A stretch of DNA of 64,000 bases from Cloeon dipterum (taxonomy: Eukaryota; Arthropoda; Insecta; Ephemeroptera; Baetidae), in contig NC_088788.1 of the NCBI RefSeq assembly GCF_949628265.1, forward strand, positions 8,060,001 through 8,124,000, in the 5' to 3' direction. A model generated the notes under the pieces. It saw nothing but the letters and a program-made list of their open reading frames with translations. It had not been told where the DNA came from and made no database searches. Position 1 is the first letter of the stretch, and the number at the start of each line of letters is the position of its first letter. The position numbers were made by a program, and so were the translations under genes. This document shows, one piece after another, positions 1 to 64,000 of this stretch.

Positions 1-98
1 AGGGTTGATAAATCCCTCCCGGTTCTAAAATGATTTATTAAATGGTTTAAAACTCACTCTAAATAATTAATTTGATTTCATGCCTCATTTTAATTTAG

Positions 99-1225
99 TC
101 CCTTTAGTGGATCCAAAGAAAATATGCGCGCAGTGGCCGGCACCTTGGAGTGGAAGCGGCCTCGTTCGATTCACAACGTAACCGCAATTATAGAAGATGG
201 CGATGTTCGAAGCGGCTCTGGATTTCTGGCCCTGTTCAAAGTGGACCCACCGTTCCAATTCGACTGCTACACGAAAGCCGTGCAGCTGCCCGATCATTTC
301 ATTGAGTCTTTGCCGGGCACAGTCATGACGACCACAGGCTGGGGCCACATGGTGAGAGTTGTGAATCGTAATTTCATATAAATTGCCTGCGTATTTTTTC
401 AGTTTTGTGATTTAAAATGGCTTTTCTCGAATCTTATACACTATGACTAATTATTATTTTTATTTGAAAAGCGTAAAGCAAATAGAGACGTTCTGGAAGG
501 TGTTCACTCAAAATATTGAGAAAAAAATTAAAATTTCCCGGATTTTACGGCTTTTTTAACCATTTATTAAAAAGATCAACACTTCATTTAGCGTAGATTT
601 ATACGTCAAACAATAATTTTCTGGGCACTAACCCTTTCTATCCCTCTTCCACCCATCTGAAAAAAGTAACTCTTGTCTAAAAATGGTTTAACGGAATTTT
701 TCGTTTTGGAAATTTTCACTTTTTAAAATACTCGTGATTTTTCTGAGCAATGAGTAAAGCTGGACATTTTCGACGGTTGCTATTTCAAAATTCTCTTATG
801 CTGCACGAGAATTTTGTTTTGGAGTTAAAAGTACATCTGATGAGGACGTGCTCTTTATATTTCTTTTTTTACAAAATTAGAGTGAATCCACTTAATGAAA
901 TAACCTCAATCGTATTTTTTTTATTTAGATGCCTGATCAGTATGAACCGTCAGATATGCTCATGAAGTTCGAGCTATCGGTCGTGTCCAAAGCCGTGTGC
1001 TACAAGAAGAATGTAATTGAAATGCTACACTTTATGTGCGCCAATGAAGCCAGAAACGAGACCATCGGCAGTGGTGATTGCGTCCGTCGAGGCTGGGGCT
1101 CCCCGCTCATTTTCAACGGTGAACTGCGTGGTGTCCTCCTCCTTTTCCTAAAATGCGATGTGCCAGATCTGTACGTGGAGATCTCCCTCCTCCGCAGATG
1201 GATCTCATTGTACACCGGCGTTTGA
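99..1225 (+). CDS. Trypsin-like serine protease homologue, 3' part (5' end outside window)
   Basis: Two exons are visible, about 99-351 and 929-1225, joined in phase 0 across a GT-AG intron. The first carries the strand before the usual LP and GWG motifs of chymotrypsin-fold proteases (AVQLP..., then TTTGWGH). The second carries a cysteine-rich part and ends with the family's C-terminal helix (LLRRWISLY). The GDSGGP box that holds the catalytic serine reads GDCVRRGWGSPL, so the nucleophile appears to be missing. The protein is then a non-catalytic serine protease homologue, a class common in insect haemolymph and immunity. The His and Asp regions are not fully in the window, so the N-terminal clip or signal region cannot be judged. 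AATAAA signals follow at about 1256 and 1300. The family call is fairly sure; loss of activity is inferred from the motif only. Confidence 0.72.
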
Positions 1226-1431
1226 TTTTATTTTTTGCTTTATGTAATACTTAGAAATAAAAGGGCTCACCGAATTCAATAATTTATTTTATATGTGGCC
1301 AATAAAGTGAATTGATAACTATAGAATAACAACCGAAAATTATATTACTACTACAATTGCAGTAATGGCTAGAATTGTAATTTGTTCATATTTTTAGTTT
1401 TAACAGTATTTTCTACTTGCCGTAATTCACC

Positions 1432-1712
1432 AGTTGCTGAAAACTAAAATCGGTTAAGCCAATCGCCGTAGAATCGCGAAAAACAATTTTTTTTAGAACT
1501 ATAAAAAATATTTTCCAACGTTTCTACAGCGAATGGCTCTGCTGATTTTGGTTTTCAGCCAGTCAAAAGAAAGCATATTAAGTGAAGAATGCAGAGTACC
1601 AGGATTGAGTCTGAAATTGCAGCGGAAGTTTCTTAAATTAAATTTATTACGAAAGTATACGGTGGCGCCATCTGTTGGCGGCTTCCAACACTAAAGGTTT
1701 ACATACGCAACT
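1432..1712 (+). repeat. Foldback repeat copy carrying a GGCGCCATCTGTTGG core
   Basis: Arms at about 1432-1476 and 1522-1566 are inverted copies of each other (GCTGAAAAC.AAAATC...GCC.ATCGC.GTAGAA). The element continues to a conserved tail, GGTGGCGCCATCTGTTGGCG, near 1663-1682. The same arms and tail occur at 48392-48796, and a single arm lies near 18945. No coding capacity is seen, so it is a non-autonomous DNA element. Confidence 0.65.
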
Positions 1713-1734
1713 GGTATTTAAAAGTGTTTTTTTC

Positions 1735-1850
1735 TTACTTTCTCCAAAATTTATACCGCACTTGACCATATTTTCGTAGCAGATTCTGATTCCCCTTATT
1801 AAGATCTATCCAACGACGGTGCTTGAGACTTTTTGGAAAAACTTTATTTT
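1735..1850 (+). repeat. Dispersed repeat (second family), copy 1
   Basis: About 100 bp around GACCATATTTTC..AGCA.ATTCTGATTCC...AAGATCTATCCAACG. Diverged copies lie at about 7115-7225 (same strand) and at about 47195-47290 (reverse strand). No terminal repeats or coding sequence could be defined. Confidence 0.5.
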
Positions 1851-2758
1851 TTGTTGTATAATAAAAAAGAGAGACCGTCCTCGCACCAGTTCAAAGTAAT
1901 TTTTCAACTATTTTTAATTTTCTATAATCATTGGAAAGGCCACAATTTACAATTATTGCCAACAGCGCTCAGATTTTATTTTAAAAAGTCAAGATAAAAA
2001 TATTTAAGAAATTTTGAAACTTTATGAATCTTACACTTTTGAGCAATTTCTCTCGATCATTCACGGATTTTATTCAGCAGGGGAAGCATCCCCTCTCCAT
2101 ATACTCCAGCCCTATTTTATATTTTAAAGCCTCAGTGGAGGAGAAGGAAAACTGTAGATAAGTCGTGCCGCGCTTGCTTCTGCAACCCTTACTACTTATA
2201 TACTCTCACGAACAGTAAGTTTTATCGTTTTAAATTGAATTTTCTATCTCTTTATACTTCCACTTTAATTATATTAATTGTTTCCGATGCAAAAATTCCT
2301 CATTATTTCTTAATAAAAATTGTTTGACGGGAGATGGAGTTTATCTGATTGAACTAATTTATAATTTACTTGGTCTCAATGCCTTTTTTACAATTAAAAC
2401 AGAAACTTTCGGCACATAATTAAATGGGAGGAAGAGTTTAATGTAAAATCTTTTAGTTTATTTGAGGAATTCATAGAAATTTTGCTTCTGAGAATACATT
2501 CTTACATCTCTGAAATTACCGGCATTCCTAAATCTGCTCGTTTCTTGGTTTACAGAAGATATTTTTAAATTGTTAGGATGCCTCTTCGCATTCAAGAACC
2601 AAGCTTGACATTTTTCGTGCACTGAGAATTTTTAACGATTTAGTTTGACGAAAAATTTACTATTGTGGCATTTAGAAAATCTTTTTTACATTCTTCGGAT
2701 GGTTTTGTTATCTATAAATTCCAGAATTTTGAGGAATTCTTTTTGCTCAGCTAGAAAA

Positions 2759-5700
2759 ATGGTGGATAAAAGACGTAAGAAGAAAAAAGAAACAGACAAA
2801 TCAGGTAAATATAATCGCAACAAATATCCCAATCAATCAAATGAAAATTAAAACCTTTCTCAGCTACCGAGCAGAGTCCTCAGCAGGGCAGCAACGAGGA
2901 CAACCTAGCCGCCGCCGTGGGAGGCCTGAGGCTCGATGTGTCCGCCGGGGCCGCCGCTGCGGGTCTCTCGTCGCCAGATGAATCAGGGGCGTCTGCTCTC
3001 CTAAGCGGCACGACCAGCCCTGAATCGTCCATGTCGGTCACGAGTCCAAGGTCGTCGGTTACGAGTCCAAGCTCGTCAATCCTGAGCCCCAGCGACAAAG
3101 CCATGCATCCCAGGTTGATTAATATATGCGAAAAACGGAAAATTAATTTTTTTGGAATTATTTTTCCATCGAATATTTTTACTTTTTACTTAAAAAATAT
3201 AGATTTGTGTGTTTGCAATTATGGAGGTCAGTCGGCGTCAGAGCTGGGCACCGCACCGTTCAAAAACACATTACGATTTCAAGTTTAATTCTGTACTGAG
3301 CTTCTCGGCTTTAAAAGATTCATTGGAAACACTGAAAACCAAACCAATCGTGGTTAAATTACCCTTAAAAACATTTTTTGAAGTAAAAAAATGCCTGCGG
3401 TCTTACAGTGAATTAATTTTTAAATTTTAATTGCCAGTGTATTTATTCATCTGTAAAGTTGCAGTACTTTACCTTTGGAAAATCTAGATTTTTTCACGTA
3501 TTTACGGAAATTTAAATTTTTATTTGCAGGGATAAAGTCTTTATTGATGAAAATTTCGTTGAGCGAGATCGAAACAAAAAATCTGATGTTGCTCCTGATG
3601 TTAAGAGTGTTAAGAACGTGCTCGCTAATCACTTCAAGGTTACATTCGAGGACATGAACTTGAAAATTATCAAATATTCTGTGGACATGAAAATCAATAA
3701 CAGAGATGGAGAGAAGGAATGCCCAAAAGCACTCAAGGGGTAAATCTATTTTTGTTGTATATCATTCTGTAATTCTTTGAAATTATTTTCAACCCAGGGC
3801 TGCCATGAAGGAATTCTGCAAACAGTATATCACAGGTTGCTCTCCTGCGTTCGATGGCGAAAATCAACTGTTCTGCAAAGAAACCCCATCGTTAAAAGTG
3901 AATCCTGTAAAAATTTAATTTTCTTTCAAGTGTATGAATAAATTAATTAAATGGGTGGATTTCAGGACACGAAAATAGTGACATTAACTGAGGACGGCTC
4001 CAGCATTAAAGTCTTTGTCCAAGTGACGAAGATTGAAAGTGATCCGCTGTGCTTGCAAGACATCAGCACTTACGCACAAACAGATACTAAAGGAAAGGAG
4101 GGATGTCGCAAAGCACCTCAGGCCGCCTTGCAGGCCCTGGAAGTGGTGCTTCGCCAGGCTGGAACGAACAACGCTGAGTTCGAGAATTTAAATTTTAGCA
4201 ATTATTCAAATCATCGGTGCAATTTATTTCGCTAAAAACCAGCTCGTGAAATCTTTTGAAAACAGAAGGATTTTCGTGGTTATGGCTGTGTTTTTTTCAT
4301 TTTTGTTTTTAAGTTCAATATATAATTAATGGACTGCTACATTCGGGACAAAAAACGTACGCAGGTTTTAAAAGACGAAATGTCAAGGGTCAAAGGACAA
4401 AATTGGCAGGGGGTCCGGCAAACTCTACGAAATTTACATAAAAAAATCAGTAGAGACGCCTGAAAAACTTTTAAACTTAAGTATCTACCTCCCCTCTCGC
4501 CGAGCCCGATCGAACTAACACCAAATTAGAAGTCCTAAGATCAAGGTCAATGGTCACTACTAAAAATTTTGGGTTATAAACAAAATTTTGGAAAGTGCTT
4601 AGGCTTTTGGAATTTTGAAAACACTACATTAAAGATGTTCCATGACATATGTGTGAACTTGTGCGAGAATTTTTGAGTGACGTGGGTTTCTTTTTTGGTT
4701 TTGAGTACTTCAAAAATCGAAAAATAAATCCCACTGTTTGTATATTCCCTATTTTGCCTTAATTCTATTCTCTTTCATTGTAGATTTATGCGAGTCGGTC
4801 GAAGCTTTTTCGATACTACACGAGACCCTGCGATTGTCCCTAAATCTAAAAAGGAAAAAAAGATTGATGAGGATGAAAAGCGAAAAATTGATATCCGAAT
4901 TGGAGCATTTCAGGGTAGCTCTCTAGGAGAATCCAAAGAAATCAAAATTCCTTTCTACCTAAATGTAGATGGTGAGCGGCTTGGATAGAATTCAAATAGA
5001 AACTAGAAATCATGTGTAATCAATTTCCAGTATCCTGCAAGGCATTCCCTTTGCATACAATGAACGTGGTAGAATTGTACGTAGAAAATTTTTCAAAAGA
5101 CCAAGCTGCCTTACTGAACTATTTGAAACGTATTTTAAATTTTTTTCATTATTTTGAGAGCTCTATTAAATCTCAATATTCACAGATGTCAAGGTGATTT
5201 ACTATCCTCCCTTCAAGAACGGCAAAAAGAGATATGTCCGCATCACCGCAATTGCTGGGAAACCGAGAGATGAAAGGTTGGTTTGGGGGCTGCTCTTGTT
5301 AATAAATTAATTACAGATTTCTCAATCATACCAGGTTCAAGATTGACAAAGATAAAATGGAAAAAATGATTTCCGTGGAACAGTACTTTAAGGATAAATA
5401 TGGCGTCAGAAATATCGGAAACGATTATCCGTGCCTGCAAACTGGGAGCGGAAACAAGATCAACTGCTTTCCAATGCAGGTGAGCCCTTTCTATTAGTGC
5501 GTCGGTGTGATTTGACAATGAGTTTTACTTTAATTTTTATCGGCAGTATTGCTATTTAGCACCTCTCAAGTACCAAACGCCGTTTAAGAAGGTTGACAGT
5601 CGAGTGGTCGATGATATGATAAAAGTAGCTGCCGGGTTGGAGGTTGCTACCCGCCAGTCCGAAATCGACAAGATTGTGAGTGTTAATTTTGATTTCCAAC

Positions 5701-8700
5701 TGGAGAATTTGATTAATAATTAACATCTATACTTAGGTGGGAAGTTTGAAACTGAATGATGACAGTTGCGTGAAGGATTTTGGCATCAAAGTTGGGCGAG
5801 AAATGACTAAAGTGAATGGCAAGGTCTTGCCCAAGCCCAAGTTGCGTTATATTAAAAACGAGGAACAGGCGAAAGTGGACGTAGAAGTCAAAACAGAAGG
5901 AAAATGGTCCATAGCCGACGACCATCGCATGACATACCTGTCATTCAACAAGGCCGAAATTGCTTCTATAAAAGTCGTTTATATTAAACATCCTAATAAT
6001 CCAAATAATCCAAATAATCCAAATAATAAAAAGGATGATGACACTGCTGCATTAGCTACAAACGCGGAGTAAGTATATTAATCTTTTGATTTTTCCACTG
6101 TTGACCAACTGTTTATTTTAGAGTTTTAAAGCACAAATTGTATGACCGTGCACAAAAGCATGGTATGAATCTTAAACAAACAGACTACGATTCAGTAGTG
6201 CTCGAACCGACGGACAATAAACTTGATCTGGAAATAAAACTGCAGGAACAACTCGTCGACAAGAAAGAGCGCGTAGTTTATCTTGTGCTGATACCTGAAA
6301 AACCCATTGGAAATGAGAATCCTTACAGTAAGTTCCAAAATTAAACTTATCGCAGCTGAACAAAAATTCTCAAATTTATTTCCCCAAAAATTATTAGAAG
6401 AAATGAAATGCAGTTGTGCTTTTGATATATTTCTACAGAAAAGGTTCTGCTCTACTACTTTCGGCAACTGCTTGCAGAGCAGGAACTTCTCTGTTAAAAA
6501 AAATGGATTCATAAACAGCTCGCTACACACCGAGGAAGCTGCATCACATAATATTAATCATAGCAACCTCTCGTGCTTCTGCATTTTATTAACAATATAA
6601 CAATCATCAAACATCATATCCAACAATTTTTCCTATTTCACAGCGATTGTGAAGGAAATTTTGGAGAAGAAAAATGGACGCTTGACTCAGTGCTTCAAGA
6701 TTAGCAAAGCATTTCCTGTAGATGGGAATAAAAATCAAATGTACAGCAATATCATCTTGAAAATCAACGCCAAATTAGGAGGGAAAAGCCATGTCTTGGC
6801 CGGCGGGTGAGTTTTTTAACCTCTCAAAGTTTTAAGGCAAATCAATAAATGAATATCCGCAGGTTCTTGCCTAAAACGTTTTTCGTTGAAGGAGTGAACG
6901 ACTTCATGATCATGGGGGCGGACGTCACTCACCCTTCACCAGGGTCGAAAGGTCCCTCAATAGCAGCTGTGAGTTATTTCTCATCTTTGATTTAAAGTGG
7001 TGGCTTGATGTAAAAGGAAACAATTGAAAAAAATTAGAAATGTGCAGGCTGAAGCAGAGAGTTAATAATAATAATTGTTAGTTTATTTTTTCTGCAGAGT
7101 GTGCAACAAAATAATCGGTAGTTGCTAAAGTTTACATTAAAATTTTCCCTGTTTACTATAAAATTTCCGTTGCTTCACCATATTTTCTAAGCATAGATTT
7201 TGATTCCTCTCATCGAGATCTATTCAACGGGAAATCTTAATAGTTGTGAAATAAAATAAGACTTCAAGAGAGATGCTCCAGTCAAAAACAATGAAACGAA
7301 AAAATTGATTTCAGGTGACAGCAAGCTATACGGAGGACCTGTTCAGCTATAACATGAATTGGCGAGTGCAGCCGCCAAAGAAGGAGATAATTACCGACCT
7401 TCAGGAAATGACCCGGGCTCACTTCGATTTCCACAAGAAGAGCAATGGAACAAAAAGTGATCCCAAAAAGGTCATCTTTTTCAGGGACGGTGTCAGTGAC
7501 ACCATGTTTGCTACAGTAGTTTTTTCCAGGTGAAAACATTAACAGTGCTAACAGATGGGTGTTTTAGGTCCTGCGTGAGGAGTTGAGATACATCAAGAAC
7601 GCATATAAGTCGCACGCAGTGGGAAAAGGTAAAAAAAGACCCGAATTAAAAGTCACTTACATTGTGGTGCAGAAGAGAAACCACACCAGGTGAGTTATAT
7701 TACAAAGCATATAAGAAGCTGCTTCAAAGATAAACAGTTATTATTTCCTGAATATCGAATGGAAATTTTAGGTTCTTTGATCCAAATAAAACAAATACAC
7801 TTCGGAAGTGTGACGCAATTCCCAACGAAGAATGTTGTAACGTAGAGCCTGGTTTCACCGTCGACTCCACGATTACCCATCCTTGGCAGAGGGACTTTTT
7901 CCTCGTCAGCCAATACAGCAAAAAGGTATTATGACTAACGTGTAGGGCCACTCTGGGTTTCAATAAAAGTTTCAATTTTTTGCCTCACACGTGTTCACTC
8001 TTGGTATACGTTTACAAATGGACCACAAACTATCCACCGGCTTTCCCGGCGCGATGGGTAGAGGAACATTATTACATATATTATAAATATAACGTGCTAT
8101 TTGTCAGTTCTCCAAATTCGCTGAGATTGTAGCTTGATCACTCAAAGACGCTAAGACATAAAACCAAACTAATACATTCCCTTTTTCATTGTCTTAAATT
8201 TTAAAATACAAATTATGTTCAAACTAGAAATTATCAGCGGGTGCCAGATTCATGCGACACGCAGATATGGCGTCCGGTGGATAATGGCGCGAACAAACGG
8301 TCATACGTGAGAAATGCGCGAAAAGAACCAAGTTTTCGTCAATATTGTGACATAATTTGCATTACTTTTGCACTAATTGTGTCTTTTGGTTCGTAAAAAC
8401 AAACTGTTGACACTCGTACGGCAATCCAAAGAGAGCTTTTTGCTTCCCACTTTCAGACTTCATCTTGGATCTGCGCAGTGCGAATCGATCTTATCGTACA
8501 TCTGGCCCCCGCTGGATATGATCAAATTGGCATTTTTTCATTCTATTTAAAAATCCATTTGTTCGGATGTGGTCTTCATGAAATTTCTAAATCTTCTTCA
8601 AAGGGCACAGTTCGACCGACGAGGTACAGAGTCCTCCACGATGAGAACAATTTGAAGGATCATGAGATTGAGCAGTTGGCCTTCGACCTGTGCCACGTGT

Positions 8701-8995
8701 ACACGAGGTGCAATAAAAGCGTCTCATACCCTGCGCCGACCTACTACGCTCACCTGGCCGCGGCAAGGGCCAGGCATTTCTATGGCAACGTCAGCATCCC
8801 TGATGACCCAAACCAGTGAGTTTGTTATGCTGTATTTTTTTTACTGATATTTGACTTTCTTGCAATTTTTTGTTCAGGTCTGATACTGAGAAAGAGGCTG
8901 CGTGGATTGCAAAAGTCGGCGAGGTCAACGGAAATAAAGGAGCAAATGTCGACTTGCCAGATGATTTAAAAAAACATCCAATGTTCTTTGTGTAG
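2759..8995 (+). CDS. AGO2: Argonaute protein, AGO2 class (siRNA slicer)
   Basis: Nineteen exons: 2759-2804, 2864-3113, 3530-3739, 3798-3897, 3966-4216, 4784-4971, 5031-5129, 5186-5276, 5335-5479, 5547-5675, 5737-6068, 6122-6327, 6644-6806, 6863-6968, 7315-7515, 7568-7689, 7772-7925, 8604-8815, 8878-8995. They give 1040 residues. Order: Ala/Ser/Pro-rich N-terminus (to about residue 98), N domain, linker with VGRSFF, PAZ (about 350-460, with EQYFKDKYG and DYPCLQTG), MID, and PIWI (about 683 to the end). The slicer tetrad is present: Asp757 in GADVTHP, Glu796 in KKEIITDL, Asp830 in FFRDGVSD, His981 in YYAHLAAARAR. The chain ends in MFFV, close to the family's usual MYFV/MYFA end. Divergence from the near-invariant AGO1 type and the low-complexity N-terminus point to AGO2, which loads siRNAs for antiviral and transposon RNAi in the cytoplasm. 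Intron 17 holds a MITE. Confidence 0.93.
5989..6027 (+). repeat. Coding tandem repeat (Asn-Asn-Pro units) in AGO2
   Basis: A 9-bp unit (AATAATCCA) is repeated four times inside exon 11. It encodes an Asn/Pro run (PNNPNNPNNPNN) in the linker before MID. Such slippage-prone repeats commonly vary in length between individuals. Confidence 0.8.
7115..7225 (+). repeat. Dispersed repeat (second family), copy 2, in AGO2 intron 14
   Basis: Diverged match to 1735-1850 (CACCATATTTTCTAAGCA, then TTTTGATTCCTCTCATCGAG and ATCTATTCAACG). It fills part of the 346-bp intron 6969-7314 and has no coding capacity. Confidence 0.45.
8235..8514 (+). mobile_element. MITE family 1, copy 1 (in AGO2 intron 17)
   Basis: 280-bp element with terminal inverted repeats: CAGCGGGTGCCAGAT... 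at the left and ...ATCTGGCCCCCGCTG at the right. It is colinear with 40229-40505 and, in reverse, with 44743-45018, at clearly high identity throughout. The CAG...CTG ends resemble hAT-type elements, but I could not find convincing 8-bp target duplications. No ORF, so non-autonomous. Confidence 0.85.
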
Positions 8996-9500
8996 AAGAA
9001 CTTTTCGCGTTTTTTATTCATATTTTTTGTTATGCATCTGTTTATAAAGACAAACAGTTTAGATTGATTTAATTTGATTGCAAGAGAAGTCAATATTTAG
9101 CAATAAATTCATAGATTTCGTCCAATTGCCTTTCAAAAGTGAAAAGGAATTCTCAGAGAATATTTGAATTTTTTGAATAATCATTTTTTGTTACTTAATG
9201 GTGGAATTTAAACCTGAAAAATAAACTTTGTTGTGAAAAACCACAAGAATTATTTATTTACTGCTTCGGCTATACTTACAAAAGCATCTTGATTAGTTTT
9301 GAGGGCTTGTGCGTGAGTGAAATCAAATAATAAATATACATTCAGAAATGGGAACTCCTGTTCATATCTGCGTTTAACTATTCCGATCAGTTTTGTTTAG
9401 AGAGAAGGATGCATCTCATTGTTAGTTTTGACCTAAAAATATTTCTGTTAAATTTAAGAAAAAAACGTTTAACATTAATTTCAGTATTATATTTTATATT
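8996..9500. other. AGO2 3' untranslated region and spacer
   Basis: AT-rich. AATAAA signals at about 9102 and 9221 fit the 3' end of AGO2. Nothing else is recognised. Confidence 0.5.
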
Positions 9501-9509
9501 AAATGTTAT

Positions 9510-9819
9510 TCCACTTCAAAGGGGTTCGATTTCGTCTCATGTTCGATTTCCATGGTGATCAGCTGATGTAGATATTCAGTTAAAATGTTGAGTCTGCTGA
9601 AAAGCTTTTCATAAAAATCTATAAGCAGCCGCTTGGTTCGAGACTCTCGACCCGATCGAACACTTCCTCATTCCAACGTTCCGATCCATCTTTAAAGACT
9701 GCTACTAAAAACCTGTGTAGTAATAATTTAAAAAATTTGTCTGTAATAACGGTATTAACTCTATTTTTCGTCAAACATACAGCCTGCTCTACTATTTTTT
9801 CCACCAGTGAGCTGCGCAT
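9510..9819 (-). pseudogene. Open-frame remnant of an unrecognised protein (frames conflict)
   Basis: Reading leftwards from 9819, one frame encodes a helical, charged stretch (…FLVAVFKDGSERWNEEVFD…) and stops at 9619. The adjacent frame continues with an equally protein-like stretch (…RLLIDFYEKLFSRLNILTEY…) and stops near 9510. The two halves look like one helical polypeptide interrupted by a one-base shift near 9650. It could be a decayed gene, a duplicate of the gene at 10135-10589, or an assembly indel. I do not recognise the family. Confidence 0.3.
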
Positions 9820-10134
9820 GTTGCATACTTCTCATTTCCGCAGGCGTTTTTATGAGCGATTAATTACTTATTGTTGATAATCTTTTAATCTCCTATAGCT
9901 ATAAACCTTATAAATTATTTGAATACAATCTGGCAGATTTTCTTCGTGTAAAGTGTGTGATATCTAAATTCCGCCTTTAACATTGTTTATACAGGAAAAA
10001 TTTTAATAAACATGATTGTTTTCTTTTTGAAAAATTCACAAACTTACCATCTCAGAGTAATAGTATAGAGTATAAGAAATGCAAACAGTTTGAGTAGTTT
10101 CTATAATTAACAATTAATTTTCCAGCTGACAAAT

Positions 10135-10589
10135 TTATACGGCAAGAGAGCGCGTGCCCTTCTCCTTTTGGATCACCTCTTTGAGGTGCCACCTCACATC
10201 GTCAAGGCGCTTGTACATTTTTATGTAAGGAAAATCCACTCGGCTCAGTCGTCGTCTCTCCCGTTCCCGAGAGGTTCTCCTGCACGGCCCAGCCTGCATT
10301 CCACATTTGATCTGACCAGTATTTGAGAACTTTGAGCAGGAACTCGTCAGGGTCGGTGATCAGGTCGTCCTCATTAACACACGGTTGTATCAGTTTCAGC
10401 GTGTCAGGTGCGTTGTTTGCCGTGTCCGTTTCTGGCAACCCTCCGCGCTTCAGGGCTTGGCTCTCATGTCGAGCTTCATGGCCCAGCACTGAAATCAATT
10501 TTTAAAAATTCGCAGAAATAATAGAGGAAGGTTTAATTCTGTACCTGAGCGAGGCCGAGCACGAGGATTAGAACAACTGCGGATTTCAT
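10135..10589 (-). CDS. Putative small secreted protein, reading frame uncertain
   Basis: Exon 1 (10589-10545) starts with ATG and encodes a typical signal peptide (MKSAVVLILVLGLAQ), ending at a GT donor. The acceptor at 10489-10490 opens exon 2 at 10488. The obvious open frame in exon 2 (…EFLLKVLKYWSDQMWNAGW…, stop at 10202) is one base out of register with exon 1. A second frame, in register with exon 1, is open at the 3' side and encodes a helical tail (…MYKRLDDVRWHLKEVIQKEK…, stop at 10135-10137). The gene is therefore either broken, carries an assembly error, or is spliced in a way I have not found. Function is unknown; the leader suggests secretion. Confidence 0.35.
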
Positions 10590-11716
10590 GTTGCTTCTTT
10601 GTCTAGATTTTGTTCAACTGACAACTTTGCGGAAAAGAGTCACACTTTTATACAAAAATCATTCATGGGTATTTTTATCTTTGTTATATTTTCCTCGTGC
10701 TTAATTTGTTTCCAGTTAATGGCAATAGTGACGTTATTTTCAATCGATATGTCTAAGGAAATTAATAAAAATTATGGACCGAAAATAGGAATGAGATCTT
10801 TTGAAAGCAGGTGTTTCTGCAAAGTTTCCGCATGTTTATTTCAAAGAATTTAAACAACAATTTAGATCCTGGTTTTGATCTATGAAACATTTTCTTTCAA
10901 CGAATTACTTGTTTTCTAAAATGGCCACCCAGGTTTATAGGGATATTCAAGGATTTTAAGCTAAACTATTCATAGATATTAAATTTTTTACAGTTAATAA
11001 AACCGAAAGCAATTATCAGATGTGGGATGTGGGTTAAATAGAAAATTTAATTTATATCCGAGCAACTTCCAAAGCATCAAATAATTTGTACACTAACAGA
11101 ACGGTCATCGTTTAGTCACAATTTGTTCCTACAGTAAAAATTATTTAATCTCTTACGATGTGCAAAAATGTTCGATTTTGGGAAGTATAAGTCGCCGCTA
11201 TATCTGTCATAATTGCAAAAAAATCTCAATTTTAGCCTCTTGAACTTTCCTGATGCACTGAAGGGTTTTAAGGGTGCTCAAATCCTGCTGTTTTACGCAT
11301 GTAAAACAATCCATAGCACATTTAATCTAAATCTGTTTATGTAAATAATCCAACTAAGGCATTCATTTCTTCAAATGTGGCCTTCTTGTATTTTTTAGTT
11401 TTAAAATGGATGTTTAGCGAAGAGGGTGAAAAATAACCGCTCGGAATTTTGGACAGTTACTCTGCTTTTTATCATATATATGTTGCCATAGGTGAAACTT
11501 GTAAATCAAAAAGCTGAACTGCTTTGTGCATAGAAAATCCTATAGAAATTTTTAATGTTCTGCTACATGTTTTTCTCTTCGTCAAATAATAGTGCGCTTT
11601 GGGTAGAAGCCGAAACTATATAGTTGAGCGAAAGAAAGAAAATTATCCCTTTTTAAAAATTTTATAACACTTTAAATATTTTCAATTTGAATACGCTCAT
11701 TAAAATTAATTTAATT
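10590..11716. other. AT-rich spacer
   Basis: No gene, RNA or clear repeat was found in this stretch. Confidence 0.5.
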
Positions 11717-12193
11717 TGTAGGGTACCTACATTCCGTCAAACAATGACCATTCTGCAACACACAAATTCACACAACAGACTAATCACATTGTTTGACGAG
11801 CATATATAAACCGACGCGACGCAATTCAAAAGAGAGAGAATTCCTGCAGCAGCCTAGACGACCGGACCAACCCTGAGGACAAACTGGACGAGGACTCTGT
11901 AAGACGTAAAGATCGCCATCGCAGTAGGACGATGTAGCTTCCGTCCCCGATGTTGTCGATCGCACGCCTGGGCTTAAGCGGTACCACACTTCGGATGCTG
12001 CGCCACGCTTCACCGAAGTCCCTGACGAACCCACTCGGACGCGTCCCGAGTCTTTATTCCGTCCCATTCTCCGAGCCTCACAATTCACATATATTCAGCC
12101 CCGCAGCCAAGTCTATTCATTTCCGATGTCGTCCCATTTCCACAAGTCGCAGTCCACACACGCAGCCCACAACTACAGCTTTAATAAAATTCA
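11717..12193 (+). mobile_element. Probable solo LTR of an LTR retrotransposon
   Basis: 477-bp block, GC-richer than its surroundings, starting TGTAGGG and ending TTCA. It is flanked by near-identical 5-bp sequences (TAATT before, TAATA after). It contains a TATA box (CATATATAAACC, about 11800) and an AATAAA near its right end, as expected of an LTR. No internal gag-pol region adjoins it. The family is not determinable from the LTR alone. The imperfect flanking duplication suggests it is not very recent. Confidence 0.42.
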
Positions 12194-12580
12194 TAATATA
12201 GGAAAATACTGCGCATCATAATTGCTTCCTATAAATTAATCAAATAAATACACATATTTCCATGATTTAAATTTATATAATTGACTTAAATCCATACTTT
12301 TTTCCTTGTGAAAAATCAAATTTATCGTTTGCCTTTTTTGGAAGAAAACATAAAATTTGAAGCAACCGGTTCATTAAATAGCCGAAATTCCTGTTCCACA
12401 CATCATAAATAGTTTGAAGCTAAAAAAATAGTTGAAATTAAACACCAATTCGCATTAGACGCGTTTTTTTATTCTTTGAGACACGACTGACTGCCAAAAT
12501 ACACAAGAAAGTGAAAATTTTCAAAAGGTAGTTAATAATTTACTAATAGATTAAAGCACTAAAAGTGTTAGAATTTCAGT
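12194..12580. other. Spacer, includes 3' flank of the chitin-binding gene
   Basis: AT-rich sequence without recognisable genes. It lies downstream of the minus-strand gene that ends at 12581. Confidence 0.4.
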
Positions 12581-15081
12581 TCAGAGTTGGCAGTTGGCCG
12601 AGATGGGCAGGTCGCACACCAACAGGATGGCATTGAACAAGGTGCCGGGAGGGCAGTCGATGAAGTGAGCCACGCCCTGCCAGTCGCACTGGCAGAATCC
12701 CTCGCACACCGTCGACGGCAAGTACACGCTCTCGCCGTTCGGTCCGTAGTTCACGTCGGGACACTTCAGCTGCGCCGGCAGGCACCGGAAGTCGCCCGCT
12801 GTGCCTGGCATAACAGTCCTACGAAAATTTGAAATTGTGTGTAAGGAAAATTGGTGAAAATCAAAGCTAACACCACATTTTGCCCCCCTTCGAATGCTGG
12901 AGTTGGGATAATGGTACCTCTGGCGGCTTTATGGTTGGGAAAAGGGCATTAAACTTATTCAGGGACGTTGAATTAATAATTAAATTGACAAGAAAATCTT
13001 CAGATGTTAGAATTATAAAATCAACCGCCATATTTACCTAATGGTGGCCAATAAATTTAAATATCGATCAAAGAAGAAACTTCTATTGGGTTTTTGGGTA
13101 ATTTTCATTAATTTTTTTACAAGAAAAATGGCTCGCCCGCATCCAAAAAATTCTAATAGAGGCTCACAGCTTTCAGAAATTAAAAATAAAATATAAATTG
13201 TTTTTTTACATCCTTTCTCCATTTTAAAATCCTTTCAAAGCATAATTCCAGTATTAAAGGGGGGATTATGTGGGGATTTTAATGCATTTTTCAAACCAAA
13301 GTAGTAATTTTACCTCGGAGGTTCGGTCGGGTTGACAGTGGTGCCACCCGGACCGCCAGTGGTTGTGGTCCTGGTGGTCGTGGGCCCCGTGGTTGTGGTC
13401 GTGGTGGTTGTGGTTGTAGTGGAAGTGGAGGTGGATGTGGAAGTTGGTCCTGGAGGTGTAGTGGTGGTGTTCGGGTCACTAGTTGTCGTCGGCGGTGTGG
13501 TCGTGCTGGTCGTCGTCGTCGTCTCTCCAGACGGCGTGGTTGTGGTCGATGCCGAGGTTGTGGTTGGATCCGGAGTTGTGGTTCGGGTCGTGGTCGGGGT
13601 CACGGAGCCAGAGGGCGTCGTAGTCGTCGTCACTCCTGGTGCGGATGTTGTATTGGCTGAAATCGGAATTTCTTTATTAAAGAATTTTCCTATTTTTAAT
13701 TTCATTTAAAAATATTATTTCGAATTTAAAGAATTTATTAAAATTTAAAGTATTACAACCTCCACCGCCGCCACCGCCGCCTCCACCACCTCCTCCTCCT
13801 CCTCCGCCTCCTCCACCGCCGCCTCCACCTCCTCCTGAAATCAGACAAAAATTTATAGATTAAAATCGATCGATTTTGACAATGAAACGCCAAGAATAGT
13901 GCGTCTTATCAGCTGAATTGTCAATAAAAGTGGCATATGGCTGGCATTAGAGCTTCTATCTGCGAATCTAGGCGCAGGATTAAGTTTTTAGCGTTGGCCG
14001 GACACTCTCGCCAGTCGTATCAAGAATATCATTGCGCTAGCCGTGATTTGCGCGGCTCGCCGCGTCAGATGTTTTATCGCAAATCCCAACGGCCACAATC
14101 TTTCTCAATTCGTCTCCCATTTGTTTTACACGATTTTTTTCTTATCAAAAGTCTGCGTTCGCGACCAATTTTGGTGCGACAACGACTTCTGAAATCGTGA
14201 CGTCCAAAGGAGCAACGCCTCTTAAGTTATACAGATTAAATTGTCCTCGTTTAAATGGAATTTCCAATTTTTTTTTTTTTTTCATCAACTTACCACCGCC
14301 GCCTCCTCCTCCTCCTCCTCCTCCACCGCCTCCGCCGCCACCTCCACCGCGAACAATCAGCCCACTGTTAAAATCCGGTTAGAAATTTCGTTGGAAAATC
14401 ATTTAATTAGATTTAATTACTTAGTGGCCCTGGATTGCACATTGGAAGTCAACAGAAGCAACACCAACGGAGCGATGACGGCTCCTGCTCTGAAAACTGG
14501 ATGCAGAAGTGGCAATAATTAGGATTTTTATTTATTCCATAATTAAATTTATTAAGATTGAAATAAAAATTCATTCTCAGACTCGAGGAGGTGTTCGAAA
14601 ATATATTCTTTCTTATCAGAGAAAAATATAAATCAGCAGTTTCATTAAAATAATTATTCTTGTAACGTTGCATGAAAAATTGGTGAGTATAATTTCGATT
14701 TCAAGAATTAAAAATAGTCTGGAGATCTATTTATATTTGAAACAAATTAAAAAATTTCAATATTTTATGCCAAACAATTCTCGCTTCTCTACAAATCCAG
14801 AAAGTAAGAATAATAGGCAAAATAAACAAAATACTTTACTATTTTTTAATTCTAAATACGATTTAGGGTGGTATTTTAATTTATAAAATTTATATTTTAT
14901 AAACTACAGTGTTTCACTGCTCATTTTAAGAAAAAAAATGTATTTACAATTATAATTAACGACTTATAAAGAATTTTAGTTTATCGCCTGGTTCAAAATA
15001 TCTTTTCAGGGTGCAAAACATTTGTATTATTAGAAATTGTAGTATGAAAATAGCTAAAAAGAGTGAGTAAATACCTTTCAT
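12581..15081 (-). CDS. Secreted mucin-like protein with polyglycine tract and chitin-binding (ChtBD2) domain
   Basis: Six exons read leftwards: 15081-15075, 14484-14421, 14364-14294, 13834-13760, 13656-13314, 12818-12581. They total 266 codons including the stop. The N-terminus is a signal peptide (MKGAVIAPLVLLLLTSNVQS). Exon 3 ends in a glycine run and exon 4 is 25 codons of glycine only. Exon 5 is a Thr/Ser/Pro-rich stretch of the kind that becomes O-glycosylated. Exon 6 is a peritrophin-A type chitin-binding domain with six cysteines (CLPAQLKCPD … CQCD … CPPGT … CD … C). A peritrophic-matrix or cuticle location is inferred. A TATA box (GTATAAAAG on the minus strand, about 15160-15170) lies some 85 bp upstream of the ATG. 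Intron 5 contains an inverted-repeat element at 12874-13272. Confidence 0.88.
12874..13272 (+). mobile_element. MITE family 2, copy a (intron of the chitin-binding gene)
   Basis: Ends are inverted repeats: CACATTTTGCCCCCCTTCGA… at the left and, read on the minus strand, CACATAATCCCCCCTTTAAT… at the right. Both continue to a conserved CTGGA.TT. The same termini occur at 25235-25377, 37693-37842 and 37962-38130. No coding capacity. Confidence 0.65.
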
Positions 15082-15154
15082 GCTCTTAGTCTGCGTAGTC
15101 GATGTAGCAGCTCCTCTCTCTGAGTGTTTTTCTGCATGTGATCCGATGTTGCGT

Positions 15155-15175
15155 GTCACTTTTATACACTCATGT
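15155..15175 (-). promoter_or_regulatory. TATA box of the chitin-binding protein gene
   Basis: The minus strand reads GAGTGTATAAAAGTGACACG, a good TATA element. It would start transcription about 55-60 bp upstream of the ATG at 15081. Confidence 0.6.
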
Positions 15176-16882
15176 TTTGCTTATCAAGCGCGAAAGGTGT
15201 TGACGCGCGGATTCTTTCGAGTGTCTTGATGTCGCCGCCTGTTCGCACTTACAATTAGTTCTCAGTTTTTTTTCTATCAAATGCAAATCATTTTCCAATT
15301 ATCTTTTTCGCACTCCTCCCCGCGTTTTCTCGTGCGGCACGTTTGAAGTGCGCAACGCGCTTAATTAAAAGTCACTTATCGCGGCGGCCAATTGGAAAAT
15401 AATTGTTGCATGATGAGTGCGGCTCTGATTAATCAAATTGTCACCTTGCTCTTCAATTTTGGCTCATTGTCGTCGCATTTTCGCTGGCCTTCCAGGATAA
15501 TCTCATTTTTTTACGAAATACCTAAAATTAATTTATTTTTTTTAAAAAAAAAATGCAAAGTCCAATATTTTTTCATCACGTTGTTGGTTGAAATTTCCGT
15601 GATTTGGGATTTTGACGGTCGCGTTGCACTTGCAGATTAGAAAATAATCTAGTCGTTTTAAGTTTAAGGTCGCACGCGTTGCAGCCTATTAGAACAAATA
15701 TTTCTGTGCGTTTTCTAGCTAGAATTCTATCGCTTATAATCTGGACATTTTCTTATCTCTACTGCTCTTCAAATTCAATAAGCATTTAAACAAGTTTTAT
15801 TGTGAGATTTTGATCTGTGCGTAAATAATTATCGCCTGCGATGCAAAAAAAAGAATTGCCGTGTAATTAATTATCAATATGTAAAATCAAGCAACCCTCT
15901 CTGATAAGCCCTGTTTTTACTCGGTAAACAGTAGTTTTTTATCAACACTTTTATAAAATACAATTTACTATAAGTGTATAAGATAGCTAAACCGAAGCTT
16001 AACCTTATTTACTAAGTTTTTCCGCATTGCTTCATTTCGATGTTGTAATTCTTGAGAGAGAATGTTGTTTTGTAGATCATTTTTTATATTTTGGGAAATA
16101 ATTAAGTTTTGTAACGCAAATAACTGTCTTTTAATACGTAATAATCAACAGAAACTCAATCACTGCTGATCGCTGCCAACCTGCGATGTTTATGTGCATT
16201 GCAGGTTGCATATTTTTGTCACACTGGCAGGCGCTATAGAATGTCGAAATTTAATGTAATTCGCTGAGCTAAAAACATTTAATAATAATTTAAAATGGAC
16301 TTATTCTCTTTGGAAATGTCGAATTTATTCTCATTGTATTGATAAAGGCTACCTCTGCAGTCCATTCGATACCAAAATACGCCAAAATAAATTAATTTAG
16401 TTGATCATGATCTTCCTAAATTCAACGAATCCAATGTTTCCCAGCAAAGAACTGGGTCCATTTTAATTTATCTCCATAATGTCACCCTCGATTGAGGTTC
16501 TCAACACAAAATCATATTGAGGAAACCTGAGTGTGCTGCGAAAATCGACCTGAAAACAGCAAAATATGCACCAGAACAGCCCAAACCAGGAATTACACGC
16601 GAGGCCGGCCGCTTTACACGCCTCTTTCGCGCCAAAAGCGTACCAAACACGCCGCCAGCGCCACCACCATCTTAGGCCGCGCCTCCTCCTCGCAACCGCC
16701 GGCTTGTGTGCATGTGTGTTGATGGTTGATGCTACACAACAGTCAAAGAGTTTGTATCGCTGCTCATTGTAAAGCGTACGTGGTATTTAGAGACTATAAG
16801 CAGCGTCCACGAGTGTCCAGACCCGTTTTTAGCCCTTCGCAGGGCCCTTGACCGTCGGCGAAGCAGATAAACAGCTTCCAAC
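15176..16882. other. Intergenic region between divergent genes, with RPB2 promoter at right
   Basis: AT-rich spacer with scattered GATA-type motifs (CTTATC). A more GC-rich stretch at about 16590-16870 lies just upstream of the RPB2 start codon and probably holds its promoter and 5' untranslated region. Short open frames there do not resemble proteins. Confidence 0.5.
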
Positions 16883-24581
<7,699 letters not shown>

Positions 24582-24861
24582 ATTTTTTGTTGTATGTTAT
24601 TGTATTTTAGCTTATTGTGTATGTCAAATCTGATTTTTCATACTAAAAATAAAGGGACTGAGATTTTACTGAGGACCAGCAAATTATTTTGTATTTTTTC
24701 CGGCCTTGACGGATTTTGTACCTTTAGAAAGTCATCAAATAAAATTAAACAGCGTCTCTAGTGTGTATCAAAAGATAAATCTTTATTTCTTTCAACAGTC
24801 TCTGTTTTGACTAGTCGTCCGCGGAAGACACCCTGAGCTTCTGAATTTTTATTTTTGTCCT

Positions 24862-27800
24862 TCACAAGCAGAAGCAGATGGGCTTGAGGAGGTAGTTGCT
24901 GACGCACCAGCTGGCGTTGCCGTAGAGGTTCATGCGGGCGACGGGGCCGTGCACTTCGTAACGGTTGTCGGCCACCTTGCTGACAGTGGCCTGGAAGTGG
25001 GCGTCGCCCGGCATTGTCCGAACCACGAGCTGCAGGTGGTGCTGGCCCATCTCGCGCGCCGACATCACAGAACCCACGCTCAGCGCCGCGCACTCCGGCG
25101 CAGACATCAGCGCCGTGTTCAGCCGGGCCACTACCGCCTCTGCCGCCTTGTGGGGCACGCTCCGCGTTTCCACAGGGCGACTCGTCTGATTTAAGGGAGA
25201 AATATAATTGATGGTTTAGTGGAATTTGAAACACCACATTAGCCCCCGTTGAAAGACTGGAAGTCTGTGTGATTTAAAAACGATTATGGGGCTTCGAAGG
25301 GGAGTTTTGAGAGGCTCTCTTCGACTTTACAAGGTGCTAAAGTGGCTATTCCAGTGCCAGGAGGGGGGCCTAGTGTGAAGTGTTGACTTTTCTTTTCTTA
25401 TAATTCGGCTTCCTGACCCCTTATTTATTAAAATTTAAGAGAAAAGTTTCCATTAGAGCCCTAATTTTAATGCTAACGACTTTTCTGGGAGCAATTCTCT
25501 CACCTGGCAAGTGCAGAAGGATTCAGGTATGCTGGCGGACTCGCAGGTCCTGTTCTCAGGGATGGATCTGAAAAGGCTGATTCCCCGTGTCGTGGTTCTC
25601 GGGTGTTTCAGCCCTTTGTCAGGGTGGATTAGATCCGTCAGGGTGGCGTGCAGGTCGAAGGGCGTCGTTAGCCGGGAAGCGGCGTTTTGCCTAAGGTTTC
25701 TAACTGCTTCAGGGTATAGCTTCTCGAACCAGGGTGGCAGCACCATGTACGCCGCTGGCAGGCAACTTTCTAGCCAACCCTGAAAATTCAAATACAATGT
25801 TTTTATTTTGCTATCAATTTAATTTTAATTCGAAACACACAAGAAAAATATTTTTTATTGCAAAATAGTCGTTTTTATTGTTCAACTAGCTGGTTTTTAT
25901 TTAAAAAAAAGGCAAAAATTTGAATGCGAGTTGGGAAATGCATATTTGCTTAAGGAAATATGAGAATTGTTTTAATAGCTAAAAGATTTTTATTTAAAAA
26001 TTATTAAAAAATTGATTTATATTGAAAATTTCTTATTTTAACTTAAATTTAGGGGTAGATTTTGGGTTATCTGACCTGGTAAGTGTCCCTGATGGGCCCC
26101 CAGCGCATGCCGTGGTCGCTGATGAAGAGGAGGGCGGTGCGGTTGAAGTCGATTGCGTTGACAGCGGCGGCGAAGGCGGCGTCGCCGATGTGCGGCATGG
26201 TGAGCACGTCGTGCGACACCGAGTTGGACCAGAAAAGGCCAAACCAGTTGGACTCGGCGAACCGCTGCCGCACCTTGGACAGGTAGCCCAGCAGGTTGTG
26301 CACCGTCAGCCTCGAGCCGCTGCACAGTTTCACGTTCCACTTTTTCAGGTGGCCAATTTGTTCCTCCGCGTTCTGGAAAAAAAAATTAGGACTTTTTGAC
26401 CTCGAAAAAGAAATTTTAATGACCTGGAGGAAAGGTCGAGCGTAGTAATCGGTGGGCTGTTGGAGGAATCCGGCCTTGGCATAGTTGAAGGTGGTCATCC
26501 AGGTGCTGTCCTCGGCGTAGACGGTGCGGAAGCCGGCATTGGCGAAGCGGCGCCACACGAAGGGACACGCGTCGATGGCCCGCTCCGGACCCGGCCACGG
26601 ACACAATTCTTTCAGCTCCGACTCGGCCAGGCCCGTCAGCAGCGGCATCAGGTTCGGAAAGGTGTTGTCCGCCACCTTGTTGTAGCCCAGCAGCGGCACG
26701 CCGCCCGCCGCCTCCAACGCCGCCACGCTCAACGGCAGCTCCCGCAGCATGTTCAGACGGGACACCGAGTCGATTCCCAAAATCACCACGCTTACCTGAT
26801 AAAAAGACAAATTTAAATATTTTTTATTTTACATTTATTTGGTTTTAATTTAATTTATAAAATCATATTAATTTTTGTAATCGTGACGTGTCATTTATAT
26901 CTAATATTTATAATTTCACTGGTTTTCTTCTAAAAAAAAAGATGATAAAGCCTGCATGCAAACTAGTCTTTACAAGAATATTTTAACGATATAAATAATT
27001 TTGATTTGGCCAGTTCATAAAAATTTACTTCTTGTTCAATTTGCGAACACAATAATAATTTTAAAGTAACAGTCTTTATGAAATTGTAAAAACATTTCAT
27101 CTCACCTGATTTGGGCTTTGGTCTGCATCTGTGCAGCGTCCCTCGACGTTCGGCTTGAGGGGCACGAAGGCGTGGAAGTCCTTGTAAGCGAGCTGCGGGC
27201 CGCCGCGCGTCGAATTCTTGTAGCACTCGACCCGCACGAACTCGTGCCGCTGCTCCACTCTGTCCCGGTTTTTGAACGGAATGCACATCTTGCTAAATCT
27301 GAAATTAATTTTAATTTATACAAGAAAAAATAACAAACTCGTTGAGTTTAGAAATTGATTAAAAGTCTGTTTGTTTTTAAAAGATTAACAACTATAAATA
27401 TTTTTTTTTTGCAATTCAGGCCTAATCAAAACAAGGAAACAAAGAAGTTTTTAGTTGATTGTTACTAACACGGATTTGTTGTCGACGCCAGCGGCGTCAG
27501 GCGCGGCCCTGGTGAAGGGCCGGTAGCAGCAGCTCAGGTTCTTGGCCAGCGAACTCAGGTAGAGCGAGTCCAGGTCGCTCTGCACCAACGCTGGACCGCG
27601 CGTCTTCAGTTTTCCCTGCAGAGGCCACCAATCCTTGTCGCACTAAACAAAATAAAAAAGGATTTTTTTCAATTTCTTATTTATTCAATAATACATTTTT
27701 CTATTACTTTTAAGCAGAAAATATTATTGAACAAAATGTTATTTTGAAAATCTCTCTATTTTGTTTATTTCTTGACAGTCCACATTTATTTATAAACATA

Positions 27801-28304
27801 TTAAAATTGAATTTAAAAATCGCCGAAATGCTAAATTATAATTAAAATCGTTCCATTTTCCGGGAAATTTTAAATTAAATTATGATATTTTGGTGTTATA
27901 CCTCTGGGGTCGGCTGAACGTCCTTGGTGAATTTGGCAATCATGGAATTGTTGGCTGGCATGTCTGGAATTTTACAGCCGATCGTGTCAATGAGAAAGGG
28001 TCCCTGGGCTGCGTTCTCCGTCTCTGACGACGTTACAGCAACATTTTGAAATTCAGTCTCTGCAAAAAAAAGGTTTATTTTATGAGTTATTTGTGATCTT
28101 CCAATATTTTAACAAGTTTTTTTTAAATTTAAACCAATTAATCAATGAATTAAATAAAAAATTTCACTCACCATTTGTAAAGTCGATGAAGGTTGGGTCC
28201 GGGTAGAGTTTGGCGGCGCCGAGGTCAGCGTTCTGCAGCACGTAGACGACGGCAGCGGCGCCGAAAAAGAGCAGCATGAAGACCAACTTGCGCCACCCGG
28301 CCAT
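24862..28304 (-). CDS. DUF229 family membrane-anchored protein (alkaline-phosphatase-like fold), gene 1
   Basis: Eight exons read leftwards: 28304-28172, 28059-27902, 27642-27470, 27298-27106, 26795-26424, 26372-26076, 25779-25504, 25185-24862. They give 641 residues. A short basic N-terminus is followed by a hydrophobic segment (LVFMLLFFGAAAVVYVL), so it is probably a type II membrane or Golgi protein with a luminal domain. Family motifs: Cys-rich N-terminal part, LGIDSVSRLN (about 226-235), NTFPNLMPLLTG, SVSHDVLTMP (His397, Asp398), FISDHGMRWG (Asp429, His430), RLTTPFDLHATL, and a C-terminal cysteine-containing domain. The Asp/His motifs resemble metal ligands of the sulfatase/phosphatase superfamily, but the DUF229 substrate is unknown to me. 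A pyrimidine-rich acceptor immediately before the ATG suggests an upstream exon, perhaps at 32245-32263. Intron 7 holds a MITE. Confidence 0.9.
25235..25377 (+). mobile_element. MITE family 2, copy b (intron 7 of DUF229 gene 1)
   Basis: 143-bp element whose ends are inverted repeats: CACATTAGCCCCCGTT…GACTGG at the left and, on the minus strand, CACACTAGGCCCCCC…CACTGG at the right. The termini match copies at 12874, 37693 and 37962. Confidence 0.65.
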
Positions 28305-28952
28305 CCCTGCGAGTGTCAAAGAAAACCATCCGCATTTCAGCCGGCGTGACAAAACTTTTATCTCTCTCGAGTGAGAGAAAGGGAGAGAGGAGGAAGAGTG
28401 CGAAAATGAAAATAAATAAATATGTATATATTTCGCGCCTGATCGAGATAGACGCGAGTGAATTGAGTTGTTTGTTTGTGCGGACGAGACAGGAAAGGCG
28501 AAAGAAAACACGCAATGCGCGCACATTTCGCCAAGCTTATGAAGCCGAGGACAATCAAAATTTCTGTCAAGTTGGCGAAATTTTTAGCAATTTCACGGAC
28601 AACTTTGTTGACTGCACTAATAAAACATACGCAACGCACACTTCCTATTCTGTTATATTCAATCCTGCATTTAAATTTATAAAAAAAAAATTAAAGGGCA
28701 AATTGTACAAACTCTCACCAGTTTAAACAATTTTTTATAATATATTTAACTATCTCATTACTTATGATTTTTTTAAAATTAAAAATCAAGGCTCAGGTTC
28801 CAGAGATTTCTTTTCTCTTTATTAGTTGTATGTATATACATATTTTATAGTAAACAAAACAGCTTTCTGTTTCGGCTGTGCATGCATTTTTCGTTATCGC
28901 TGAAGGGTTCAAAGGCGTCGGAACGAAATGGGAATAAGAAGCGTGATTGCGG

Positions 28953-31121
28953 ATGGATAAGTGCGATATGTTGCGTGGGCAACGGAAGACGCGGCTGCTG
29001 CTGCTGCTCGGCCTACTCATCGCGCTCTCTTTTCTGCGCTACGCCCTCCTCAGGGCCGTCCACCAAGCACGAGCCCAAAAGTCAACTCCCGACAGCAAAG
29101 GATGCCGCATTTTGAGCAGAAAATTCGGAGAAAAAGCTACAAACCGGACTCGAATTATTTGCAACCAAGAGCAGTCAGTTAAAGCGTTGTTTAAATTTAA
29201 TATTGTCTTTGAATGTATTTTTTTAGGAAATTTGCAAATGGGCAAAAGTGCTGTTATACAAATATTTTTGGAGTTTTTGGAGACGATGACAGCTTCAGGT
29301 ATTTTAAAAATAATTTAATTTCTATTTAAAATTACGAATGATTAATTTTTTCTTGATAACTTGTATGATTACCATTGCAGATTGCGCTGATTTATATTTT
29401 TTACCGAATTTCTGCGTTAACAATTTTGACACGGAGAAAGAAAAAATATTAATTTTCTTCGTATAATTTTTAAATTAGCTTAACAAGAAATTTAATTTTT
29501 CTTTTATTTATTTAATTGAAAAACGCTAAAAGGAGTAGGTTTCTTCAGCTTTAAGGAAATTTAAATTGTTAGATTGGGCGATGCTTGCCGGCCGATGGAG
29601 GAGCTGCTGGTGCCTGAGAGCGGCATGCAGTTGAGGGGAAACGACGTGCCCGAGTTTATTCGCGTTTCATGCGGATCAGACGAGAACGTGCACTTCAGAC
29701 CCTTCGTCCCCTTCAAAGATCAAGTGGAGGAAAGGTGCAACAAACTGCCAAAAAGACCGCATCAGGTGCAAAAAAATCATGAAAAAAATGGAATATTATT
29801 TAATTTAAATTTGAAGGTGAGCGTTTTATTATTTATAATTGACTCGAATTCGCGTTGGGGCGCCGAGCAAGAGTTTCCCTCGACGATGGACACTTTGAGG
29901 CGGATGTCGGCCGTGACTTTGAAAGGCCAGAGCGTGGTCGGCGACGACGCTTTCGCGAATTTGGTGCCGCTGCTGATGGGCCAGGCGGTGGACGAGCTGG
30001 ACGACGTTTGCGGCTGGCCCAGCCCCCGCCCCAAAAGACCGAAATTCGACCAGTGCCCGCACCTCTGGCGGAGCTTCGCCGAGCAAGGCTTCCGAACTCT
30101 GTTTGCTGACCTTCCCACCCAAGCAGCTATTTTTAATTCCCAGGTCGGCAAAATAAAAAATTAAACAAAAAAATATATTTGAATCGTTAAGGAGGGTGGT
30201 TTCGCGTCTCCGCCGACCGATTACTACCCCCGTCCCTTCTTCCTGGCCGCCGAGGGGACGTCAGGATGTGTGGGGCGTCGGACGGAGGCATCCGTGCTGC
30301 TCAGGTACGTGCAGACCTTCGTCAGGAGGTTCGCCTCCAGCAGATACCTGGCTGTGGTTCGAGTGGCCCGATCAGCCCCTGACCAAGCCTTGTCTGAGGC
30401 CCTCAAGACCCTGCGTAGACGAAAGCAACTAGAAAACACCGTCCTTGTCGTCCTCACCGCCGGAGAAATTCCTCCAAAGGTTTTTTAAACGAAAATTTTA
30501 ATAAAAAATAATATTTGTTTTAGTTAATTTTTGTAATTACTTTCGAAATATTTTTTATTAAATTTTTTGATATTAAATTATCTTCAAACACCATTTAGAA
30601 GGTCTTAAAAAGAAAATATATTAAATTCAGTTCCATGTTGCATTTTAAAACTATCCTCAAAATGGAAATTATTCTTGTATACGATCTAAATGGTTTCCGT
30701 TTATTTTAAATATTTAATTCATGGATTTCAGGGTGCAGTTGAGGAATTTCTGCCGTTGGTTTCAATTTCATTTCCAGCCTGGTTTGAGTCTAAATTTCCT
30801 GCGGCGATGACCAACCTGAGAAAAAATTCTGAAGACCGGCTGACGACGCCCTTCGACTTGCACCAGACCCTGAAGGACCTGGCCGAACCTTCCCGCACCC
30901 TGAATGCCGCCCACCTAAGCCAGAGACAAGCTGAACTTTCCAATTTATCAGTTAATACGAGACCTTTGAATTTATTTATTTCATTAATAATAATTTTTTT
31001 AAATCAGCCAAGGGGCGTGAGTCTGTTTTTGGAGATTTCGGACTGGAGGAACTGCTCGGTGGCACACGTCCCTCGCAGGTGGTGCCCCTGCCTCAACCCT
31101 AAGCCTGGATTGATTGACTGA
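28953..31121 (+). CDS. DUF229 family paralogue, gene 2, with lost His/Asp motifs
   Basis: Seven exons: 28953-29173, 29227-29298, 29573-29765, 29817-30143, 30192-30479, 30732-30950, 31008-31121. They give 477 residues. A basic start and a long hydrophobic segment (LLLLLGLLIALSFLRYALL) again suggest a type II anchor. It matches gene 1 exon for exon in the middle: EFIRVSC, FIIDSNSR, AFANLVPLLMGQ, DYYPRPFF, RLTTPFDLHQTLKDL, RGVSLFLEIS. Intron positions and phases are shared, so the two are old duplicates. It is shorter than gene 1. The SHD and SDHG motifs are gone (the second aligns with LTAGEIPPK), and the C-terminal cysteine domain of gene 1 exon 8 is absent. A non-catalytic role is inferred. 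The frame is intact, so it is not an obvious pseudogene. The exact exon 1 donor is my best choice among three nearby GTs. Confidence 0.8.
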
Positions 31122-32244
31122 ATTATCAAAGCTGCTGATAAAGGAAACGGAAATAAAAATATGTCTATATCGCACTTTTGATATGATTTCGCAAAATTAT
31201 CTCGACGGTAAAAAAATGACTGGTCGAATCTCGAATCCAACCTGATTAATCTGTTTCAAATTTTAAACAAAATGTTAAGAACGATACACAGTTTTGTATT
31301 TTTTAAAAAGATAAAAATTGTTGAAAGAGTAAAATTAATAATTTAATAACCCAAAAATATTTAATAGCGGTTGGAAAATCATTTAATAAAAAATTACTAT
31401 TTTTGAATTTTCGGCGGAGCTATATAACAGCCGCTTCCCTTTAAAGGGCGGAAAGCAAACACTTGACCTTTAATAGGGGGGTGACAAAGGCAAATTGACC
31501 CAAGGCGTGTTAAAGCAGACGACACACTCGACAAAATCCAAAGCCTCCTTTATTCCCATCAAATTTAAAAATAAAAATAAATGTGTTTCTCCGTGATATT
31601 GGAGTCAATTTCAAATTACTTGTTCATTTTCAACGTACACTTAAAATAAATAAATAAATGTGCTCCACGTTAGTCATTGTATTGAAAAAATTATCCAATG
31701 AAAAAGAAAGTCCGAAATTTCAAGTTATATAATAAATAATTTGCATTTTTGTCTTCATGACAGAGTCGGTGAAAAACTGACTTAGTTTCAAACACATTTT
31801 AAATAGCCGCTATGCTATGTTTTAACTAAATTAATTAGTCAAAATCGAGAAAGCAACACGCAAGAAAATAAAAATTAAAACCGTGCATGTCATTTGATTT
31901 GAATATCATTAATAATTCACTGTTATCACTGTAAGTTTCAAATTGTTTTAAACCTATCCAATTTAAAAATAACCATTAAGAAAACATCAGACCAAATTTA
32001 AAGAAAATATATTTTAGAAATTTCGCCAGAATAAAATGAAAATTGAGATGAGCCGCAGGCGAGAGGAGCAGCAGATTGGCGTGGATCCGGGCCTGCGGTG
32101 CGTGCGAGATGCTGGGCCGATCAATACCCGCGCCGATTCCGCGACACCGCAGCCGCCCCGAACACGAGAAGCCCAATTAGAAACCAAAAAAACACGCACC
32201 CTGGGCGAAGGGTAGTCGACCCTTCGGCGAGCCCTGGCACTCAC
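31122..32244. other. Spacer downstream of DUF229 gene 2
   Basis: AT-rich on the left with no gene. Around 32125-32200 the minus strand has a short hydrophobic open stretch (FLIGLLVFGAAAV) preceded by an acceptor-like CCCAG. It is in register with the exon at 32245-32263 and could be an alternative second exon ending at a nearby stop; this is weakly supported. Confidence 0.35.
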
Positions 32245-32263
32245 CTGGCTTGCGGGCCTCCAT
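32245..32263 (-). CDS. Candidate 5' coding exon (MEARKPG) with TATA promoter, possibly of DUF229 gene 1
   Basis: On the minus strand an ATG at 32263 is followed by six codons plus one base and a perfect GTGAGT donor at 32244-32243. Upstream (to about 32500) lie a GC-rich leader with a short upstream ORF and TATA-like elements (TATATAAATATAAAAC, about 32500-32515). The exon leaves in phase 1. The first exon of DUF229 gene 1 is preceded by a good acceptor whose first bases GGATGG fit phase 1 exactly, which would give MEARKPG-MAGWRKL. If that splice is used, DUF229 gene 2 sits inside a 3.9-kb intron on the opposite strand. The assignment is inference. Confidence 0.4.
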
Positions 32264-33604
32264 CTCAGGGCATGCCCTCCTCGCTACTCGCGACCAAACT
32301 CATGTCTCCTTCCGGCTCGTGGGCTCGCCGACAGCCCTGCTCACGCGCACGCTGTTTATGCAACCTGCTGCGCACACAACCCTCTGCTCTGCTCTCGCTC
32401 TCTTCTCGTTGAGCCGGAGTCAAACACACACTTGACACTCTCGTGTCGACCGCCCCGGCCCTCCACCGCCGCCGGTGATACCCTGTATCAGCTCCGGTTT
32501 TATATTTATATAAACCCCCCTCCCCAATTTATATTTTTTCTTCTACGGTAATTTATTAAATCATTTGCTGTTAATTACAATATGATAAAACATTAAATAA
32601 AATTTAACTGCCACAAACAAGCCAGAAATAAACAAGAAGGCTTGCTTTTGATTTGGAAAAATGTTTAGAAAAATATTTAGGTCACTAATAACATATTTTT
32701 CTTTCGCTTTAATTAGTTTGACTAAAGACTAAATTAAAAGTTTCTTTCGTAATCAAATGCTCCCTAATATTCAGCAATAGAACATTTTTATGCATTGACA
32801 ACAAAGAATTTCCCTGGATTTTCCGGAGTTTTTCATAATCAATTCTCTTTAAACCTGTAAAAGTGTGCAAACACCGGGCTAAAATGGCTCAAATTTTTAT
32901 AGCAATCCTTTTTTCTGCAAAATTCGGGATACATTAATAGTTAATTGTTCCTTTAATGGATCCGAACTATCATACACATAGCAAAATATGCACATTTTCA
33001 AAATGGCGGACATAAGTTAATTGAATTTGTAGCTTTAAATCGCACGTAACTCTCCAATTTGGACGTAAAACAGACAAAAACCTTTCTTCTTCAACCAACC
33101 AGTTATATTCCCTGCAAAATTATTTCGTAGCATGATGTATTGATTGGTAAAATACTTCAAAATCCCAACAGCAAATCAAATTTTAGTGAATCTGAAATTT
33201 TCTGACCAAAATTCGCGCGCAAAGCTCTACCATTTTTGCGCATTCTGTTAACAATTTCTCAGTAAAACTGCAATTTCATTTCATTAGAGGAATTCATATA
33301 TCTGTTCAATTAATTTATCTCTAAATAATTGCGATATCTCTCTTCTAAACATCGAATTCTATCGAAATCCTCCAAGAATTAATTTGTCGAATTATTCCGA
33401 AGATTTGCAAGAATGATTCGCGCCGTTAGTGACGTCACGCTGCGTCTGCTGGCTTTTTTTGCTGGCTGGTTTGGGTGCGTAGCCGTCGCTTCCCGCCGGC
33501 GCTGGCGTCGCTGAATTACAGACGGGGCGACCATCCATCCAGCCAGCCGTCTCGTCTTGTCGCCGTCTTGTTTTGAGTTTAGTTTCGCATCAAGTCGAGC
33601 CACC
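32264..33604. other. Intergenic region with two divergent promoters
   Basis: Left edge: leader and TATA region of the minus-strand exon at 32245-32263. Middle: AT-rich spacer without genes. Right edge (33420-33604): GC-richer 5' untranslated region of Su(z)12, with CACC directly before its ATG. Confidence 0.5.
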
Positions 33605-37470
<3,866 letters not shown>

Positions 37471-37692
37471 ATTTTTTTTTAAGAATTCTCCTTTTTGCTG
37501 CTGCCGCTGCTATTTTTGTATACATACCATTTACCGCGTAGTCTTTTCCACAGGGAAGTACATATAATTATTATTACCTGATCATTCACCACACGTTGTG
37601 TATGTAGCTTAACTCAAATTATTTGTGATACGTATTATAAATAAATAATTTCTCTGCGAAAATGCACCAACTGCATTGTAAATAAATATCTT
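37471..37692 (+). other. Su(z)12 3' untranslated region
   Basis: AATAAA signals occur at about 37641 and 37680, shortly after the stop codon and just before the first of two inverted-repeat elements. Confidence 0.5.
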
Positions 37693-37842
37693 ACACACAC
37701 ACCCCCTTCTCGGACTGGAGTTTGGAAATTACTATTAGCACCCCTAATGGCAGAATTAGCAGCTTAAAATTCAATACGTCGTAAGGAGAGATCCTGTTAT
37801 CGAGCAATCACTGACTCCGGTCCGAGACGGGTTTAGTGTGTG
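37693..37842. mobile_element. MITE family 2, copy c
   Basis: 150-bp element with inverted ends: CACACACCCCCTTCTCGGAC…GGAGT at the left and, on the minus strand, CACACACTAAACCCGTCTCG…CCGGAGT at the right. It lies just downstream of Su(z)12. Confidence 0.6.
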
Positions 37843-37961
37843 CGGGGTTTCTCGATTTTGTTTGAGGGTTTTTGGCCATTCATTGTGAAATTTCTCGTGC
37901 ATTTCTGTCGCTGTTCAAATCAAAAAGCGTCATATTTTTATACAAAAACCATAAATTCAAC

Positions 37962-38130
37962 CACTGGGTCCCCCTTTTCAGACTGGAAGTCAAATTTTTT
38001 GTACCAAAATGGCCAGAATGAAATCACATTGCAGCTCTGTGTTTTGGTGCCTTCTGAATATATTAACCGTCTCACCAAATGTAAATAAATCGATCAGACC
38101 TCCAGTCTGAGAGCGGGGGTTGAGCGTGTG
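37962..38130. mobile_element. MITE family 2, copy d
   Basis: 169-bp element with inverted ends: CACTGGGTCCCCCTTTTCAG…CTGGAAGTC at the left and, on the minus strand, CACACGCTCAACCCCCGCTC…CTGGAGGTC at the right. It is separated from copy c by about 120 bp. Confidence 0.6.
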
Positions 38131-38258
38131 TTCTTTTGAAATATATTATCGAAATGAAAAACTGAGGTTAGGAAAAGAAAAACCATTTTATTGTCAATTC
38201 GAATCAAACAGATGGGTGTAAATGTTAAAATGAGATCAGAGTAGATTTTTGGGTCGCC

Positions 38259-38822
38259 TTAGTGGTGTCCGACGGGGTAGTGGGCGTGCCATTCGAACGC
38301 CCCCTTTTCTCCCGTGTGCGCGCCGTATTCGACTTCGTCGCCGTGGCCGCCGTTGGGTGAGCCGCCTCCACTGCCACCGCCGCCGCCCCCGCTGCCTCCC
38401 TCGTGGTGGTATGCCGCCCTCGCGTAACGACCACTGCCCTCCTGTATTAAAAAACAAATAATGTTGAAATTATTGATTCCGATGTGAGCTTCGGAAGTGG
38501 GTTTGTTGTGGAATTTAGGCAAAAATTTGTGCGATTTGTAAATTTTTGAATAAACTCGACTTTAAGATTACGAAGAAATAATTTTTGTATTTTATTTAAA
38601 AAAAAACAACTTTCTTTTTAGGCTTGAATTAAAATTTACCAAATTTACACTCACGTGTTGTTGCTGGGCGTCGTCGAATTCTCCCTCGGCGAGTCCCTGA
38701 GCGGCAATCGCCACCACGGCCAGTGCTGCGAACGCCACGAGAATCTGCAAAATGATATAAAATACGATCCAATCTGCCGAAGGACGAAATATATGGATGC
38801 AACGAACCTTTTTGGACTGCAT
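38259..38822 (-). CDS. Small secreted Gly/His-rich protein (cuticle- or peptide-like)
   Basis: Three exons read leftwards: 38822-38808, 38744-38655, 38441-38259. All junctions are in phase 0 and give 95 residues. A signal peptide (MQSKKILVAFAALAVVAIAA) precedes a short acidic stretch, a Gly/Ser run (GGSGGGGGGSGGGS) and a His/Tyr-containing tail (EWHAHYPVGHH). A TATA box (GGTATAAAAGCC on the minus strand, about 38860-38870) lies about 45 bp upstream of the ATG. Small Gly/His-rich secreted proteins in insects are often cuticular or antimicrobial; I cannot place this one in a family. Transcribed divergently from TMIE. Confidence 0.78.
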
Positions 38823-39641
38823 TTTGAGCTTGATTGATGCCAGGCGTGGAGGCGGCAGCGGCTTTTATACCAAAGCAGCAACACTTTCGCCGCCCGCATA
38901 GAATTTCCGCACCAACGCAGACACGACGCCTCGTTTTTTCGCTCATTGCTTTCTTTCTTTCTTTCTTTTGAGCAAAAACACGCGAAATTATCAGCGCGAG
39001 GCGCACACAGCGCCGCCGCCGCCGCTGCCTTTGTCACAGGCTATAATATGCGCCGATTGAGCATAGAGATTATAGGCGAACGACAAAAAACAAACAGGAG
39101 AAATTTGATCCAGATTCAACGATTTTTATTTAAAAACTGACAAATAGTCAACATTAAAGTATAATAGGATCACATTTCCACCAGAATTTTTAATGAAATA
39201 TACTAGAAAATTCGTAAGAAAATTAAACCAACAATTTCTGAATGAGAATTTTTTAAAATGTAGATTGTAATGTAGCATAATTGGACTGTTTTTTTATATT
39301 TTTCCGAAAACAGCTAAAATATAATAAAATTCATTAATATTTAAAAAAATAAAAAATATTAACGATCTCTAGATAAAAATCATATCACTTTTCAATTTTG
39401 TAAAAGAGGGTTAAAATTTTATATTCCTTAAAACATTTCGGGAAGTTTTGCTCCTTACTCATAAATTAAAATTAAACATTTTCAACAGCTAAGGAGTTAT
39501 ATTTTGTCTTTATAACAACACGTCTGAGAAAACAAGAAATTCAGTATAACACTCAATTTCCGCATATTTTTCTTCATTTGCAGGGGCGAAACACGGAATG
39601 AAATCAGCGTAAATCTTTTTCAGCCCCGCGATGATGAGCGC
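38823..39641. other. Divergent intergenic region between the small secreted protein gene and TMIE
   Basis: The promoter of the minus-strand gene is at the left (TATA about 38865). The remainder is AT-rich without recognisable genes. Confidence 0.45.
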
Positions 39642-39699
39642 TGCAACCACACCCTGCATCGCGTGACCAACAAGTGCTCTGTGGCAGGGTGTGGTTGCA
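39642..39699 (+). other. Perfect 16-bp inverted repeat (hairpin) upstream of TMIE start
   Basis: TGCAACCACACCCTGC (39642-39657) and its exact complement GCAGGGTGTGGTTGCA (39684-39699) enclose a 26-base loop. The hairpin ends about 60 bp before the TMIE ATG, so it is probably in the leader or core promoter. Confidence 0.7.
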
Positions 39700-39759
39700 A
39701 AACACAAAACTGCATTTTCCCTTTGCACACAGTTCTGTTTTTCCAAGCGGACGAAAAGG

Positions 39760-41040
39760 ATGGCGCCGCGGATTTGCAGCACGGCCACTGCGTCCTCCAC
39801 GCCCGATGTGAGTTTATTATAGTGTTTGTTTGGAAAAACAATAATTTATTTTATTGTTGATGGAATAATAAGGTGACGACGGCGGCGGAAGATGAGACGG
39901 CAAAGTGGCTGGAAATGCCTGCCGTCGCCGGATTCAAGATTTGGCAGCTCATCACTGGCACCACCGCCGCAATCGCCGCCATTGGTGAGTTTTAATTATG
40001 TTTTTTGGCTTTAATTAATTTGATTATTTCTCGGTAAACGCCAAAATTATTGATCTAAAAAATTAATCAAGCTTTTGATAGTAAAACAAATGTTAAAAAA
40101 TGTCATAACCACTCTTTTTTAATTGTATTCTAATTTTAGAGAAAAGCTGTAAAATTTATAGTTAAACAAACAATATTCTTGCGCCGTAACCGCCGTTATT
40201 AAAAATATTTAATTATTTTTATTTGAACCAGCGGGGACCAGATTCGTGCGACGTGCAGATATGGCATCCGGTGGAGTATGGCGCGAAAAAACGGTCACGT
40301 GAAAATGCGCGAAAATAATCAATTTTTGGTCAATATTGTGACGTATAATTTTCATTACTTGTACGAATTGTGTCTTTTGGATCGTAAAAACAAACTCTTG
40401 ACATTCGTACGGCAATCCAAAGAGAGCTTTTTGTTTCCCACATTCAGACGCCATCTTGGATCTGCGCAGTGCGAACCAATTTTATCGCACATCTGGCCCC
40501 CGCTGATAAATCAAATATTCTTGCCGCTATTAAAAAATAACGTGAAACCTCGTTTCTAATTTTCAGTTTTTTATTTGCACCATTATAAATTTCATTTTTG
40601 CAGTTTTCGTATTGTGCTGCTGCGTGCGTTTCCGCATTCCGCGGACCAAGGAGGAGATCGAGGCGGACTACGTGCGGAAGAAGATCGCCCGCAAGTTCCG
40701 TCGGCATTTGCGTCTGATCCAGAACTCGGACATGGACGAGATGGACCTGAAGCGGGCGCTGGACCGCGTGCGCGCCGAGTTCAAGTCGGACTCGGAGAGC
40801 GTGGCGCACTCGGAAACGGCCCTGTCCATCGGGTCGGCGGGCTCGGCTGCCCGCTCCGCCACCTACCGCAAGGCCAGTGACCTGCTGGCCGGCATGACCG
40901 TCGACGACCTGCCCACGCAGCGCACCCTCTCGCACCGGCTGGCGGACCTCGTCGACGCGGCCCTCGTCACCCTCCGGATGCGCAAACGCTCCGGCATGCC
41001 GAGAGACGACACCAATCTCACAGAAACCGTCATCGCATGA
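39760..41040 (+). CDS. Tmie: TMIE-type transmembrane inner ear protein homologue
   Basis: Three exons: 39760-39807, 39873-39984, 40604-41040. They give 198 residues. TMIE is a small subunit of the TMC mechanotransduction channel complex at the plasma membrane. The family core is clear: a transmembrane helix (about residues 40-63, IWQLITGTTAAIAAIVFVL) followed by CCCVRFRIPRTKEEIEADYV and a basic, amphipathic KKIARKFRRHLRL, matching the vertebrate [21 protein letters not shown] text. The C-terminal extension of about 110 residues is Ser/Ala-rich and not found in vertebrate TMIE as I recall it. The N-terminus is short and has no separate signal peptide. The acceptor of exon 2 has a poor pyrimidine tract, so the exact start is slightly less certain. 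Intron 2 carries a MITE. Confidence 0.85.
40229..40505 (+). mobile_element. MITE family 1, copy 2 (in TMIE intron 2)
   Basis: 277-bp element colinear with 8235-8514. Termini are CAGCGGGGACCAGAT… and …ATCTGGCCCCCGCTG. No convincing target duplication. Confidence 0.85.
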
Positions 41041-41720
41041 ACTGTATACTGTTTTTTATGCAATTGACAAATCCGGAGGAGTTGCTTTGGACACTTTTAT
41101 TATTATAGTGTTTTGTTAAAATGTTATTCATTACATTTTTGTTTCAGTGTGTTTGAAAAAAGATGGCGTAAAAAGGCTGCGCTTTTTTTATTTTTTATTG
41201 TTATTTATTTTTTATTTTTCAAAAATTTAAATAGGCTTGAATTTGTAGCAAAAGAATCACGGAATTTCAAGAAGAGTTTAAAGCACAACTAATAAATTGA
41301 CCAGCTATCAACTATTTGGATAATTTTCACTGTTAGGTTTCTACGTTGCGCGGATGGCATTTTTTTTAAATCTTAAAAATTATTTATTTTAAAAAACTTT
41401 TAATGACATAAAACTTCTCCCTGTAAAAATTTCATTCCCTTAATAAGAATTTCAGTATTTTGGTAAGAGATGGAATGATTTTTCCGGTTTTAATTCTGAT
41501 TTCATCAACAATGATACCCTTAATGGGAAAAAATCTTGAATTCAAAAGAAAAGACGAGACTACACCCAGTTTTATTAACAAAATGTAATACCATTTTTTC
41601 AAATATCAAGAATTATTCATATTGATCGAATGTTTCATGTATTTGGAGAATTTAAATAAATAAAAACGACTGAAATTCACGTGAGTCAATAAACTTCTTT
41701 TTTAATCGACTAAAGATCAA
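41041..41720. other. 3' flank of TMIE
   Basis: AT-rich. Possible polyadenylation signals lie at about 41656. No gene is seen. Confidence 0.4.
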
Positions 41721-41870
41721 TAATTCGTCCTGGTCGCGGCAAAATTGCGCAACGTTCAACAAACACCCAAATTTTCATTGTCGAATTGATTGTTGACCTT
41801 TTCTTGCAACAAGGAAATTCGCGTTTGGTTGTTGAAAGTTACGCAATTTTGCCGGGACCAGGACGAATTA
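41721..41870. repeat. Near-perfect inverted repeat between convergent TMIE and MINDY-4 genes
   Basis: Arms 41721-41776 and 41813-41870 are inverted copies over about 55 bp, with landmarks TAATTCGTCCTGGTC, CGGCAAAATTGCG and TTCAACAA. A spacer of about 36 bp lies between them. It is a short foldback element, or the source of a long RNA hairpin if transcribed in either 3' untranslated region. Confidence 0.8.
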
Positions 41871-41927
41871 CAATTATAAGGTAGTGCAAAAGTAGTAAAT
41901 TCGGCAGTTTCAATTTCAATTCAGCAT

Positions 41928-44900
41928 TCATTTTGGAATCCATTGGATTTGAGCCCCACTCCACTTGGTCCTGATGGTCATCTCCAGGTACGACGCAGCC
42001 TTCTCTTCCTCCTCGTTGAGTTCCCCACCAGTCGCTTTTAAAAATTCAATTTCTGTACATCAAAAATACATACACTAAGAAAAAATATTTTCGTACTGAT
42101 TGCGGCGTTTTTGATGCCGTCGGCGTCATAGATCTGGAGTCGGAAGGCGAGCTCGGCCCTCCAGTCGGCCACCAGCTTGGCATTCGTCGATAAAATCACG
42201 GAATACTTATCTGGCCCCAATTCCACCACCCAAACGGGCCACCGCGGCGTTTTCAGGCACGACGGCACCTGCAACCACGTGAATTATGCATGAGCAGCAG
42301 ACCAGAACGCACGCGGCCACTCACGCCACCCCGCTAAGTAAGAATCATCCCCTCGAAAATTATCATTGAAAAGGGGTATTGATTATGCTGAGAAAGGAAA
42401 AAATTATCAAGTAAAGACGAAACAGGAATTATTTAAATTATTTATGATATTAAAATTCATAGACTTAAAACTAGACTTCGTAACTCAATAAATTAAAACC
42501 CTTAAAATCCCGAAAACGATATATATAGGGGTGGAATAATATTGAAACGAATTTCGGACAGTTTAAAATATATTTTACGCTCTGGGAGAAATCTTTTGCT
42601 TGTTAAATTTTAGTAAGGGATGAAGGGGGAGGCTGAGCACCCCTTTAACTCTTTTGTCCATCAGGGGAGGTCAACACGAGTCTAACAGAGTTACGTTTTT
42701 TTCAATTCTGACATTTAAAACCCGAGATTTGGATGTTAAATTATTTAAAAAAGAAATATTCGGGATTTTCAAGATTCAATTTAGAATTTCTCGAAAACGA
42801 GACTGCAAACACCACTTGGTAATTTTCACACAAGTTCCTGAAACTTCTTTATAAGGGGAATATTTCAGATTTACAAAATTTATGGGGCAAAAAGTCTAAG
42901 AAAAATGCTTAGAAAATGGTCCCAGATATGACCTCTGACCTTGACCACCAGAAAAATAGATATCGTTTTCTTAAAATGTGCAAAAATGTCTCTTACACCG
43001 CAAATATAAAATTGGTAATATTTTTTTCGATTTATTTCCTTAAAATGAGCCAAAAAGTCTTTTGCTCCAAATCCAAAGTTTTTTCCGATTTTTTTAATTA
43101 TTTCTGAATTTAAATTGCTGACCTTGAGGTGTCCGTAGTGTTCCGCGAGGGAGAGGAGTCCAACCTGTGCCCGCTGCTTGGCCTCGCGCATGTCCAGCCT
43201 GCCGGTCAGCGTGAGATTTACCAGGCACACGTTGGCCTTGCTCAGCAGCGGCGCCCGCCCCCTAAACTCGTCCCTAAAATTTGATTTCATTTTTTATTTA
43301 ATTTGTCTTTCTTAAAATTGGACTGACAGGCCCTTGGAGAGAACGAGCGAGGCGACCAGAAGGAGCAGGCCGCCAGGGGCTCTCAGCTGGTCGGCGTGGC
43401 GCTGCACGGCCGCCCGCGTCTCGTCGGCTGATCCCAAATGCAGAACCAGCATCGCCTCGGTCAGTCCGTCCCGCCGGTAGCGGCCGCAGCCCACCAAACG
43501 CTCCTCCTCGCCGCAGCTAATAAAATTTAAAAAAAATCGGGGAAAATTTGCTCTGAGAGAAAAAAGATGAGTTTTATTTAATTAATCTATTGTTACAAAA
43601 TAATATTTTTCTGTAATGTTTCAAGGAACAAAGTATTTCACGCATTAAATTTAATTTTTTTTAACATTGATTTTAGGGAGGATTTCTACTTTAAATTAAT
43701 TAAAAAACTCTTCTAATCTAAAGGTTTTACAGACTGCAACTAGAAATAAGTGTTGATGAAGTTTTACGTGAATTTTTAAAAGTGTTAAAGAAATTAATTT
43801 GAATTATAAGAGTTTAAGTATAAAATTAAAAGGGCATTAATTTTAAAATTAGAGTGTACAAGAGTTTAGAAAAATAGAAACGTTAATAGCTGTGTGTATG
43901 TTTTTTTAATATGCAATATAGAAATAAAATTTTTGTATTAACAACAGGAGCGATTTTTTTCGCATCCTACTGATTTTTTTAGTAATTTATTCTCGTTACA
44001 TTGCAAGGCAGGCATGCGCATTCTGTCCACTCTGCCAGAGAATTTGAGCAACGGCGGTAACAAAGGCTTCTTCCTCGTCTGCCACCCTGCAGAAGGTCAT
44101 TTCCTTGGCCACGAACCCTTGCAACACCGCCAATACACCACTGATTCCACTCTATAGACAGTTTAATCTATATTTTTTATCAATAATTAAAAAAATCAAC
44201 CTCAGTAGCGTCTCGGAATTTATCTGCAGAGACGAAAAGCTCGCTTTCCCGCCAATCTTTGAAGAACTGCCCCTCAGGGGTGCCAAGGAGCACGCTCTTC
44301 AGCTCCATGGCCGAGGGAAGGGTCAAAGGGCGCGTTCCCAGGTTGTTTTCTGTCACAGGTGCCATCGGAATGGCTTCTTCGATAAATTCCTCGACGGGTT
44401 TTTCATCATTTTTCGGGCCAGCAACAGCAGGCGGAGCACGGGGGACGAATCTCGTTTTATTTATTGGCAGTTGCGTTCGGCACGCGGAAGATATTAGTAT
44501 TTTATTTGGCGAGGGTGCGTTTGACAGTTGCTTTGTCCGCGACGAATCGTCAGCTGCGGGCGCAGCACTATTCGTATCACAGTTTATTTCTGCGGCTTCA
44601 ATCGATTCTTCCTACGGAGGATTTAAAATTGAAATTTAAAATTGGTCTCGAAATAGATTTTTTTTAATTAAATATAAAAGGGAAATTAATTAACAATTTT
44701 TTAACTTATGCACAAAAATGTAAAAAGAAATGCTGAATTTTCCAGCGGGGGCCAGATGTGCGATAAAATTGGTTCGCACTGCGCAGATCCAAGATGGCGT
44801 CTGAATCTGGGAAACAAAAAGCTCTCTTTGGATTGCCGTACGAGTGTCAAGAGTTTGTTTTTACGATCCAAAAGACACAATTTAGGACAAGTAATGCAAA

Positions 44901-45861
44901 TTATATCACAATGTTGACGAAAACTTGGTTCTTTTCGCGCATTTTCACGTGACTGTATTTTCGCGCCATACTCTACCGGACGCCATGTCTGCGCGTCGCA
45001 CGAATCTAGCCCTTGCTGTCTAATATAAAATTTCAGTGCTGTTTAAAATAAAAATAATAAAAAAAAAATGGAAGAAAGTAAAATTCCTACTCTTATTCAA
45101 AGATTTCAATATGAATGCAACAACCTGTGCGTCTAATAAATTGGAAACAACAACATCAGTCTCAACAATTGGCCCTTCCTCGGTTAAATCCGCTAAATCC
45201 AGATTCGCATCGGTTTCTGGTTGATTTTCAGAGGAGCTATTCGACTCGCTAACAACCATCTGATCCTCGTCCGCCTGGAAAAACGATTCCGGCGGCGCTG
45301 CTGCTACTTTTGCCGGCGAGTCGTCGGTGCGTGGCTCGTGATTCGCGCCGCTTTCTTCCACTGGCGGCAGCGATTTTTTGAGCAACGCCTCGAGAATGCT
45401 TCCGTCTCCTTTGGGGGGCCGCCTCCGGAGGCCGACGGCCGCCGCCAGCGAGTGTCTGCTGTTGATGGAGTGCGGGCCGCGCGGCACCTCCACGTCCATC
45501 GTCAGCAGCACGCCATGAAAGCCCTGCAAATTATTCCCGAGATGAATTTGGTCGTGTGCCAATAAACATTTTTTTTTGCTGACAAATCCGCAAGAGAAGC
45601 CTTATTCACGTGGAGAACACTTGACGCTATAATTGATGAATATTTCATACATGCTGCATGCGGGGACGCGCGCTTTAATCCAATTTCGGCAAGTGTGCCA
45701 AAGATGCTGCTGTGTTTTCATCGCGCGCGCGGTTGTTTGATCAATACACACAGGTCGGCAGGTTAAAAGACCCCTTTCAAGTGTAATCGCCGCGTTTAGT
45801 TTTTATTGTTTCGCGGCCTCTGATGATTTATTTTTGTCACACCGCAAGAAGTGTATTGTGT

Positions 45862-45899
<38 letters not shown>

Positions 45900-46149
45900 G
45901 CGTACATTTGGAAAGAGAGCGAGAAGAGAGAGAGAGAGAGAGAGGGAATTGATTATCTGCACTGCATCAACACACACACACTCTCACACGGCAGCAATTT
46001 TTGCCGCATTCGCGCACGTGGAAGATTGGCCATTGGGCCGTTTGGCGCGTGTTTGCCTTGGCGGTGGGGCGCCCTACCTTGGTGGCCAGGAACTCCCTGA
46101 CCAGCGACAGGGCGACACTTTCCACGCGGCTCCGCCAAAATTCGCCCAT
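41928..46149 (-). CDS. MINDY-4-like (FAM188 type) deubiquitinase homologue, catalytically dead
   Basis: Eight exons read leftwards: 46149-46078, 45523-45125, 44611-44201, 44151-44000, 43516-43328, 43273-43123, 42268-42097, 42052-41928. They give 556 residues. MINDY enzymes cleave Lys48-linked ubiquitin chains. Family matches: the N-terminal SLVREFLATK and LTMDVEVPRGPHSINSR region, LKSVLLGTPEGQFFKDWR, GVLAVLQGF, GRYRRDGLTEAMLVL, GLLLLVASLVLS, ELVN-type LVNLTLTGR, SLAEHYGHLKVPSCLKTPRW, and C-terminal IRTKWSGAQIQW. The active site is altered. The GGPC box of active members reads SGIS (Ser298 at the Cys position). The catalytic His (ESHFSILF in human MINDY4) is replaced by Lys479 (PDKYSVIL). The frame is intact over eight exons, so this looks like a maintained pseudo-enzyme. 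Intron 2 carries a MITE; the promoter is shared with the YjbQ gene. Confidence 0.87.
44743..45018 (-). mobile_element. MITE family 1, copy 3 (in MINDY-4-like intron 2)
   Basis: 276-bp element, reverse orientation relative to the copies at 8235 and 40229. Termini are CAGCGGGGGCCAGAT… and a diverged …ATCTAGCCCTTGCTG. Confidence 0.85.
45865..45945. repeat. Opposed (CT)n and (AG)n tracts in MINDY-4-like intron 1
   Basis: A CT tract (45865-45898) is followed after about 12 bp by an AG tract (45911-45945). The two are complementary and can fold as a hairpin. AG tracts are also GAGA-factor-type sites. The tracts lie about 200 bp inside the gene from the shared promoter. Confidence 0.8.
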
Positions 46150-46577
46150 TCGGCGCGGCAGCAGTCGATTCGAGGGAGAAGTAGGCCGCAGCGCAGACTT
46201 CCCGCCGCGGGTCAGCGCCGCTCGGTGATTGGCGCGAACGCGGCGAGCCGGCTCGCGATTGGCCGGTGCTGCCCCCTCGCTGGGTGAGCCGGGAGGCGCG
46301 CGGTGGCGCTGCCCAGCTTTTCGCGCCGCTTTTGTTATTTTACGGCAGCGCCGGTGGAGCCATCTGGCGGCGAAGCTGGCAGCGAGAGCCGAGTCGGGCT
46401 GCTTGTGTGGGTTTGGTGGCCTGTTTTCGGACTGAATCTCGCGGCCGCCGGGCCGAAAATGCGTGCGTAGCGCGGCCGTGTTTCCAGACATGCTCAGCGG
46501 CGGCCGACAGCGGTCTTAGCGTCGACGAGAGGGACAAAAACGGCCGCATCCTGAGTCGGTCTTCGGGTCACGCCAAC
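46150..46577. promoter_or_regulatory. Bidirectional promoter of the MINDY-4-like and YjbQ genes
   Basis: Only 428 bp separate the two divergent start codons. The stretch is GC- and CpG-rich, unlike the surrounding sequence, and has no TATA box I would trust. This fits a housekeeping-type shared promoter. Confidence 0.55.
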
Positions 46578-47717
46578 ATGGCTTCGTCCAACAGGGACAT
46601 CCAAATGGGCTCGGCGTGGCTGCAGCGCAAAATCAACCTGCGCCCGCAGCACCGCGGTGTCCACCTGGTCACCGACGAGATCCTCAAGCCCATCCCCGAG
46701 CTCTGCCAGTTCTCCGTCGGACTCTTCCATGTACAAAGTGAGTTGGAAATCGGCGAATAAACCCGCCCGCCCGCTGATCGTCTCGTTCTTTTTTTCCCGC
46801 AGTCCTGCACACCTCCGCAAGCCTGGCACTCAACGAGAGTTGGGACCCTGATGTCAGGTGCGTGCCTTCCGCCTCGCGATCCGTCCGAATTTCTTACAAT
46901 ATTTGTTTGCTTGCAGGGACGACATGGAGATGATGCTGAATAAGATAGTGCCTGAGGTGAGTCTATGACACCTAGGAGGGTTGATACTGCAAAATTCAGG
47001 AGAACCCTTGTTGCCAATGCATAAACTTATCCCTAAGGATTCAGATAAAGTCGAAATTACTTCAGGTAGAGCTGTAAATTTTAGAGAAAAATGGCTGCTA
47101 AGTCAGCATGAATTTCAAATGGTGAGAACTGTCTCCCTACCTGAAATCTGATTTTAATTCACAATTAAGAGATTCGCCAAAAGAGTGTCGCACACCGTTG
47201 GATAGATCTCAACTAGAGGAATCAAAATCTGCTCAGGAAGTATGGTCAAGCGCTGTAAATTTTGAGAAAATTAGCAGGAATTGCATTGCAACTCTAAACA
47301 GGTCCTCTTTCAATTATTGCCCATTTTTAAAACTGACTGCCTATTGTAGTCTCAACACACTTAATCAATCCACTTAAATAACCCTTTTTCCGTCCACAGG
47401 GAATGCCGTATCGCCATTCTTGTGAGGGTCCCGACGACATGGTACGTGCCATTCGCTTAATTCTTTAAAAACCGAGGCCTAAATTCAAACTATTTCCAAA
47501 GCCGGCCCACGTAAAGGCATGCTTCCTGGGTTCCTCGCTGACCATCCCGATAACGGACGGCAAGCTGAACCTGGGCACCTGGCAGGGCATCTGGCTGTGT
47601 GAGCACCGCAACCACGCCGGCTCGCGCAAAGTGCTGGTGACCCTGAACGGGTGCATGAGGGACTCTAGCCGCAGCCCCATCTCGCCCGTCTCGCCGATGG
47701 CCTCCACCAGCAGCTAA
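46578..47717 (+). CDS. YjbQ/UPF0047 family protein
   Basis: Five exons: 46578-46737, 46803-46857, 46917-46956, 47400-47441, 47502-47717. They give 170 residues. The family core is complete: WLQRKINLRPQHRGVHLVTDEI, LFHVQILHTSASLALNES, DVRDDMEMMLNKIVPE, YRHSCEGPDDMPAHVKA, LTIPITDGKLNLGTWQGIWLCE, and the end strand RKVLVTLNG. Bacterial members are annotated as secondary thiamine-phosphate synthases; the eukaryotic role is not established to my knowledge. The His, Glu and Asp residues of the conserved HTSASL…E and H.CEGPDDMPAH motifs are present. After the core there is a Ser/Pro-rich tail of about 22 residues (SSRSPISPVSPMASTSS) that bacterial members lack. An intron (46957-47399) contains a dispersed repeat. 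Confidence 0.93.
47195..47290 (-). repeat. Dispersed repeat (second family), copy 3, in YjbQ-gene intron
   Basis: Reverse-strand match to 1735-1850 (on the minus strand GCTTGACCATACTTCCTGAG, then TTTGATTCC and GAGATCTATCCAACGG). Confidence 0.5.
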
Positions 47718-48391
47718 GGCGGCCGCCGCCCGTGCCCCCCAGCCCCCTGCCTGCCTGCCCTGCCCCCCGCCGCCCCCTGACACACAACACACACACGCCA
47801 CTCAGACGAAGAGAATTTTTTTGGTTGGAAAAGAGGCTCACCGTGCGTTCCCGTGGTGCGCGGTCCCCCTGCATTTATCGTTTCCTCCTTCTGGTCAACA
47901 CACTCTACACACACCGACACACACACACATACATACACACACACACACACTAAGTCGAGAACAAGCTTTTTTGGCTGCCACCAATCAAGGGTCTGCACAG
48001 CACAATGTATGTAGGGACGACGACGGCCGGCGCCCAACGCCTCTCTGAACCGCCACCTTCGAGACCGTCGCGGCTAAATGGCCATGATTGGTCTAACTTT
48101 AAAATTTCCGCTTTTGTCGAGGAAAATTGGCCCTAGATTTTCTTTGTTGCCTGCATCATTCACTCGTTTTCTGAGTTATCAGTTTGTTCAGCGTTTCTGC
48201 GATAATGCGACCGAGAAGTGTCAAAATTTAAGTTCAGAACGGTGATCTTTATTGATAAATATGCTGGAAATGATAATATTGTCTAAAATTTATGTTTTAG
48301 TATATTTTAATTCAATTTTATCTTGAGCAAAACTTTATCTCAGTGCTCGGAATCATTTTCAGCCCAAACAGATCACCTTAAAAGTGGCTTT
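47718..48391 (+). other. YjbQ-gene 3' region with CA repeat
   Basis: C-rich stretch directly after the stop codon, then a (CA)n-type tract at about 47916-47950. No coding frame here resembles a protein. Confidence 0.45.
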
Positions 48392-48796
48392 GGTTGGATC
48401 CACTTTGGTGTACAAATCCACCAATAGATGGTGCCAGTGGTTTCTTTTGATTTTAATGAACTTCCGCTATGATTTACGACTGTATCCTATCCTGCTACAT
48501 GCAGTCTGCAAAAAGAATTATTTCTTAATACGTGCTGTAAACAAAAATCATCTAGCAAATCGTGTAGAAACGTCAGAAAAGATTTTTTATTTCTAAAAAT
48601 AGTTTTTCACGATTCTTCCGCGATTAGCTTCACCGATTTTGTTTTTTAGCACGTCAAATGAAAACATATTAAGTGAAGAATGCACAATCGTAGGACTGAG
48701 TCAGAAATCGCAGCGAAAGTGCCTAAAGATAGAAAGTCTTCGGTGGCGCCATCTGTTGGCGACTTTAAACACTAAGAATTTACGCAACTGGTGGAT
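48392..48796. repeat. Complete copy of the foldback repeat with GGCGCCATCTGTTGG core
   Basis: About 400 bp whose two halves are inverted copies. The left end has CCACCAATAGATGGTGCC and the right end has GGCGCCATCTGTTGGCG. The inner arms meet around 48580-48600. The right half matches 1522-1712 closely. Confidence 0.65.
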
Positions 48797-51700
48797 GAAC
48801 TTTTCATTGCCTTGAATTTTCGTTTCGATTCTACTTCTTACAAATAATTGAGCAATAACTGTTTTGAGTGTTGCACAAAGTAAAGACAAGATGATTTTTA
48901 TGTAAAAAATTAATTATTTCGTCAAACACCATAAAACGAAATATTATGTCATACCTTTCTCTGGCTTAAACACCAATAATCTGTTGGCTAATTTGTCAGA
49001 AAGCCTTGTTTATATCATGAACAAAGCATCACATCATTCACCAACTAATCAGAATCCTCTAAAAGAGAGCCAATCTGTGTTGACATATTAGCACTATGAT
49101 TATTTTTCCTATTTTTCGACAAACCAGAAGGAATTCCATAAATTCGGAAGCGTTAAAAATAACAATTTTCATCAGAATGATGCTGTTCCCACACATTTGT
49201 CCCTGTCTCGCAAAATAATTCATTCCCGTTGACCAACATAATACCAATAATTATTCTCCTGTTTCGATTGCCCCCGTTAAATATCCTGAAACGATTTACT
49301 CCTGATGTGGCCGTTTTCCGCGTGGAGAGCGAGTTTGGCGGGGCTGGGGCGGCTGCGGCGGGCCGGCCAGGTGTTTTAAAACAGAGCTGCAAGGCAATCA
49401 AAAGCACTAGACGTCACACACAATGCGAGCAATGCCTAAGAACAAATCCTGTCCGAATGCTACAATTCCATCCAGTTTACGTTGGCTGATGGCTTCTTAA
49501 GATTAACGAGCGAAAGAGAGAACGTAAGGAAGAAAGAAAGAACGAAAGAAAGAAAGAAAGAATTTAGCAGCGTGTCGCCGTGTACTATTCTCAAATTATA
49601 GAGGCATGATTCTCAAATCAAATAATAATTACGGTTAAACGAGCGTTTTCTACGGGGCAGCAGCTGTTGTTATACTCTTGCCTTCGGAGCAAAAAGCAAG
49701 CAAGTCGTTTTAGTTAGATAGAGCTTCGTTCCCTGCCTCGGCATTCCTTGATGAGTATTTATTTATTTATTTATTTATTTCTAATTGATTATAGACTGCG
49801 GTGCGAGTGCTTTTTCACGGGACCCGCTGGTTTTTTCGAGAACTTAACTAAACTAAACTAAAAACATTCCACCATTCGACCTGGAGAGTGAGACGATTTG
49901 TTAATTTTGTGATATAATCTGTTGGTGTTTTTTCCTTTGGATGTCGTGCGTTCCTGTGAGTGTGCAATTCTTCTTACACTTGCGTAGCGAGTAGTCCGCG
50001 TCTTTTTTAAGTGACAAAACGGCAAAAGTGGAGCACAACAAAACAAAAACTCTCTCTCGTGTTAAGTAAGGATAATATAAACAAACACACACACGCAACA
50101 CAACACACACATTACGATTAAATTACGAATTCACCGACACTAAACTTACTAGTCTCTGTCCAAAGATGCGAACGAGAGAAGAGCGGGGGCCGGACACGTT
50201 GAAAACGCCTGCCGCCCTCCACAATCTCCTCACAACACTTTTTGTATAATATTCGACTCGAGACACGCGCGCAGAATATAAAAACAAAAATAAAAAAGAT
50301 GATAGTTGATTCAAGAGGATGGTGGCTGTCATTGTAAATTATTATTATACATAAAAATGATTGACGTGCATTCTTCGTTGCAACGAAGATAGGTTGTTTT
50401 TTGTACATAGTGTAAATGTAAAATAACGCGAAGAAAGACAGAAAAAACGGAGAACATTGTATGTAGTGTTTGCTGCCGCCGCTGCCAATTGTTAATTATT
50501 TTTCACTCCAACAAACAAACAACCAAAAAACCTACTCACCACACTCACACACACACACACACACGAAAAATTATTGAAACAAAAAACACACACATGCATT
50601 CTAATACTGGTCCTGGCCCAGGCTAATAATGAATAAAAATGGAAATTGATTTGGGAGGAGGTGCTCCGCAAGTGAAAATAAAAAATACGACCCATCCAAT
50701 GACCCAACAGGGTTGGTTTTTATCAAAGTAAATTTTAATCATGTTGCAAGAGTCACTTTTTAAACGAATCACACACACACACAACACACACTTAACACGA
50801 ACAATTAAGGGATATTCTACGCGAAAATTTACTCTATTAATTACAATTAATTATCTCTCAATTATTCTTATTGGCTCAGATTTGTTTTCGAAGGTTCGGA
50901 AAAGCTTATCTGTACGACGTGAAAAGGATTAATGAAAATTACGAACGGTGGTGCTGCAACGTCACAAAAAAATAAATAAAAAGAATGAACTATTGACATG
51001 ACAATGTTGCTTGTTACCATCACATCAATAAAAAGTCATGATATGAACGCTTTAACCGTCTCATTACCCCCGTCACCCTTGCATTTATTAGAATTTTAAT
51101 TCTATTTTCCTCGTTGCCTGGCAATGGTGGCAGGAAACTAGGAAAGGAATTTCCGTCACCACACGGCCTTTCAATATTGCGCCAAAAGTGGCCAATCTAA
51201 AGAATAAAGAGGAAGGAGGTCCCCCACTCGAGAAAACCCGATTCTTTCCGAAGGAGATATGGTACCAACCTAACAAAGTCAAACTTAAAGCTGATTTCCT
51301 TTAAATACGAAAATATTTTTCATAAACTCCTCCAATCTCACTTAAAATCAGTTCAATTTCGTGATTTGACACAAATTCAAACTGCAAGTCCCAACTAAAT
51401 CACCATTTAAAAAATTCCCCCCGACAAAATTCTTTTGGTCAAGATGGCAGCCTGCGGACTAGGTACACTTTACGGCCGACATTTGCAAATGTGATGAGGG
51501 AGGTCACGTCGTGAGTTTATTTTTTAAAGGTGAGTTGCTAATTGCGGCGGTTTACCTGCAAATTAGGCCCCGGCAGGCGGCCACGGGGCTTCAACGGACG
51601 TGTGGCGGCCACGGAAGAGGGGGCTGCGGCCGCGGGAACGGCGCCACCGGCCGAATTCTCTGCGCGTCCTTTCCGCCCCTTCGTCCTGGGACGCACACGT

Positions 51701-52613
51701 AGCGTTCAGGGTCCATTTTCCCTAGGTAGGGTCGCGGTAACGCGGGGCGAGTTGCGCGTCCCCACAGCCCCTAGCTTGGCTCCCGTTGCTTTCGGACGGG
51801 TGGGAAGTGACACTCGACCGGTCGACGACCATTCGCCGCCTTTATTTGTAAATATTGAGGTGCGAGAAACGAGAATTAATGCGAAAGGTGTGCGGCCAGG
51901 GAACGAGATGTAGGCTGACGATCGCCCCGGCCGCCGAGGGGGGCCGAAAGGGTTGCCACCAACGTTTTACCCGCTTTTCCTGATTTTTCGGCGTAATTTT
52001 CGCGGCAAAGTTGTTTTGTTTTGCATTTAATTGTTGTGTTACGGTTTGCTAACCTAGATTGCGCATTTCTGCGCAGGTATTTCCTCATTTCGGGCGCATT
52101 TCTAATTTTTCCTCCCTCGTGCCACACTTCTTAAAAGCTGACAAAACATCGTTTCCCAACCTGAATTTCTCAACAATACCTTCAGGTATTTTTAAAAGTT
52201 TCGTAAACACCTTTCGTTGTCAGAGGAACAACATAATTATATTAAGGTGAAGAAATAAATATTTTTCGGAAGTGATTTTAAACTCTCGAGGCCAGATGAT
52301 CGTAATGTATGTGCTGCATCAGCATTTTGAGCGGCGTGAATCCCAGTAAACCGCGATTGTTGTTCGCTAGTGTGACGTCACGAGCTAGAGAACTGCACGG
52401 GAACGAAGATAATCCAATTTGTACGTGAACGTGAACCCGATTAATACGTTTTCCCGTCCTTTTTATTTCTCGAGAGGTATCAAAAAAGTATTGAATTAAA
52501 ATTTGAATCGACTCAAACGGTCGGTTTCATTCTTGCGGCAATGGAGGCGTCGATTAAGTCTTTGGAGATAATGCTCGGAGATAAGATAATGAACGTTTTG
52601 GTGATTTGTGCAG
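48797..52613. other. Long spacer rich in simple repeats; probable 3' and 5' untranslated regions
   Basis: No convincing coding exon. Simple repeats: GAAA units at about 49530-49562, TTTA units at 49757-49780, CA tracts at about 50542-50564. AT-rich stretches with several AATAAA (for example near 51028) look like long 3' untranslated sequence. A GC-rich, CpG-containing block at about 51540-51960 and the region up to 52560 may be promoter or leader of the fruitless-like gene, whose leader exon starts after an acceptor at 52612-52613. Confidence 0.45.
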
Positions 52614-52677
52614 ACGTGTGTGCCGCCGCCGCGCGAGAGAGAAAGAGAGACCGATAGAATCGAATTGAAGCTTCATC

Positions 52678-55600
52678 ATGGGGGAAGACCAGGACCAACA
52701 GTTCTGCCTGCGGTGGAACAACCACCCGACGAACCTGGCCGACGTTCTGAGCAGTCTGCTGCAGCGTGAGGCGCTCACCGACGTCACCCTGGCCTGCTCA
52801 GGCCACACCTTCAGGGCGCACCAAATCATGCTGTCCGCCTGCAGCCCCTACTTCGAGGCCCTTTTCCTACAGAATACGCACCCCCACCCCATCATCTTCC
52901 TCAAGGATGTCAACTTTGTCGAGATGAAGGCACTTCTCCAGTTCATGTATAAGGGTAAGCATTTTAATTTAGTTGGAAAAAAGCGGCTAAAAAACAATTT
53001 TATTCCAATGTTATTGCTTAATATTTATTTAAATTTAATTTATTTTTATCATTTACATCCCTGTTTGAAATGAATTATCTCATTTTCTTCGAGTATTTTA
53101 ATAAATCATTTCATTATATTTTCTTCTGTGGTTCTAGCCAATTTTAAATATTTAAAATATACTGTTTTTGGACAGTATTATTTACTGTAGTGTTTGTTTG
53201 GTTTAGTTTTTTCGCCGTTTATTCTTTCCAATTTTTTAAATCTTAAGTGTTAGGAGAAGTCCTGTCTTTTTGTTTATTTAAAAACGCCTTTAGAGTTGTA
53301 AGCGATTTTTTAAATTTAAAAATGCTCAGCAATTTTCCATTTAAATTTTGTTGTCTTGATTTTTGCTATCTTTTGGCATTACAAATATTTATTTATTTTT
53401 AACCGTAATTATCTTTTGCATTTGAATTTTGTTTTTGCTTTTTATATTTACTTGAAAATTGCAATCCGTTTTCCATTTCTTTTAATTATTGTCAATACGT
53501 TTTTCTTAAATTTTTAGTAATTAATTTTCGTTAGCAAAATCTTTGGGAAATCGTTTAATTCCCTTGTCTGTGATGTTTTAGTTAAATTCCAACTCCATAT
53601 CCTTCATTTTTCGCTTTAAAGTTCACAAACTTCTGATTTTTCTGTCCAATTTTTTAAATAAAAATTGCAAAATATTATTTTTAAATTTATATTTAATATT
53701 TACTCATTTTTCTAAATATACAAGCCTGAATACCCGTTTTACATTTCTACTCTAATAAAATAAAATGTTTATTTTATTTTACTTTATTTTCTTTCTTAAA
53801 TTTTGAACTGGGTTTCAATCCCAATCTGATTGTGAGCAATTTTCCAACGTCGCTACAGCTTGTCAACATATCTAAAATATATTGTTGTTAAAAAAAAATT
53901 CGTAATTTTCGCTATTATAGTTTTTCTGATTCATTTCTCATTTGCAGGTGAGGTTAACGTGAGCCAGAATGTGCTGCCACGCTTTTTGAAGACGGCTGAA
54001 GCGCTCAAGATCCGCGGTTTGACCGACGGCATGGGCGGCAACCGCAAGGAGGCCAGTTCTAGTGGAGGCGCTGTTGCAGCAGACAAGTCTGTGAATGAAC
54101 AGACGCGCACCTCTCCTCCTCCCGAGAAGAGGAAAAGACGGCACTCTGGCGGTGTCGTCGCACGCGCCAGCCCCATCCCTAATAATGACCATCAGAGCGA
54201 CTCGCAGGTGAAAAATCAAATAACTAAAAATCTTGAAAAAAGATGATCTTTTTCTTAGCTTTAAAAAAGGAATTATTTTTTTCTTGACGTTTCTTAGAAG
54301 CTTTTTTTATTGAATTAAGTATTTTCCTTTTAAATCGCATTTTGTCCAACTTGAATTTGAAATTTGAATTGTGTTGGAATTGCAGTGCAGCAGTTATAAG
54401 AGCAATTCAAGCCAGGCGGCCTCGTTGCTGGCCGGCGGCGAACTGTCGGTGGTGCCGCCGTCGCAGCTGGAGGCCGACCTGGAGCAGGAGGTGCTGGACG
54501 TAAACCCGGACGAACTATCCATTAAGGAGGAGGAGGACGACGAATACCACGACGTCGAGGCCGTCATGGCGGTAAGCTCCCCCGACTGAAATGCGTTTGT
54601 CTGCCAGCCGAGTGCCAATAAATAAATAAACAAATAAAACCGTCGAAAGAGAAGCGTCGGAACGGGTTGGGGGGAACATGACCACGATTTGCGCGCGGCC
54701 GATCTTTGCTCTACGCCAAATGCATGGGAGTAATTGTACAAAACTGAGAGATTTAAGACTGAGTCCCTTGTAATAATTTGATCTTTTGGGCCGCCGTGAG
54801 CTTAAGAACACAGGCGGCCGCGCCCTCCCTGCCCGCACTGACCAGAGCAAGCAGTTTCTGGTCTCGTTTTGCGCCGAAAAGCAGTCCACTCGTCGCTTCA
54901 GATTTTCTTGCATTCAACAGTGCCAACGAATTTGAACACGGAGCTCCGAGAGAAGGTGAAAATTGTTTGTATGTCCAGAGTTGCGTTCAAAATTGGTTAT
55001 TGAATAAATATGAACTGAAGAGAAATTGGAAAAAAAGCTAACTGAAATTTGCAATCCTAACAAATGAGTTGGATTTATTAATTGCTTTAAAAAGTGACCA
55101 AAAATGCAGTTTTTTGTATTTAAAAATAAATAATTAAGTTTAAAATCATCAGGATTTAAACTGTTTTCAGCTTGAGTCATTTTTAATATTAGAAAACAAT
55201 TATTTTCTTTGGCATTTTTTTATAATAAGATGATTTGGATTTTAATCCAAAAATTAAATAGAGTTAATGTTTACGGCTAAATATTGTTCATTTCCTGAGA
55301 TTTCCTTTCCTCTTTTGGATTAATTTGGTAATATCAAGAGAGACTATACATAATTCTCTAGCTATCTGGATCTGAAACTTAATCCAGTTTTTAAAGTACA
55401 TTCTGCATTTGAACCAAAGCTTTTAACAAATTTTGACCTAGAAATGATGTTCCAAATAAATTTGATGACTTGCTTAATTAACGTAAATATAAGTTAATGA
55501 GATTTTTTTATTCACACGAGATGTTAAAACTAGCACAATGAAATAATGTTCAAAATTGAAAATAAAACCAATTCGGTCAGGCTGCAATTAGTTATTGCAT

Positions 55601-57687
55601 TAAGTTTTATTGACGACTTAAATATTTGCATCTGTCAAAATTAATAGAATTCTTTTCTCCAATTTATAGTTAATTCTTTTACCAGAACTCCTAATTTTAT
55701 CTTTATATTTTTATTGATTTTATCATTCATTTAATTCTTTTTGTTTTTGTATTGAAAACAACAAGAAATCGAATAGTTTTTACTTTTAAATTTATATTAT
55801 GATCCAACAACTCTTCAATTTTGATGAAATTCTTTAGAGAGAGGTTTTCTTTGTTTTAAAATATTTTTTAACCTAGTTTGAACGCAAAATGGAACTTGGA
55901 TAAATAGTTTTCACTCTCGGAGCTGCGTGGTTCATAATGAAACTGTCGAAATAGAAAATTGAAGGCGCTTTGGACTGCTTTCTGGGTGCGGGACGAGACG
56001 AGTTTTGGCTTGTTAGCTAACTCGAGTGCCTGCATTTGTTGTAGAGCAAAGAGGCGAGCAAAGTGTTGGCCGAAGACGAAACCGTTTTGCGCTTCGCCTG
56101 CTCCCAGCAGCCGCTGCAGGCCCATCCGCCGCCCCCGCCGCCTCCGCAGGAGTCGCAGCTGCCGCGCGTAAACATACTCATTCCGCCGCAGTGGCCGGAG
56201 CCGCCTCCGCCCGCTGCCCCAGCTGCTGCGCCCCCGGCGGTCGTGCCGGCGGCGCGCGGCAACAAGTTCCGCTCGTGCTGGCTGCAGTCGTACTCGTGGC
56301 TGCAGTACGACGCGCGGCTCGACCTCATGTTCTGCCAGTTCTGCCGTAAGTGGTCCAAGACGCTGCCGGTGCGCACCTCCTTCGCCGACGGCAGCCGCAA
56401 CTTCCGCCACGAGATCGTGCTGCACCACCACAAGTGCAAGGCGCACCACCTGTGCATGCAGCGCGAGGAGGAGCAGGCCTCCAGCCCCTCCGCTTACTGA
56501 ATCGCCGCCACGGCCACCGGGAAAACACACTATTTTTAATTAATTATTTTAAGGAAATATTCTAGTTTTTCGATGAATGTGATCGCCAAGCTGTGAATGT
56601 GCGCTCGGTTCGAACGCCCCAACCCCCCAAAAAAACAAGCAAACAAATGAGAAATTTTTGTCGATTTTTTACTGTAGTAATTATTCATCACCGTTTGGCT
56701 GGTCCAGCTTCGAGAGATCCGGAATCTCTTTGGAAAATTCATTCCTTTTGGAAAATGAGTGCTTTTTGATGCTTGATTGGCTGGTTCCAAATTTCTTATT
56801 GCTATTCTAATCGGCAGGTCCTAAACTTATGAATAAATATACAATATTATTGTATTTAATAATCGGCAGGTCCTAGATTTAATCAGAGATCTCTGAAATT
56901 GAGATAAGAATTTGATTCTCAGCCCGGTTTGCTTGAGAATCCAAAGTAACTTTTTGGAAGGCAATTTACGGGGGAAAATGACGGTTGGACGAAGAGAACT
57001 TTCCTAGCCATTTAGTACGCATCTCGTGACTTGCAAAATATTGCCCGTTTTTTCAAAATATGGAAAATATTCCGAAATATTCACATTTTCCTTTAAAAAT
57101 CCTCAAATAGGGGTTCGAAATAATTTTCGTCTGACTTGAATAGTTTTTGGAGTTTTTCCAGAATTCCTTTCATGTTTTCCTTTTATCTTTTCTCAAGAAA
57201 GCTGTTAAAACGGGCGGTAAAAAATGCAACTCAGCGGAAGAGCAAAAATACTCCTTAATTCCAACGTCATTTTGCTCCCCAAATATTTTTCGTAATATTA
57301 AAGTGCTGTGCGCGAAATCCCAAATAAAGAAAAATTATTGCGTCTAAAGAAGAGGACGGAAATTGAAAGTTGTGAAGTTGCAACGTACCTGTTGTTGTAC
57401 AATTCGTGTCTGCACCGCGCACCCCTATGAAAATTTATCTTTGTAAACTAAGTCGGAGTAGCACCACAATAAAAAGATCTTAAGCAAGCGCTTGCTCTTT
57501 CTCTTGCACTCGGTCTGGCAGACGTGTATTTCCCTCTACTTGCCCTCGACTCGATCGCTTATTTTGTTTGTAAAGCAGGACGGCAGCCAGGACGAGACGT
57601 TAGACTACAAGGACCTGACCATGTCAGAGTCGAGAGACACGGGCCAACACCCTGGCCAAAGCAGCGACCCTCTCGACGGACTGGACG
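52678..57687 (+). CDS. fru: Fruitless-like BTB transcription factor, common exons
   Basis: Common coding exons: 52678-52954, 53948-54207, 54386-54571 (241 codons), then connector exon 57579-57687, used before the C2H2 terminal exons. The BTB/POZ dimerisation domain (about residues 8-120) has the fru wording: [71 protein letters not shown] basic nuclear-signal-like [13 protein letters not shown] and an acidic stretch (IKEEEDD) follow. Fru proteins are nuclear regulators of neural and sexual identity. The connector enters in phase 0 and leaves in phase 1, which is the entry phase of all five finger exons downstream. An acceptor at 52612-52613 shows that at least one non-coding exon lies further upstream, as expected of a multi-promoter gene. 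Confidence 0.9.
54572..54589 (+). CDS. Read-through end of exon 3: BTB-only isoform
   Basis: If the donor at 54572 is not used, translation adds VSSPD and stops at 54587-54589. A cluster of AATAAA-type signals follows at about 54617-54640. This would give a 246-residue protein without zinc fingers. Confidence 0.45.
   Translation, partial: VSSPD
56045..56500 (+). CDS. fru: Alternative terminal exon with TTF-type zinc-binding domain
   Basis: Acceptor at 56043-56044, phase 0, in register with common exon 3 (392-residue isoform). The exon encodes 151 residues. A Pro/Ala-rich linker ([11 protein letters not shown]…) is followed by a domain with [23 protein letters not shown] spacing, [20 protein letters not shown] and a final H. 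That layout (WL..Y.WL.YD….MFC..C … G..NFR…L..H….H) is typical of TTF-type fingers found in hAT-transposase-related proteins such as ZNF862, and is unrelated to the C2H2 pairs used by the other isoforms. An AATAAA at about 57465 could serve it. I do not know of this domain in fruitless of model insects. Confidence 0.72.
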   Translation, partial: SKEASKVLAEDETVLRFACSQQPLQAHPPPPPPPQESQLPRVNILIPPQWPEPPPPAAPAAAPPAVVPAARGNKFRSCWLQSYSWLQYDARLDLMFCQFCRKWSKTLPVRTSFADGSRNFRHEIVLHHHKCKAHHLCMQREEEQASSPSAY

Positions 57688-58135
57688 GTAAGTGTTTCTG
57701 GCATGTCTCGCCCCCGCCCCGTCCCCTCTAAACCCCTCACATTCAGCCCCGAAAATATATATATTAACACCAGTGGTGGTCTCCAAAGTGGCTGTGCATG
57801 CTTGTCACACACTCTTATATTTTGCTGCACGGTAGACGTCGGGTAGACGGCAGATGCTTTACTAACAGAGTAACGAAGGTTGAAGGAAGTCGCAAAAGTA
57901 ACGCTTGTGCATGCGTAGTTAGGATATGTGTCAGGTATATAGGGCTATTTTTGGCGGACTAACAGCGGGCGGTTGACAGCCGACAGCAGATGACTTTACG
58001 CTTTCTAACCACAACCATTCACCCTTGAAAATTACAATTAAAATGGCGACTGACACTCATGACGAGGTGGCTGGCCATAGGAAATATGTGACTCAAACGC
58101 ATCCAAGCAATGTTTTTCTGATTGATTGTTCGCAG

Positions 58136-58365
58136 GTCAGATTTTTGTATTTTTTGAAAAACTGAAGGAGTCGCCGAATCTAAGCAGGTGTAAGCTTTGC
58201 GGCAAAATTGTGACCCACTGTAGAAACCATTACCGTGTGCACTTTCCGGGCAAATTCCGATGTGCCCTGTGCGGTAGTTACTTTACCCGCAGAGACAATT
58301 TGCTCGCGCACTTCCGAGCGAAACACCCCTTCGAGCCAGTCCCTTATCTCCTGAGTGCAAGCTAA
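58136..58365 (+). CDS. fru: Alternative terminal exon 1, C2H2 zinc-finger pair
   Basis: Phase-1 acceptor at 58134-58135; total isoform 353 residues. Two fingers: CKLCGKIVTHCRNHYRVH and CALCGSYFTRRDNLLAHFRAKH, then a short PFEPVPYLLSAS tail. The finger text resembles the fru finger pair (CNKIVSN…H…H, then RRDN..AH). Confidence 0.85.
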
Positions 58366-59069
58366 CTCCTCTCCTCCCGCGACCAAGGTTAGTCTCAACA
58401 CCCTCTTTTTCTCTCTCTCATTACTTCCGAAAATACATTCCGGGCGCACGCAGAAAATCGCCTCCTCACTCACCTCAGCGGCTCACTCGGTGCCTCCTCG
58501 GTGCGGTGTTGGTCTTCTTTCTCAGCATCCCCCCTCCTTCTCTCTGCTCGCTGTCCCTGAGGACCGTTGGTGCCAGTCGAAATTTTAAATTTAAAATGTC
58601 AATCTTCCTCAGAATTCATTTTAAAAAATTGAAAACGTCCGAGGGATGGTTTACGCAGGACGAGCAGACACGCCCACCTGCAAAAGACTCGCCTTGATCC
58701 TGTGCTGGTGACTCCTGGACACCAGAGAAAGGCGTGTCTGTTGCTTACCAGGGCGCATCTGTTCGTGCTGAATACACCGTCCCTTGCCTTCCAAATTGCA
58801 TTTGAAATTTCGAGTTTGGCATGCAAAAAGTCTGATGCGGTGGCGTGGAGAACTTTCCTCCAACCACCGAAATGCTAACTTAAAAGAGTCGCTTGCAATA
58901 ATCTCATCGGTCTTGGACGTGGAGCTCTTCTAACCCGTGGCGGAGTTGCCTCTTCAGGGGGTGGTTGCGGCTAACCCTCTCGGCGGTGGCGGGTGGTGTA
59001 GTCGCAGACTGGCTGTGCCTGCGGATGCTGAGCAGTGGAGCTGATCGCTGGGGGTCGTGTCTGTTGCAG

Positions 59070-59338
59070 GCTTGGGCGTGCTGCCCAGTCCGCAAGAGGT
59101 CAACTTGATGTTCCGCAAGCTGAAGAGCGGCGATCGCGAGTGTCTGGTTTGCGGCAAGCGCCTGTCCAACTATCGAAACCACTATTTCATTCACCGGCCA
59201 GGCAACTTTCCTTGTCCCGTGTGCGAACGCTTGTTCGCCCGCCAGGACCAAATGAAGCAGCACGCGCGCTCGGTGCACATGCGGGACCAAGTCCTTCAGC
59301 AGGACCAGCCGAACAGCAAGCGAAAGCTCCGGACCTGA
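59070..59338 (+). CDS. fru: Alternative terminal exon 2, C2H2 zinc-finger pair
   Basis: Phase-1 acceptor at 59068-59069; isoform 366 residues. Fingers CLVCGKRLSNYRNHYFIH and CPVCERLFARQDQMKQHARS…H. A lysine/arginine-rich tail (SKRKLRT) ends the protein. It ends only 19 bp before the next terminal exon. Confidence 0.85.
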
Positions 59339-59357
59339 TAGGCAGCGTGTGTTTCAG

Positions 59358-59635
59358 GGTGCACGGTCCGCCACCGCAACTACGACTCGGTGTTCACAAA
59401 GCTGGCGACCGGGGCGCGCGAGTGCCGCCTCTGCCACAAGGTGGTCATGAACTACGCCAATCACTACCTGGTTCACTTCCGCGAGAAGTTCGCCTGCCCC
59501 TTCTGCCCCAGCTCCTTCTCCCGCCCCTCCTACATGAAGCAGCACATCAAGGTCAACCACCAGGACAAGGACAAGGACAAGCAGCCCCCCGCCGAGTCGC
59601 AGCCGCAGCAGCCGCAGCCCTCCGCTAGCTCATAG
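59358..59635 (+). CDS. fru: Alternative terminal exon 3, C2H2 zinc-finger pair
   Basis: Acceptor at 59356-59357 lies directly behind the stop of terminal exon 2, so the two are mutually exclusive. Isoform 369 residues. Fingers CRLCHKVVMNYANHYLVH and CPFCPSSFSRPSYMKQHIKV…H, then a Lys/Asp and Gln/Pro-rich tail. An AATAAATAAA at about 60274-60283 could end this form. Confidence 0.85.
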
Positions 59636-60585
59636 CCTCTGACCTCCCGACACAAACGCTCGCCCTGCCCCCGCCCGTCCACTCGAACACGAGTCTGGCG
59701 ACACGAATTTGAATTTGACTAAATTGTAGAAATCACCGGCTCGCTGGACGGATCAGGAATTTATTGCCATTATGTGGTTCCGGATCCGCCCGCTGAAGGT
59801 TTTTGTAACTAGGTGTCGCCCACTCGCGCTCGAGGCAGCGGAGGCGCAACAGTTCCTAATTTTTTAATTTTTTTTTTCAAAGTGACGCAAGCAGCTCTCT
59901 AGGTCCCGTTCCGTATAAGTGCAAGCCTGAATTCTTTGATTTATTTTGCAATCGGAAACAGAGCCATGGACTTGCCATATATATTGCTTTTTTTTAGTTG
60001 TCGTTACCAATTTTTGAATACAGACCACTTTTGACGAGTTGAGTAGAGAACCAGTATTTAGCTTTATTTGCGTCCTCCAAAGAAGTAGTCGAGTAAAATT
60101 GTGTGCGTGTGTGCATATTTGCAAGCTGGACTGTTTTCTTTTGAGAAGAGATCAAAAGACGTAGCGATAAGACATCACTTAATCATACATACTTAACCAC
60201 CGGGCCCCCCTTTGTTTACACGGATTCTTGGACAACACACCGAACAAATGTACAGTTAGTTTTTAAAGATTGAAATAAATAAAAAACTGAGTCGAGTCCT
60301 CTGAGCTAAAAAACATACGATGATTTTCACTGATTTCCAGCAATGGTTATTAACAACACGTTGATTGGTCCGTCCTTGTCGTTTGTCGTGTTTATTTTTG
60401 CATGCGCGTCTTTGCATTGTCGTTGCTTCTGAGTCAGTGTTGTTTGCCGTGTGGCATGTAGAGAGCATTCCCGACCACGTGACACAGCAAATTTGAGTTT
60501 GGCCACCCTGAGTCCACCCGTTTGTGTGTATGCAGAGCATGAACGGCGCGAGCCAAGTGTACGAATAATTCCCGTTTCTTTGCAG

Positions 60586-60839
60586 GCATGGCAAACTTGA
60601 CCTCGGATAGCGACATTAAAGATCAGAAATCCATGTTTTTACGACTGCCGAACGGGCAGAAGCAGTGCAGACTGTGTTTCAAAGTAATATCGAACCTCAA
60701 GAACCACTACCTGTCTCACAACCCGGGCAACTACCCGTGTCCCTACTGCTTCCGGCGCTTCTCGCGTAAGGACAACGCCAAGCAGCACATCCGACTCAAA
60801 CATCGCATGGTGCCAGGATACCTCGACGCCAAGATTTAA
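60586..60839 (+). CDS. fru: Alternative terminal exon 4, C2H2 zinc-finger pair
   Basis: Phase-1 acceptor at 60584-60585; isoform 361 residues. Fingers CRLCFKVISNLKNHYLSH and CPYCFRRFSRKDNAKQHIRLKH, short tail (MVPGYLDAKI). Confidence 0.85.
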
Positions 60840-62253
60840 TGCGAGACCCCCTTGGCCCCCCCGGTGCAGGAGGAGGAGGACGGAGGCTTTTTTCCATCCA
60901 CCCCCTCGCACTCTAACACGACTAACAACTGAACAGCAACCGACCCCCCGACTGGCGAGCTCGCTCGGACAATATTTATTTTTCAAAGCGTCGAAACACT
61001 CTGTCACACACACTCTCTCTCTCTCTGATTTCTGAGCTTGCGCATCCTGACCAAAAATAGCCAAGGGAGCTTCTGATCATTTCGCGTTCCAAGTGACCGA
61101 CCGACCAACCAGAGACGTTCGTTCGTTGGTGTCTCGCAAGCACCACCAGCCGCCTCCGCAGTCGTTGGATCTGTAAATATTAATAATTAGCGATTCGATT
61201 CTTGCCGCGCCAGCAAGACTGTATAAACACGTAACTCGGTCTCTCTCTCACTCTCTTTATTTGATAATCAATCGACTAGAAGTGTGTGCCATACCAATAC
61301 ACTGCTACAGTTAATTATTGAATTAATTAATTACCATTATACTTTTAGTTCGTACGCGTCAGCTGAAGGACATGATTTGTGTATAACGAGTGTGCCATTT
61401 ATATTACTACCTTTCTTTCTTTTTAGTCTAACTCGGTTGTGTTTTTCTATTCATCTTCGTCGGTTTCCACCACAACGCGAAACTCACACACACACACACA
61501 CATCAAACGATTTTGTACAAGTTGGAATTCATTGTTGTCTACTAGTCGATTTCTCGCCATTTTAATTTTGTCCCACGTGCCATAGCGTCCGCCTCTGTTT
61601 GCGACACTAAAAAAACCCCTTTTCCTTGTGCCGGAAGTAATCGAATTTAATGAATTTAGTCCTGCTCACCCTCCCCTCCGAGAAAGCGAGGGGAGGGGGC
61701 CGTGGTCGGAAAGCAGAGGCGTTCGCCGCGTCTATGATGAGTTCCCGTATCGATATGAATATGTATAATGATTATTAATAAGTTAGTGCGTTTTTTTATC
61801 TCTGTGTGTGCTTAATTTGCGGATTTTATTTTTAACTAAAAGATGAGGGAGGTGTTTAATCACAAATTCTTAGAGTGCTAATCGACCGACACACGTTGGA
61901 GAATGAACGACGAGATATTTAGCTCTAATTTTGTGAGGCTACAGTTTTTCAAAGTCACTCTTAATAACGATGTAGATAATTATATATTAATTAATGCCGA
62001 CGAAGAAAGAAACCTGTCTCTGTCTCAGTCTCTGTATACGCGAACGAGGAGAGATTATTAAAAAAAGGTCGTATCACCGCAACAAAGCTCTATTATTACT
62101 TTTTTTCCATTCCACTATAAATACATATATCTCGTATATTATCTCTCTTTGTCCACTGCTTTGCATGGTCCGCTTGGTGTGAGCCGACTCCGTCAGTTTT
62201 TCCAAAAGATGTGAGTGTTGTCTTTGATTTAGTGGGTGTGTGGCTCGAATTGC
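60840..62253 (+). other. 3' untranslated and intronic sequence between terminal exons 4 and 5
   Basis: No coding exon. CT and CA short repeats occur (about 61013-61026 and 61487-61502). Long T-rich stretches with multiple stop codons look like a 3' untranslated region of terminal exon 4. Confidence 0.4.
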
Positions 62254-62255
62254 AG

Positions 62256-62458
62256 CTGGCAGCTACCACAGCCTGTTCGAGGAGGGCGCCGGGCCGCAGT
62301 TCCGCTGCCGGCTGTGCGGCAAGCAGGTGACCAACAAGTGGCACCACTTCCACAGCCACCAGCCCGTCCGCAGCGTCTGTCCCATCTGCAAAGCCTCCTA
62401 CAGCCGCAGGGACACCCTCAAGGCGCACATCAGGGCCAAGCACCCCTTCGTCCAATGA
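62256..62458 (+). CDS. fru: Alternative terminal exon 5, C2H2 zinc-finger pair
   Basis: Phase-1 acceptor at 62254-62255; isoform 344 residues. Fingers CRLCGKQVTNKWHHFHSH and CPICKASYSRRDTLKAHIRAKH. The NKWHHF…H wording is closest to the Drosophila fru finger text NRWHHANIH that I remember. An AATAAATA follows at about 62597. Confidence 0.85.
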
Positions 62459-63229
62459 CTGATTTCTCCGATTGCTATTTTAATTATATTACAAGTAGAG
62501 AGGCCTAAAACGTGCTAAACTGACAACTTTAATTGTTAGCAAGTTATACATAGACTGGATATATAAGTTATTAGTCGAGAAGTAAAATTTGTAAAATAAA
62601 TATATTGATGATTTTAGTAACTAGACTTTTAAAGTAACTTTCTTGAAAAGATATAAATGAGCGGATGTTGAAGTTTTTCTCGATATTAATTTAGCAATTT
62701 TATTTAAAAGGTGTAAGTGTCCGAAGCTTTGCCTTCTACCTCACCATCCAAGGTCCAAAATAAATAGACAGCTGTAAATATTCTGAAGACTGAAGACGTG
62801 CTGACGGCAAAATAATAATTATTTTTTGGTCTACCAACATGAAGAGAAATGAAGATGCCAAAATTTTGGAAATCAGATGTTGAGCCTGACAAAACGGCCA
62901 TGTTTATATAAAGACCTAAAAAACAAATAATCCATTAGATCGAAAATTCATTGGTTTATTGTACAATCAGGCATTATTGTCTTATTAAGAGTTAAATTAT
63001 TAATAATTTAAAAATATTATTGGCTGTGCATTTGAAAAAAAAAACTAAAAAATTCTATCATCGCTTTCTCTCGTCGCTTTGGAAGAAAAGAAATCACCAA
63101 ACAGCTGCCTCAGCCATTAATTTCGAAGTTAATTGGTTTTCTCCCATAAATCACCACACCTGTCGAGGCCGGGAGGCGCTCCCTGACGCAAAATTCGCGC
63201 CGGCTGTTGAAGAAAAGCGCGGCACACGG
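62459..63229. other. 3' region of fruitless-like gene and spacer
   Basis: AT-rich; possible poly(A) signal at about 62597. Nothing else is recognised. Confidence 0.45.
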
Positions 63230-63429
63230 CCGAAGGAGGCGTGGCCCGTGGCCTGCTGATTGCCAGTCTCGTTCGTGAGTAGTTTCGGTTGGTTGTTCGT
63301 TCATTCAAACGAAGCGAAGGCACCGTCGGTCCAGCCTTATTGTCTTCGAGTGAAAAAGGACATTTTTATCTGTGAAACGGAGTGTTGTGTCCCGATGACA
63401 GCCTAGGAACCGCGCCACCCCCGCGAAAG
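63230..63429 (+). promoter_or_regulatory. Probable promoter and 5' non-coding exon of a gene extending right of the window
   Basis: GC-richer stretch after AT-rich spacer, ending at a strong donor (AAAG|GTACGTGAG, donor at 63430). Its only ATG (63396) meets a stop after two codons, so the exon is non-coding. The coding part must lie beyond the right edge. Confidence 0.4.
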
Positions 63430-64000
63430 GTACGTGAGACCCCTTTGCGGGGATGTTATTCACGCCGCGTCGGTTGCACCTGTTACGGAGTTGCCAATGC
63501 TGCTGTGATTTATCTCTTTTGCGTCAGGGTAGTTAACAGAAGGGTCGGGCCAGGGTAAAACACGGCCTGAGGGCCGCGAGGAAGACTGGGGATGCTGTAG
63601 GGGTTGAAAGGCAGGGGTGAGAACTGTCGGAAGGCTCCCGGAGGCGACGTTGCGGGGGCGGTGCACCTGTTGCTGCCTGACAAGTCGGTGAAAAATAATA
63701 ACGAGCTCGACCTTGGCGTGCGGCTCGAGATTCATAAGGTCTCGGATGTCAAAAAAGGAGACAGGAGACGAGCACAAGATTTTTTTAAGGCTTGGCAGCA
63801 GAGAAAAAAATTAGCAAGCAATATAGTTCACTGTAAGGGGATAAAAATACGAAAAATGATTTTAATTAAAGCAAATTACAATTTTAACAGGGCAATTTTC
63901 CAGCTCATTTCGTGCAATTTTATATTTACAAGGAAACATCACACACCGACCGAATTCAAATGAAATTATAATGAAATGACCAATTCAAACTCGAAAAAAT
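63430..64000 (+). other. Presumed first intron of the right-edge gene
   Basis: No protein-like frame with family resemblance. The longest open frame (63604-63963) has no recognisable motif. Confidence 0.35.

What the first reader, a model, noticed from the sequence alone, without database searches (positions are those of the whole stretch)
56045..56500. Fruitless-like gene with a TTF-type zinc-finger terminal exon
A terminal exon in the correct phase for common exon 3 encodes a TTF-like domain of the kind found in hAT-transposase-derived proteins, instead of the C2H2 pair. A BTB-TTF isoform would couple fru dimerisation to an unrelated DNA-binding domain, and suggests capture of transposase-derived sequence as an alternative exon.
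Basis: partly seen in the sequence, partly recalled or inferred. Interest (0 to 1): 0.72.

Follow-up and report, generated by a model that had tools for sequence, protein, structure and literature searches.

The report
Fruitless gene with transposase-type finger exon
In this insect-like genome the courtship gene fruitless appears to carry an extra last exon that would swap its usual DNA-binding zinc fingers for a different finger type known from transposase-like proteins, and the splice site of that exon lies inside a long RNA hairpin that could control its use.

Summary
ORF 56045-56500 follows an AG acceptor in phase 0, matching the exon that ends at 54571. It encodes a finger over Pfam's cut-off for zf-C17orf113 (E 3.6e-10). 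It cannot be its own gene as it stands: the codon before it is TAG (the acceptor itself) and its first Met lies inside the finger. GC at codon position 3 is 0.99 against 0.40 at position 2, so the frame looks maintained as protein. The BTB is closest to Fru among four recalled Drosophila BTBs (76% against 51-56%). Five C2H2-pair terminal exons follow after a further common exon. The finger is the only match in the 190-Mb genome and no hAT domain was matched in the window, so "transposase capture" is plausible but untested. That suggests RNA-structure control of C2H2 versus TTF isoforms, or else a decayed foldback element. No transcripts and no other insect genome could be searched, so expression and conservation remain open.

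The parts
52678..52954 (+). Coding part of exon C1: start Met and most of the BTB domain; ends in phase 1 before GTAAGC. The exon's 5' end was not determined
   Evidence: BTB PF00651 E 1.5e-19; donor at 52955
53948..54207 (+). Exon C2: end of BTB (GEVNV...RGLTDG) and connector
   Evidence: reading frame and splice sites by eye; with C1 joined the BTB gives 85 bits
54386..54571 (+). Exon C3: acidic connector, ends in phase 0 (ATG GCG|GTAAGC)
54703..54724 (+). 5' strand of the basal helix that buries the TTF-exon acceptor
   Evidence: pairs with 56031-56052, 20 Watson-Crick + 1 G-U of 22
54830..55010 (+). 5' arm of the intron foldback (core)
   Evidence: aligned with the reverse complement of 55855-56034
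55855..56034 (+). 3' arm of the intron foldback (core)
56031..56052 (+). 3' strand of the basal helix; contains the AG acceptor (56043-56044) and the first 8 exon bases
56045..56500 (+). Alternative terminal exon: Pro-rich linker, C17orf113/TTF-type finger, TGA stop
56291..56476 (+). zf-C17orf113 domain
   Evidence: Pfam PF25431, residues 83-144 of the exon; the same place found in the genome search
56832..56837 (+). AATAAA, candidate poly(A) signal of the TTF isoform (further AATAAA at 57323 and 57468, ATTAAA at 57297)
57579..57687 (+). Next common exon (C4/C5-like): enters in phase 0, leaves in phase 1
   Evidence: sequence and open frame by eye
58136..58365 (+). C2H2-pair terminal exon
   Evidence: motif and phase-1 acceptor; not scanned with Pfam
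59070..59338 (+). C2H2-pair terminal exon (59097 is another possible start)
   Evidence: motif; zf-C2H2 25.8 bits, cut-off 25.2
59358..59635 (+). C2H2-pair terminal exon (59346 is another possible start)
   Evidence: motif; zf-C2H2 22.8 bits, below the 25.2 cut-off
60586..60839 (+). C2H2-pair terminal exon (60553 and 60622 are other possible starts)
   Evidence: motif; zf-C2H2 32.5 bits
62256..62458 (+). C2H2-pair terminal exon
   Evidence: motif and phase-1 acceptor; not scanned with Pfam

Best explanation
The window holds the fruitless orthologue of an arthropod, probably an insect. It has an extra alternative terminal exon (56045-56500). Splicing C3 (ending 54571) to this exon, with poly(A) use downstream of 56500, would give a BTB protein ending in one C17orf113/TTF-type zinc finger. 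Splicing C3 onward to 57579 would give the ordinary C2H2-pair isoforms. The BTB would let the TTF isoform multimerise with the C2H2 isoforms and bring a different DNA-binding module to the same complexes, or act as a competitor. Shown from sequence: the coding frame, the domain, the matching splice phases and the absence of a start codon ahead of the finger. Inferred: transcription, multimerisation, DNA binding and transposase ancestry. Inferred more weakly (about 0.35): the foldback in the intron sequesters the acceptor and so favours the C2H2 isoforms until it is opened.
For: Pfam PF25431 above cut-off, with negative control frames. Phase 0 to phase 0, the TAG before the frame being the acceptor itself. 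First Met is residue 95 of 151, inside the finger. Codon-position GC 0.55/0.40/0.99 in the domain; C1 0.57/0.32/0.84 and C3 0.69/0.34/0.84 have the same pattern, C2 0.60/0.51/0.65 a weaker one. BTB 76% identical to recalled Drosophila Fru against 51-56% for recalled Lola, Ttk and Br. Five C2H2-pair exons downstream with phase-1 acceptors. AATAAA at 56832.
Against: No transcript, proteome or second-species evidence could be obtained. A phase match alone has a one-in-three chance, and other frames over the exon are open too. The assignment to fru rests on recalled sequences. For the gating step: the foldback could be a decayed element, since 2 of 20 background 10-kb regions held stronger foldbacks.
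Confidence: 0.82

Rival explanations
1. The TTF exon is the last exon of a separate gene whose start exon lies in the 54572-56044 intron.
For: A 92-aa open frame exists at 54763-55041 (+). The coding exon has no start codon ahead of its finger, so it needs an upstream exon of some kind.
Against: C3 offers a donor of the right phase 1.5 kb upstream, and much of the intron is self-complementary. The intron's open frames were not scanned against domain libraries, so this rests on position and phase.
Confidence: 0.08
2. The exon is a dead or barely used relic of a transposase insertion in a fru intron.
For: Single match in the genome, with no transcript evidence available. The finger type is that of hAT-like proteins (recalled).
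Against: Open for 151 codons, with GC3 of 0.99 in the domain and a splice site in phase. None of the 13 hAT dimer-domain places lies in the window.
Confidence: 0.1
3. The foldback is only a decayed palindromic element and has no role in splicing; it may have supplied the acceptor when it inserted. This concerns the intron and is compatible with the exon being real.
For: Stronger foldbacks occur in 2 of 20 background 10-kb regions; 7 of 660 background 2-kb windows reach its score of 185. The arms are only partly complementary, with many gaps.
Against: No other copy of the intron or of either arm was found in the genome at the DNA search's sensitivity. Of 1401 YAG sites in the window, 2 have a partner this good within 1.5 kb upstream and this acceptor is one (the 22-nt frame was chosen after seeing this helix). 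G-U exceeds A-C mismatches 10 to 4 in outer plus core helix (8:2 to 13:5 by scoring scheme), the direction expected if RNA pairing is kept, but weak.
Confidence: 0.6

Closest known systems
fruitless (fru) of Diptera
   Same: BTB over two common exons, connector exons, then alternative zinc-finger terminal exons. The Aedes gene is described as C1-C5 plus zA/zB/zC (PMC3572092, passages).
   Different: That paper's introduction says of Drosophila that all FRU isoforms have a C-terminal C2H2 finger domain. Here one terminal exon leaves earlier, after C3, and carries a C17orf113-type finger.
TTK-type BTB transcription factors with non-C2H2 ends (mod(mdg4) FLYWCH, Pipsqueak HTH)
   Same: An arthropod BTB combined with another DNA-binding domain; many mod(mdg4) isoforms carry FLYWCH (PMC11426971, passages).
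   Different: FLYWCH and HTH are the non-C2H2 DNA-interaction types named in the passages seen. Its Figure 6a also shows 'other domain types', which I could not see.
C17orf113-type zinc finger (Pfam PF25431)
   Same: Profile positions 1-62 of 63 matched above cut-off.
   Different: No hAT dimerisation domain (PF05699) was listed for the exon or the joined protein, and none of the 13 PF05699 places lies in the window. Here the finger would be joined to a BTB.
Drosophila Nmnat long-range RNA structure
   Same: An intronic pairing that decides between a terminal exon with its poly(A) signal and a downstream exon (PMC10790352, passages).
   Different: Nmnat's structure loops the exon out; here the helix would bury the terminal exon's own acceptor. 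Function was not tested here.

Membership tests
fruitless | BTB with FCLRWNN start, closest to Fru | tested here: met
   76% identity to recalled Drosophila Fru against 51-56% to recalled Lola, Ttk and Br; PF00651. Only these four recalled sequences were compared; no tree was made
fruitless | Alternative C2H2-pair terminal exons | tested here: met
   Five such exons with phase-1 acceptors by motif; of three scanned with Pfam, two pass the zf-C2H2 cut-off
fruitless | Sex-specific P1 exon with TRA/TRA-2 sites | not tested
   Not looked for
zf-C17orf113 (PF25431) | Score over Pfam cut-off across the domain | tested here: met
   40 bits against 29.5, positions 1-62 of 63
zf-BED | Match to PF02892 | tested here: not met
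   No match listed for this exon at max E 10
ZnF_TTF (SMART) | Match to the SMART profile | not testable with these tools
   SMART is not among the libraries
hAT-derived gene | hAT dimerisation domain in or near the gene | tested here: not met
   13 PF05699 places in the genome, none in the window
Structure-controlled alternative exon | Helix at a splice site stronger than chance | tested here: met
   Foldback z -9.34 over 60 shuffles; one of 2 such sites among 1401 YAG sites. Against: stronger foldbacks in 2 of 20 background regions
Structure-controlled alternative exon | Covariation or an effect of unpairing | not testable with these tools
   No relatives held; bench test needed

The most novel reading that the evidence does not exclude
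fruitless in this lineage makes a BTB-TTF isoform alongside its C2H2 isoforms, and the choice is set by a long intronic hairpin that hides the TTF acceptor. This would be a structure-gated switch between two unrelated DNA-binding modules in a sex-behaviour regulator.
Probability: 0.3. Interest if true: 0.75.

Novelty: new variant of a known kind. Interest (0 to 1): 0.52.

Why it matters
Fru isoforms differ in their zinc fingers, and the finger is taken to decide which genes are bound (established knowledge; a paper title to that effect was seen in a reference list). A terminal exon with an unrelated, transposase-type finger would show that this regulator's DNA-binding repertoire can be widened by acquiring a new domain as an alternative exon, comparable to the FLYWCH isoforms of mod(mdg4). 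The buried acceptor makes the isoform choice directly testable.

Tried and rejected
AlphaFold2 of the finger (77 residues, single sequence) reached mean pLDDT 63 and pTM 0.52, too low for a fold search, so none was run. The solved-structure search with the exon gave two weak matches, best E 0.41, to its proline-rich part. The same search with the BTB gave BTB proteins of other kinds, best E 2e-16, and no Fru in its 50 rows. NCBIfam gave nothing. The viral-contig scan gave two pattern matches, neither a relative by tblastn.

Literature, open-licence papers only: 0 papers for fruitless + 'TTF-type zinc finger', 0 for C17orf113, 0 for fruitless + mayfly + BTB. The capped lists (1 of 1; 20 of 251; 18 of 18; 2 of 2; 10 of 688; 7 of 7) show no title or abstract start that reports a BTB-TTF Fru; I saw only those listings. 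The 51-residue finger of shrimp Pmfru-1 was considered as a relative (PMC8858584, section 12 and passages); the text seen gives no sequence and has no 'TTF'. In the planthopper paper (PMC11050625, section 13 and passages) a Znf domain is reported for NlFRU-374 and NlFRU-377 and not for NlFRU-433: a lead only. PMC10027918 and PMC4033408 were read in passages; 'TTF' occurs 0 times in the main text of both. PMC10790352, PMC3572092 and PMC11426971 were also read in passages only.

Full report
What is there. The window is G000:C3:8060001-8124000 of a 190-Mb genome with 10 contigs. On the + strand lies a gene with a BTB domain over two exons (coding 52678-52954, and 53948-54207), a connector exon (54386-54571), a further common exon (57579-57687) and five exons that each encode a pair of C2H2 fingers and a stop, with candidate starts at 58136, 59070, 59358, 60586 and 62256. 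All exon ends are read from sequence, not from transcripts. Three of the five finger exons were scanned with Pfam; two pass the zf-C2H2 cut-off and the one at 59358 stays below it. The BTB is 76% identical to Drosophila Fru and 51-56% to Lola, Ttk and Br; those four sequences were recalled, not fetched. The exon plan resembles that of the Aedes gene, with C1-C5 followed by zinc-finger exons (PMC3572092, passages).

The exon in question. 56045-56500 is open for 151 codons and ends in TGA. The three bases before it are TAG, which serve as the AG acceptor, so the frame can only be entered by splicing or from a Met inside the exon. The first Met is residue 95, inside the finger. The phase is 0, the phase left by the exon ending at 54571. 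The C2H2 exons have acceptors in phase 1, which the exon 57579-57687 supplies. So the TTF exon would branch off one common exon earlier than the C2H2 exons. AATAAA occurs at 56832, 57323 and 57468.

The domain. Pfam zf-C17orf113 matches residues 83-144 with 40 bits (cut-off 29.5, E 3.6e-10), and no zf-BED match is listed. The joined BTB-TTF protein has both domains above cut-off; four other-frame or antisense translations of the stretch give no finger. Frame length alone is weak evidence, because frames of 110, 123, 158 and 223 aa overlap the same stretch. In the domain the GC fractions at codon positions 1-3 are 0.55, 0.40 and 0.99, a spread reached by 0 of 100,000 base shuffles. Exons C1 and C3 show the same pattern, C2 a weaker one. 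This is good evidence for a maintained protein frame in one genome, but not for expression.

Origin. The profile finds one place in the genome, this one (E up to 1, two candidates scored). The protein search finds itself plus one weak match at E 0.53. hAT dimer domains occur in 13 places, none in this window. zf-BED matches number 44, from 150 scored of 596 candidates, and 5 of the 13 hAT places have one within about 5.2 kb. So no resident donor of this finger is visible. Transposase ancestry follows only from the general character of such fingers, which I recall rather than tested.

The intron. Inverted repeats nest across 54703-56052. Against 60 dinucleotide shuffles the stretch has z -9.34 (54572-56060: -6.59), while three other stretches of the gene give -1.21, -1.30 and +0.69. 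The outer helix pairs 54703-54724 with 56031-56052 (20 Watson-Crick and 1 G-U of 22; -29.6 kcal/mol). In the ensemble fold of 54400-56500, 21 of the 22 bases at 56031-56052 have an unpaired probability below 0.2, the exception being 56039. Of 1401 YAG sites in the window, 2 have a partner with at least 20 Watson-Crick pairs within 1.5 kb upstream, and this is one; the 22-nt frame of that test was chosen after the helix was seen. In the outer plus core helix, G-U exceeds A-C mismatches 10:4 (8:2 to 13:5 over four scoring schemes), the direction expected if RNA pairing is kept; one-sided sign tests by hand give about 0.05-0.09. The looser inner part gives 6:1 in three schemes and 5:5 in one.

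Against a special role: the foldback is the strongest in the window by local alignment (185; next independent one 149 near 25.5 kb), but 7 of 660 background windows reach 185, in 2 of 20 regions picked at round coordinates. Foldbacks as such are therefore not rare here. No other genomic copy of the intron or of its arms was found; that search can miss diverged copies.

Mechanism. The most likely reading is an alternative terminal exon: early splicing and polyadenylation give BTB-TTF, and skipping gives BTB-C2H2. If the foldback acts, it would hide the TTF acceptor and favour C2H2 isoforms. RNA structures that block splice sites or decide a terminal exon, as in Drosophila Nmnat, are reviewed in PMC10790352 (passages). 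I put the exon at 0.82 and the gating at about 0.35.

Novelty. The passages seen on arthropod TTK-type BTB proteins name C2H2, HTH/Pipsqueak and FLYWCH as partners; a figure with 'other domain types' could not be seen (PMC11426971). The searches listed under Tried and rejected found no BTB-TTF Fru. They cover open-licence papers only, and no insect genome or protein database could be searched, so an already annotated relative may well exist.

Noticed in passing
window 54703-56052: Long imperfect intronic foldback whose basal helix contains the acceptor of the TTF exon; folded into the main report.
   Followed up: partly
window 41722-41869: The only other YAG site of 1401 with a 22-nt partner of at least 20 Watson-Crick pairs (21 of 22) within 1.5 kb upstream: a hairpin whose arms are about 100 nt apart.
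   Followed up: no
window around 25500-27500: Second-strongest inverted local alignment of the window, score 149, in a stretch with long open frames on the - strand.
   Followed up: no
G000 C2:2.5-4.5 Mb, C2:35.1-35.4 Mb, C4:30-33 Mb: Clusters of BTB-domain matches, many with internal stops in the six-frame reading (which may be introns), suggesting expanded BTB gene arrays (capped list).
   Followed up: no
G000 C4:28.8-31.6 Mb: Many zf-BED matches in long open frames packed in one region, overlapping a BTB-rich part of the contig.
   Followed up: no
window 20077-24565: Open frames that look like an RNA polymerase second-largest subunit; the resemblance is recalled, no family search was made.
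   Followed up: no
L017 and L022: Two background 10-kb regions hold stronger foldbacks (alignment scores 504 and 430), probably inverted-repeat elements.
   Followed up: no
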